The notes below the pieces were generated by a model that was not told the origin of the DNA, made no database searches, and worked only from the letters and a program-made list of their open reading frames with translations. A program made the position numbers and the translations under genes. A stretch of DNA of 34,926 nucleotides from Corallococcus carmarthensis (GTDB taxonomy: Bacteria; Myxococcota; Myxococcia; Myxococcales; Myxococcaceae): assembly GCF_003611695.1 (NCBI RefSeq), contig NZ_RAWE01000093.1, forward strand, positions 1-34,926, written 5' to 3'. This document shows positions 1 through 34,926 of the stretch, in pieces. Numbering within the stretch: position 1 is the stretch's first letter; every line of letters begins with the position of its first letter.

Positions 1-444
1 GTTGCGGCCGTGTCCGGCGGAGGCCGCGTGGGTGTTGTCCCAGCGGTAGCCCCGGCTGCCGCGGTCGTAGGAGTAGCCCGCGCCCCACGAGCCGCGCGGG
101 TAGTAGTCGTGCTGGTGGCGCCCGTGGAGGTTGCAGTACGCGCCGCCCAGGGTGGGGTGGTAGTCCCAGTACCAGACCACCGTCGGGCCCCGGTAGTAGT
201 AGACGTCGTCCGTGTAGACGTAGGACGTCTGGGGCGGCTGGTAGTCGTGGACGTGGGCGTAGTCCTCCGGGCACCAGCCGCCGCCGATTTCGTCGGGGAC
301 GGGGTGCGCGCCGGCGAACCGGTACTCCGCCACGGGGGCGACGTAGGCCACGCGGCGGACGGGGCGATGCGAGTGGGCCTCGACGACACAGCCGGTCCCC
401 ATCAGCAGGGCCAGGGGGACGACCAGGGCGAGCAAGCGGTTCAT
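1..444 (-). CDS. Predicted Tyr/His-rich lipoprotein, C-terminus cut by window edge
   Basis: The minus strand is open from an ATG at 444 to the window edge (148 codons, no stop), so the C-terminus is missing. A Shine-Dalgarno AGGAGA (revcomp of 451-456) sits 6 bases before the ATG. The protein starts with a short signal peptide (MNRLLALVVPLALLMGTGC) ending in a lipobox with Cys19, so it is probably lipidated and envelope-anchored. The mature part is unusually rich in Tyr, His, Trp and Gly (for example VYTDDVYYYRGPTVVWYWDY) and has no recognised catalytic motif. It resembles small envelope lipoproteins of unknown function that are common in myxobacteria. It is divergent from the next gene. I do not recognise a family. 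Confidence 0.75.
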   Translation of the reverse strand, partial: MNRLLALVVPLALLMGTGCVVEAHSHRPVRRVAYVAPVAEYRFAGAHPVPDEIGGGWCPEDYAHVHDYQPPQTSYVYTDDVYYYRGPTVVWYWDYHPTLGGAYCNLHGRHQHDYYPRGSWGAGYSYDRGSRGYRWDNTHAASAGHGRN

Positions 445-626
445 GACGAATCTCCTGGCACGGAAGTGGACCCCCAAAGCGTCCCGCTCCGCAACCTCTG
501 CCCCCTCCGACGGCCCGACGCTCCGTTAATTCATCCGGAATGCCCGCCCGCCGGGAAGGCGAGGGGCCCGCCTGATATGACATCCGGGTCGCGGCCCCTG
601 GGGTGCCGCACCGGGGAGGCATACGG

Positions 627-1619
627 ATGTCGGATGTGGACTTCGGACGCGCGATGGGGGCGTCCTGTGCGCTGCACCCGGGCCGGGAGGCAACGGGTAC
701 CTGCGAGCGCTGCGGCAACTTCACGTGCGACACGTGCAGCGACAGCGGCACGTCGCCGCGCTGCCCCACGTGCCGGGAGCGCTTCGGCGCCACGTTCCCG
801 CTGCGGCGGGAGACGTGGACCTTCAACAAGCTGTGGGACGTGTGCTGGGCGGCGTTCCAGCGCGAGTGGGGCATGCTGTCGCTCGCGGTGTTGATCACCC
901 TGGGCGTGAGCTTCGGCGCGCAGCTGCTGATCAACCTGGGCACGGGCATCGGCGCGGCGGTGGACAGCGGCGTCCTCGCGGCGGTGCTGAGCATCGTGGG
1001 ACTCGTGGCGCAGCAGCTGGTGCAGGGCCTGGTGCAGCTGGGCCTCTTGCGCGTGTGCTTCGACGTGCTGCACGGAGGCCGCGCGGACGTGGCGCGCCTC
1101 TTCAGCCAGATGCACAAGGCGGTGCCCTACGCGCTGACCATGCTCCTCGTCTTCGCCATCGTGCTGGTGCCGCTGGCCATCCTGGGCGCCCTGGGCTTCG
1201 TCGCGGCCCTGGGCACGGGCCTGCTGTCCGGCTTCAACCTGGACGCGAATGCGTCCCCGAGCGAGTTCTTCGAGGCGCTGCTGCCCATCATGGGCGTGCT
1301 GGGGCTGGGCTTCCTGGTGCTGGTGGGGCCGCTCACGTACCTGATGCTGCCGCTGTACCTGGTCCAGCCGGAGCTCGCGTACGACGACGTGCCGCCCTCG
1401 CCCGTGGAGGTGCTGCGCCGCAGCTGGGAGGCCGCGCGGGGCCAGCGTCTGGCCATGCTGGGCGTGGGGCTCGCGGCGGGGGCCGTCATGGTGGCGGGGT
1501 TCTTCGTGTGCTGCGTGGGCTTCATCCCCGGCATGGCGCTGGCACAGCTGCTCACCGCCGGGATGTTCCTGTCCCTGCGCTCCCCACGGCAGGACGCCGC
1601 GGCGCCCTTCCCGGGCTGA
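627..1619 (+). CDS. Zinc-finger (B-box-like) multi-pass membrane protein
   Basis: About 330 residues. The ATG at 627 follows a strong GGGGAGG (613-619) by 7 bases and is preferred over an in-frame GTG at 603. Residues about 13-55 carry a Cys/His cluster (C-x2-H, then CERCGNFTCDTC and CPTC), a B-box/zinc-ribbon-like pattern seen at the N-terminus of many myxobacterial membrane proteins. The rest has about six hydrophobic segments (LAVLITLGVSFGAQLLINLG, the VLAAVLSIVGLVAQQL stretch, LLVFAIVLVPLAILGALGF and others), like the uncharacterised DUF975/YciC-type membrane families. A cytosolic zinc finger fused to a polytopic domain suggests a membrane-associated binding role, but no substrate or reaction can be inferred. 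It ends before a strong hairpin shared with the convergent downstream gene. Confidence 0.8.
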   Translation: MSDVDFGRAMGASCALHPGREATGTCERCGNFTCDTCSDSGTSPRCPTCRERFGATFPLRRETWTFNKLWDVCWAAFQREWGMLSLAVLITLGVSFGAQLLINLGTGIGAAVDSGVLAAVLSIVGLVAQQLVQGLVQLGLLRVCFDVLHGGRADVARLFSQMHKAVPYALTMLLVFAIVLVPLAILGALGFVAALGTGLLSGFNLDANASPSEFFEALLPIMGVLGLGFLVLVGPLTYLMLPLYLVQPELAYDDVPPSPVEVLRRSWEAARGQRLAMLGVGLAAGAVMVAGFFVCCVGFIPGMALAQLLTAGMFLSLRSPRQDAAAPFPG

Positions 1620-1635
1620 AGACGCGGGAAGCAAG

Positions 1636-1666
1636 GCGCGCCTTCGCGACAGAGGCGAAGGCGCGC
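1636..1666. terminator. Bidirectional hairpin terminator
   Basis: A perfect 12-bp inverted repeat, GCGCGCCTTCGC (1636-1647) and GCGAAGGCGCGC (1655-1666), encloses a 7-base loop. It lies in the 63-bp gap between two convergent stop codons (1619 and 1683). There is no clear T-run, which is common in GC-rich genomes. Position and stem strength support shared termination. Confidence 0.7.
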
Positions 1667-1682
1667 GGGGATGCGGCGGCTT

Positions 1683-2354
1683 TCAGTGCACCAGCCGCTC
1701 GGAGGAACCCGAGCGGGGCACGGCGACCTTGCCCAGGCACGCGAGGATGTGCTCGCGGTACTCGGACAGCTCGCGCAGGCCGCACAGCATCCACCGGCCG
1801 CCAATCACCAGCGAGGGCACGCCGCGCACGCCGCGGCTGCCGGCCAGCCGGTGCTCGTCGTAGATGAGCCGGCGCGTCTCTTCCGAACGGAAGGCCGCGG
1901 AGAACTGGTTCATGGACAGGCCCACGCGCGACGCCAGCTCGAACACCACGTCCGAGCGCGACACGTTGACGCCCTGCTCCAGCGCCGCGCGCTGCATGGA
2001 CCGGGCGAGGAAGGCCCTCGCCTGTGGCCCCTGCAACCGCGCCGCCTCCAGTGCCGCCAGCGCCGGAACACTGGAGCGCGGCGGATCACCGCCCAGCCAC
2101 AGGTCCGTGGAGAGCAGCGAGGCGGTGGGGTCGGGTTCGCGCTGCGCGCGCTTCACCTCTTCCACCAGCCCGCGCACTTCACGCTCCGTGGGCAACACGT
2201 CGTGCAGACGCAAGGGGTAGGGACGCACGCTCCAGCGGACGGCGTCGCCAAACTCCTGGCGAAGCACCTCCAACCGTTGGTCGGCGAGGTAGCACCAGGC
2301 GCAAAGCACATCCTGGTAGACGGTGATCTGCAGCGGCTTGTGCAGCGTTTTCAT
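1683..2354 (-). CDS. DsbA/FrnE-like thiol-disulfide oxidoreductase
   Basis: 223 residues from the ATG at 2354 (MKTLHKPLQITVYQDVLCAW). The redox motif C18-A-W-C21 lies after the first beta strand, and the helical insertion and late cis-proline element (GVRGVPSLVIGGRWML, with V-P) match the DsbA/FrnE/2-hydroxychromene-2-carboxylate isomerase fold. No signal peptide is visible, so a cytoplasmic FrnE-like dithiol oxidoreductase is more likely than periplasmic DsbA. The frame is open further upstream to 2450 but that extension looks non-coding. No convincing Shine-Dalgarno precedes the chosen start. The nearby cysteine-rich exported proteins (5247-10068) could be linked only if this protein or a partner works in the envelope, which the sequence does not show. 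Confidence 0.85.
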   Translation of the reverse strand: MKTLHKPLQITVYQDVLCAWCYLADQRLEVLRQEFGDAVRWSVRPYPLRLHDVLPTEREVRGLVEEVKRAQREPDPTASLLSTDLWLGGDPPRSSVPALAALEAARLQGPQARAFLARSMQRAALEQGVNVSRSDVVFELASRVGLSMNQFSAAFRSEETRRLIYDEHRLAGSRGVRGVPSLVIGGRWMLCGLRELSEYREHILACLGKVAVPRSGSSERLVH

Positions 2355-2542
2355 CGGGGGTCGCCAGATTAGAGGCGCATCCCCACCGCTGCCAACACCC
2401 CCGGACAATCCACGCCCGGATGCATTCCCGTATTCCTGAGGAGCATCCAAGGCACCGTGCGGTGCGTGAAGCCCCGCCGCATGCCATGGAGCAGGCGGGC
2501 AGGCACAGGGACACTGCTCGCGTGCTTGCTGTCACCCCAAGA

Positions 2543-3562
2543 TCAGGACGCGCGGCCCGCCCTTGCAACCAACGCGCTGCCCCGGGTCCCCGCGTACACC
2601 AACGCGTGCTCCACGATGTGGCCCGCGATGTCCTGGCCGGTGGCGCCCTCCAGGCCCTCGAAGCCGGGGCTGGAGTTGATCTCCATCAGGCGCGGGCCTT
2701 CGCGGCCCTCCAGCATGTCCACGCCCGCGACCTCCAGGCCGATGATGCGCGCCGCCTTCACCGCGGCCTCCACGTAGGCGGGAGGCAGGGTGATGGCGCG
2801 GCCCTCGCCGCCGCGGTGGATGTTGGAGCGGAACTCGCCCTTCTTCGCCTTGCGGCGCATGGCGCCCACCACGGTGTCGCCCACCACCAGCGCGCGCACG
2901 TCGCGGCCCTCGCTCTCCGCGACGAACTCCTGGAGGACGATCTCCTGGCCCAGGTCCCAGAAGGTGTCGAGGATGGTCTGCACCTCCGGCAGCGTGTGGG
3001 CGATCATCACGCCCACGCCCTGGGTGCCCTTGATCAGCTTGATGATGACGGGCAGTCCGCCCACCTCCTGCACCAGCTTGCGCACGTTACCGCGGTCGTG
3101 CGCCATCACCGTGCGGGGCATGTCCAGGCCCGCGCGGGCCAGGAACTGCAGCGCGCGCAGCTTGTCGCGGCTGCGCGCGATGGCCGTGGGCGGGTTGAGC
3201 ACCGGCACGTCCATCATCTCGAAGTGGTTCACCACCGCCAGGCCGTACGCGGTGATGGACGCGCCGATGCGCGGAATCACCACGTCCACGCCCTTCACCT
3301 CCGCGCCGCGGTAGGTCATGCGCGGCTTGCCGCGGGCCAGCAACAGGCAGCAGCGCAGCGTGTCGAAGACGAGCGCACGGTGGCCCCGGGCCTTGATGGC
3401 CTCCACCAGCCGGCGCGTGGAGTACAGCGAGCGCTTGCGGGACAGGATGGCGACGGTCTTCTTCGCGCGGGGCCGCTTGGGTCGCGGCGCGTCACCGCGC
3501 TCGGGTGCCTGTGCGCCAGGCGGAACGGGCGCCTTCTTCGACTGGACTTTTCGGGGGGGCAT
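2543..3562 (-). CDS. rimK: RimK-family ATP-grasp ligase (ribosomal S6 glutamate ligase-like)
   Basis: 339 residues, start ATG at 3562. After a basic, Pro-rich N-terminal tail (residues 1-35) comes the RimK pre-ATP-grasp domain (TVAILSRKRSLYSTRRLVEA), then the ATP-grasp fold: the glycine-rich nucleotide loop IIKLIKGTQGVGV (173-185), QEFVAESEGRDVRALVVGD (211-229), RRKAKKGEFRSNIHRGG and the Mg2+-binding segment VDMLEGREGPRLMEINSSPG (281-300). These are the family hallmarks. RimK adds glutamates to the C-terminus of ribosomal protein S6; relatives ligate amino acids to other acceptors, so the exact substrate is uncertain. It is divergent from the sigma-54 activator at 3640, with 77 bp between. 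No Shine-Dalgarno is obvious, so the tail length may be over-called. Confidence 0.88.
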   Translation of the reverse strand: MPPRKVQSKKAPVPPGAQAPERGDAPRPKRPRAKKTVAILSRKRSLYSTRRLVEAIKARGHRALVFDTLRCCLLLARGKPRMTYRGAEVKGVDVVIPRIGASITAYGLAVVNHFEMMDVPVLNPPTAIARSRDKLRALQFLARAGLDMPRTVMAHDRGNVRKLVQEVGGLPVIIKLIKGTQGVGVMIAHTLPEVQTILDTFWDLGQEIVLQEFVAESEGRDVRALVVGDTVVGAMRRKAKKGEFRSNIHRGGEGRAITLPPAYVEAAVKAARIIGLEVAGVDMLEGREGPRLMEINSSPGFEGLEGATGQDIAGHIVEHALVYAGTRGSALVARAGRAS

Positions 3563-3639
3563 GCGGGGCGCGGGACACTAGCACGCACGGGCGTGGAGGC
3601 ACGGCACGTGGGCACCCTTTGCTATCCTCGCGTTCACTG

Positions 3640-5076
3640 ATGACCGCACCGAACCCGCATCCCGACGACATCCACACCAATCCAGGAGACGTCGGCCTCG
3701 AGCTGTCGTCCCAGTCCCCCCTGTTGGGGGAGACGCTGGTGGTGGATCCGCGCGCCACCGTGAAGCTGCACAAGTGCCGGCTCCTGGTGACGTCGGGGCC
3801 GGACACCGGGCGCTCCATGGCCAGCGACAAGGAGCGGCTTCGCTGCGGCGCCCACCCGGGCAACGACCTGGTGCTGGTGGAGGACCGCACCGCCAGCCGC
3901 CACCACTTCGAGGTCCAGTACACCGAGCGCGGCTACCTCCTGGTGGACCTGAACTCCACCAACGGCACCTTCCTGGACGGCCGCCGCATCGAGCGCGCCT
4001 ACCTGTCCCCGGGTTCGCAGATCCGCGCCGGCTCCTCCGTCATCACCTTCGCTCCGCTGGATGAAGAGGTGGCGGTGGAGCCCGACCGCGAGGGCGAGCT
4101 GTGCGGCATGGTGGGGCAGAGCGTGAAGATGCGGCAGGTGTTCGGGCTCATCAAGCGCATCGCGCCCATGGACGTGTCCGTCATCATCCAGGGGGAGACG
4201 GGCACGGGGAAGGAGCTGGTCTCCAGCGCCATCCACGAACTGTCCGGCCGCAAGAAGGGCCCCATGGTGGTGCTGGACTGCGGCGCCATCCCGCCCAACC
4301 TCATCGAGTCCGAGCTGTTCGGCCATGAGAAGGGCGCCTTCACCGGCGCGACGTCCAGCCGCCCCGGCGCCTTCGAGCGCGCGCAGGGCGGCACCATCTT
4401 CCTGGACGAACTGGGCGAGCTGCGCCTGGACCTGCAGCCGAAGCTCCTGCGCGTGCTGGAGAACCGCGAGGTGCGCCGGGTGGGCGGCAACGACGTCATT
4501 GAAGTGGACTGCCGCGTCATCGCCGCCACCCACCGCGATCTGGTGAAGGAGATCGCCGCGGGCAACTTCCGCGAGGACCTCTACTTCCGCCTGTCCGTCA
4601 TCCACATCCAGCTGCCGCCGCTGCGCCAGCGCCGGGACGACATCCCGCTCATCCTCAAGCGGGCGCTGGCGGAGCCGGAGGTGGTGGAGACGCACGGCCG
4701 CAAGCGCTTCTCCGCGGAGGCCCTGGGGCTGCTCATGGCCTACGCCTGGCCCGGCAACGTGCGCGAGCTGATGAACGTCCTCTCCCACGTGCTGACCTTC
4801 TCCGACGAGGGCGAGGAGATATTGCCCTCCCACCTGCCCCCGCGCGTCCGGGGCCAGGCCCGCGAGGGGCCGCTGCCCTTCAACGAGCACCTGGCCTTCA
4901 AGGATGCCAAGGAGCAGCTCCTGGAGAACTTCGAGCGCGAGTACGTCACCAGCGTCCTCACCCGCTGCGAGGGCAACCTGTCCCGCGCCGCTCGGGAGAG
5001 CGGGCTGCACCGCAAGTCCATCGAGCGGCTGGTGAAGAAGTATCAGCTCGACGCCAAGGGCCTGAAACCCCGCTGA
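3640..5076 (+). CDS. FHA-domain sigma-54-dependent transcriptional activator
   Basis: 478 residues from the ATG at 3640. Residues about 45-140 form a forkhead-associated (FHA) phosphothreonine-binding domain (RCGAHPGNDLVLVEDRTASRHH... LNSTNGTFLDGRRI split over 68-117). Residues about 157-385 are the AAA+ domain: Walker A GETGTGKE (185-192), an intact sigma-54 contact loop GAFTGA (232-237), Walker B GTIFLDEL (251-258), the arginine segment REDLYFRLSV (311-320) and sensor II GNVRE (372-376). Residues 446-467 are a Fis-type helix-turn-helix. It should bind upstream of a sigma-54 promoter and open it by ATP hydrolysis, with phosphothreonine input in place of the usual receiver domain. FHA activators are typical of myxobacteria and are thought to link Ser/Thr kinases to sigma-54 control. 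It lies just upstream of the pseudopilin operon, but I found no -24/-12 site before that operon. Confidence 0.93.
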   Translation: MTAPNPHPDDIHTNPGDVGLELSSQSPLLGETLVVDPRATVKLHKCRLLVTSGPDTGRSMASDKERLRCGAHPGNDLVLVEDRTASRHHFEVQYTERGYLLVDLNSTNGTFLDGRRIERAYLSPGSQIRAGSSVITFAPLDEEVAVEPDREGELCGMVGQSVKMRQVFGLIKRIAPMDVSVIIQGETGTGKELVSSAIHELSGRKKGPMVVLDCGAIPPNLIESELFGHEKGAFTGATSSRPGAFERAQGGTIFLDELGELRLDLQPKLLRVLENREVRRVGGNDVIEVDCRVIAATHRDLVKEIAAGNFREDLYFRLSVIHIQLPPLRQRRDDIPLILKRALAEPEVVETHGRKRFSAEALGLLMAYAWPGNVRELMNVLSHVLTFSDEGEEILPSHLPPRVRGQAREGPLPFNEHLAFKDAKEQLLENFEREYVTSVLTRCEGNLSRAARESGLHRKSIERLVKKYQLDAKGLKPR

Positions 5077-5083
5077 AACATCG

Positions 5084-5100
5084 CCGTTGCACGGTTTTTT
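5084..5100 (+). terminator. Possible weak intrinsic terminator
   Basis: A 4-bp stem (CCGT/ACGG, 5084-5087 and 5091-5094) with a 3-base loop is followed directly by TTTTTT (5095-5100), 8 bases after the stop of the FHA activator. The T-run is striking in this GC-rich sequence but the stem is short. Confidence 0.35.
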
Positions 5101-5246
5101 CACCGGGGGTGTCGCATCCCAGGAAGTTTCCATGGAGCCCGTCCTCTGCGACACTCCACGCCCCCCCTTCGGACCCCGACGCAGTGTGTCGGCGGTCACT
5201 TGACGGATACTGCGAGATTCCCCCATCCCGCAGGATGAGCTTCTGT

Positions 5247-6053
5247 ATGAGCGCACGATCCCCCCGTGAAGCAGCCGAGTCCGGCCAGGCCCTGGTAGAG
5301 GCCGCGCTGTCGCTGCCTCTGGTCGTGTTCCTGATCCTCGGTGCGTTGCAGCTCTTCCTGATGATGCAGGCGCGGGTGATGACGCACTACGCGGCCTTCC
5401 GGGCGACGCGCGCGGGCAGCGTGGCGCACGGGGACTGCGAGCGGATGACCCACGCGGCCATCCTGGCGCTGATTCCGACCTTCCACTCGTTCATGGGGCA
5501 GGGGACGGGGTCGCTCAACGGTCCGCTGGGCCGCGGCGCGGGTTCGGACGCGCCCCGGCTGCTGGCGGATGCGTTCGCGGCGCGGATGAACAACCGCTAC
5601 GCGGGCTCTGGCGGTCCGGGCCCCGGCATGGACGGCGTGCACAACCGCAGCATCGTCTGGATCCTGCGGGACCTGGCGGGCGGCGGCGTGGACAGCCCCG
5701 AGGACAGCGACTTCGATCGGCCGGGGCACCTGCGGCGGCTGGAGGTGCAGCTGGTGTTCTGGTACCCGCTGCGCATTCCGTTCGCCAACTGGGTGATGTC
5801 GCGCATGTTCCTGGCGCACTTCGGCCTGCGTCCCTACACGGACGCGAACCCGCTGCTCGTCGCCGAGCGCAACGCCAACTGGAACAGCGGTGAAGTGACG
5901 ACGTCGCACGTGCTGGACGGCGAGCTGGCCGCGGAGCTGGCGGACCGCGTGAACGCCCGGCAGTACGTCTTCCCCATCATCACCACGTTCACCATGCGGA
6001 TGATGACGCCCGTGAAGTCGCGTTTCTTCGCCACCATGAACTGTCCCCGGTGA
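5247..6053 (+). CDS. TadE-like pseudopilin protein, first gene of the pseudopilin/CX3C operon
   Basis: About 268 residues from the ATG at 5247; another in-frame ATG lies at 5235. AGGA at 5232-5235 serves the later start better. The N-terminus (ESGQALVEAALSLPLVVFLI, then LGALQLFLMMQARVMTHYAA and FRATRAG) has the TadE/TadG signature: a short basic leader, G-Q-A-L-V-E, one hydrophobic helix, then an Arg-rich helix of the A-x-R-A-x-R-A-G type. TadE-like proteins are minor pseudopilins of Tad/Flp tight-adherence pili. The extracytoplasmic part (about 220 residues) matches no domain I recognise and ends in Cys-Pro-Arg. It overlaps the next gene by at most 4 bases. No secretin, CpaF ATPase, TadB/C or prepilin peptidase gene is in the window, so any assembly machinery must be encoded elsewhere. 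Confidence 0.8.
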   Translation: MSARSPREAAESGQALVEAALSLPLVVFLILGALQLFLMMQARVMTHYAAFRATRAGSVAHGDCERMTHAAILALIPTFHSFMGQGTGSLNGPLGRGAGSDAPRLLADAFAARMNNRYAGSGGPGPGMDGVHNRSIVWILRDLAGGGVDSPEDSDFDRPGHLRRLEVQLVFWYPLRIPFANWVMSRMFLAHFGLRPYTDANPLLVAERNANWNSGEVTTSHVLDGELAAELADRVNARQYVFPIITTFTMRMMTPVKSRFFATMNCPR

Positions 6054-6058
6054 AAGCC

Positions 6059-7729
6059 ATGAAGCGCTCCTCCCCCCAGCGCGGTCAGACCCTGGTCCTG
6101 TTCGTCCTCAGCATGCTGCTGCTCTTGCTGATGGTGGCCCTCACGCTGTCGTTCACCATGAAGGTGCGCGAGCGCATCGAGGTGCAGACGGTGGCGGACG
6201 CGGCCGCGTACTCCAACGCGGTGGCCACGGCGCGCACGTTCAACACGCTCGCCGTCTCCAACCGCGCGGAGATCGCCCACATGGTGGCGAACGCCGGCGC
6301 GGCCAGCCTGCTCAGCTGGGCGAGCCTCTACCGGGGCGAGTTGAACGCGGCGAAGATTGGCTACGGGGCGTGGCTGCCCGTCTATCAGGCGTTCGCCACG
6401 GCGGGGTGCCCCTGCGCCTGGAGCAACGGCTTCTGCGCCCGCATGTGCCAGTGCGGTCTGCGCGGAGTGGGTGACCTGGGGCGGCTGATTGGCACGCTGC
6501 AGCGCGAGGACATGCGCGTGGAGGCCGTGTTCCAGGCGATGGATCCGATGGTGGGCCTGCAGATGCGCCTGCACCAGGTGGCGGCGGGTGCGCTGTATGC
6601 CTCCTCCCTGGCGGACTACATGAGCCTCGAGGACAAGGTGGGCGACCAGGAATTCGCCAACGACATCCTGGGGGACCTGGTGCCGGGGAAGAACCCGCGC
6701 GACGCGGGGTGGTTGGCGCCGTCCGCGGGCAACGTCTCCCGGAACGAGCTGGCGGACAACACGGCGTGCCTGGGTGGCGGCGCGGTCTGTGATCCGCTGC
6801 CGCTGACGGTGGCCCACGCCGTGGACGCGGCGATGGGCAGCCGTGGCTTCACCTTCGTCACGTCGCGCTTGCTCCAGCAGTACGTCGCGCACGAGGCGAA
6901 CCTGGCCTTCGTCATTCTGCCTCCGGACATCGTCACGCTCCCGTTCGCGGCGGGCACGGCCCACTTCGGCAAGCCGATCCTCCAGTACTCGTTCCTTCCC
7001 CCCTACGCTCCCGCCGTCTCGGCCGAAGACGAGGGCGTCGTGGCCTTCATCTACAACCACATCGCGCATGGCGGTGGGCCGCCGTGCCCGGTGATGGTGG
7101 GCGGCACGGTCCCGACCATGGCCTTGTTCGCGGCCTCGGGTGGCATCATGCCCACGCCCACGCATATGTGGCTGGGCGGCACGGACCCGGCGCCCTTCGC
7201 GCGGCACATGCTGGCGCCGTGTCTGGGCGGCCCGTCCAGCTGCCCGGGCATCTGGCCGCCGTTCATGGACTACAACCTGACGGAGCTGTGGCCCAACGGC
7301 GCGGACAACAACTACGGGCAGCCGAAGAACTTCGCGGTCATCCAGCGCGACCGCAGCACCATGTCCGCCATGCAGCAGGACCCGTGGAACCTGGCGTTCC
7401 GCTTCCGCTTCAAGGCGAGCAACCCGAACCCGAACGCGGGCAGGTTCGACAACACCACCGTCACCATGGCGGACGGCGTCACGCCGCTGGGCATCCAGAC
7501 GGCGCTGTCCACGGGCATCGCGTACTACCACCGTGGCCGCAGCCTGGGCATCTCCCACTGGAGTGAGCCGCCCAACCTGCTCAACCCGTATTGGCGCGCC
7601 ACACTGGTGCCGGTGGACACGGACGAGTCGGGTCTGGATGACGCCATCAACGCGTTGGGGGCCAGCTCTCCTGCCTCCGCCGCCACCATCCAGGAGCTGC
7701 GGCGCGTGGGCTTCAAGGGGTTCCAGTGA
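6059..7729 (+). CDS. TadG-like (Tad N-terminal domain) pseudopilin-like protein
   Basis: About 556 residues. The ATG at 6059 is chosen; a GTG at 6050 overlapping the previous stop (GTGA) is an alternative and suggests translational coupling. The N-terminus (QRGQTLVLFVLSMLLLLLMV) followed by VQTVADAAAYSNAVATARTF matches the Tad-domain pattern of a hydrophobic helix followed by the 'Q-x-x-A-D-A-A-A' segment. The large extracytoplasmic region is unassigned. It contains a compact six-cysteine patch (GCPCAWSNGFCARMCQCG, DNA 6405-6456) and further Cys pairs, implying disulfide bonding outside the cytoplasm. It sits between two TadE-like genes, probably in one transcript. A von Willebrand domain, frequent in TadG, is not apparent. 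Confidence 0.78.
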   Translation: MKRSSPQRGQTLVLFVLSMLLLLLMVALTLSFTMKVRERIEVQTVADAAAYSNAVATARTFNTLAVSNRAEIAHMVANAGAASLLSWASLYRGELNAAKIGYGAWLPVYQAFATAGCPCAWSNGFCARMCQCGLRGVGDLGRLIGTLQREDMRVEAVFQAMDPMVGLQMRLHQVAAGALYASSLADYMSLEDKVGDQEFANDILGDLVPGKNPRDAGWLAPSAGNVSRNELADNTACLGGGAVCDPLPLTVAHAVDAAMGSRGFTFVTSRLLQQYVAHEANLAFVILPPDIVTLPFAAGTAHFGKPILQYSFLPPYAPAVSAEDEGVVAFIYNHIAHGGGPPCPVMVGGTVPTMALFAASGGIMPTPTHMWLGGTDPAPFARHMLAPCLGGPSSCPGIWPPFMDYNLTELWPNGADNNYGQPKNFAVIQRDRSTMSAMQQDPWNLAFRFRFKASNPNPNAGRFDNTTVTMADGVTPLGIQTALSTGIAYYHRGRSLGISHWSEPPNLLNPYWRATLVPVDTDESGLDDAINALGASSPASAATIQELRRVGFKGFQ

Positions 7730-8721
7730 TGCACAGCCACCTTCGTCGTCACCGCCGGCAGGCGCGGGGCCAGTCCATCGTCGAGGCGGCCCTCGGCGTC
7801 ACGCTGTTCATCACCATCCTGGTGTTCGGCATCCACTTCGCGGAGGTGGGCTTCCTGTCGCTGAAGGTGCAGGAGGCCGCCGTGTCCGCGCTGTGGAACG
7901 GCACGCACGGAGAGATGCACGACATCCCTGCGGACTATGGCGAGGCGCATGACTCCATGCGGCGCGCGGGCGAGGACGCGCAGGCGCGGTACGCGGACTT
8001 CAACGGCCTGTCGTCCGTCAACCACGGTGACACCATCACGCAGGTGTTCACGCGGGGCTCGGACCTGCGCGTGAGCTGCGACCGCAACGGGGGCCTGGAC
8101 TGGGATGGCCCCGTGCTGACCCGGCTGATCTACCGCGACGAGGGCGGCACGGCGTGCACGTCCCAGGCGAACCTGAGCTCCTGGAACATCCCCACCCGGT
8201 TCCTGGACCAGAGCTCGGAGACCGGCCTGTACAACGAGCAGCACCAGGACGCGGCCAACGCCAACATCCAGGTGTGTGGCATTGGCCGCGCGGTGGGTGG
8301 CACCTGCCGGGGCCGCTTCTCCATGCTCGTGGATGACTGGGGCCTGTCGAACGAGCTCGAATCCTCCATGTGTGTCCTGTTCCAGGACCTGCCGCTGCCG
8401 TGCACCAACGGGCCGTTCTACGCGGCCACGAAGGGCGTCTACGAGCCCACCACGCTGCTCATCCCGACCTACGCCAGCTTCCTGGCCATGGACGCCCTCT
8501 TCATGAATCCGCTGCCGCCCCTGGTCTTGATGCAGCGGGAGAACACCTTCTGGATGAGCGCGGCGGGTGAGGAGAGCCAATTCATGCAGGCCTTTATGAG
8601 GCCCGCGCCCCTGGGCAACCTGTGGAACACGTCGCCCGGCGCTCTGATTGGCATCACCACGCCCCATTACGGTCTGGGCTATCTGGACCGCAATGGCTGT
8701 TTCCTTGGAAAGGATTGCTGA
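7729..8721 (+). CDS. TadE-like pseudopilin protein, third of the set
   Basis: 330 residues. The ATG at 7729 shares its A with the stop of the preceding gene (TGATG), so the two are translationally coupled; a GTG at 7726 is also in frame. The N-terminus (ARGQSIVEAALGVTLFITIL, then VFGIHFAEVGFLSLKVQEAA) is a TadE-like leader and helix with G-Q-S-I-V-E. The remaining ~280 residues are extracytoplasmic with several Cys (CDRNGG, ACTSQ, QVCGIG, GTCRG, MCVLF, PCTNG) and a C-terminal CFLGKDC. The function is not recognised beyond a structural or minor pseudopilin role. It shares the cysteine-rich exported character of its neighbours. The next gene begins 2 bases after its stop. Confidence 0.78.
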   Translation: MHSHLRRHRRQARGQSIVEAALGVTLFITILVFGIHFAEVGFLSLKVQEAAVSALWNGTHGEMHDIPADYGEAHDSMRRAGEDAQARYADFNGLSSVNHGDTITQVFTRGSDLRVSCDRNGGLDWDGPVLTRLIYRDEGGTACTSQANLSSWNIPTRFLDQSSETGLYNEQHQDAANANIQVCGIGRAVGGTCRGRFSMLVDDWGLSNELESSMCVLFQDLPLPCTNGPFYAATKGVYEPTTLLIPTYASFLAMDALFMNPLPPLVLMQRENTFWMSAAGEESQFMQAFMRPAPLGNLWNTSPGALIGITTPHYGLGYLDRNGCFLGKDC

Positions 8722-8723
8722 AG

Positions 8724-9053
8724 ATGAAGATGCGAAGCCTGCTGTCGGGTGGAGTGCTGGCGTTGGTGCTGGGTGTGTGCCTGACGGCGTCTCCCGCGCG
8801 CGCGGACAGCAATTCGTGCAACACGGACTGCGCGACGAAGAACGGGGACACGCTCAACGCCTGCATCACCGCCTGTCCGGCGCCGGGCAGCCCGGGTGAC
8901 GCGAAGGACAGCAGCCGCACCTGCTCCGCGCGCTGCGCCCAGAAGTTCCAGGCCCAGTTCAACCAGTGCAAGGCCCGCTGCCCCAAGCCGGAGGGCGACA
9001 CGGGTCCGAAGTCGGGCAAGTCCGTCAAGGCCGCGCGGTCGCACCGGCAGTAG
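8724..9053 (+). CDS. Secreted eight-cysteine protein with a doubled CX3C hairpin motif (copy A)
   Basis: 109 residues, start ATG at 8724, two bases after the preceding stop. A signal peptide (MKMRSLLSGGVLALVLGVCL... ASPARA|DSN) is followed by eight cysteines: C32, C36, C47, C51 and C67, C71, C82, C86. Each quartet is exactly C-X3-C-X10-C-X3-C, the spacing of alpha-hairpinin or twin-CX3C helical hairpins, in which two disulfides staple two antiparallel helices. The linker between quartets is 15 residues and the tail is basic. A paralogue with the same two quartets and a shared KFQ in the second one is at 9787. I do not recognise a named bacterial family. Possible roles are a periplasmic chaperone for the pseudopilins, a metal-binding protein or an extracellular structural or toxic peptide; none is demonstrated. 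Confidence 0.85.
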   Translation: MKMRSLLSGGVLALVLGVCLTASPARADSNSCNTDCATKNGDTLNACITACPAPGSPGDAKDSSRTCSARCAQKFQAQFNQCKARCPKPEGDTGPKSGKSVKAARSHRQ

Positions 9054-9066
9054 GAAGGAACCGGGG

Positions 9067-9756
9067 ATGAAGCGTTTGATCGGGCGCTGGAGCCTGTTGC
9101 TGGCGCTGGTGGGGGCCGCCCCCGCGTGGGCCCAACGGGCCAACTTCACCTGGGACATCCCCAAGACCGTCAGCGTCGTGGATGTGCCGGGGCAGGTGGA
9201 CGCCAATGGCGTGCCGGTGAAGCTGCTCGCGGTGCGCAGCAAGGAGAAGGCGCAGGTCATCCTCCAGAGCGTGGTGGACCGCTTCCAGTCCTGGGGCTTC
9301 TCGGTGCAGGAGGCGTACAAGCAGCCGCAGCTCTTGCGCGAGCCCATGGTGACGGGCCTCGACACGCGCAACTTCATCTCCTACACGGCCATCCTCCAGG
9401 TGAACCCGGACGGCACCACCACGGTGTTCCTGGGCCAGGCGAACCTGGCTGCGGCGAAGGCCCCGCAGCCGGCCGGGCTGCCCGTCTTCCCTGGCGGCGC
9501 CGGGGTGCTGACGGCGCAGACGGAGGGCTCGCACACGGTGAGCTACTCGGTGCCGGGCAAGACGACCGCGGAGGTGGAGGCCTTCTACCGCGAGGTGCTC
9601 ACCAAGGCGGGGTTCAAGGAGATCCAACCCCGCGTGTTCAAGTCCTCCACGGAAGAGGTCTCGCTCACCCTGGGCGTCACCAAGGAAGGGCCGGTGGCGG
9701 TGCGGCTGGTGCGCCGGGCCGCGGCGTCGGACGATGGATTGACCCCGGGCGAGTGA
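9067..9756 (+). CDS. Exported protein of unknown function in the pseudopilin/CX3C operon
   Basis: 229 residues. The ATG at 9067 has a good AGGAAGGAA (9052-9060) 6 bases upstream. The N-terminus MKRLIGRWSLLLALVGAAPA followed by WAQ|RANF is a classical signal peptide with an A-x-A-type cleavage site and no lipobox. The mature protein seems to hold two alpha/beta modules: one around KEKAQVILQSVVDRFQSWGF, and one around TTAEVEAFYREVLTKAGFKE followed by beta strands (EEVSLTLGVTKEGPVAVRLV). Each has the helix ending in '-GF' that is common in small periplasmic substrate-binding or BON-like folds. There are no Cys, unlike its neighbours. It lies between the two CX3C paralogues (gaps 13 and 30 bp) and so is probably co-transcribed with them. 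Confidence 0.8.
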   Translation: MKRLIGRWSLLLALVGAAPAWAQRANFTWDIPKTVSVVDVPGQVDANGVPVKLLAVRSKEKAQVILQSVVDRFQSWGFSVQEAYKQPQLLREPMVTGLDTRNFISYTAILQVNPDGTTTVFLGQANLAAAKAPQPAGLPVFPGGAGVLTAQTEGSHTVSYSVPGKTTAEVEAFYREVLTKAGFKEIQPRVFKSSTEEVSLTLGVTKEGPVAVRLVRRAAASDDGLTPGE

Positions 9757-9786
9757 CGCCATCGGGCAAGGGAAGACGAGAGCGAC

Positions 9787-10068
9787 ATGAAGACGCGTAT
9801 CGCGGTGCGGGGCTGGCTGGGACTGATGGCGCTGGGCGCGGTGCTGGTGGCACCCCAGGCGCTCGCGGAGTCGTGCGACGACAAGTGCGCCATCACCGCC
9901 GCCTCCTCGCTCACGGCCTGTACGAACAAGTGCTCCGCGAAGAGCAAGGCGTGTATCGACCGCTGCACGAAGAAGTTCCAGGACGCGAAGGCGAAGTGCT
10001 CCAAGAAGTGTCCCAAGGGCAAGGGCAAGTCCACGCCGCACACGCACGACGACCACGACGAGGAGTGA
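9787..10068 (+). CDS. Secreted eight-cysteine protein with a doubled CX3C hairpin motif (copy B)
   Basis: 93 residues, ATG at 9787. A signal peptide ends at ALA|ESC. Cysteines C30, C34, C45, C49 and C56, C60, C71, C75 make two C-X3-C-X10-C-X3-C units joined by a 6-residue linker. Both 10-residue spacers are the same length as in copy A, and KFQ and CPK recur in the second unit, so the two are paralogues. The C-terminus turns into a Lys/Gly stretch and then PHTHDDHDEE, a His/Asp/Glu run that could bind divalent metal; copy A lacks it. It is the last gene of the operon, 54 bp before ileS. Confidence 0.85.
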   Translation: MKTRIAVRGWLGLMALGAVLVAPQALAESCDDKCAITAASSLTACTNKCSAKSKACIDRCTKKFQDAKAKCSKKCPKGKGKSTPHTHDDHDEE

Positions 10069-10122
10069 GTCGGCGCGTGTGATTGAAGGACCGGCGGGAG
10101 GGTGTTACGGGCGCTGCAAGCC

Positions 10123-13017
10123 ATGAGCGACGCCCCCTCCCGCAAGGACCTCGACGCCACCGTCCACCTGCCGCGCACGGAGTTCCCCATGAAGGGGAAC
10201 CTGGGCCAGCTCGAACCACGCCTGCTCGCCTGGTGGCGAGAGCAGGACGTGTGGAAGCAGCTGCTCGCGAAGAACGCGGGCCGTGAGCCCTTCGTGCTGG
10301 CGGACGGCCCGCCGTACGCCAACGGCCACCTGCACGCCGGGCATGCGCTCAACAAGGTGCTGAAGGACATCGTGGTGAAGTTCCGGAACCTCTCCGGACG
10401 CCCGTGTGACTTCATCCCCGGCTGGGACACCCACGGTCTGCCCATCGAGCAGGCGGTGGAGAAGCGCCTCAAGGAACAGAAGCTGGACAAGCGCACGTTG
10501 TCGCGCGACGCGCTGCTGGAGCGCTGCCGCGAGTACGCGCTGGAGTTCGTGGACATCCAGCGCGCGGAGTTCCAGCGGCTGGGTGTCTTCGGAACGTGGG
10601 ACGAGCCCTACCGGACGCTCGACTTCAGCTACGAGGCGCAGGAGGTGCGCGAGCTGGCCGCGTTCGCGCGCCGGGGCATGCTGTACCGGCGCAAGAAGCC
10701 CGTGGCGTGGTGCCTCCAGGACCAGACCGCGCTCGCGGAAGCGGAGGTGGAGTACGCGGAGCACACCTCGCCGTCCGTGTACGTGGCCTTCGACGCGGGG
10801 CCGGAGCTGGTGGATCGGCTGTCTCAGCTGAAGGGGCAGCGCGTGTCCTTCGTCATCTGGACCACCACGCCCTGGACGCTGCCGGCGAACCTGGCCATCG
10901 CGGTGAACCCCACGTTCGAATACGTCTTCTACCGGCTGGAGGACCGGGTCCTCTGCGTGGCGAAGGACCTGCTGGCGAAGGTGCTGGCGGAGGTGAAGTC
11001 GGACGAGCTCGCCGTGAAGCACGTGCAGCTCCCCACGGGGGAGGTGTCGTCACCGGCGCTGGTGGATGCCTCCCGCATCCTCGCGTACGCGACGGGCGAG
11101 GACCTGGAGCACGTGACGTATCAGCACCCGTTCCTGGAGCGGCAGGGGCGCGTGGTGCTGGGCGAGCACGTCACGCTGGATGCGGGCACGGGGCTGGTGC
11201 ACACGGCGCCGGGACATGGCCAGGAGGACTACGAGGTCGGCCTCAAGTACGGCCTGGACATCTACAACCCGGTGCGCGCGGACGGCCGCTACGACGACAC
11301 GGTAGGCGAGGTGCTCGCGGGCCGGCGCGTGTTCGAGGCGAACCCGGTGGTGCTGGACCTGCTGGTGCAGCGGGGCGCGCTGCTCAATGACAGGTCAGAC
11401 ACCCTCACGCACAGCTATCCGCACTGCTGGCGCTGCCACCAGCCGGTCATCCAGGCGGCGACGTACCAGTGGTTCATCCCGATGGACGCGCTGTTCCACG
11501 GCACGCAGACGTTCCGGCAGGTGGTGCTGGAGCAGGTGGACAAGGTCCAGTGGGTGCCGTCGTGGGGACAGTCGCGGATCCGTGGCATGCTGGAGGGCCG
11601 CCCGGACTGGTGCATCAGCCGGCAGCGCAGCTGGGGCGTGCCCATTCCCATCGCGTACTGCGACGGATGCGACGACGCGGTGGCGTCCCCGGAGGTGATG
11701 GAGCGGGTGGCGGCGGCGGTGGAGAAGGAGGGCGCGGGCGTGTGGTACCGCACGCCGGTGAAGGAGTTCCTCGGGGAGGACTTCACGTGTCCGCGCTGCG
11801 GCAAGGGCGAGTTCCACCGCGAGACGGACATCCTGGATGTGTGGTTCGACTCGGCGTGCATGGCGTCCGCGGTGCTGGAGAAGCGGCAGCGCGTCCCGGC
11901 GGACCTGTTCCTGGAGGGGAGTGATCAGCACCGGGGCTGGTTCCATTCCTCGCTGCTGGTGTCGGTGGGCACGCGCGACGTGGCGCCCTACAAGGCATGC
12001 CTCACGCATGGCTTCGTGGTGGATGGCCAGGGCGAGAAGATGTCCAAGAGCCGGGGCAACACGGTGGCGCCGGACAAGGTCATCCAGCAGTACGGCGCGG
12101 AGGTGCTGCGCCTGTGGGTAGCGGCGAGCGACTACCGCAACGACGTGCGCCTGTCGGACGCCATCCTCAAGGGCCTGTCGGAGGGCTACCGGAAGATCCG
12201 CAACACGTTGCGGTACGCGCTGGGCAACCTGCAGGACTTCGACCCGGCGAAGGACGCGGTGGCTGGGGATGCGCTGTTGCCCCTGGACCAGTGGGCGCGC
12301 GGACGGCTGGCACAGGTGGCCGCAAGGGTGCGGCAGGCGTACGAGGATTATGAGTTCCACCTCGTCTACGCGACGGTGGTGGACTTCTGCGCCAATGATT
12401 TGTCGGCCGTGTACTTCGACATCCTGAAGGACCGGCTCTACACGGCGAAGCAGGACGGTCCCGCGCGGCGGGGTGCGCAGACGGTGCTGCACGAGGTGCT
12501 CACGGTGCTGCTGCCGCTGCTGGCGCCGGTGATGAGCTTCACGTCGGAAGAGGCCTGGCAGCACCTGCCGGGCGAGCGCGCGAAGAGCGTGTTCCTGGCG
12601 GGCTTCGCGGATGTGCAGGCCACGATGCCGCCGGAACTGGAGGCGCGCTACGCGAAGCTCTTCGCGGTGCGCAGCGCGGTGCAGGGCGTGCTGGAGGTCG
12701 CGCGGCGGGACAAGCGCATCGGTGCGTCACTGGAGGCCCGTGTTGTGCTGAGCGCCACGGGCGCGGTGCGGGAGGTGCTGGAGGCGAACCTCGCGGAGCT
12801 GCCCGGGCTGTTTATCGTGAGCCAGGTGGAGTTGGCGGAGGCTCCGTCCGAGGCTGCGAAGGCGCTGGAGGTTTCACAGGCCTTCGGTGACGGTGCGTCG
12901 CTTTCCGTGGAGGTGCTGCCGGCTCACGGCCAGAAGTGCCCACGCTGCTGGGTGTATTCCGATGCGGTGGGGCAGGGCGGGGACGTGTGCCTCAAGTGCC
13001 GTGAGGCATTAGGCTGA
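10123..13017 (+). CDS. ileS: Isoleucyl-tRNA synthetase
   Basis: 964 residues; the ATG at 10123 is preferred to a GTG at 10102. This class I aminoacyl-tRNA synthetase charges tRNA-Ile. It carries the N-terminal PYANGHLHAGHALNKVLKDI segment with the HIGH-type motif HAGH (71-74), the editing (CP1) domain with TTTPWTLPANLAI, the catalytic WCISRQRSWGVPIP segment, and KMSKS (639-643). The C-terminal zinc finger (CPRCWVYSDAVGQGG... CLKC) places it with the bacterial, mupirocin-sensitive type (IleS1) rather than the resistant eukaryote-like type. Length and domain order are standard. In many bacteria ileS is followed directly by lspA; here about 5.4 kb of other genes lie between them. A strong hairpin follows the stop. 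Confidence 0.98.
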   Translation: MSDAPSRKDLDATVHLPRTEFPMKGNLGQLEPRLLAWWREQDVWKQLLAKNAGREPFVLADGPPYANGHLHAGHALNKVLKDIVVKFRNLSGRPCDFIPGWDTHGLPIEQAVEKRLKEQKLDKRTLSRDALLERCREYALEFVDIQRAEFQRLGVFGTWDEPYRTLDFSYEAQEVRELAAFARRGMLYRRKKPVAWCLQDQTALAEAEVEYAEHTSPSVYVAFDAGPELVDRLSQLKGQRVSFVIWTTTPWTLPANLAIAVNPTFEYVFYRLEDRVLCVAKDLLAKVLAEVKSDELAVKHVQLPTGEVSSPALVDASRILAYATGEDLEHVTYQHPFLERQGRVVLGEHVTLDAGTGLVHTAPGHGQEDYEVGLKYGLDIYNPVRADGRYDDTVGEVLAGRRVFEANPVVLDLLVQRGALLNDRSDTLTHSYPHCWRCHQPVIQAATYQWFIPMDALFHGTQTFRQVVLEQVDKVQWVPSWGQSRIRGMLEGRPDWCISRQRSWGVPIPIAYCDGCDDAVASPEVMERVAAAVEKEGAGVWYRTPVKEFLGEDFTCPRCGKGEFHRETDILDVWFDSACMASAVLEKRQRVPADLFLEGSDQHRGWFHSSLLVSVGTRDVAPYKACLTHGFVVDGQGEKMSKSRGNTVAPDKVIQQYGAEVLRLWVAASDYRNDVRLSDAILKGLSEGYRKIRNTLRYALGNLQDFDPAKDAVAGDALLPLDQWARGRLAQVAARVRQAYEDYEFHLVYATVVDFCANDLSAVYFDILKDRLYTAKQDGPARRGAQTVLHEVLTVLLPLLAPVMSFTSEEAWQHLPGERAKSVFLAGFADVQATMPPELEARYAKLFAVRSAVQGVLEVARRDKRIGASLEARVVLSATGAVREVLEANLAELPGLFIVSQVELAEAPSEAAKALEVSQAFGDGASLSVEVLPAHGQKCPRCWVYSDAVGQGGDVCLKCREALG

Positions 13018-13033
13018 ACTCTTGATGAAGCCG

Positions 13034-13064
13034 AACCCCACAGGCCTCCAGGGCCTGTGGGGTT
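13034..13064. terminator. Strong hairpin terminator after ileS
   Basis: A perfect 13-bp inverted repeat, AACCCCACAGGCC (13034-13046) and GGCCTGTGGGGTT (13052-13064), has a 5-base loop. It lies in the 83-bp gap between the convergent ends of ileS (13017) and the protease gene (13101), so it probably serves both. There is no T-run beyond TT. Confidence 0.8.
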
Positions 13065-13100
13065 GAAACCGTGAAAGTGTGGGCAGTTCGCCAGTCAGAA

Positions 13101-15449
13101 CTACTTCGTGGTCCTGATGCGAGTGCAGGGCGGACCGGATTCCGTTCCCCCGAACCATTTGGGATGATTGTGTCTGTCATTGACGCAGATCTTCTTGATG
13201 CACTCGCCTCTCCCGGATGCGGCAGACCCATGCCGATTTTCGCCCAGCCCGTTGAATCCAGTTCCCTCGGTGGTGGAGCACAAAGTGAGCCCAAGGGGCT
13301 CCTCATGCTCGTCAGTCAGTGAATGCCTGATGTGCCGCTGTCCTGGCGGGTTGGGTTTGATTAATGCCTGCGCAGAATAGCGCATCAGGCAGTCATGAGC
13401 CCCACTGAATACGCTTTGTGTTCCATCTTGTGCGCAGCGGGCAGCAACATTGAATCGCTGAATCTTCGGTGCGAACGCTTCAGGCTGCTTGGGCTGCAGG
13501 AACGACGAGGGAGAATAGATCATCTCCACGATGTCTCCTGTTGCGTAGCCTGATGGATCAAGAACCTTCTCGCTGGTGCTCGCAATTTCGCTACCATCTA
13601 CAGTCGTCGTCCATTCGACTTTGAGGAGTCCACCTTCACCGTGATGGGGGACGTTGGCGGAATGGGCGAGTTCATGCGCAACAGTGTGCTCAAAAAGTGT
13701 CGGCTGCGACTCAGAATTAGACAGGTTAGCTGAGATGCCGACGTACTCAATGTTGCCAGGAGTGCTTGCTCCGCCTGGGGTCTTTGAAGTGCCACTGCCA
13801 TCGGTGAGCCATCTCAAGATAACGAAGTGTTGGTCGTTGAGATGGGCAACCTGACCATGATTCGCATTGATGAGACGAGTGGAGGGATTGCCTTCTGCCT
13901 CCTTGAGTTGGTGGACCTTGAGCCCGGTGACGTTGGTGAAGCGGTTGATTCCATCGACGATGCCAGGAGGAGTACCAATCCGGTTGACGAGGAAGTAGTC
14001 AACGTCGTCAGGATTGGTCCTGGAGTGGATTCCGTTGATGATGAACCCTCGATACTCCTCTTGGAGTGTCAGTCCGTCGCCCCCCTCTTTCGGGTCGCGA
14101 TGGCCACGGCCTCCCGGGAGAAGCTCACTGTCGTCGTCATCGCCAAGACCGAAGGCCCCTTTCATCTCGATCCATGTCCTGGCGATCTTTGAGTTCTCAG
14201 CGCGCCTGGGAATCCGCAAGGGTTCGTTCAGGGCGAGTTCAGGATCGGTTCCCCCGCCATAAACCTTCGCGAGGACGACGGATTGGATGACCTTGCCGTT
14301 GGGGAGCTTGGCCACCGCCCGGATGCTGCCGTAGGCGCCGTAGTCGAAGCTGGACACCATCGCGTAGGCATAGGTCGAGTACGAACCTTCGGGTGTCCTG
14401 AGCTTGTTCTTGTCCTCGACGACGTAGCCTGGATTCTTGCTTTCTTCGAACTGAAGATCCTGTGGACTGTCCGCGGCCCCCTCGACTGGCATGTTCATGG
14501 CAATGCCATCAATGCTCGACGAGTCGAGAAAGAAAGTGATTTCGCTGGCGGCATCTGGGGCTGTGGGGACCAGCGGAACAAGCGCGGCCCTCACGCGAAT
14601 GAAACTCCCCGCGGCAGGAAGTTCGCCCGGGTTGGCGAGGCTATTGGGAAGGGGACTCTGGGGACCAAAGGGAAGCCAGGTGTCGTAGTCCTCTGCATCC
14701 AAGACAAGCTGGACTTCGGTTTCCTCTGGCCAGAGATCCCACGAGATCTCCCACTCAATGGGTTTCGCGCCCCACTCGACGGGGGAGGGCATGCTTGAAA
14801 CGACTGCCCCATTCACCGTGATGAACTGCTTACGGCCCTTGAGATGCAAGGGTTCATCTACGCCAGGGAGTGGGAAGGTGAAGAAGTCCGCAGGGAACAC
14901 GCTGGGAAACATGGGGCCAGCGACCTCAGACGGATAGGTTTGATCCAAGAATCTCGCAACGGCAGCGCAGCTGAGAAGGGTTCCCTGGTCGGTATAGCCT
15001 TTGAACTGGATGGTGGAGTCAGAAGGGAACGTCATGTGAGGTGTTGCGAAGGCGCTGGCTGTCTCCGCACATTTCCCCTCGTTTGATTCCACCACACCTT
15101 CATTGCCAGACACAACATAGCTGGACGACAGGTTGTAGAAGCCTGAGTCGACGCTGCCGAACCCCATGGAGAGGAAAGGAATCATTATGACCCGCAGAGG
15201 GGCCTGATAGAAAAGGCTGTCCGACCAGGTGAGGTTATTGGCCGGTTCACCGATGCTGCCGACCGAGCGGGTCTTGACGCGGTAGGTGCCGACCCAATTG
15301 GTGACGGCAAGGACCCGGTCCTTGGGCGTTTCGAGCGCTTGAAGCACGAACCCCGAGGGGGTGGATTCTTGGGAGGGTTTGTCTTGGCCTGTGCAGGCCG
15401 CGAGGAATGCAAGACCCATGATGAGGCAATGGCGAGGGGGTAATTTCAT
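13101..15449 (-). CDS. Lipoprotein zinc metalloprotease-like protein
   Basis: 782 residues from the ATG at 15449; the frame is open to 15494. MKLPPRHCLIMGLAFLAAC is a signal peptide with lipobox L-A-A-C (Cys19), so it is probably lipid-anchored. The zinc-protease motif H592-E-L-A-H596-S-A-N-V-P-H602 (DNA about 13644-13676) fits HExxHxxxxxH, as in metzincins, but Asn replaces the usual Gly at position 8. The ~570 residues before it are not recognised and include an acidic DDDDSELL stretch. The C-terminus has several Cys (LCSTTEG, GECIKKICVN, PPCTRI). The gene is clearly AT-richer than its neighbours, with many A/T-ending codons, suggesting recent transfer. It could be a predatory or self-protein-processing protease; the substrate is unknown. 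Confidence 0.82.
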   Translation of the reverse strand: MKLPPRHCLIMGLAFLAACTGQDKPSQESTPSGFVLQALETPKDRVLAVTNWVGTYRVKTRSVGSIGEPANNLTWSDSLFYQAPLRVIMIPFLSMGFGSVDSGFYNLSSSYVVSGNEGVVESNEGKCAETASAFATPHMTFPSDSTIQFKGYTDQGTLLSCAAVARFLDQTYPSEVAGPMFPSVFPADFFTFPLPGVDEPLHLKGRKQFITVNGAVVSSMPSPVEWGAKPIEWEISWDLWPEETEVQLVLDAEDYDTWLPFGPQSPLPNSLANPGELPAAGSFIRVRAALVPLVPTAPDAASEITFFLDSSSIDGIAMNMPVEGAADSPQDLQFEESKNPGYVVEDKNKLRTPEGSYSTYAYAMVSSFDYGAYGSIRAVAKLPNGKVIQSVVLAKVYGGGTDPELALNEPLRIPRRAENSKIARTWIEMKGAFGLGDDDDSELLPGGRGHRDPKEGGDGLTLQEEYRGFIINGIHSRTNPDDVDYFLVNRIGTPPGIVDGINRFTNVTGLKVHQLKEAEGNPSTRLINANHGQVAHLNDQHFVILRWLTDGSGTSKTPGGASTPGNIEYVGISANLSNSESQPTLFEHTVAHELAHSANVPHHGEGGLLKVEWTTTVDGSEIASTSEKVLDPSGYATGDIVEMIYSPSSFLQPKQPEAFAPKIQRFNVAARCAQDGTQSVFSGAHDCLMRYSAQALIKPNPPGQRHIRHSLTDEHEEPLGLTLCSTTEGTGFNGLGENRHGSAASGRGECIKKICVNDRHNHPKWFGGTESGPPCTRIRTTK

Positions 15450-15556
15450 GCTTGGGGTACTGGTCTCCAAATGGGGGTCTGTCGTTGCAGGCATTCAGAC
15501 GCTCCCCCACCCAATCCCTGAGCTTTGCCTTTAAATTATTTCCAGGCGTCTGTTTT

Positions 15557-16318
15557 TCAGGTGGACTGTTCCAGCTTGCGCAGCGTGTCCACCAGGTTTT
15601 GCATGCGTTCGTGATGCGTGCCGGGCCAGAAGACGCGCTGGCAGCCGGGGCACTGTTGGAAATGGCTGTGGCGTTGGGCCACGCCTTCCGGCACACGGCC
15701 CTGCACTTCGTCCGGGGTCGCGGTGGACAGCGGCGCGTTGCACGCGATGCAGCGGGAGAAGGGCCTCATGCGCGACGTCAGGCCGTACCTCCGCACCACC
15801 TCCACCAGCTGGTGCGCGGGATCCGTGGCTCGCGGGTAGTAGCCCTGCACCACCTCTGAACGCTTCAGCACGCCCAGGTCCCTGGTGAGCAGCACTCGCG
15901 ACTCGTCGTGGGACAGGCGTGCCAGCAGGTCGTCCGCGTAGTCGTTGCGCCAGAGCGTGTCGAAGCCGAGCATCCGCAGGAAGCCCGACAGCCTCCCCAA
16001 CCCCACGTCCAGGATGAAGCGAGGCATCTCCGGGAGCGGCGATGCCAGGTGCGCTTCCTTCGCCACCTGCGGCACCGGGACGGAGGCCGGATACACGTCC
16101 AGGTTCGTGTCCGCCTCCGCGCGATGCCCGAAGCCCACCGGCTTTCCGTCCACCAACACCACGTCCACCTCCGGGTGCGGTGGCCCCAGCGATTCGATGA
16201 GGTCCTTCACCGACGGGCTGCCTTGCAGCACGTGCGTGAACGCCTGCTCCCGGCGCTCCGGCGCGACGAAGTCATTCAGTGCGCCGTGGAACCGCACCGT
16301 GAGCTGCCGTGCTGACAT
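15557..16318 (-). CDS. Ubiquitin-like + Mut7-C RNase domain protein
   Basis: 253 residues. The ATG at 16318 has GAGGAG about 6 bases upstream (MSARQLTVRFHGALNDFVAP). Residues 1-81 form a MoaD/ThiS-like beta-grasp (ubiquitin-like) domain, including VDGKPVGFGHRAEADTNLDV. Residues about 95-245 match the Mut7-C domain, a PIN-like RNase fold with acidic residues in FILDVGLGRL and LLTRDLGVLK, then a zinc ribbon formed by CIAC and CPGC. This Ubl + Mut7-C arrangement is a known bacterial architecture of unproven function, predicted to act in RNA processing or decay. The Ubl lacks a terminal di-glycine because it is fused. It follows the EEP lipoprotein divergently. Confidence 0.88.
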   Translation of the reverse strand: MSARQLTVRFHGALNDFVAPERREQAFTHVLQGSPSVKDLIESLGPPHPEVDVVLVDGKPVGFGHRAEADTNLDVYPASVPVPQVAKEAHLASPLPEMPRFILDVGLGRLSGFLRMLGFDTLWRNDYADDLLARLSHDESRVLLTRDLGVLKRSEVVQGYYPRATDPAHQLVEVVRRYGLTSRMRPFSRCIACNAPLSTATPDEVQGRVPEGVAQRHSHFQQCPGCQRVFWPGTHHERMQNLVDTLRKLEQST

Positions 16319-16456
16319 CGTGATCTCCTCACGTCCTGCTGCGTCGTCGCTCTGCGTCGTGATGTCTTTCGTTGAATCCAAGCCTTCCCCGGCTACAGGA
16401 CGCCGAAAATCTCGGATTCTTGAAAGGCAGAGGTCGCAATCCTCACGGGCCGTCAG

Positions 16457-16485
16457 GGGACAGCCTTCCTGCAAACTTCTATAAT
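16457..16485 (+). promoter_or_regulatory. Predicted sigma-70-type promoter for the EEP lipoprotein
   Basis: A perfect TATAAT (16480-16485), rare in this GC-rich sequence, lies 17 bases after GGGACA (16457-16462), which matches 4 of 6 bases of TTGACA. Transcription would start near 16492, about 68 bases before the ATG at 16560. The 16319-16559 gap otherwise holds nothing I can name apart from the Shine-Dalgarno of the divergent gene. Confidence 0.55.
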
Positions 16486-16559
16486 CACGGGCCAGTCGGC
16501 GTGCCGAAGCCGATGGGTCACCCCCTCGACACCCTCGGAAGCAAGGATCCAGGCCCTGT

Positions 16560-17897
16560 ATGGCAATGAAGCTCCCCCCGTTCCTCCGCCCATTTGTAGC
16601 GCTGGGTTTCCTGGCGCTCGCTTGCGGCCCGGGTGACGAGCCCATCACGCCCCCGGACTCGGGGACCTCTGTCGATGCCGGCTCCGGGAACGACGCGGGC
16701 AGCACCGCGGACGCGGGCAGCACCGCGGACGCGGGCAGCACCGTGGACGCGGGTCAGTCCACGGATGACGCGGGCACCACCGTGGATGCCGGATCCGATG
16801 TGGACTCGGGTCCCAATGACGCTGGCACCACGGTCGACGCGGGCTCGACGGTGGATGCGGGCTCGACCGTTGACGCGGGCTCTTCGACCGACGCGGGTTC
16901 TGCCACGGATGCCGGTTCCGCGATCGACGCGGGCTCGACGGTGGACGCGGGCTCGACCGTCGACGCGGGTTCTTCGACCGATGCGGGTTCTTCGACCGAC
17001 GCGGGCTCGGCCACGGACGCCGGTTCCGCCACGGACGCGGGCTCCCCCACTGACGGCGGCTCCTCGAGCGACGCGGGCACGGATGGTGGTTCGGACTCCG
17101 ACGGTGGCTACACGCAGATCCGCCTGATGGCCGCCAATCTCTCCAGCGGCAACGGCCAGGACTACGACCCGGGCCACGGCATCCGGCTGATGCAGGGCGT
17201 GAAGCCCGACGTCGTGATGATCCAGGAGTTCAACTACAAGACGGACTCCGCTGCGGACATCCGCACCATGGCGGACATGGTCATCGGCTCGGGCTCCTAC
17301 TACCACCGCGAGACCGGCGCGCAGATCCCCAACGGCATCATCAGCCGCTACCCCATCATCGAGTCGGGCGAGTGGACGGACAGCAAGGTCTCCAACCGCG
17401 ACTTCGCCTGGGCCCGCATCGACATCCCCGGGCCGCATGACCTCTGGGCCGTCAGCGTGCACCTGCTCACCACCAGCTCCGGCAACCGCTCCGCGGAAGC
17501 CACGCAGCTCGTGGGCTACATCAAGGCGAAGATCCCCACGGACGACTACCTGGCCATCGGCGGCGACTTCAACACCGACACCCGCTCCGAGGCGTGCTTC
17601 ACCACCTTCAAGCAGGTGGTCAACACCTCGGGCCCGTACCCCGCGGACAAGAACGGCAAGGACGGCACCAACTCCACCCGCAGCAAGCCCTACGACCACG
17701 TGCTCGTGGACGACGACCTGCGCCAGTACCAGGTGTCCACCGTCATCGGGAGCAGCACCTTCGCCAACGGACTGGTGCTCGACAGCCGCGTCTTCACGCC
17801 CATCTCGGACATCTACCCGGCACTCAACACCGACAGCGGCGCGGCCAGCATGCAGCACATGGGCGTCGTGAAGACGTTCCTCACGCCCAACTTCTAG
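16560..17897 (+). CDS. Repeat-bearing lipoprotein with an endonuclease/exonuclease/phosphatase (EEP) domain
   Basis: 445 residues from the ATG at 16560 (another ATG at 16566). A signal peptide with lipobox L-A-L-A-C (Cys22) indicates a lipoprotein. Residues about 38-182 are a low-complexity hexapeptide repeat (D-A-G-S-T/S-V/T/A) that probably acts as a flexible acidic stalk. The C-terminal ~260 residues are an EEP-superfamily domain, the DNase I/sphingomyelinase/phosphatase fold: MAANLSSGNG, VVMIQEFNYK (metal-binding Glu), the VSVHLL strand, IGGDFNTDTRSE (catalytic Asp/Asn), KPYDHVLVD and a final MQHMGVV. In most members the last motif reads S-D-H; here Gln replaces that Asp. It could cleave extracellular DNA, phospholipid or a phosphoester. 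The substrate is unknown, and surface location suits nutrient release or predation. Confidence 0.85.
   Translation: MAMKLPPFLRPFVALGFLALACGPGDEPITPPDSGTSVDAGSGNDAGSTADAGSTADAGSTVDAGQSTDDAGTTVDAGSDVDSGPNDAGTTVDAGSTVDAGSTVDAGSSTDAGSATDAGSAIDAGSTVDAGSTVDAGSSTDAGSSTDAGSATDAGSATDAGSPTDGGSSSDAGTDGGSDSDGGYTQIRLMAANLSSGNGQDYDPGHGIRLMQGVKPDVVMIQEFNYKTDSAADIRTMADMVIGSGSYYHRETGAQIPNGIISRYPIIESGEWTDSKVSNRDFAWARIDIPGPHDLWAVSVHLLTTSSGNRSAEATQLVGYIKAKIPTDDYLAIGGDFNTDTRSEACFTTFKQVVNTSGPYPADKNGKDGTNSTRSKPYDHVLVDDDLRQYQVSTVIGSSTFANGLVLDSRVFTPISDIYPALNTDSGAASMQHMGVVKTFLTPNF
16675..17108 (+). repeat. 18-bp tandem repeat encoding D-A-G-S-x-x hexapeptides
   Basis: About two dozen imperfect 18-bp units, typically GACGCGGGCTCGACCGTC, lie in frame in the lipoprotein gene and encode D-A-G-S-T-V and close variants. 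Because the unit is a multiple of three, gain or loss of units keeps the frame open. The DNA varies more than the protein. Confidence 0.85.
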
Positions 17898-17915
17898 CGG
17901 GCACCCGGCAGGCAA

Positions 17916-17962
17916 CGCGGGCCGGTCATCGGGAAGCTCCCGGTGTCCGGCCCGTGCCTTTT
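17916..17962 (+). terminator. Intrinsic terminator after the EEP lipoprotein
   Basis: CGCGGGCCGG (17916-17925) pairs with CCGGCCCGTG (17947-17956, one G-T pair), and an inner CGGGA/TCCCG stem extends it. TTTT follows at 17959-17962. It lies in the 64-bp gap between convergent genes, and the T-run overlaps the first base of the other gene's stop. Confidence 0.7.
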
Positions 17963-18336
17963 CAGAAGCTCCACTTGTGCTTGTTCTTCGCGATGAAGCG
18001 CCCCACCGGCGGGATGCGCGCGATGAGCGGCGTCAGCACGAACACGGCCGCCAGCCGCAGAGGCTTGACCGCCTGCGACGCGATGTAGGCCGCGCCCCAC
18101 GCGCCCGCCTGCGCCCCGGTCCCCTGGGGCTGGAAGCCGGCCCGGATGGCCGCCCAGAAGCCCACGATGACCAGGCCGAAGATGAGGTAGTTCACCGCGA
18201 TGGCCAGCGGCCCGTACTCCACCAGCAGCGCCTTGAAGCGCGCCATCAGCGACGGCTTCGCCGCCGGCGGCGTGGTGGTTCCGGGTGGGGCAATGTCGGG
18301 AGCGGAAGGCTTCACGTCGGGCTCAACAGGCGCCAT
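17962..18336 (-). CDS. Small DUF1279-like membrane protein
   Basis: 124 residues from the ATG at 18336; a GTG at 18360 is also in frame and has GGAGG only 2 bases before it, so the start is uncertain. A Pro-rich N-terminus is followed by ARFKALLVEYGPLAIAVNYL, a hydrophobic helix (IFGLVIVGFWAAIRAG), and AAYIASQAVKPLRLAAVFVL then TPLIARI. This pattern, with a Tyr-Gly before the first helix and 'K-P-x-R' before the second, resembles the DUF1279/FAM210 domain. Members are small two-helix membrane proteins whose bacterial function is unknown. The gene sits between the EEP lipoprotein and the lspA pair, on the opposite strand. Confidence 0.72.
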   Translation of the reverse strand: MAPVEPDVKPSAPDIAPPGTTTPPAAKPSLMARFKALLVEYGPLAIAVNYLIFGLVIVGFWAAIRAGFQPQGTGAQAGAWGAAYIASQAVKPLRLAAVFVLTPLIARIPPVGRFIAKNKHKWSF

Positions 18337-18456
18337 GGGCGCACCATGCCCGAAACGCACGGCCTCCGGGAGGGAGAGGGCAGCCGGGCCGGCGGGCTGG
18401 GGCCCGGGTCCGGGTTGTCAGGGCTCCCAGGGGCGCGATAGAGGTTCGGGCACCCC

Positions 18457-19086
18457 ATGAAAGCCTCCCTCCGCCTCCTCCTCGTGGTGGTCCTCGCCGT
18501 GCTGGCGGCGGATCAGGTGACCAAGTACCTGGCCGTGTCCCGGCTGACGGAAGCGCTGGACGGACGCAGCGGCCTGTCGCGCGTGTCCGGCTTCCTGAGC
18601 GAGCAGAACCTGGACAACGACCCTCCGGTGGAGGGCGTGTTCCGCAAGAACACCCGGCCGTACCGCTTCATCGAGGACTACTGGCACTTCCGCTACGTGG
18701 AGAACCCGGGCGCGGCGTGGGGCATGTTCTCCAACCTGCCGGACACCGCGCGCAAGGCGTTCTTCCACGTGGTGAGCCTGGCGGCGCTGGCGTTCATCCT
18801 GGTGCTGTACCGCCGCACGGAGGCGTCGCAGAAGCTGGTGCGCGTGGCGCTGGCGCTCATCACCGGCGGCGCGCTGGGCAACTTCATGGACCGGCTCATC
18901 CGGGGCTACGTCATCGACTTCATCGACTGGCACTGGCGCAACCAGCCGGGCATGCGCTGGCCCACGTTCAACGTGGCGGACGCGGCCATCTGCGTGGGCG
19001 TGGCGCTGATGCTGCTGGACTCCCTGCGCCGGCCGGAAGCCGTGGCCACGCCGCCGCTCCCCCAGGGCAGCAGCCCGCAGCCGTGA
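18457..19086 (+). CDS. lspA: Lipoprotein signal peptidase (signal peptidase II), copy 1
   Basis: 209 residues, ATG at 18457, with GAGG 12 bases upstream. This integral inner-membrane aspartyl protease removes the signal peptide from diacylglyceryl-modified prolipoproteins. The family motifs are present: D19-Q-V-T-K-Y, NPGAAWGMF (83-91), GNFMDR with catalytic Asp145, and FNVADAAI with catalytic Asp175. Four hydrophobic helices are visible. It is about 40 residues longer than typical LspA because of an extra periplasmic segment (about residues 30-75) before the NPGAAWG motif. A second lspA starts 32 bp downstream and an lgt-like gene follows, so this is a lipoprotein-maturation cluster. Confidence 0.95.
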   Translation: MKASLRLLLVVVLAVLAADQVTKYLAVSRLTEALDGRSGLSRVSGFLSEQNLDNDPPVEGVFRKNTRPYRFIEDYWHFRYVENPGAAWGMFSNLPDTARKAFFHVVSLAALAFILVLYRRTEASQKLVRVALALITGGALGNFMDRLIRGYVIDFIDWHWRNQPGMRWPTFNVADAAICVGVALMLLDSLRRPEAVATPPLPQGSSPQP

Positions 19087-19110
19087 CGCGCGGGGGTGGG
19101 CTGGTATAAG
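19083..19110 (+). promoter_or_regulatory. Possible promoter for the second lspA
   Basis: GTGACG (19083-19088, 4/6 match to TTGACA) and TATAAG (19105-19110, 5/6 match to TATAAT) are separated by 16 bases. The predicted start is about 19117, almost at the GTG start codon at 19119, which has no Shine-Dalgarno. A leaderless transcript is possible. Confidence 0.4.
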
Positions 19111-19118
19111 CCCGTCCC

Positions 19119-19733
19119 GTGCCCCGCAAATACGCCATCCTCCTCGCCCTCACGCTGGGCGTCATCGTGCTGGACCAGTGGACGAAGTACCTGGTCGTGC
19201 GGGACCTCACCACCCGCTTCGACGGGGCCACCACGCTGTCGGAGCGGCTGGGCGCGTTCTATTCGCCCGCCGAGGAGCCGGGCCGCCGCGGCCTGCACTT
19301 CCAGCCGCGCACGCACGTGGAGGTGGTGGAGAACTTCTTCCGCCTGCGCTACGCGGAGAACCCGGGCGCCGCGTGGGGCATGTTCCGCGACCTGCCGCCC
19401 CACCTGCGCGGCCCGCTCTTCCACCTGGTGAGCCTGGGCGCGGTGCTGCTCATCGTCTTCTACTTCCGGAAGCTGTCCGGCACGGACCCCGCGGAGGTGT
19501 GGGCGCTGTGGGGCCTGCCGCTGGTGCTGGGCGGCGCGCTGGGCAACTACATCGACCGCGTGGCGCGGGCCTTCGTCATCGATTTCCTGGAGGCCCATTG
19601 GTACGACAAGGCCGCCTGGCCGTCGTTCAACGTCGCGGACATGGCCATCTGCATCGGCGTGGGCATGCTCGTGGTGGATGGCTTCGTGCGCAAGGAGAAG
19701 CCTGCGCCCTCCGCCCCCGCGAAGGCCTCGTAG
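19119..19733 (+). CDS. lspA: Lipoprotein signal peptidase (signal peptidase II), copy 2
   Basis: 204 residues from a GTG at 19119. It has all signatures of an active LspA: D19-Q-W-T-K-Y, NPGAAWGMF (81-89), GNYIDR with Asp146, and FNVADMAI with Asp174. Like copy 1 it has a long insert (about residues 30-72) before NPGAAWG, but its sequence differs, so the copies are diverged paralogues and not a recent duplication. The start has no Shine-Dalgarno. Myxobacteria are known to carry several LspA paralogues, and the myxobacterial antibiotic myxovirescin (TA) inhibits LspA, so an extra copy could give dosage or resistance; that is inference here. Confidence 0.94.
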   Translation: MPRKYAILLALTLGVIVLDQWTKYLVVRDLTTRFDGATTLSERLGAFYSPAEEPGRRGLHFQPRTHVEVVENFFRLRYAENPGAAWGMFRDLPPHLRGPLFHLVSLGAVLLIVFYFRKLSGTDPAEVWALWGLPLVLGGALGNYIDRVARAFVIDFLEAHWYDKAAWPSFNVADMAICIGVGMLVVDGFVRKEKPAPSAPAKAS

Positions 19734-19817
19734 CCGCATGACGGGTTGGGGAATGTCCCTCCCGCCCGTCCCGGTTGTCCCCGCCATTCGTCCGGGCCGC
19801 CCGGCAAGAGGTCCCCC

Positions 19818-21119
19818 ATGCTCCCCGTCCTGCTGCGCCTGACCTTCACCACGCTGTGGATGCAGCTGCTGCTGTACGCCGCCGCGGTGGGGGTGGTGGC
19901 CTCCGTCGCCGTCAACGGCTGGAAGGGCACGCTGGGGCCGGTGGATGAAAAGACGGGCAAGGAGGGGCCCGCGCCGCTCCAGGACAAGCTCCTGCGCGCG
20001 GTGGGGTTCGCGGTGGTGGGTGGCTTCCTCGCGTACTTCGGCCTGATGTACGCGCTGCCCGCGGACGCCTTCCCCGGCGGTAGGGGCGAGGGCATCCCGC
20101 TGCACACCTACGGCGTGCTCCTGGCCGCGGGCTTCGTCACCGCGGTGTCGGTGGCGGGCCGGCTGGCGCAGGACGAGTGGCGCCGGGTGACCTTCGTGGA
20201 CGGCCGGGGTTGGGTGGACACGGAGGGCCCGCAGAAGCGCGAGCAGGTGATGGACCTGGCGTTCTGGGTGCTGGTGGGCGGGCTCGTGGGCAGCCGCGTG
20301 CTGTTCGTGCTGGTGAACTGGCAGGACTACGCGCGCGACTGGACGCAGGCCTTCTCCCTGGGCGGCGGGCTGGTGTTCTACGGCGGCCTGATTGGCGCGG
20401 GGCTGGCGGCGTTCCTCTTCGCCCGCAAGCACGGCCTGGATTTCCTGCGGCTGGCGGACGTGTGCATCCCCACGGTGTCGCTGGGGCAGTGCCTGGGGCG
20501 CCTGGGCTGCTTCTCCGCCGGGTGCTGCTGGGGCGACATGGCGGGGAGCCACTCGCACACGGGCGTCACCTTCCCGGGCTCCGCGCTGGCCCAGGACCTG
20601 TTCGGCCGGCTGGGGAGGGCGTCCAGCCTGGCGTATGGCTCGCAGGCCGGGGATGACCGCTTCGTGGTGGAGGCCACCGGGCAGGTGCTCCACCAGGCGG
20701 CGCCGGGCGCGGTGCGCATCTCCGACTGGGTGGCCCAGCACGGCACCACGCTGCCGGTGTACCCCACGCAGCTCTTCGAGTCGGTGGGCCAACTGGTGCT
20801 CTTCGTGGCGCTCCTGTACGCGCGCCGCTTCCGCCGCTTCCACGGGCACATTTTCGCCCTGTGGCTGATGGCCTATGCCGTCCTGCGCACCACGGTGGAG
20901 CTGTTCCGGGGCGACGTGGAGCGCGGCACCCTGCACGGCCTGCTGGAGTCGCTGGGGGCCCAGGGGCTGGCCGGGGCGGTGCCCCTGGAGGCCTGGTACA
21001 ACGTGTCCACCAGCCAGTTCATCTCCCTGTGCATGTTCACCTTCGGTGCACTGCTGATGGCGCGCCACCGACCGGCGGGTGAGGCCGCTGGCCTGGGGCC
21101 TACACCGTCTGCTGCCTGA
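19818..21119 (+). CDS. lgt: Lgt-family prolipoprotein diacylglyceryl transferase homologue with altered active-site signature
   Basis: 433 residues; the ATG at 19818 follows AAGAGG (19806-19811) by 6 bases. The Lgt core is clear: VGGLVGSRVLFVLVNW, GGLVFYGGLIGAGLAAFLFA (182-201), LGRLGCFSAGCCWG (226-239) and AYAVLRTTVELFRG (352-365). Compared with E. coli Lgt, Arg143, Arg239 and Glu243 are kept (Arg228, Arg357, Glu361). The catalytic His103 position is Tyr188, Asn146 is Cys231 and Glu151 is Cys236. It is also longer, with an extra N-terminal helix and about 70 residues inserted after GCCWG. It may be a divergent lipoprotein acyltransferase or a paralogue with another acceptor; a canonical lgt may exist elsewhere. 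Its position after two lspA genes supports a lipoprotein role. Confidence 0.85.
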   Translation: MLPVLLRLTFTTLWMQLLLYAAAVGVVASVAVNGWKGTLGPVDEKTGKEGPAPLQDKLLRAVGFAVVGGFLAYFGLMYALPADAFPGGRGEGIPLHTYGVLLAAGFVTAVSVAGRLAQDEWRRVTFVDGRGWVDTEGPQKREQVMDLAFWVLVGGLVGSRVLFVLVNWQDYARDWTQAFSLGGGLVFYGGLIGAGLAAFLFARKHGLDFLRLADVCIPTVSLGQCLGRLGCFSAGCCWGDMAGSHSHTGVTFPGSALAQDLFGRLGRASSLAYGSQAGDDRFVVEATGQVLHQAAPGAVRISDWVAQHGTTLPVYPTQLFESVGQLVLFVALLYARRFRRFHGHIFALWLMAYAVLRTTVELFRGDVERGTLHGLLESLGAQGLAGAVPLEAWYNVSTSQFISLCMFTFGALLMARHRPAGEAAGLGPTPSAA

Positions 21120-21158
21120 GGTTGCGAGCCGCGCCCGGGTTGGGGACACTCCCAGGAC

Positions 21159-22298
21159 ATGCCGCCGCCCGACAACGCCCGGCCCGCCGCCAAGAATGGA
21201 GGCCGGCCCGCGCAGGACGCCAGTTCCTCCAGCGAAGCCGCCCTTCACGAATGTGAGGAGATGGAAGCGGCCATCGCCGAGCTGCGCCACAGCTACGAGC
21301 AGTACTTCCTGGGTATGGAGCGCCAGGCGCCCATCCGCGCGCATGAGGACCTGAAGAAGCGGATGCTGAAGCTCAAGGGGGCCTTCATCCGCAGCACGTC
21401 GGTGAAGTTCCGCGTGCAGAGCCTCCACAACAAGTTCCTCACCTACGAGCGGCTGTGGGTGCGCACGCTCCAGGAGATTGAAGCCGGCACCTACCGCCGC
21501 GACCTGGCCAAGGCCCGCCGCCGCTCCGGGGGGAAGCAGCCCGGTGCCGCCGGGGAGCGCCAGAAGGGAGTGGTGGAGCTCACGGAAGAAGTCTCCGACA
21601 TGGACTTCGAGGAGATTGAAGAGCTCACCGGCCGCAGGCCCATCAACGAGCCGAAGATCGCCGCGGAGTACCTGGCGCAGCAGGTCGCGGCACCCTCGGG
21701 GGGAACGCCCTTCCGGGGCACGCCCGCCGTGGCGCAGCCGGCCGTGGCTCCCGTCGCGGCGCAGCCGGCCGGTGCGCCCCGGGGCACGCCCGCGGGGCTG
21801 GTGTCTCCGGCGAAGAGCGTTCCGGCGGTGGCACCCGTGGGGGGGCTGCCGTCCATTGCTCCCGTGGGGGGCACGCCGCAGAAGGGGACCCCGGCGGTGG
21901 GGACGTCGAAGCTGCCCTCGGTGACGCCCGTGGTGCCTCCGGGTGGGACTCCGGCGGGGGGACGTCCGGCGGTGCCTCCGGGCATGGCGGCCAAGGCTCC
22001 GGCCGCTCCTCCGCAGCCCGCGCGTCCGGCGGCGGCTCCCGTGGCGGCGGCGCCCCGTCCCGCGGCGGCCGGTCCCGGTGGCGGCATGTCCGACGACAAG
22101 CTGCGCGCGGTGTACGACGCGTACGTCACCGCGAAGCGCCGCTGCCAGGAGGACACGTCCAAGCTGTCCTACGAGTCGGTGGCCGCCACGCTGCGCAAGC
22201 AGGTGCCGGAGCTGCTCAAGCAGCACAACGCGAAGGCCGTGGAGTTCAAGGTCGTCATCAAGGACGGCAAGGCCTCGCTCAAGGCCGTGCCCAAGTAG
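21159..22298 (+). CDS. Myxobacterial protein with N-terminal helical domain, Pro-rich linker and C-terminal helical domain
   Basis: 379 residues, ATG at 21159. Residues about 25-115 are charged and helical and probably coiled coil (ECEEMEAAIAELRHSYEQYF, and so on). Residues about 175-305 are a Pro/Ala/Gly/Thr-rich linker with repeated G-T-P and A-P-V-G-G elements. The last ~70 residues (MSDDKLRAVYDAYVTAKRRC... AVEFKVVIKDGKASLKAVPK) are a compact domain that I recall from a myxobacteria-restricted family named after an M. xanthus locus (MXAN_5187-type C-terminal domain); that recollection should be treated as tentative. There is no signal peptide or membrane helix, so it is probably cytoplasmic. 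The function is unknown. It follows the lgt-like gene by 39 bp and precedes kdsC by 11 bp. Confidence 0.82.
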   Translation: MPPPDNARPAAKNGGRPAQDASSSSEAALHECEEMEAAIAELRHSYEQYFLGMERQAPIRAHEDLKKRMLKLKGAFIRSTSVKFRVQSLHNKFLTYERLWVRTLQEIEAGTYRRDLAKARRRSGGKQPGAAGERQKGVVELTEEVSDMDFEEIEELTGRRPINEPKIAAEYLAQQVAAPSGGTPFRGTPAVAQPAVAPVAAQPAGAPRGTPAGLVSPAKSVPAVAPVGGLPSIAPVGGTPQKGTPAVGTSKLPSVTPVVPPGGTPAGGRPAVPPGMAAKAPAAPPQPARPAAAPVAAAPRPAAAGPGGGMSDDKLRAVYDAYVTAKRRCQEDTSKLSYESVAATLRKQVPELLKQHNAKAVEFKVVIKDGKASLKAVPK

Positions 22299-22309
22299 CG
22301 GAGGCACGG

Positions 22310-22825
22310 ATGAACCAGGACCTGGAGTCGCTCAAGGCGCGGGTGGCGCGCCTGTCGGTGATGATCTTCGACATCGACGGCACGCTCACCGACGGCCGCA
22401 TCTTCTGGGTGCCCAACTCCGGCTGGACGCAGATGTACAGCGTGCGCGACGGCATGGGCATCAAGCGCCTCCAGGAGGTGGGCATCGAGGTGGCCGCCAT
22501 CTCCGGCGGCGACAGCCTCTCCGCGCAGATGCGCATGCAGTCCCTGGGCTTGCGCCACGTGCACTTCGGCAGCCAGGACAAGGTGGCGCACTTCGAGAAG
22601 CTGCTCGGCATCCTCAACGTGTCCGCGGAGCACTGCGGCTACATGGGTGACGAAGTCGTGGACCTGCCGCTGCTCAACGCGGTGGGCTTCTCCGCCACCG
22701 TGCCCGAGGCCCCGGACGAGGTGCGCGCGAAGGTGCACTACGTGGCCCAGCGCGCCGCGGGCTTCGGCGCCGCGCGCGAGGTGTGTGAGTTCATCCTGAA
22801 GCACCGCTCGCGCCCCGCGCAGTAG
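22310..22825 (+). CDS. kdsC: KdsC-like HAD phosphatase (3-deoxy-D-manno-octulosonate 8-phosphate phosphatase)
   Basis: 171 residues, ATG at 22310 with GGAGG (22300-22304) 5 bases upstream. The HAD nucleophile motif D21-I-D23-G-T-L-T-D-G is at the N-terminus, followed by SVRDGMGIKRLQEVGIEVAA, ISGGDS and the late acidic motif GYMGDEVVDLPLL. It is a cap-less (C0) HAD of typical KdsC length; KdsC forms tetramers and dephosphorylates KDO-8-phosphate in LPS inner-core synthesis. Related C0 phosphatases act on sialic-acid-9-phosphate and similar sugar acids, so the substrate is probable but not proven. It appears to share a transcript with the gene before it. Confidence 0.9.
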   Translation: MNQDLESLKARVARLSVMIFDIDGTLTDGRIFWVPNSGWTQMYSVRDGMGIKRLQEVGIEVAAISGGDSLSAQMRMQSLGLRHVHFGSQDKVAHFEKLLGILNVSAEHCGYMGDEVVDLPLLNAVGFSATVPEAPDEVRAKVHYVAQRAAGFGAAREVCEFILKHRSRPAQ

Positions 22826-23011
22826 CGGCTACTTCCAGTCGCGCACCCGCGTGGCGTGGGCGGGCATGGCCTTGCCTACCCGGGGCAGGCCCGGGGCGGG
22901 TGCAACGCGCGGAATGCGAGGCCCTTCTGACTCATCGTCAAACCGGCGGGAGGGGAAAGATGCCCAAACGTTCGCTCCTGGAAACGCCTGCCTCCCCATC
23001 GCGAGTGCAGG

Positions 23012-23040
23012 TTGTCGCTCCCCAGGCCCGTTCCTACCTT
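23012..23040 (+). promoter_or_regulatory. Possible promoter upstream of the 23094 lipoprotein gene
   Basis: TTGTCG (23012-23017) and TACCTT (23035-23040) are separated by 17 bases, matching 4/6 and 3/6 of the sigma-70 consensus. The predicted start is about 45 bases before the ATG. The rest of 22826-23093 shows no gene I can support. Confidence 0.3.
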
Positions 23041-23093
23041 GCGCTGCCTGATGGCCGGTGGACGGCCCGAGACGCGAGGGAGGCGACGTGGGG

Positions 23094-23477
23094 ATGGGGC
23101 GGATGTGGCTCGGACTGGCAGCGGCCGTGGGACTCTCCGTGGCCACGGGATGCGGGCAGTCCCCCGAGGACTCCGAAGCGCGGCTCGCGGCCCTGGAGGC
23201 CGAGGGCAAGCAGATGGACCAGGCCCTGGACGCGGTCGAGGACCGGCTCATGGGCAGCCAGGGACGGCTCGCCATGTGGAACGAGCTGGGGCGGCGTCAC
23301 CAGGAGGTGAGTGCCATCCAGTGCAAGGTGTCCGACGCCCACATGGCCGCCATCCTGGCGCACGAGGACAAGCAGAACCAGAAGGCGCGGATGGTCAAGC
23401 AGCGCAACTCCATGGCGTCCGTGGACACCGCCGTGCTCACCTCCGGCAAGGTGCCCACGCAGCAGCGCAGCAACTGA
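23094..23477 (+). CDS. Small predicted lipoprotein with helical mature domain
   Basis: 127 residues from the ATG at 23094; a GTG at 23088 is the alternative, and both lie after GGGAGG (23078-23083), at spacings of 10 and 4. MGRMWLGLAAAVGLSVATGC is a signal peptide with a lipobox-like A-T-G-C. The mature part (EDSEARLAALEAEGKQMDQA, then LDAVEDRLMGSQGRLAMWNE) is strongly helical and likely coiled coil, then HQEVSAIQCKVSDAHMAAIL. I recognise no family. It is convergent with the dehydrogenase gene, with 3 bp between the stops. It is preceded by a 268-bp gap, so it is probably a separate transcription unit from kdsC. Confidence 0.78.
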   Translation: MGRMWLGLAAAVGLSVATGCGQSPEDSEARLAALEAEGKQMDQALDAVEDRLMGSQGRLAMWNELGRRHQEVSAIQCKVSDAHMAAILAHEDKQNQKARMVKQRNSMASVDTAVLTSGKVPTQQRSN

Positions 23478-23480
23478 CGT

Positions 23481-24314
23481 CTAGCCGGGGATGCGTGCGG
23501 TGCGCTCGCGCATCCGCTTCTCCACCGCGATGACGCCCCGGAGGAACAGCCCGGGCGCCAGCCGCCGCAGCCGCCAGAACCAGCGCGCATCCGCCATGGG
23601 CAGCACGTGCGGCGCGCCCCGGTCCACCGCCTTGAGCAGCCGCTCGGCGACCCACTCCGGACCAATCTTCGACTGGTCCACCAGCTTCACGCTCATGCGG
23701 CGCGTCTCCGGGTCGGAGTAGGGCGCGGCCGCCGCCGCGATGTTCGTGCGGAAGAACGTGGGGCACGCCACCGTGACGCCCAGCCCCAAGGGCTGCAGCT
23801 CCGCGTAGAGCGTCTCCGACAGCGCGACGACGGCGGCCTTGGACGTGTTGTAGGCCGCCAGGTTCGGCGCGTACACGAGCCCCGCCGCGGACGCGATGTT
23901 GAGCACGTGTCCGGAGCCCTGCTTGCGCAGGCGCGGCACGAACGCGTGGCAGCCGTGGATGACGCCCCAGAGGTTCACGTCCAGCACGCGCTTCCACTCG
24001 GCCAGCGGCAGCACGCCCACCGCGCCGCCGGTGGCGACGCCCGCGTTGTTGACCACCAGGTCCACGCCGCCGAACGCGTCGTCCGTGGCGCGCGCCAAGG
24101 CCTCCACCGCGTCCGGGTCCGTCACGTCGCACGGGTGCACGCGCGCTTCGCCTCCCAGCGCGGTGACGCGGCGGGCGGTCTCCTCCGCGCTGGCCGGATT
24201 CATGTCCGACACCATGACCCGCGCCTGACGGGCCGCCAGGGCTTCACACAGCGCACGGCCAAGGCCACTGCCGGCGCCCGTCACCACCGCGCGAGGACGA
24301 GAGGGAAGGCTCAT
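23481..24314 (-). CDS. Short-chain dehydrogenase/reductase
   Basis: 277 residues, ATG at 24314; the frame is open to 24449 but the extension has no homology-like pattern. It is a classical SDR with a Rossmann fold: the cofactor loop TGAGSGLG (12-19), an Asp after the second strand (SDMNP, favouring NAD(H)), CDVTD, the structural NNAG, a catalytic Ser in NIASAAG, and the catalytic Y-x-x-x-K in AAYNTSKAAV. The C-terminal ~80 residues contain a hydrophobic/basic stretch (FWRLRRLAPGLFLRGVIAVE), typical of SDRs acting on lipophilic substrates at membranes. The substrate cannot be read from sequence. It is divergent from the 24491 lipoprotein gene. Confidence 0.9.
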   Translation of the reverse strand: MSLPSRPRAVVTGAGSGLGRALCEALAARQARVMVSDMNPASAEETARRVTALGGEARVHPCDVTDPDAVEALARATDDAFGGVDLVVNNAGVATGGAVGVLPLAEWKRVLDVNLWGVIHGCHAFVPRLRKQGSGHVLNIASAAGLVYAPNLAAYNTSKAAVVALSETLYAELQPLGLGVTVACPTFFRTNIAAAAAPYSDPETRRMSVKLVDQSKIGPEWVAERLLKAVDRGAPHVLPMADARWFWRLRRLAPGLFLRGVIAVEKRMRERTARIPG

Positions 24315-24454
24315 GATTCCAGGACCCCCAGGGGGTGAAAGAGGAGCGTGACGCGACAGGGCTAGCACGCCGGGCGAAACGGTGGCCATGCACCGGTGCT
24401 CGCTTTTCCCGCGAATCCTGCCCGGGGCCGGGCGGGCAGGCGGGCGCACGGTTC

Positions 24455-24483
24455 GTGACCCGGGGTCGGAAGTTGGCTAGAAC
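24455..24483 (+). promoter_or_regulatory. Possible promoter of the 24491 lipoprotein operon
   Basis: GTGACC (24455-24460, 4/6) and TAGAAC (24478-24483, 4/6) lie 17 bases apart. The predicted start is about 24490, at the GTG start codon (24491), which lacks a Shine-Dalgarno, so the mRNA may be leaderless. The rest of 24315-24490 is intergenic between divergent genes. Confidence 0.35.
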
Positions 24484-24490
24484 CCGGGCC

Positions 24491-24745
24491 GTGCAACGCG
24501 CCTTGGTGGCAGCAATGGCGGTCGTGGCGGCGGGGCTCCTGGGATGCAATGACCTGGAGAACTGCGGCTCGACGCCGGTGGACATCACCCGGACCGACGG
24601 GGGCCTCTACCGTTGCGTGACGTCCGAGGATTGCCCCAGGACGTCGCGCGTCTCCGTGTGCGTGACGGACGTCTCCTCCGAGCGCGAGTGCGTGCGTTGT
24701 GACGAGACGCGTTGCGTGCGCCTCATCCCGGAGGCGTGCCAATGA
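24491..24745 (+). CDS. Small cysteine-rich predicted lipoprotein
   Basis: 84 residues from a GTG at 24491, chosen because it gives a compact signal peptide with lipobox L-L-G-C (VQRALVAAMAVVAAGLLGCN); the open frame upstream to 24335 looks non-coding. The mature ~65 residues contain eight further Cys (NCGST, YRCVTSEDC, VSVCVTD, ECVRCDETRC, EAC) in a pattern suggesting a disulfide-stapled or zinc-binding small domain, similar to the Cys-rich 'x-x-D-C' modules on many myxobacterial surface proteins. Its stop overlaps the next start (ATGA at 24742-24745), so the two are translationally coupled and probably work together. Confidence 0.75.
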   Translation: MQRALVAAMAVVAAGLLGCNDLENCGSTPVDITRTDGGLYRCVTSEDCPRTSRVSVCVTDVSSERECVRCDETRCVRLIPEACQ

Positions 24746-25662
24746 CGCGTCGACTGTCGCGGTGGGCCTGCGTGCTCGCGGTGGGAGCGCTCGCCGTCAC
24801 GGGTTGCCGCGACAAGCCGGTGGACCACATGCAGCGCGCCCGCGACGCCATCTTCGAGAAGCGTCCGGACGAGGCGCTGGTGGAGTACCGCAAGGCGTAC
24901 GACATGCTGCTGCGCGACGAGTCCCCGGAGGCGCTGGTGATGCGCGCCCGGGCGCTCAAGGGCGCGGCGGACGTGTACTGGCTGGAGCAGCGCAAGGTGA
25001 AGGAGGCGGTGAGCGTCTACCGCCAGCTCATCCAGCAGTGCCCGGAGTCCCCGGAGTCGCTGGACGCGCGCATCATCCTGGCGGAGCTGCTGCGGGTGCA
25101 CTACCGCGACCTGCGCGGTTCCATTGATCAGCTCACCGCCGCGCTGCACCGCAACCCGCCGCAGAGCGCGGAGCTGCAGTACCAGGTGGCCAAGACGTAC
25201 TTCGAGCTCCAGGACTATCCGCAGTGCGAGCTGGAGGCGAAGAAGCTGCCGGAGCGCTTCGCGACCAGCCCCTACGTGGACGACGCGCTCTTCCTCCAGG
25301 CGCAGGCCCTGGCCATGGTGGAGGGCAAGCGCCAGGAAGCGCTGCGGACCTACGCGGACCTGCGCACGCGCTTCCCGGACTCGGAGCTGGCGCCGTACGC
25401 CCTCTTCGAGATGGGCAAGCTGCGCGCGGACGCGGGTGACAACGAGAAGGCCATCGAGACCTGGGTGGAGTGCCTGAAGACGCACCCGGATCCGTCGCTC
25501 GTGCAGGACGCCATCACCCGGGCACGCCGCCGCCTGGCCAACCTCACGGTGGAGGGCATTGGCCAGAAGGAAGTGGCGTTCGACCGCAGCAAGCAGGCGC
25601 GCACCTCCGTGGAAGCCATGGGTGGCAGCGCCGAGGAAGCCGCCCGCGACCGCGGCGACTGA
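24742..25662 (+). CDS. TPR-repeat lipoprotein
   Basis: 306 residues. The ATG at 24742 has GGAGG (24730-24734) 7 bases upstream and overlaps the preceding stop by 4 bases. The signal peptide ends in a lipobox (ALAVTGC). The mature protein is a series of tetratricopeptide-type helical pairs: DHMQRARDAIFEKRPDEALV, ALKGAADVYWLEQRKVKEAV, LQYQVAKTYFELQDYPQCEL, DALFLQAQALAMVEGKRQEA, and PYALFEMGKLRADAGDNEKA. This resembles outer-membrane TPR lipoproteins (BamD- or YbgF-like) that scaffold envelope protein complexes. The partner is unknown, although coupling with the small Cys-rich lipoprotein suggests a joint complex. A 22-bp hairpin follows the stop. Confidence 0.88.
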   Translation: MTRRLSRWACVLAVGALAVTGCRDKPVDHMQRARDAIFEKRPDEALVEYRKAYDMLLRDESPEALVMRARALKGAADVYWLEQRKVKEAVSVYRQLIQQCPESPESLDARIILAELLRVHYRDLRGSIDQLTAALHRNPPQSAELQYQVAKTYFELQDYPQCELEAKKLPERFATSPYVDDALFLQAQALAMVEGKRQEALRTYADLRTRFPDSELAPYALFEMGKLRADAGDNEKAIETWVECLKTHPDPSLVQDAITRARRRLANLTVEGIGQKEVAFDRSKQARTSVEAMGGSAEEAARDRGD

Positions 25663-25671
25663 CCTGTTGCC

Positions 25672-25693
25672 CGGGCGCATTCGCGTGCGCCCG
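25672..25693 (+). terminator. Hairpin after the TPR lipoprotein gene
   Basis: CGGGCGCA (25672-25679) and TGCGCCCG (25686-25693) form a perfect 8-bp stem with a 6-base loop, starting 9 bases after the stop at 25662. TTGCTCC follows, so there is no true T-run. Confidence 0.5.
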
Positions 25694-25771
25694 TTGCTCC
25701 CGCGTGCCATGTAACGGCCGGGCCGTGCCCTGACGGGGCATGAGGGCCCTTCTCGCGTGGGAGGCATTCAC

Positions 25772-26521
25772 ATGAACGTGCTGGTGACAGGGGCCACGGC
25801 GGGCATCGGGCAGGCCATCGCGCGCCGCTTCGTGAAGGAAGGCGCGCGCGTCATCGCCGCCGGGCGGCGCAGCGACCGGCTGGAGGCGCTCAAGGCGGAG
25901 CTGGGCGAGCGGCTCTTGCCGGTGACGCTGGACGTGACGGACAAGGCGGCGGTGAAGGCGGCGTTCGCCGCGTTGCCCGCGGACTTCGCGCAGGTGGACG
26001 TGCTGGTGAACAACGCGGGGCTCGCGCTGGGGCTGGAGCCCGCGCAGACGGCGCGGCTGGAGGACTGGGACGTGGTGGTGGACACCAACGTGAAGGGCCT
26101 CCTGTACTGCACGCGCGAAGCGCTCACGGGCATGGTGGCCCGCGACCGGGGACACGTCATCAACATCGGCTCCATCGCGGGCGAGTTCCCGTACCCCGGC
26201 GGCAACGTGTATGGCGCGACGAAGGCGTTCGTGCATCAGTTCACGCTCAACCTGCGCGCGGACCTGCACGGCACTTCGCTGCGCGTCACGGACATCCAGC
26301 CGGGTCTCTTGGGCGGCACGGAGTTCTCCAACGTGCGCTTCCGCGGAGACGACGCGAAGGCCGCCGCGCTCTACGACAAGACCCAGCCGCTCACGCCCGA
26401 GGACGTCGCGGACACGGCCTACTGGGTGGCCACGCGGCCCGCGCACGTGAACATCAACGTCATCTCGATGATGCCGGTGGTGCAGTCCTTCGGCCCGCTG
26501 CTGGTGAAGCGCGGCGGCTGA
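25772..26521 (+). CDS. ydfG: YdfG-like NADP-dependent 3-hydroxy acid dehydrogenase
   Basis: 249 residues; the ATG at 25772 has GGGAGG (25759-25764) 7 bases upstream. It matches E. coli YdfG closely along its length: MNVLVTGATAGIGQAIARRF, AAGRRSDRLEALKAELGERL (Arg pair for NADP), VDVLVNNAGLALGLEPAQTA, HVINIGSIAGEFPYPGGNVY, the catalytic GATKAFVHQF, LRVTDIQPGLLGGTEFSNVR, and PAHVNINVISMMPVVQSFGP. YdfG is a classical SDR that reduces malonic semialdehyde and oxidises L-allo-threonine and 3-hydroxy acids. Its stop codon abuts the stop of the convergent gene with no spacing. Confidence 0.93.
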   Translation: MNVLVTGATAGIGQAIARRFVKEGARVIAAGRRSDRLEALKAELGERLLPVTLDVTDKAAVKAAFAALPADFAQVDVLVNNAGLALGLEPAQTARLEDWDVVVDTNVKGLLYCTREALTGMVARDRGHVINIGSIAGEFPYPGGNVYGATKAFVHQFTLNLRADLHGTSLRVTDIQPGLLGGTEFSNVRFRGDDAKAAALYDKTQPLTPEDVADTAYWVATRPAHVNINVISMMPVVQSFGPLLVKRGG

Positions 26522-27445
26522 TCAGCCCGGCACGGGCAACGCGGCTTCCAGGAGCGGCGCGGGCACCGACGGGTCGTCCGCGTCCGCCACCAGCAGCACG
26601 TGGACGCGTCCGCCTTCCACTCGCGCGTCCACGCCCTCCAGCTTCACGGGCACGTCCACCGCGTCCAGGTACACGGGCGTGCCGTCCGGCGCGAGCACGC
26701 CCACCGCGGAACCCGCCACGGGCCCATCCGCCACGCGGTCGCGCGAGGCCTCCGCCGTGGCGGTGAACACCACGCGCCCGTCCGGCAGCGACGACGCGTC
26801 CGTGAAGGACAGCCGCACGCCATTGGCCTCGCCCAGCTCCCAGCGGCGCACGGTGCGCACCGCCTCAGGCCCCATCACGCCCACGTCCAGGCTGGCCAGC
26901 ACGCGGTCCAGGTCCAGGTCCACCAGCGCGTCCACGCCGCCCTCGCCGTTGCCCCGGTTGAGCAGCCGCAGCCGCTTGCCCGCCACCGCCGCGCCCTCCA
27001 CGTTGAGCGCCACCAGCTCGCGCTCCAGTTGCACGTAGAGCGACGTGCAGTCCACCGTGCGCGGCGCTCCCGCGAGCGTCCCGTCCGCGTTCAGGGGCAG
27101 CACCGACGCCCGGCGCCGCGCGGGCGTGGAGCCCGAGGGCAGGGCCAGCAGTGCCCCGTGCGTGAAGGACGCGGACGGGCCCAGCTTGCACAGCGCTTCC
27201 AGGTCCGGCTTCGCCACCTTGCGCTCCGCGTGTCCGTCCGGAAGCTCCCCGGGGAAGAGGCGCACGGTGTGGCCCGGCGCGTCTCCCGTGGCGGGGAACA
27301 CGGCCAGGTGGAGCGCGTCGTCCGCGACGACGTAGAGCCAGTCCCCCGCGCGCACCAGGCCGCTGGCGGCGGAGACATGCGCGGGACGCCCTGGGGCTTC
27401 GGGCGCCCCGAGGTTGAGGGTGCGGCGGCGGGTGGTGGGAATCAT
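26522..27445 (-). CDS. Conserved protein of unknown function, beta-rich
   Basis: 307 residues from the ATG at 27445 (GGAG about 6 bases upstream); the open frame beyond is a shadow of mgtE. It begins MIPTTRRRTLNLGAPEAPGR and is made of short beta strands with repeated turns (SGLVRAGDWLYVVADDALHL, GALLALPSGS, VDALVDLDLDRVL, SLPDGRVVFTATAEASRDRV, GSAVGVLAPDGTPVYLDAVD), consistent with a beta-propeller-like fold. No signal peptide is seen. I do not recognise the family with certainty; a DUF6929-type domain is possible. It lies 20 bp downstream of mgtE on the same strand, so the two are probably co-transcribed. Confidence 0.8.
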   Translation of the reverse strand: MIPTTRRRTLNLGAPEAPGRPAHVSAASGLVRAGDWLYVVADDALHLAVFPATGDAPGHTVRLFPGELPDGHAERKVAKPDLEALCKLGPSASFTHGALLALPSGSTPARRRASVLPLNADGTLAGAPRTVDCTSLYVQLERELVALNVEGAAVAGKRLRLLNRGNGEGGVDALVDLDLDRVLASLDVGVMGPEAVRTVRRWELGEANGVRLSFTDASSLPDGRVVFTATAEASRDRVADGPVAGSAVGVLAPDGTPVYLDAVDVPVKLEGVDARVEGGRVHVLLVADADDPSVPAPLLEAALPVPG

Positions 27446-27465
27446 GAGGGCTCCAGCGTCGCCGA

Positions 27466-28794
27466 CTACAGCAGCGTGCCGCGCAGGAAGAGGCTGGCCG
27501 CCGTGAAGTAGATGACGAGTCCGGACACGTCCACCAGCGTGGCCACGAAGGGCGCGGACGCGCTCGCGGGGTCGAAGCCCACGCGCCGCAGGATGAACGG
27601 CAGCATGGAGCCGGACAGCGTGCCGAACATCACCACGCCCACCAGCGACACACCCACCGTCATGCCGATGAGGAACGCATGGTCGCCGTAGCTGTGGAAC
27701 AGGGCCTGCCACACCATCACGCGCGTGAAGCCCACGACTCCCAGCACCGCGCCCAGCGCCAGGCCCGTGCTCAGCTCCCGCCGGGCCACGCGCCACCAGT
27801 CCTTCAGCCGCATCTCCGACAGCGCCAGCGACCGGATGATGAGCGTGGTGGCCTGGCTGCCGGAGTTGCCGCCCGAGCTGATGATGAGCGGGATGAAGAG
27901 GCTCAGCACGACGGCGCGAGCAATCTCATGCTCGAAGTAGCCCATGGCCGTGGCGGTGAGCATCTCCCCCAGGAAGAGCACCATCAGCCAGCCGGCGCGC
28001 TTCTTGAGCATCGCCAGGAAGCCCACGTCGAAGTAGGGCGCGTCCAGGGCCTCCATACCGCCGACCTTCTGGATGTCCTCCGTGGCCTCTTCCTGGACGA
28101 CGTCCACGATGTCGTCCACCGTGACGATGCCCTTCATGCGCCGCTGCTCGTCCACCACGGGCATGGCCATGAAGCTGTGCTCGGAGAAGGTGCGGCTGAC
28201 CGCTTCCTGGTCCGTGTTCTCCGCCACGGTGATGACGTCGCGCTGCATGACGTCCGCCACGCGCTTGTCCGGCGCGGCCTGGAAGAGCTGGCGCAGGGAC
28301 AGCACGCCCTGCAGGCGCTGCTCCGCGTCCAGCACATACGCGTAGTAGACGGTCTCCACCTTCTCGCGCGCCTGCTTGCGCAGGTACCCGATGGCCTCGT
28401 CGATGCTCATGTCCGGGCGCACGCGGGCGAAGCGCGGGTTCATCAGACCGCCGGCGTCGTCCTCCGAGTACGCCAGCAGGACGTTCACCTCGCGGCGGCT
28501 GGCGTCGTCGAGCTGCGACAGGATGGCGTCCACCTGCTCCGGCTCCACGGCCTGGACTAGGTCGGCCAGGTCGTCCGGGGGGAGCAGGCGGACCCAGGTG
28601 CGGCGCTCGCCCTGGGGGAGGCTGAGGATGAGCTCGGCCTGTTCGCGCGCGGTGAGGCCCAGGAAGAAGTCGTCCGCCACCGCCGGGGGCAGCAGCCGGA
28701 ACCCCTCCAGGCGCTCGTCCGCGGAGAGCACCGCCCACGCCTCGTGGAGCTCGTCGGGGGACAGCGCGTTCTGGCTCTGGGGACTCTCCACCAT
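27466..28794 (-). CDS. mgtE: MgtE magnesium transporter
   Basis: 442 residues, ATG at 28794. The order is that of MgtE: an N-terminal superhelical domain (ALSPDELHEAWAVLSADERL to about residue 125), a tandem CBS pair (about 130-255, including MNPRFARVRPDMSIDEAIGY and DVITVAENTDQEAVSRTFSE), the plug helix, and a five-helix pore domain (about 280-442) with the signatures LIISSGGNSGSQATTLIIRS and FGTLSGSMLPFILRRVGFDP. MgtE is a dimeric Mg2+-selective inner-membrane channel whose cytosolic domains close when Mg2+ is high. No upstream riboswitch was evident in the 238-bp gap to gloA. The downstream gene of unknown function is 20 bp away. Confidence 0.96.
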   Translation of the reverse strand: MVESPQSQNALSPDELHEAWAVLSADERLEGFRLLPPAVADDFFLGLTAREQAELILSLPQGERRTWVRLLPPDDLADLVQAVEPEQVDAILSQLDDASRREVNVLLAYSEDDAGGLMNPRFARVRPDMSIDEAIGYLRKQAREKVETVYYAYVLDAEQRLQGVLSLRQLFQAAPDKRVADVMQRDVITVAENTDQEAVSRTFSEHSFMAMPVVDEQRRMKGIVTVDDIVDVVQEEATEDIQKVGGMEALDAPYFDVGFLAMLKKRAGWLMVLFLGEMLTATAMGYFEHEIARAVVLSLFIPLIISSGGNSGSQATTLIIRSLALSEMRLKDWWRVARRELSTGLALGAVLGVVGFTRVMVWQALFHSYGDHAFLIGMTVGVSLVGVVMFGTLSGSMLPFILRRVGFDPASASAPFVATLVDVSGLVIYFTAASLFLRGTLL

Positions 28795-28998
28795 GACGAC
28801 GGCCTCGGAAGAAGAGGGGGAGGGTGCGCGCCTCGCTGCATTGCGCGCGGGCCTCTCTACACCCCTGCCGGGGGCGCGGCGAGCGGAAGGCGCGAAACAT
28901 CTCGCGGAAAACTCCGTCCGCCTGCCTGGCCCGTTCATCCGGCCCCAGCGCGCCTGGGACCCGGGGGTGGCCCGGGCCGGGCCTGCCTGCCCGTGCGG

Positions 28999-29023
28999 CC
29001 CGTGTTGCTTGGGGCACCACGGG
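28999..29023 (-). terminator. Hairpin downstream of gloA
   Basis: Read on the minus strand, CCCGTGGTG and CAACACGGG form a 9-position stem with one mismatch and a 7-base loop, 9 bases after the gloA stop (29033). No T-run. The remaining 28795-28998 holds no supported gene. Confidence 0.4.
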
Positions 29024-29032
29024 TGGGTCGGG

Positions 29033-29419
29033 TCAGGCCTTCTGCTGGATGAGCTCGACCTTGTAGCCGTCCGGGTCTTCCACGAAGGCGATGACGGTGG
29101 TGCCGTGCTTCATGGGGCCGGGCTCGCGGACGACCTTGCCGCCGGCCTGCCGGATGGCATTGGCGGTGGCGTGGATGTCGCTGACGCCCAGGGCGATGTG
29201 GCCGTAGGCGGAGCCCAGCTCGTACTTCGCCGTGTCCCAGTTGTGGGTGAGCTCCAGGGCGGGGTGGGTGTCCTCGGGGCCGTAGCCGACGAAGGCGAGG
29301 GTGAACCTGCCGTCCGGGTAGTCCTGGCGGCGCAAGAGCGTCATGCCGAGCACGCGGGTGTAGAAGTCGAGCGACTTCTCCAGGTCGCCGACCCGGAGCA
29401 TGGTGTGGAGGATGCGCAT
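29033..29419 (-). CDS. gloA: Glyoxalase I (lactoylglutathione lyase)
   Basis: 128 residues, ATG at 29419. The four metal ligands of E. coli GloA are at identical positions: His5 ([10 protein letters not shown]), Glu56 ([10 protein letters not shown]), His74 ([10 protein letters not shown]) and Glu122 (YKVELIQQ). It is a homodimeric VOC-fold enzyme that isomerises the hemithioacetal of methylglyoxal and glutathione to S-lactoylglutathione in detoxification. Length and motifs indicate the Ni2+/Co2+-type bacterial class. It is in the cytoplasm. The HNH gene ends 38 bp upstream of its start on the same strand. Confidence 0.97.
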
Positions 29420-29457
29420 GCGGTGGCTATAACCGCGGCGCGGTGTAGGTGCGGAGG

Positions 29458-30153
29458 CTAAAGCGCGCCGCCCGCTCTGGGGACTGGCTGCGTGGCCGCG
29501 TCGAAGCAGGCCGTGGCGGTGCCGGTGAAGGCGGCGATGAGCCGCTGTCGCATGTCCCGGTCATCCGCGAAGACGGTCATCCAGATGGACCAGTGGCCCT
29601 TCTCAAGAGCCAATGCGACGGTCAAATCCCGCATGTGGGGCGTATCGTTCTGGGCAATTCGCGCCCTTGCGACCTGTGCGACCTCCCATGCCTCCTTGCG
29701 GTGCTGCCACCGGCGATCACTTCGCCGGGGTTTCTTGTGGGGCAGCTTGTCCAGCCCGACCAACACGATGGTGCTCTGGGCGCGCTTGGCGTCCGCTGGG
29801 TTGAGGCCCGGTGCGGGTTTTACGATGCCAGCGGCTCCATGGAGGACGGCCCGGGCCGTGTTGTCACGGTCAGGCCAGAAGTAATCCGTGAGCTGGACGT
29901 TGGCGTGGCCCTTGGTGCTGTTGCAGTTGACGCACGCAAGCAGGAAGTTGTTCCAGTCTCGCTCCAGGGTCGGGTGATGGTGCTTGGAAAGGACGTGCTC
30001 GACGGCCAGGCTCGAGTTGATCTTGCGCTCGCAGAACGAGCAGTACTCCCCGATGCGGTCGAACAAGGCCCCTCGTGCTTCGTCGTACTCCGCGAAGACG
30101 TGAGGGGTACCATCGTCGCGAAGAGGCCAGGCCCCCCTGTCGACCGGCCTCAA
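29458..30153 (-). CDS. ptuB: HNH endonuclease, PtuB-like subunit of a Septu-type defence system
   Basis: 231 residues from a TTG at 30153. This start is supported by GGGAG (revcomp of 30161-30165) 7 bases upstream and a TTGA overlap with the stop of the ATPase gene, so translation is coupled. The nuclease core is YCSFCERKI (C38, C41), [10 protein letters not shown] (E52-H53), [18 protein letters not shown] (C74, C77, N78, K81): a C-x2-C / E-H / C-x2-C-N-x2-K-G HNH fold of the type linked to Septu and some retron systems. In Septu, PtuA and PtuB form a complex that cleaves nucleic acid on phage infection. No reverse transcriptase or msr-msd RNA is adjacent, arguing against a retron. Assignment rests on pairing and motif logic, not a database hit. 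Confidence 0.85.
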
Positions 30154-31454
30154 GACTTGTCTCCCGGAAGCTTGGCGGCGCCCCGCTGAAGTTCCAGGAA
30201 CGCGTGGTAGGCGACGTCGTCGCTGAAAGGGGCTGAGAGCTCGTCCATCCGCTGCTTGAGTCGTTCGAGCTCTGGACCGTCGGCTTCTTTCGCCGCTTCG
30301 AGCGCCTCGTAGTATTTCTTCGCCGCCTCCATCATCTCCTTGTGGCGCTGGCTCCGCTGAGGGACAGCGACGCCCATGACCTCTTCGGCGATGTCCTCGA
30401 TGCTGCGGCTGGGGAGCGTTTCACGCGACTGATCATCCAGGTTGATCAATTCATTCTTGCGAAGTGACTGGATGATGAAAGGTGAGTGGGTGGTCACCAC
30501 GAACTGCATTCGTGGGAAGACCCGGCGGAGGTCATCCACCACCTCGCGTTGCCAGTTGGGATGGAGGTGGAGATCGAGCTCATCAATCAAGACGATCCCA
30601 GGAGTCTTCGCGGGGGCCAGATTGCGCAGGTGTGGGTTGAGGGTCGCGGTCCGGTAGGCAATGTCCCCGACCATGGCGAGCATGCTCCGGGCGCCGTCGC
30701 TCAGCATGTCGAACGGCAGTTCCACGTCGTTCTTGCGAGCGACCAGTGTCCCCAGTCGCAAGTCGTAACGAACGTCCGTCCAGTCCTTCATGCATTCGCT
30801 GAGGGCATGCTTCACGGCACTCAAGGTTCCGAGGCTTCGCCCCTCCTGGACCTGGATCATCTCCATGGTCTTGAACCAGGAGGCGAAGCCCTTGTGGTCA
30901 GAGGAGGGGTCGAGGCATCCGCGATAGCCTCGGAGCCGTGAGCCTGGCTTGAGGACGCGCGCTCCATCCGCGACGGTGCCGCGACGGGTGCGACGCTGGA
31001 GCCAGAGGCGCCCCGTCCCGTAATAGGAGAGAAGGGGTAGAACGACGTCCTTGCCCTCGCGGACCATCTCGCTCCAAGCGAGCGTCGTTCGCGAAAGCAC
31101 CCCTGCCTGGCCGTGGGTGGTGTGCTTGTTGCGGCCCTCCAATGTCCTGACCCACTTGATGGCGCCGCCGCCCAGGTCCCCCTGGCAGGCCACCTCAACC
31201 GGATAGCGAGCTTCGAGGGTGGGGACCTCTCCTCGCTTGTGCATGACCTGCCGCACATCATCGCGATGGATGCCAGGAGGCGTGGCGCCTTCCAGTCCCA
31301 GGAAGATGGCGCCTGCCGCTACGGAGAGCGCATCAAGGATTGCGGTCTTGCCCGTGCCATTGTCGCCAATGAGCACGTTGAACGAAGGAGAGAACTCGAA
31401 GGCACGCTGCTCGAAGCCGCGAAAATTCTTGACCTCGATGCGATCGATCCTCAT
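30150..31454 (-). CDS. ptuA: AAA/ABC-type ATPase, PtuA-like subunit of a Septu-type defence system
   Basis: 434 residues; the ATG at 31454 has AGGAG about 6 bases upstream. It is an OLD/SMC-like ATPase: MRIDRIEVKNFRGFEQRAFE, Walker A GDNGTGKT (30-37), the ABC signature MLSDGARSML (250-259), Walker B GIVLIDELDLHLHP (286-299), and the H-loop VVTTHSPFII (319-328). Residues about 365-410 are charged and probably coiled coil. There is no TOPRIM domain, separating it from OLD, PARIS-AriB and Gabija GajA nucleases; the nuclease is supplied by the overlapping HNH gene. Predicted role: ATP-sensing partner that holds and licenses the PtuB nuclease. Codon use is more A/T-rich in places than neighbours (for example around 30420-30480), consistent with transfer. 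Confidence 0.87.
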   Translation of the reverse strand: MRIDRIEVKNFRGFEQRAFEFSPSFNVLIGDNGTGKTAILDALSVAAGAIFLGLEGATPPGIHRDDVRQVMHKRGEVPTLEARYPVEVACQGDLGGGAIKWVRTLEGRNKHTTHGQAGVLSRTTLAWSEMVREGKDVVLPLLSYYGTGRLWLQRRTRRGTVADGARVLKPGSRLRGYRGCLDPSSDHKGFASWFKTMEMIQVQEGRSLGTLSAVKHALSECMKDWTDVRYDLRLGTLVARKNDVELPFDMLSDGARSMLAMVGDIAYRTATLNPHLRNLAPAKTPGIVLIDELDLHLHPNWQREVVDDLRRVFPRMQFVVTTHSPFIIQSLRKNELINLDDQSRETLPSRSIEDIAEEVMGVAVPQRSQRHKEMMEAAKKYYEALEAAKEADGPELERLKQRMDELSAPFSDDVAYHAFLELQRGAAKLPGDKS

Positions 31455-31692
31455 CCGCGCTCCTGCCAGCTCCTTCTTGGAGCATCCTGGGGTCCAGTAT
31501 CCTCATGGAGCCCAGCGGCGCACGTGAATTCCCAAGGCTTTTCGAGCGAACCCCATCACGGTGCGCGGGTTGCCCGGAGGCGCGAACAGTTCCCCGGTCA
31601 GCCAGGCAGGCGTGCGCTCGGGGGTGAAAAGGCGACACCGGAGGGCCACTCGGGGCAGGGACGGGCGTCCGGCGCGTGTTATGGAACCGGCC

Positions 31693-32988
31693 ATGAAACA
31701 CGCTCAAAGCCAGGCCCTCTTCGCCCGTGCGCAGGCGCGCATCCCGGGTGGCGTGAACTCTCCGGTGCGTGCCTTCCGTGGCGTGGGAGGCGACCCCGTC
31801 TTCTTCAAGGAGGGCTCCGGCGCGTGGCTCACCGACGTGGACGGCAACCGCTACGTGGACCTGGTGGGCAGCTGGGGCCCGCTCATCCTGGGCCATGCGT
31901 ACCCGCCCATCGTGGAGGCCATCCTGGAGGCCGCCCGGCGCGGCACCACCTTCGGCGCGCCCGTCGCCTCGGAGGTGGAGTTCGCGGAGCTGCTCTGCGC
32001 CACCGTGCCCTCCGTGGAGAAGGTGCGCCTGGTCTCCAGCGGCACGGAGGCCACCGTGGCCGCCATCCGCGTGGCCCGTGGCTTCACCGGCCGCGAGTAC
32101 ATCCTCAAGTTCGAGGGCTGCTTCCACGGCGCGGGCGACCCGTTCCTCGTGAAGGCGGGCAGCGGCGTGGAGACGCTGGGCCTGCCGGATTCTCCGGGCG
32201 TGCCGTCCGCGCTGGCGGCGCTCACGCTCACCGCGCCCTTCAACGACCTGGCGGCCGTGGAGCGCATCTTCCAGGAGAAGGGCAAGGACATCGCCTGCGT
32301 CATCATCGAGCCCGTGGTGGGCAACATGGGTGTGCTGGTGCCTCGCCCCGGCTACCTCGAAGGATTGCAGGCGCTCTGCCAGAAGCACGGCGTGCTCTTC
32401 GTGCTGGATGAGGTGATGACGGGCTTCCGGCTGGCGCGCGGCGGCGCGCAGGAGCTGTACGGGCTCAAGCCGGACCTGACCACCATGGCCAAGGTGGTGG
32501 GTGGCGGCATGCCGCTGGGCGCGTACGGCGGCCGGCGCGACATCATGGCCAAGGTGGCGCCGGAAGGGCCCGTGTACCAGTCCGGCACGCTGTCCGGGAA
32601 CCCGGTGGCGGTGGCGGCGGGCCTCGCGTGCCTGAAGGCGCTGGCGGCGCCGGGGACGTACTCGCGGCTGGAGCAGCTGGGCCTGCTGCTGGAGGAGGGC
32701 TTCCGCGCGGAGGCGAAGGCGGCGGGCGTGCCGGTGACGGTGAACCGCGTGGGCAGCATGCTCACGGTGTTCTTCACGGCGGAGCCGGTGTTCGACTACA
32801 CGTCCGCGAAGAAGGCGGACACGGCGAAGTTCGGGCGCTTCTTCCACGCGATGCTGCAAGAGGGCGTGTACCTGCCACCCAGCCAGTTCGAGGCGGCGTT
32901 CGTGTCGCTGGCCATCGGCGAGCCGGAGGTGGCGCACGTGCTCGCCGCGGCCCGCAAGGCGTTCCGCGCGCTTGGCGACGCCCGTTGA
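31693..32988 (+). CDS. hemL: Glutamate-1-semialdehyde 2,1-aminomutase
   Basis: 431 residues from the ATG at 31693 (MKHAQSQALFARAQARIPGG); an ATG at 31681 is also possible. This PLP enzyme converts glutamate-1-semialdehyde to 5-aminolevulinate in the C5 route to heme and other tetrapyrroles. Motifs: GGVNSPVRAF, SSGTEATVAAIRVARGFTGR, KFEGCFHGAGDPFLVKAGSG, VLDEVMTGFRLARGGAQELY, the PLP lysine K267 in TTMAKVVGGGMPLGAYGG, and the C-terminal MLQEGVYLPPSQFEAAFVSL. The length is standard. It is divergent from the PtuAB-like pair and overlaps or abuts the downstream kinase gene. Confidence 0.97.
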   Translation: MKHAQSQALFARAQARIPGGVNSPVRAFRGVGGDPVFFKEGSGAWLTDVDGNRYVDLVGSWGPLILGHAYPPIVEAILEAARRGTTFGAPVASEVEFAELLCATVPSVEKVRLVSSGTEATVAAIRVARGFTGREYILKFEGCFHGAGDPFLVKAGSGVETLGLPDSPGVPSALAALTLTAPFNDLAAVERIFQEKGKDIACVIIEPVVGNMGVLVPRPGYLEGLQALCQKHGVLFVLDEVMTGFRLARGGAQELYGLKPDLTTMAKVVGGGMPLGAYGGRRDIMAKVAPEGPVYQSGTLSGNPVAVAAGLACLKALAAPGTYSRLEQLGLLLEEGFRAEAKAAGVPVTVNRVGSMLTVFFTAEPVFDYTSAKKADTAKFGRFFHAMLQEGVYLPPSQFEAAFVSLAIGEPEVAHVLAAARKAFRALGDAR

Positions 32989-34926
32989 ACCCGAGGCCCT
33001 GACCGGGCCCGTGCGCTTCGGTCCCTACACCCTCGTGCGCCGCATTGGCGCCGGGGGGATGGGGGAGGTCTTCCTCGCGCGCGAGGAGGGCGTGCGGCGC
33101 GCGGTCGTCGTGAAGAAGGTGCTGCCGGGGCTGGTGGAGAGCCGCCAGTTCGTGGGGCGCTTCCGCGACGAGGCCCGCGTGGTGGTGCGGCTGGCGCACC
33201 CGAACATCGCGCGCGTGTACGCGATGGGCGAGGTGGACGGGCAGCTGTTCCTCGCCATGGAGTACGTGCTGGGCAAGACGCTCAGCCGGCTCGCGTACCG
33301 CCTCAGGCAGCGTCAGCGGATGATGCCCCTGGGGCCGCTGCTGCAGCTGGGACAGCGGCTGTGCGAGGGCCTGGCGTACGCGCACGACGCGACGGACGAG
33401 GAGGGCCACCCGCTGCACCTGGTGCACCGCGACCTGTCCCCCGCGAACGTGTGCGTGAGCTACGCGGGCGAGGTGAAGATCATCGACTTCGGCGCCGCGC
33501 AGTCCACGCTGAAGGAGCATCAGACGGCGCCGCGCGTGGTGATTGGCAACCTCACGTACATGGCGCCGGAGCAGGCCCGCAAGCGCACCGTGGACCGGCG
33601 CGCGGACCTGTACGCGGTGGGCGTGGTGCTGTGGGAGTTGTTCTCGTGGAAGGCGCTGTCGCAGCGGGGTGACCCGTTGGAGCGCTGGCGGCGCGCGGCC
33701 TATCCGCAGTGGGAGCCGGCGGGGCGCCACCGGCCGGACCTGCCGCGCGCGGTGGACGCGTTCCTGGCGCGGGCGCTGGCGTCCGAACCGAACGACCGCT
33801 TCCCCACGGCGACGGCCATGGCGGAGGCGCTGGGCGCGCTGAAGGAGAAGCTGGCGCCCAACGTGACGGATCAGGACCTGGTGCGGCTGATGTCCGCGGC
33901 CTTCCCTCGCGAGAAGGTCATCGAGCAGCAGGTGCTGGACGACCTGCTGCGCGAACAGCCCGAGCGCGCGAGCACGCGGCAGGAGTTCCCATCGGTGCTC
34001 TCGCCGCCCGGGACGCAGGACGCGGCGGAGGCGCTCCGGGCCCAGGAGGACATCGCGACGGAGACGCTGGACGCGGCGAGGTTGCGGCAGGCGGAGTTCG
34101 CCACCGTGGGACAGGAGACGGAGGCGCTGGACGCGGCGAAGGTGGAGCAGGCGCTGCGCGCGGCGGCGGCCGCCGCTCAACGGCCCTGGCCGGAGCCCGG
34201 CGAAGAGACCGGTCTGCCGCGCAAGGCGCCCCCGGTGCGGCTGCACAACCAGGAAGTCACCATGGATGCCTGGGTGCCCGGCATCGGCGCCGCGGAGCCC
34301 ACCGTGCCGGGGCAGCCTCCCCAGCCCCCGGAGGCTGCCCCCGCGCCATGGAAGCCCGGTTCGGGAGAGGACGAGGCCACCCCGCGAGAGCCTCCGTCCC
34401 TCCTGGAATCCCCGGCGGGCCCGGGCTCCGAGGACACCACCGACCCGGGAGAGGGGACCCGTGAGGTCGCGGATTCCCCTCCGGGCAGGCAGGCCCCGGC
34501 CGAACAACCGTCTCGGCCGGATTGGAATCCGGACGCGGACGCGGAAGACTCCGTTACACACCTTCGAGCGTTACACCGTGAGGGGCCCCCCCCGGCCCCG
34601 GAGGACTCACCCATGCAGAACCGCCCCTCGCGCCCGGGCTGGACTCCTGGCGCAGGCAGTGAGGACTCCACGACCAACGAGAGGCCCTCGCGTAAGAGCG
34701 CAACGGGCCTGCCCGCCACCGGCAACGCCGGCTGGACTCCGGGCTCCGGCGAGGACGACGCCACCGAGGGCGCCGGCCCCTCGCCCATGGCCGCGCGCCC
34801 CGGCACGGACGACGACGCGGACGAGGAGAGCACCGACGTCGACAAGCCCGGCCGCGCCAAGGCGAACCCGGCACCGCGCGCCCCCGCCGCCCCGCAGTCG
34901 CGGCCCCAGACCTCCGTGGGCGCCGC
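32972..34926 (+). CDS. Ser/Thr protein kinase with a repeat-rich C-terminal tail, cut by window edge
   Basis: The frame is open from 32972 to the window end with no stop, so the C-terminus is missing. The start may be the TTG at 32972 (overlapping hemL by 17 bases, protein MATPVEPEALTGPVRFGPYT) or the GTG at 33011; neither has a well-placed Shine-Dalgarno. The kinase domain (about residues 14-290) is complete: glycine loop IGAGGMGEVF, lysine in VVVKKVLPG, catalytic HRDLSPANV, metal-binding IDFGAAQ, activation-segment YMAPEQAR. It belongs to the Hanks-type family abundant in myxobacteria. The tail (about 300 residues so far) is acidic and Pro-rich, with five imperfect W-x-P repeats, most of them followed by E-D and a Thr. 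No membrane helix appears before the cut. Confidence 0.88.
   Translation, partial: MATPVEPEALTGPVRFGPYTLVRRIGAGGMGEVFLAREEGVRRAVVVKKVLPGLVESRQFVGRFRDEARVVVRLAHPNIARVYAMGEVDGQLFLAMEYVLGKTLSRLAYRLRQRQRMMPLGPLLQLGQRLCEGLAYAHDATDEEGHPLHLVHRDLSPANVCVSYAGEVKIIDFGAAQSTLKEHQTAPRVVIGNLTYMAPEQARKRTVDRRADLYAVGVVLWELFSWKALSQRGDPLERWRRAAYPQWEPAGRHRPDLPRAVDAFLARALASEPNDRFPTATAMAEALGALKEKLAPNVTDQDLVRLMSAAFPREKVIEQQVLDDLLREQPERASTRQEFPSVLSPPGTQDAAEALRAQEDIATETLDAARLRQAEFATVGQETEALDAAKVEQALRAAAAAAQRPWPEPGEETGLPRKAPPVRLHNQEVTMDAWVPGIGAAEPTVPGQPPQPPEAAPAPWKPGSGEDEATPREPPSLLESPAGPGSEDTTDPGEGTREVADSPPGRQAPAEQPSRPDWNPDADAEDSVTHLRALHREGPPPAPEDSPMQNRPSRPGWTPGAGSEDSTTNERPSRKSATGLPATGNAGWTPGSGEDDATEGAGPSPMAARPGTDDDADEESTDVDKPGRAKANPAPRAPAAPQSRPQTSVGA

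Follow-up and report, generated by a model that had tools for sequence, protein, structure and literature searches.

Paired exported eight-cysteine proteins with a predicted cysteine-ladder hairpin in a Kil-like tip operon of Corallococcus carmarthensis

Two small, exported-looking proteins, each with eight mature cysteines that are predicted to run as a ladder along one long helical hairpin, are encoded among genes resembling those for the tip of the Kil (Tad-like) predation pilus in Corallococcus carmarthensis. The genes lie in a stretch of 34,926 nucleotides (contig NZ_RAWE01000093.1, positions 1 to 34,926), referred to as the window. Copy A (8724-9053, + strand) encodes a protein of 109 amino acids, and copy B (9787-10068, + strand) encodes one of 93 amino acids with a His/Asp/Glu tail, PHTHDDHDEE, at its C-terminus. 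Copies A and B appear to be good candidates for unstudied parts of the prey-killing machine.

The cysteines of copy A (residues 32, 36, 47, 51 and 67, 71, 82, 86) form two quartets with gaps of 3-10-3, separated by a linker of 15 residues. Those of copy B (residues 30, 34, 45, 49 and 56, 60, 71, 75) form two quartets of the same spacing with a linker of 6. Export was judged by eye from the signal-peptide-like stretch at each N-terminus. When the residues after position 27 were shuffled, the double cysteine pattern was obtained in 0 of 200,000 shuffles for each copy. The two copies are paralogues with 38-39% identity (E 6.2e-5 and 3.5e-4). A first-pass annotation of the window had described two exported small proteins with eight cysteines in 3-10-3 quartets, and the positions, the alignments and the shuffling confirm this description. 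That annotation would have been contradicted by a loss of the spacing among homologues; the spacing is kept in the relatives. The same genome holds a third ladder protein, with six cysteines, at a second tip-like locus (L011).

The quartets very probably belong to one long helical hairpin per protein, as judged from structure models and from the spacing in relatives. In the AlphaFold models, built with 31 or 30 aligned sequences, DSSP assigned two helices to residues 29-49 and 61-84 of copy A and to residues 27-47 and 54-74 of copy B. The overall confidence was modest (mean pLDDT 66.6 and 67.6, the signal, turn and tail being poorly predicted; pTM 0.43 and 0.45), and the core blocks of both copies had a pLDDT of mostly 82-89. 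Each cysteine quartet is placed on one predicted helix, or within two residues of a helix end, in both copies; the linker of variable length is therefore predicted to be the turn. Helix 1 would carry C1-C4 and helix 2 would carry C5-C8, each set on one face, and the mirror pairs C1-C8, C2-C7, C3-C6 and C4-C5 could make four disulfide rungs. Such a structure would form a rigid rod, short at roughly six helical turns, with hardly any need for a hydrophobic core.

The spacing of the relatives points to the same arrangement. Among 75 distinct exported eight-cysteine cores, the gaps within the two arms were 10/10 in 55, 6/6 in 17, 9/10 in 2 and 10/8 in 1; equal arms were thus present in 72 of the 75, and linkers ranged from 4 to 18. 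This comparison left both gaps free but admitted CX3C motifs only, and the majority of its loci had been picked for their resemblance to 3-10-3 proteins; it does not include the CX4C relatives (L140, and the 3-6-3-5-3-6-4 proteins of L238-L240). After clustering at 70% arm identity, 35 of the 38 clusters had equal arms, a level reached in 0 of 20,000 permutations, with a p-value that serves only as a guide because the clusters are still related to each other. A separate ladder scan required mirror symmetry, and its list is no proof of symmetry. The cysteines of one arm fall on the same helix face with X10 (0-100 degrees) or X6 (0-60 degrees), but not with X7 or X8. The six-cysteine relatives found by similarity (L011, L042, L070, L084, L139, L145 and L153) all have the pattern 3-10-n-10-3; mirror partners are missing together, which fits the ladder. 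Counting missing cysteines by template fitting is ambiguous, since a 6-template also fits in the register of a 10-template and vice versa.

The first-pass annotation had read each quartet as a hairpin unit of its own. Two tandem alpha-hairpinins per protein would agree with the spacing class, as CX3C-X10-CX3C lies within the spacing of alpha-hairpinins. However, the models, the coupled inner gaps with equal arms, the varying linker, the palindromic six-cysteine relatives and the profile register all place the turn in the linker. The tandem arrangement is contradicted by the models and the arm spacing and was rejected as almost certainly wrong. From the earlier assignment to the helical CX3C class of alpha-hairpinins and small Tims, the helical nature and the spacing class are retained, and the two units per protein are dropped.

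The profile A1, made from 31 ladder relatives, was compared with PDB sequences. Alpha-hairpinins ranked at the top (E 0.0037-0.15), led by a vicilin hairpinin (6o3q, E 0.0037) and BWI-2c (2lqx, E 0.018), and Tim9/Tim10 followed at E 0.18-0.22; all of these matches are weak and driven by cysteines. In the three printed alignments, the CX3C-loop-CX3C of the hairpinin was matched to C3xxxC4-linker-C5xxxC6. Helical hairpins stapled by CX3C motifs are known as such. Plant alpha-hairpinins (vicilin-buried peptides, BWI-2c, luffin P1) have a helix-turn-helix in which CX3C faces CX3C across the turn, a feature that the ladder proteins share in prediction only. Alpha-hairpinins have two CX3C motifs and four cysteines, whereas the ladder proteins have four and eight; each ladder arm has in addition a second CX3C, set off by X10 or X6, and the proteins come from bacteria and are exported and encoded in operons of minor pilins. 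Mitochondrial small Tims (Tim9/Tim10, PF02953) have the helical hairpin and the twin CX3C in common with the ladders, but carry one CX3C per helix where the ladder proteins carry two; the PF02953 scores of the two copies were 9.5 and 15.5 bits, below the gathering score of 22.3. Twin CX9C (CHCH) proteins have two helices with mirror-paired disulfides, but the ladder spacing of CX3C-X10-CX3C or CX3C-X6-CX3C contains no CX9C.

No curated family model in Pfam or NCBIfam reached its cut-off for copy A or copy B, with weak E-values only; the first-pass annotation had named no described bacterial family with this double unit next to Tad-like pseudopilins. The radical SAM target family with Cys-Xaa-Xaa-Xaa repeats (TIGR04117) shares the repeated CX3, and 7 of the 30 relatives compared matched it weakly, with E 0.0012 at best; copy B scored 17.6 bits against a cut-off of 50, copy A had no match, and no radical SAM gene was noticed beside the ladder genes. 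Vanabin-2 was matched weakly by 8 of the 31 relatives, with a best E of 0.0057. Foldseek with both models returned nothing at E <= 0.001, and the best VIA Z values of the two models, 5.7 and 6.5, are within the range of common helical pairs. Small Tims and hairpinins were marginal or missing in these structure searches, which excludes nothing. The best Foldseek match of copy B was acrorhagin I, which is non-significant (E 3.5). A fold like that of the T3SS needle was rejected for copy A, as its weak matches to a needle model and to rod/needle chains (2lpz E 5.1 and 7bin E 6.1 in Foldseek; 2lpz VIA Z 4.8) did not stand out from unrelated rows. Plasmid records searched for ladders with copy B as the query gave no match.

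The genes of the locus from the activator to ileS all lie on the + strand. A sigma-54-type activator with an FHA domain (3640-5076) is the conserved left flank of the cassette. It is followed by a TadE-like, KilM-like minor pilin (5235-6053, start codon judged by eye), a large Tad/TadG-like, KilN-like minor pilin of type I (6059-7729) and a TadE-like, KilL-like minor pilin (7726-8721). Copy A, an exported protein of unassigned family termed DUFw (9067-9756) and copy B come next, and isoleucyl-tRNA synthetase (ileS, 10123-13017, named from its sequence) is the conserved right flank. The gaps are 2 bp between the last TadE-like gene and copy A, 13 bp between copy A and DUFw, 30 bp between DUFw and copy B, and 54 bp between copy B and ileS. 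PF07811 (TadE, E 2.1e-7) and PF13400 (Tad, E 9.9e-8) were above the Pfam cut-off and the KilL-like gene was below it (E 0.041), so that TadE/Tad domains are found in two of the three pilin genes. A simple scan of 4900-10300 found no sigma-70-type promoter, a result of little weight for this organism. DUFw had no family above cut-off in Pfam or NCBIfam. Profile comparison shows it to be homologous to the protein that occupies the corresponding position in tip3-like loci (probability 94%, E 1.3e-7), and it accompanies tips more widely than the ladder does.

Some further features of the region were recorded. The type-I KilN-like protein has an invariant cluster of five cysteines at residues 117-132, spaced C-1-C-6-C-3-C-1-C in six aligned sequences; with this odd number, one cysteine could be free for a partner. 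A DsbA-family protein (1683-2450) and a RimK-type ligase (2543-3562) are conserved next to the tip locus in the majority of the relatives seen. The DsbA-like protein is not favoured as an oxidase of the ladders, since it has no signal peptide by eye. On the other side, 13101-15494 (- strand) encodes a lipoprotein-like product with a HELAH zinc-protease-like motif and a weak Pfam match to Reprolysin_5 (E 0.2).

The pilin genes resemble those of a studied predation system. As reported in the parts of Herrou et al. 2025 (PMC12075869) covered here, the Myxococcus Kil pilus is primed by four KilLMN minor-pilin Tips; these Tips decide prey recognition and set prey range, and only three minor pilins are described there. 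The neighbours in the window share this anatomy of TadE-, TadG- and TadE-like genes. A tip3-like relative (L191) has a 59-amino-acid Flp-like gene at its end, as the same source reports for KilO (mxan_1150), and the second tip-like locus of the window genome has a 60-residue Flp-like gene beside its six-cysteine ladder. The parts of the paper covered mention predicted disulfides inside minor pilins and do not mention a small cysteine-rich partner; none came up either when the main text was searched for the words cysteine and disulfide. On the basis of Pfam domains, gene order and the Flp-like neighbour, rather than of the M. xanthus Kil sequences, the neighbours appear to be of the KilLMN type.

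The distribution of ladders was determined by searching 195 Myxococcota genomes with A1 at E <= 0.001. Matches were found in at least 57 genomes, of which 56 belong to the same family as the window; the count is a minimum, as the X6 ladders of G124, G133, G134, G135 and G137 were missed. The KilN profile matched in 128 of the 195 genomes at E <= 1e-10, and KilN-like genes are therefore commoner than ladders. By ladder similarity, 69 loci were selected, covering some of the A1 match sites, and 67 of these hold a ladder by pattern. A KilN-like gene lies within 2,699 bases of the ladder in 51 of the 67. The other 16 have no KilN: four are Corallococcus loci without the cassette (L079, L080, L081 and L225), and twelve are from other genera, where some ladders adjoin the sigma-54 gene and others adjoin unrelated genes. 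Among 20 further loci picked by KilN, a ladder was present in 3, all tip3-like (L187, L201 and L204), and by pattern in none of the other 17, which include tip2-like and tip4-like loci. Tips therefore work without a ladder. These 17 loci, about 0.29 Mb, are a rough background for the ladder pattern.

KilN matches fall into two classes by score. The top class (type I) comprises 33 loci above 800 bits, and an X10 ladder lies between the KilL-like and DUF genes in 33 of 33. The second class (type II) comprises 22 loci at 383-506 bits: a ladder lies within or next to 14 of them, none was seen in 7 (G061, G062, G064, G065, G098:C7 and G101 twice), and one ends too early to tell (G099). The ladder is of X6 type on the opposite strand in 11 of the 14 (G078, G082, G090, G091, G092, G102, G124, G133, G134, G135 and G137), and a co-directional 9/10 or 10/8 ladder is carried or adjoined in 3 (G098 and G100 twice). 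Misses are possible among the seven ladder-less loci, because two of the 11 X6 loci, L229 and L238, had escaped the first filter. The genomes are related, and the locus counts are non-independent events. Several arrangements stand out individually. Tandem tip cassettes lie between the sigma-54 gene and ileS at L073 (G098:C1), with one ladder after the first cassette and another between them. Two and three X6-type ladder ORFs lie in a row at L083 and L245, on the strand opposite the tip genes. A Myxococcus-type tip locus is present in BNCN01000008.1 (L212), a record titled Comamonas sp. KCTC 72670, and this title looks wrong.

Within Corallococcus, copy A and copy B behave differently. Across 16 genomes, type-I KilN (79-100% identity) is present in 10, a 39% relative in 2, and only tip2-like matches in 4. 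Copy A is found in all 10 genomes with type-I KilN and in 0 of the 6 others, but a ladder adjoins ileS in 16 of 16. In the four genomes without a cassette, the ladder on the ileS side is B-type by position and similarity (47-52% identity, linkers 11-16). The flanking DNA is 85-94% alike among Corallococcus, and in the six genomes without the type-I cassette this likeness stops at the cassette. The presence pattern and the flanking DNA therefore indicate that copy A goes with the cassette and copy B with the flank. A comparison of 5235-9756 with L082, L086, L079, L080, L081 and L225 shows a difference in what lies between the sigma-54 gene and ileS, where the tip cassette is swapped or missing. 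The cassette site linked to ileS is likely a hot spot for the swapping of prey-range genes.

Substitution rates were estimated as pairwise dN/dS (omega), which is crude in GC-rich genes. In Corallococcus copy A, omega was 0.26 (0.13-0.49) for the hairpin with cysteines left out and 0.49 for the signal; copy A is under purifying selection. In Corallococcus copy B, all eight cysteines are kept, and omega was 0.91 (bootstrap 0.57-1.52) for the hairpin, 2.26 (1.01-7.40) for the tail and 0.20 for the signal. For six B or B-like genes in genomes without the type-I cassette, the hairpin omega was 1.58 (1.12-2.15), and a separate estimate over 11 copy-B rows gave 1.16. The ladder omega was 0.80 in Myxococcus (7 of the 10 ladder rows of the clade) and 0.91 in Pyxidicoccus. 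In same-clade comparisons, omega was 0.32-0.51 for KilN, 0.06-0.08 for the sigma-54 gene and 0.16-0.26 for ileS. The ladder rates fit a surface engaged in conflict as well as a scaffold that accommodates change.

We favour, at about even odds, a role for the exported ladder hairpin as an accessory of its cognate tip that binds the minor pilins or helps to assemble them. The ladder would be made together with the tip cassette of the Kil predation pilus and would work outside the inner membrane on the KilLMN-type minor pilins of that cassette, and the DUFw protein probably acts with it. Copy A would be the cognate partner of the type-I cassette, and copy B would be a more rapidly diverging paralogue retained at the flank. 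Linkage and cassette matching argue for the accessory role; the existence of ladder-less tips and of ladders unaccompanied by a tip counts against it and leaves its chance near one half. About half as probable is a stronger form, in which the ladders are a cassette-matched part of the Kil pilus itself (X10 in the type-I version and in most cases X6 in type II), displayed or released at prey contact, with a fast-changing surface that meets the prey. A somewhat smaller chance is given to a secreted effector, a stapled mini-protein acting on prey after release or delivery where the Kil pilus makes contact. Comparable action is known from certain plant alpha-hairpinins and from stapled peptides of cnidarians. 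Export, a very stable predicted structure and the predation operon are consistent with an effector, as are the rates of copy B (constrained signal and kept cysteines beside a fast hairpin and tail, faster still without the type-I cassette), the ladder rates of Myxococcus and Pyxidicoccus, and the non-significant likeness of copy B to acrorhagin I. However, copy A is conserved, no immunity gene was identified, and a cystine scaffold may simply tolerate substitutions. The hairpin net charge among the compared ladder proteins varies from -2 to +8, and a common cationic toxin was therefore rejected.

Three further explanations are less probable than the accessory role. A general stapled envelope scaffold with no tip-specific job, found in tip operons partly by convenience or history, is unlikely. 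It would account for the 16 of 67 ladder loci without KilN, for ladders beside unrelated genes in several genomes, and for ladders that outlast the loss of the cassette (L079-L081 and L225). It does not sit well with the X10 ladder in every type-I locus, the exact co-occurrence of copy A and cassette across the 16 Corallococcus genomes, and the absence of the pattern from the rough background of 17 other KilN loci. A periplasmic chaperone of small-Tim type that keeps the hydrophobic helices of minor pilins covered until they are assembled is slightly less likely again: the partner genes encode membrane-anchored pilins, and there is weak likeness to the Tim9/Tim10 profiles and to the Tim10 Pfam model (15.5 bits), but the Pfam cut-off was not reached, and the consensus helices are very polar apart from the cysteines and one or two hydrophobic positions, which leaves little surface to hold a client. 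The chaperone and toxin ideas of the first-pass annotation are less favoured than the accessory role. The poorest prospect of the three is a metal-binding or redox-buffering protein. The His/Asp/Glu tail is kept within the Corallococcus B clade and the weak Vanabin-2 matches would agree with it, but among the rows compared the tail occurs only in Corallococcus copy B and B-like proteins and is absent from copy A, Myxococcus and other relatives, and the cysteines would be accounted for by the putative mirror-paired disulfides. Metal binding as a common function, proposed earlier for the pair, was rejected for this confinement of the tail.

Searches of literature listings and of locus tags, together with passages of PMC8460266, PMC4158809, PMC9548883 and PMC12075869, gave no description of these proteins. 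The literature so covered contained no doubled ladder from the tip operons of a predation pilus. A small, conserved partner that is encoded in the operon and follows the version of the tip would offer direct access to the assembly or arming of tips, and helical hairpins with four rungs would make a compact scaffold of natural origin. Because entire cassettes are exchanged between near-identical Corallococcus flanks, the evolution of prey range becomes testable. If the ladders are indeed a displayed or released part of the tip, they would represent a new kind of Tad-pilus tip subunit or effector, and prey range in these bacteria would be set in part by a cassette swapped at the ileS locus.
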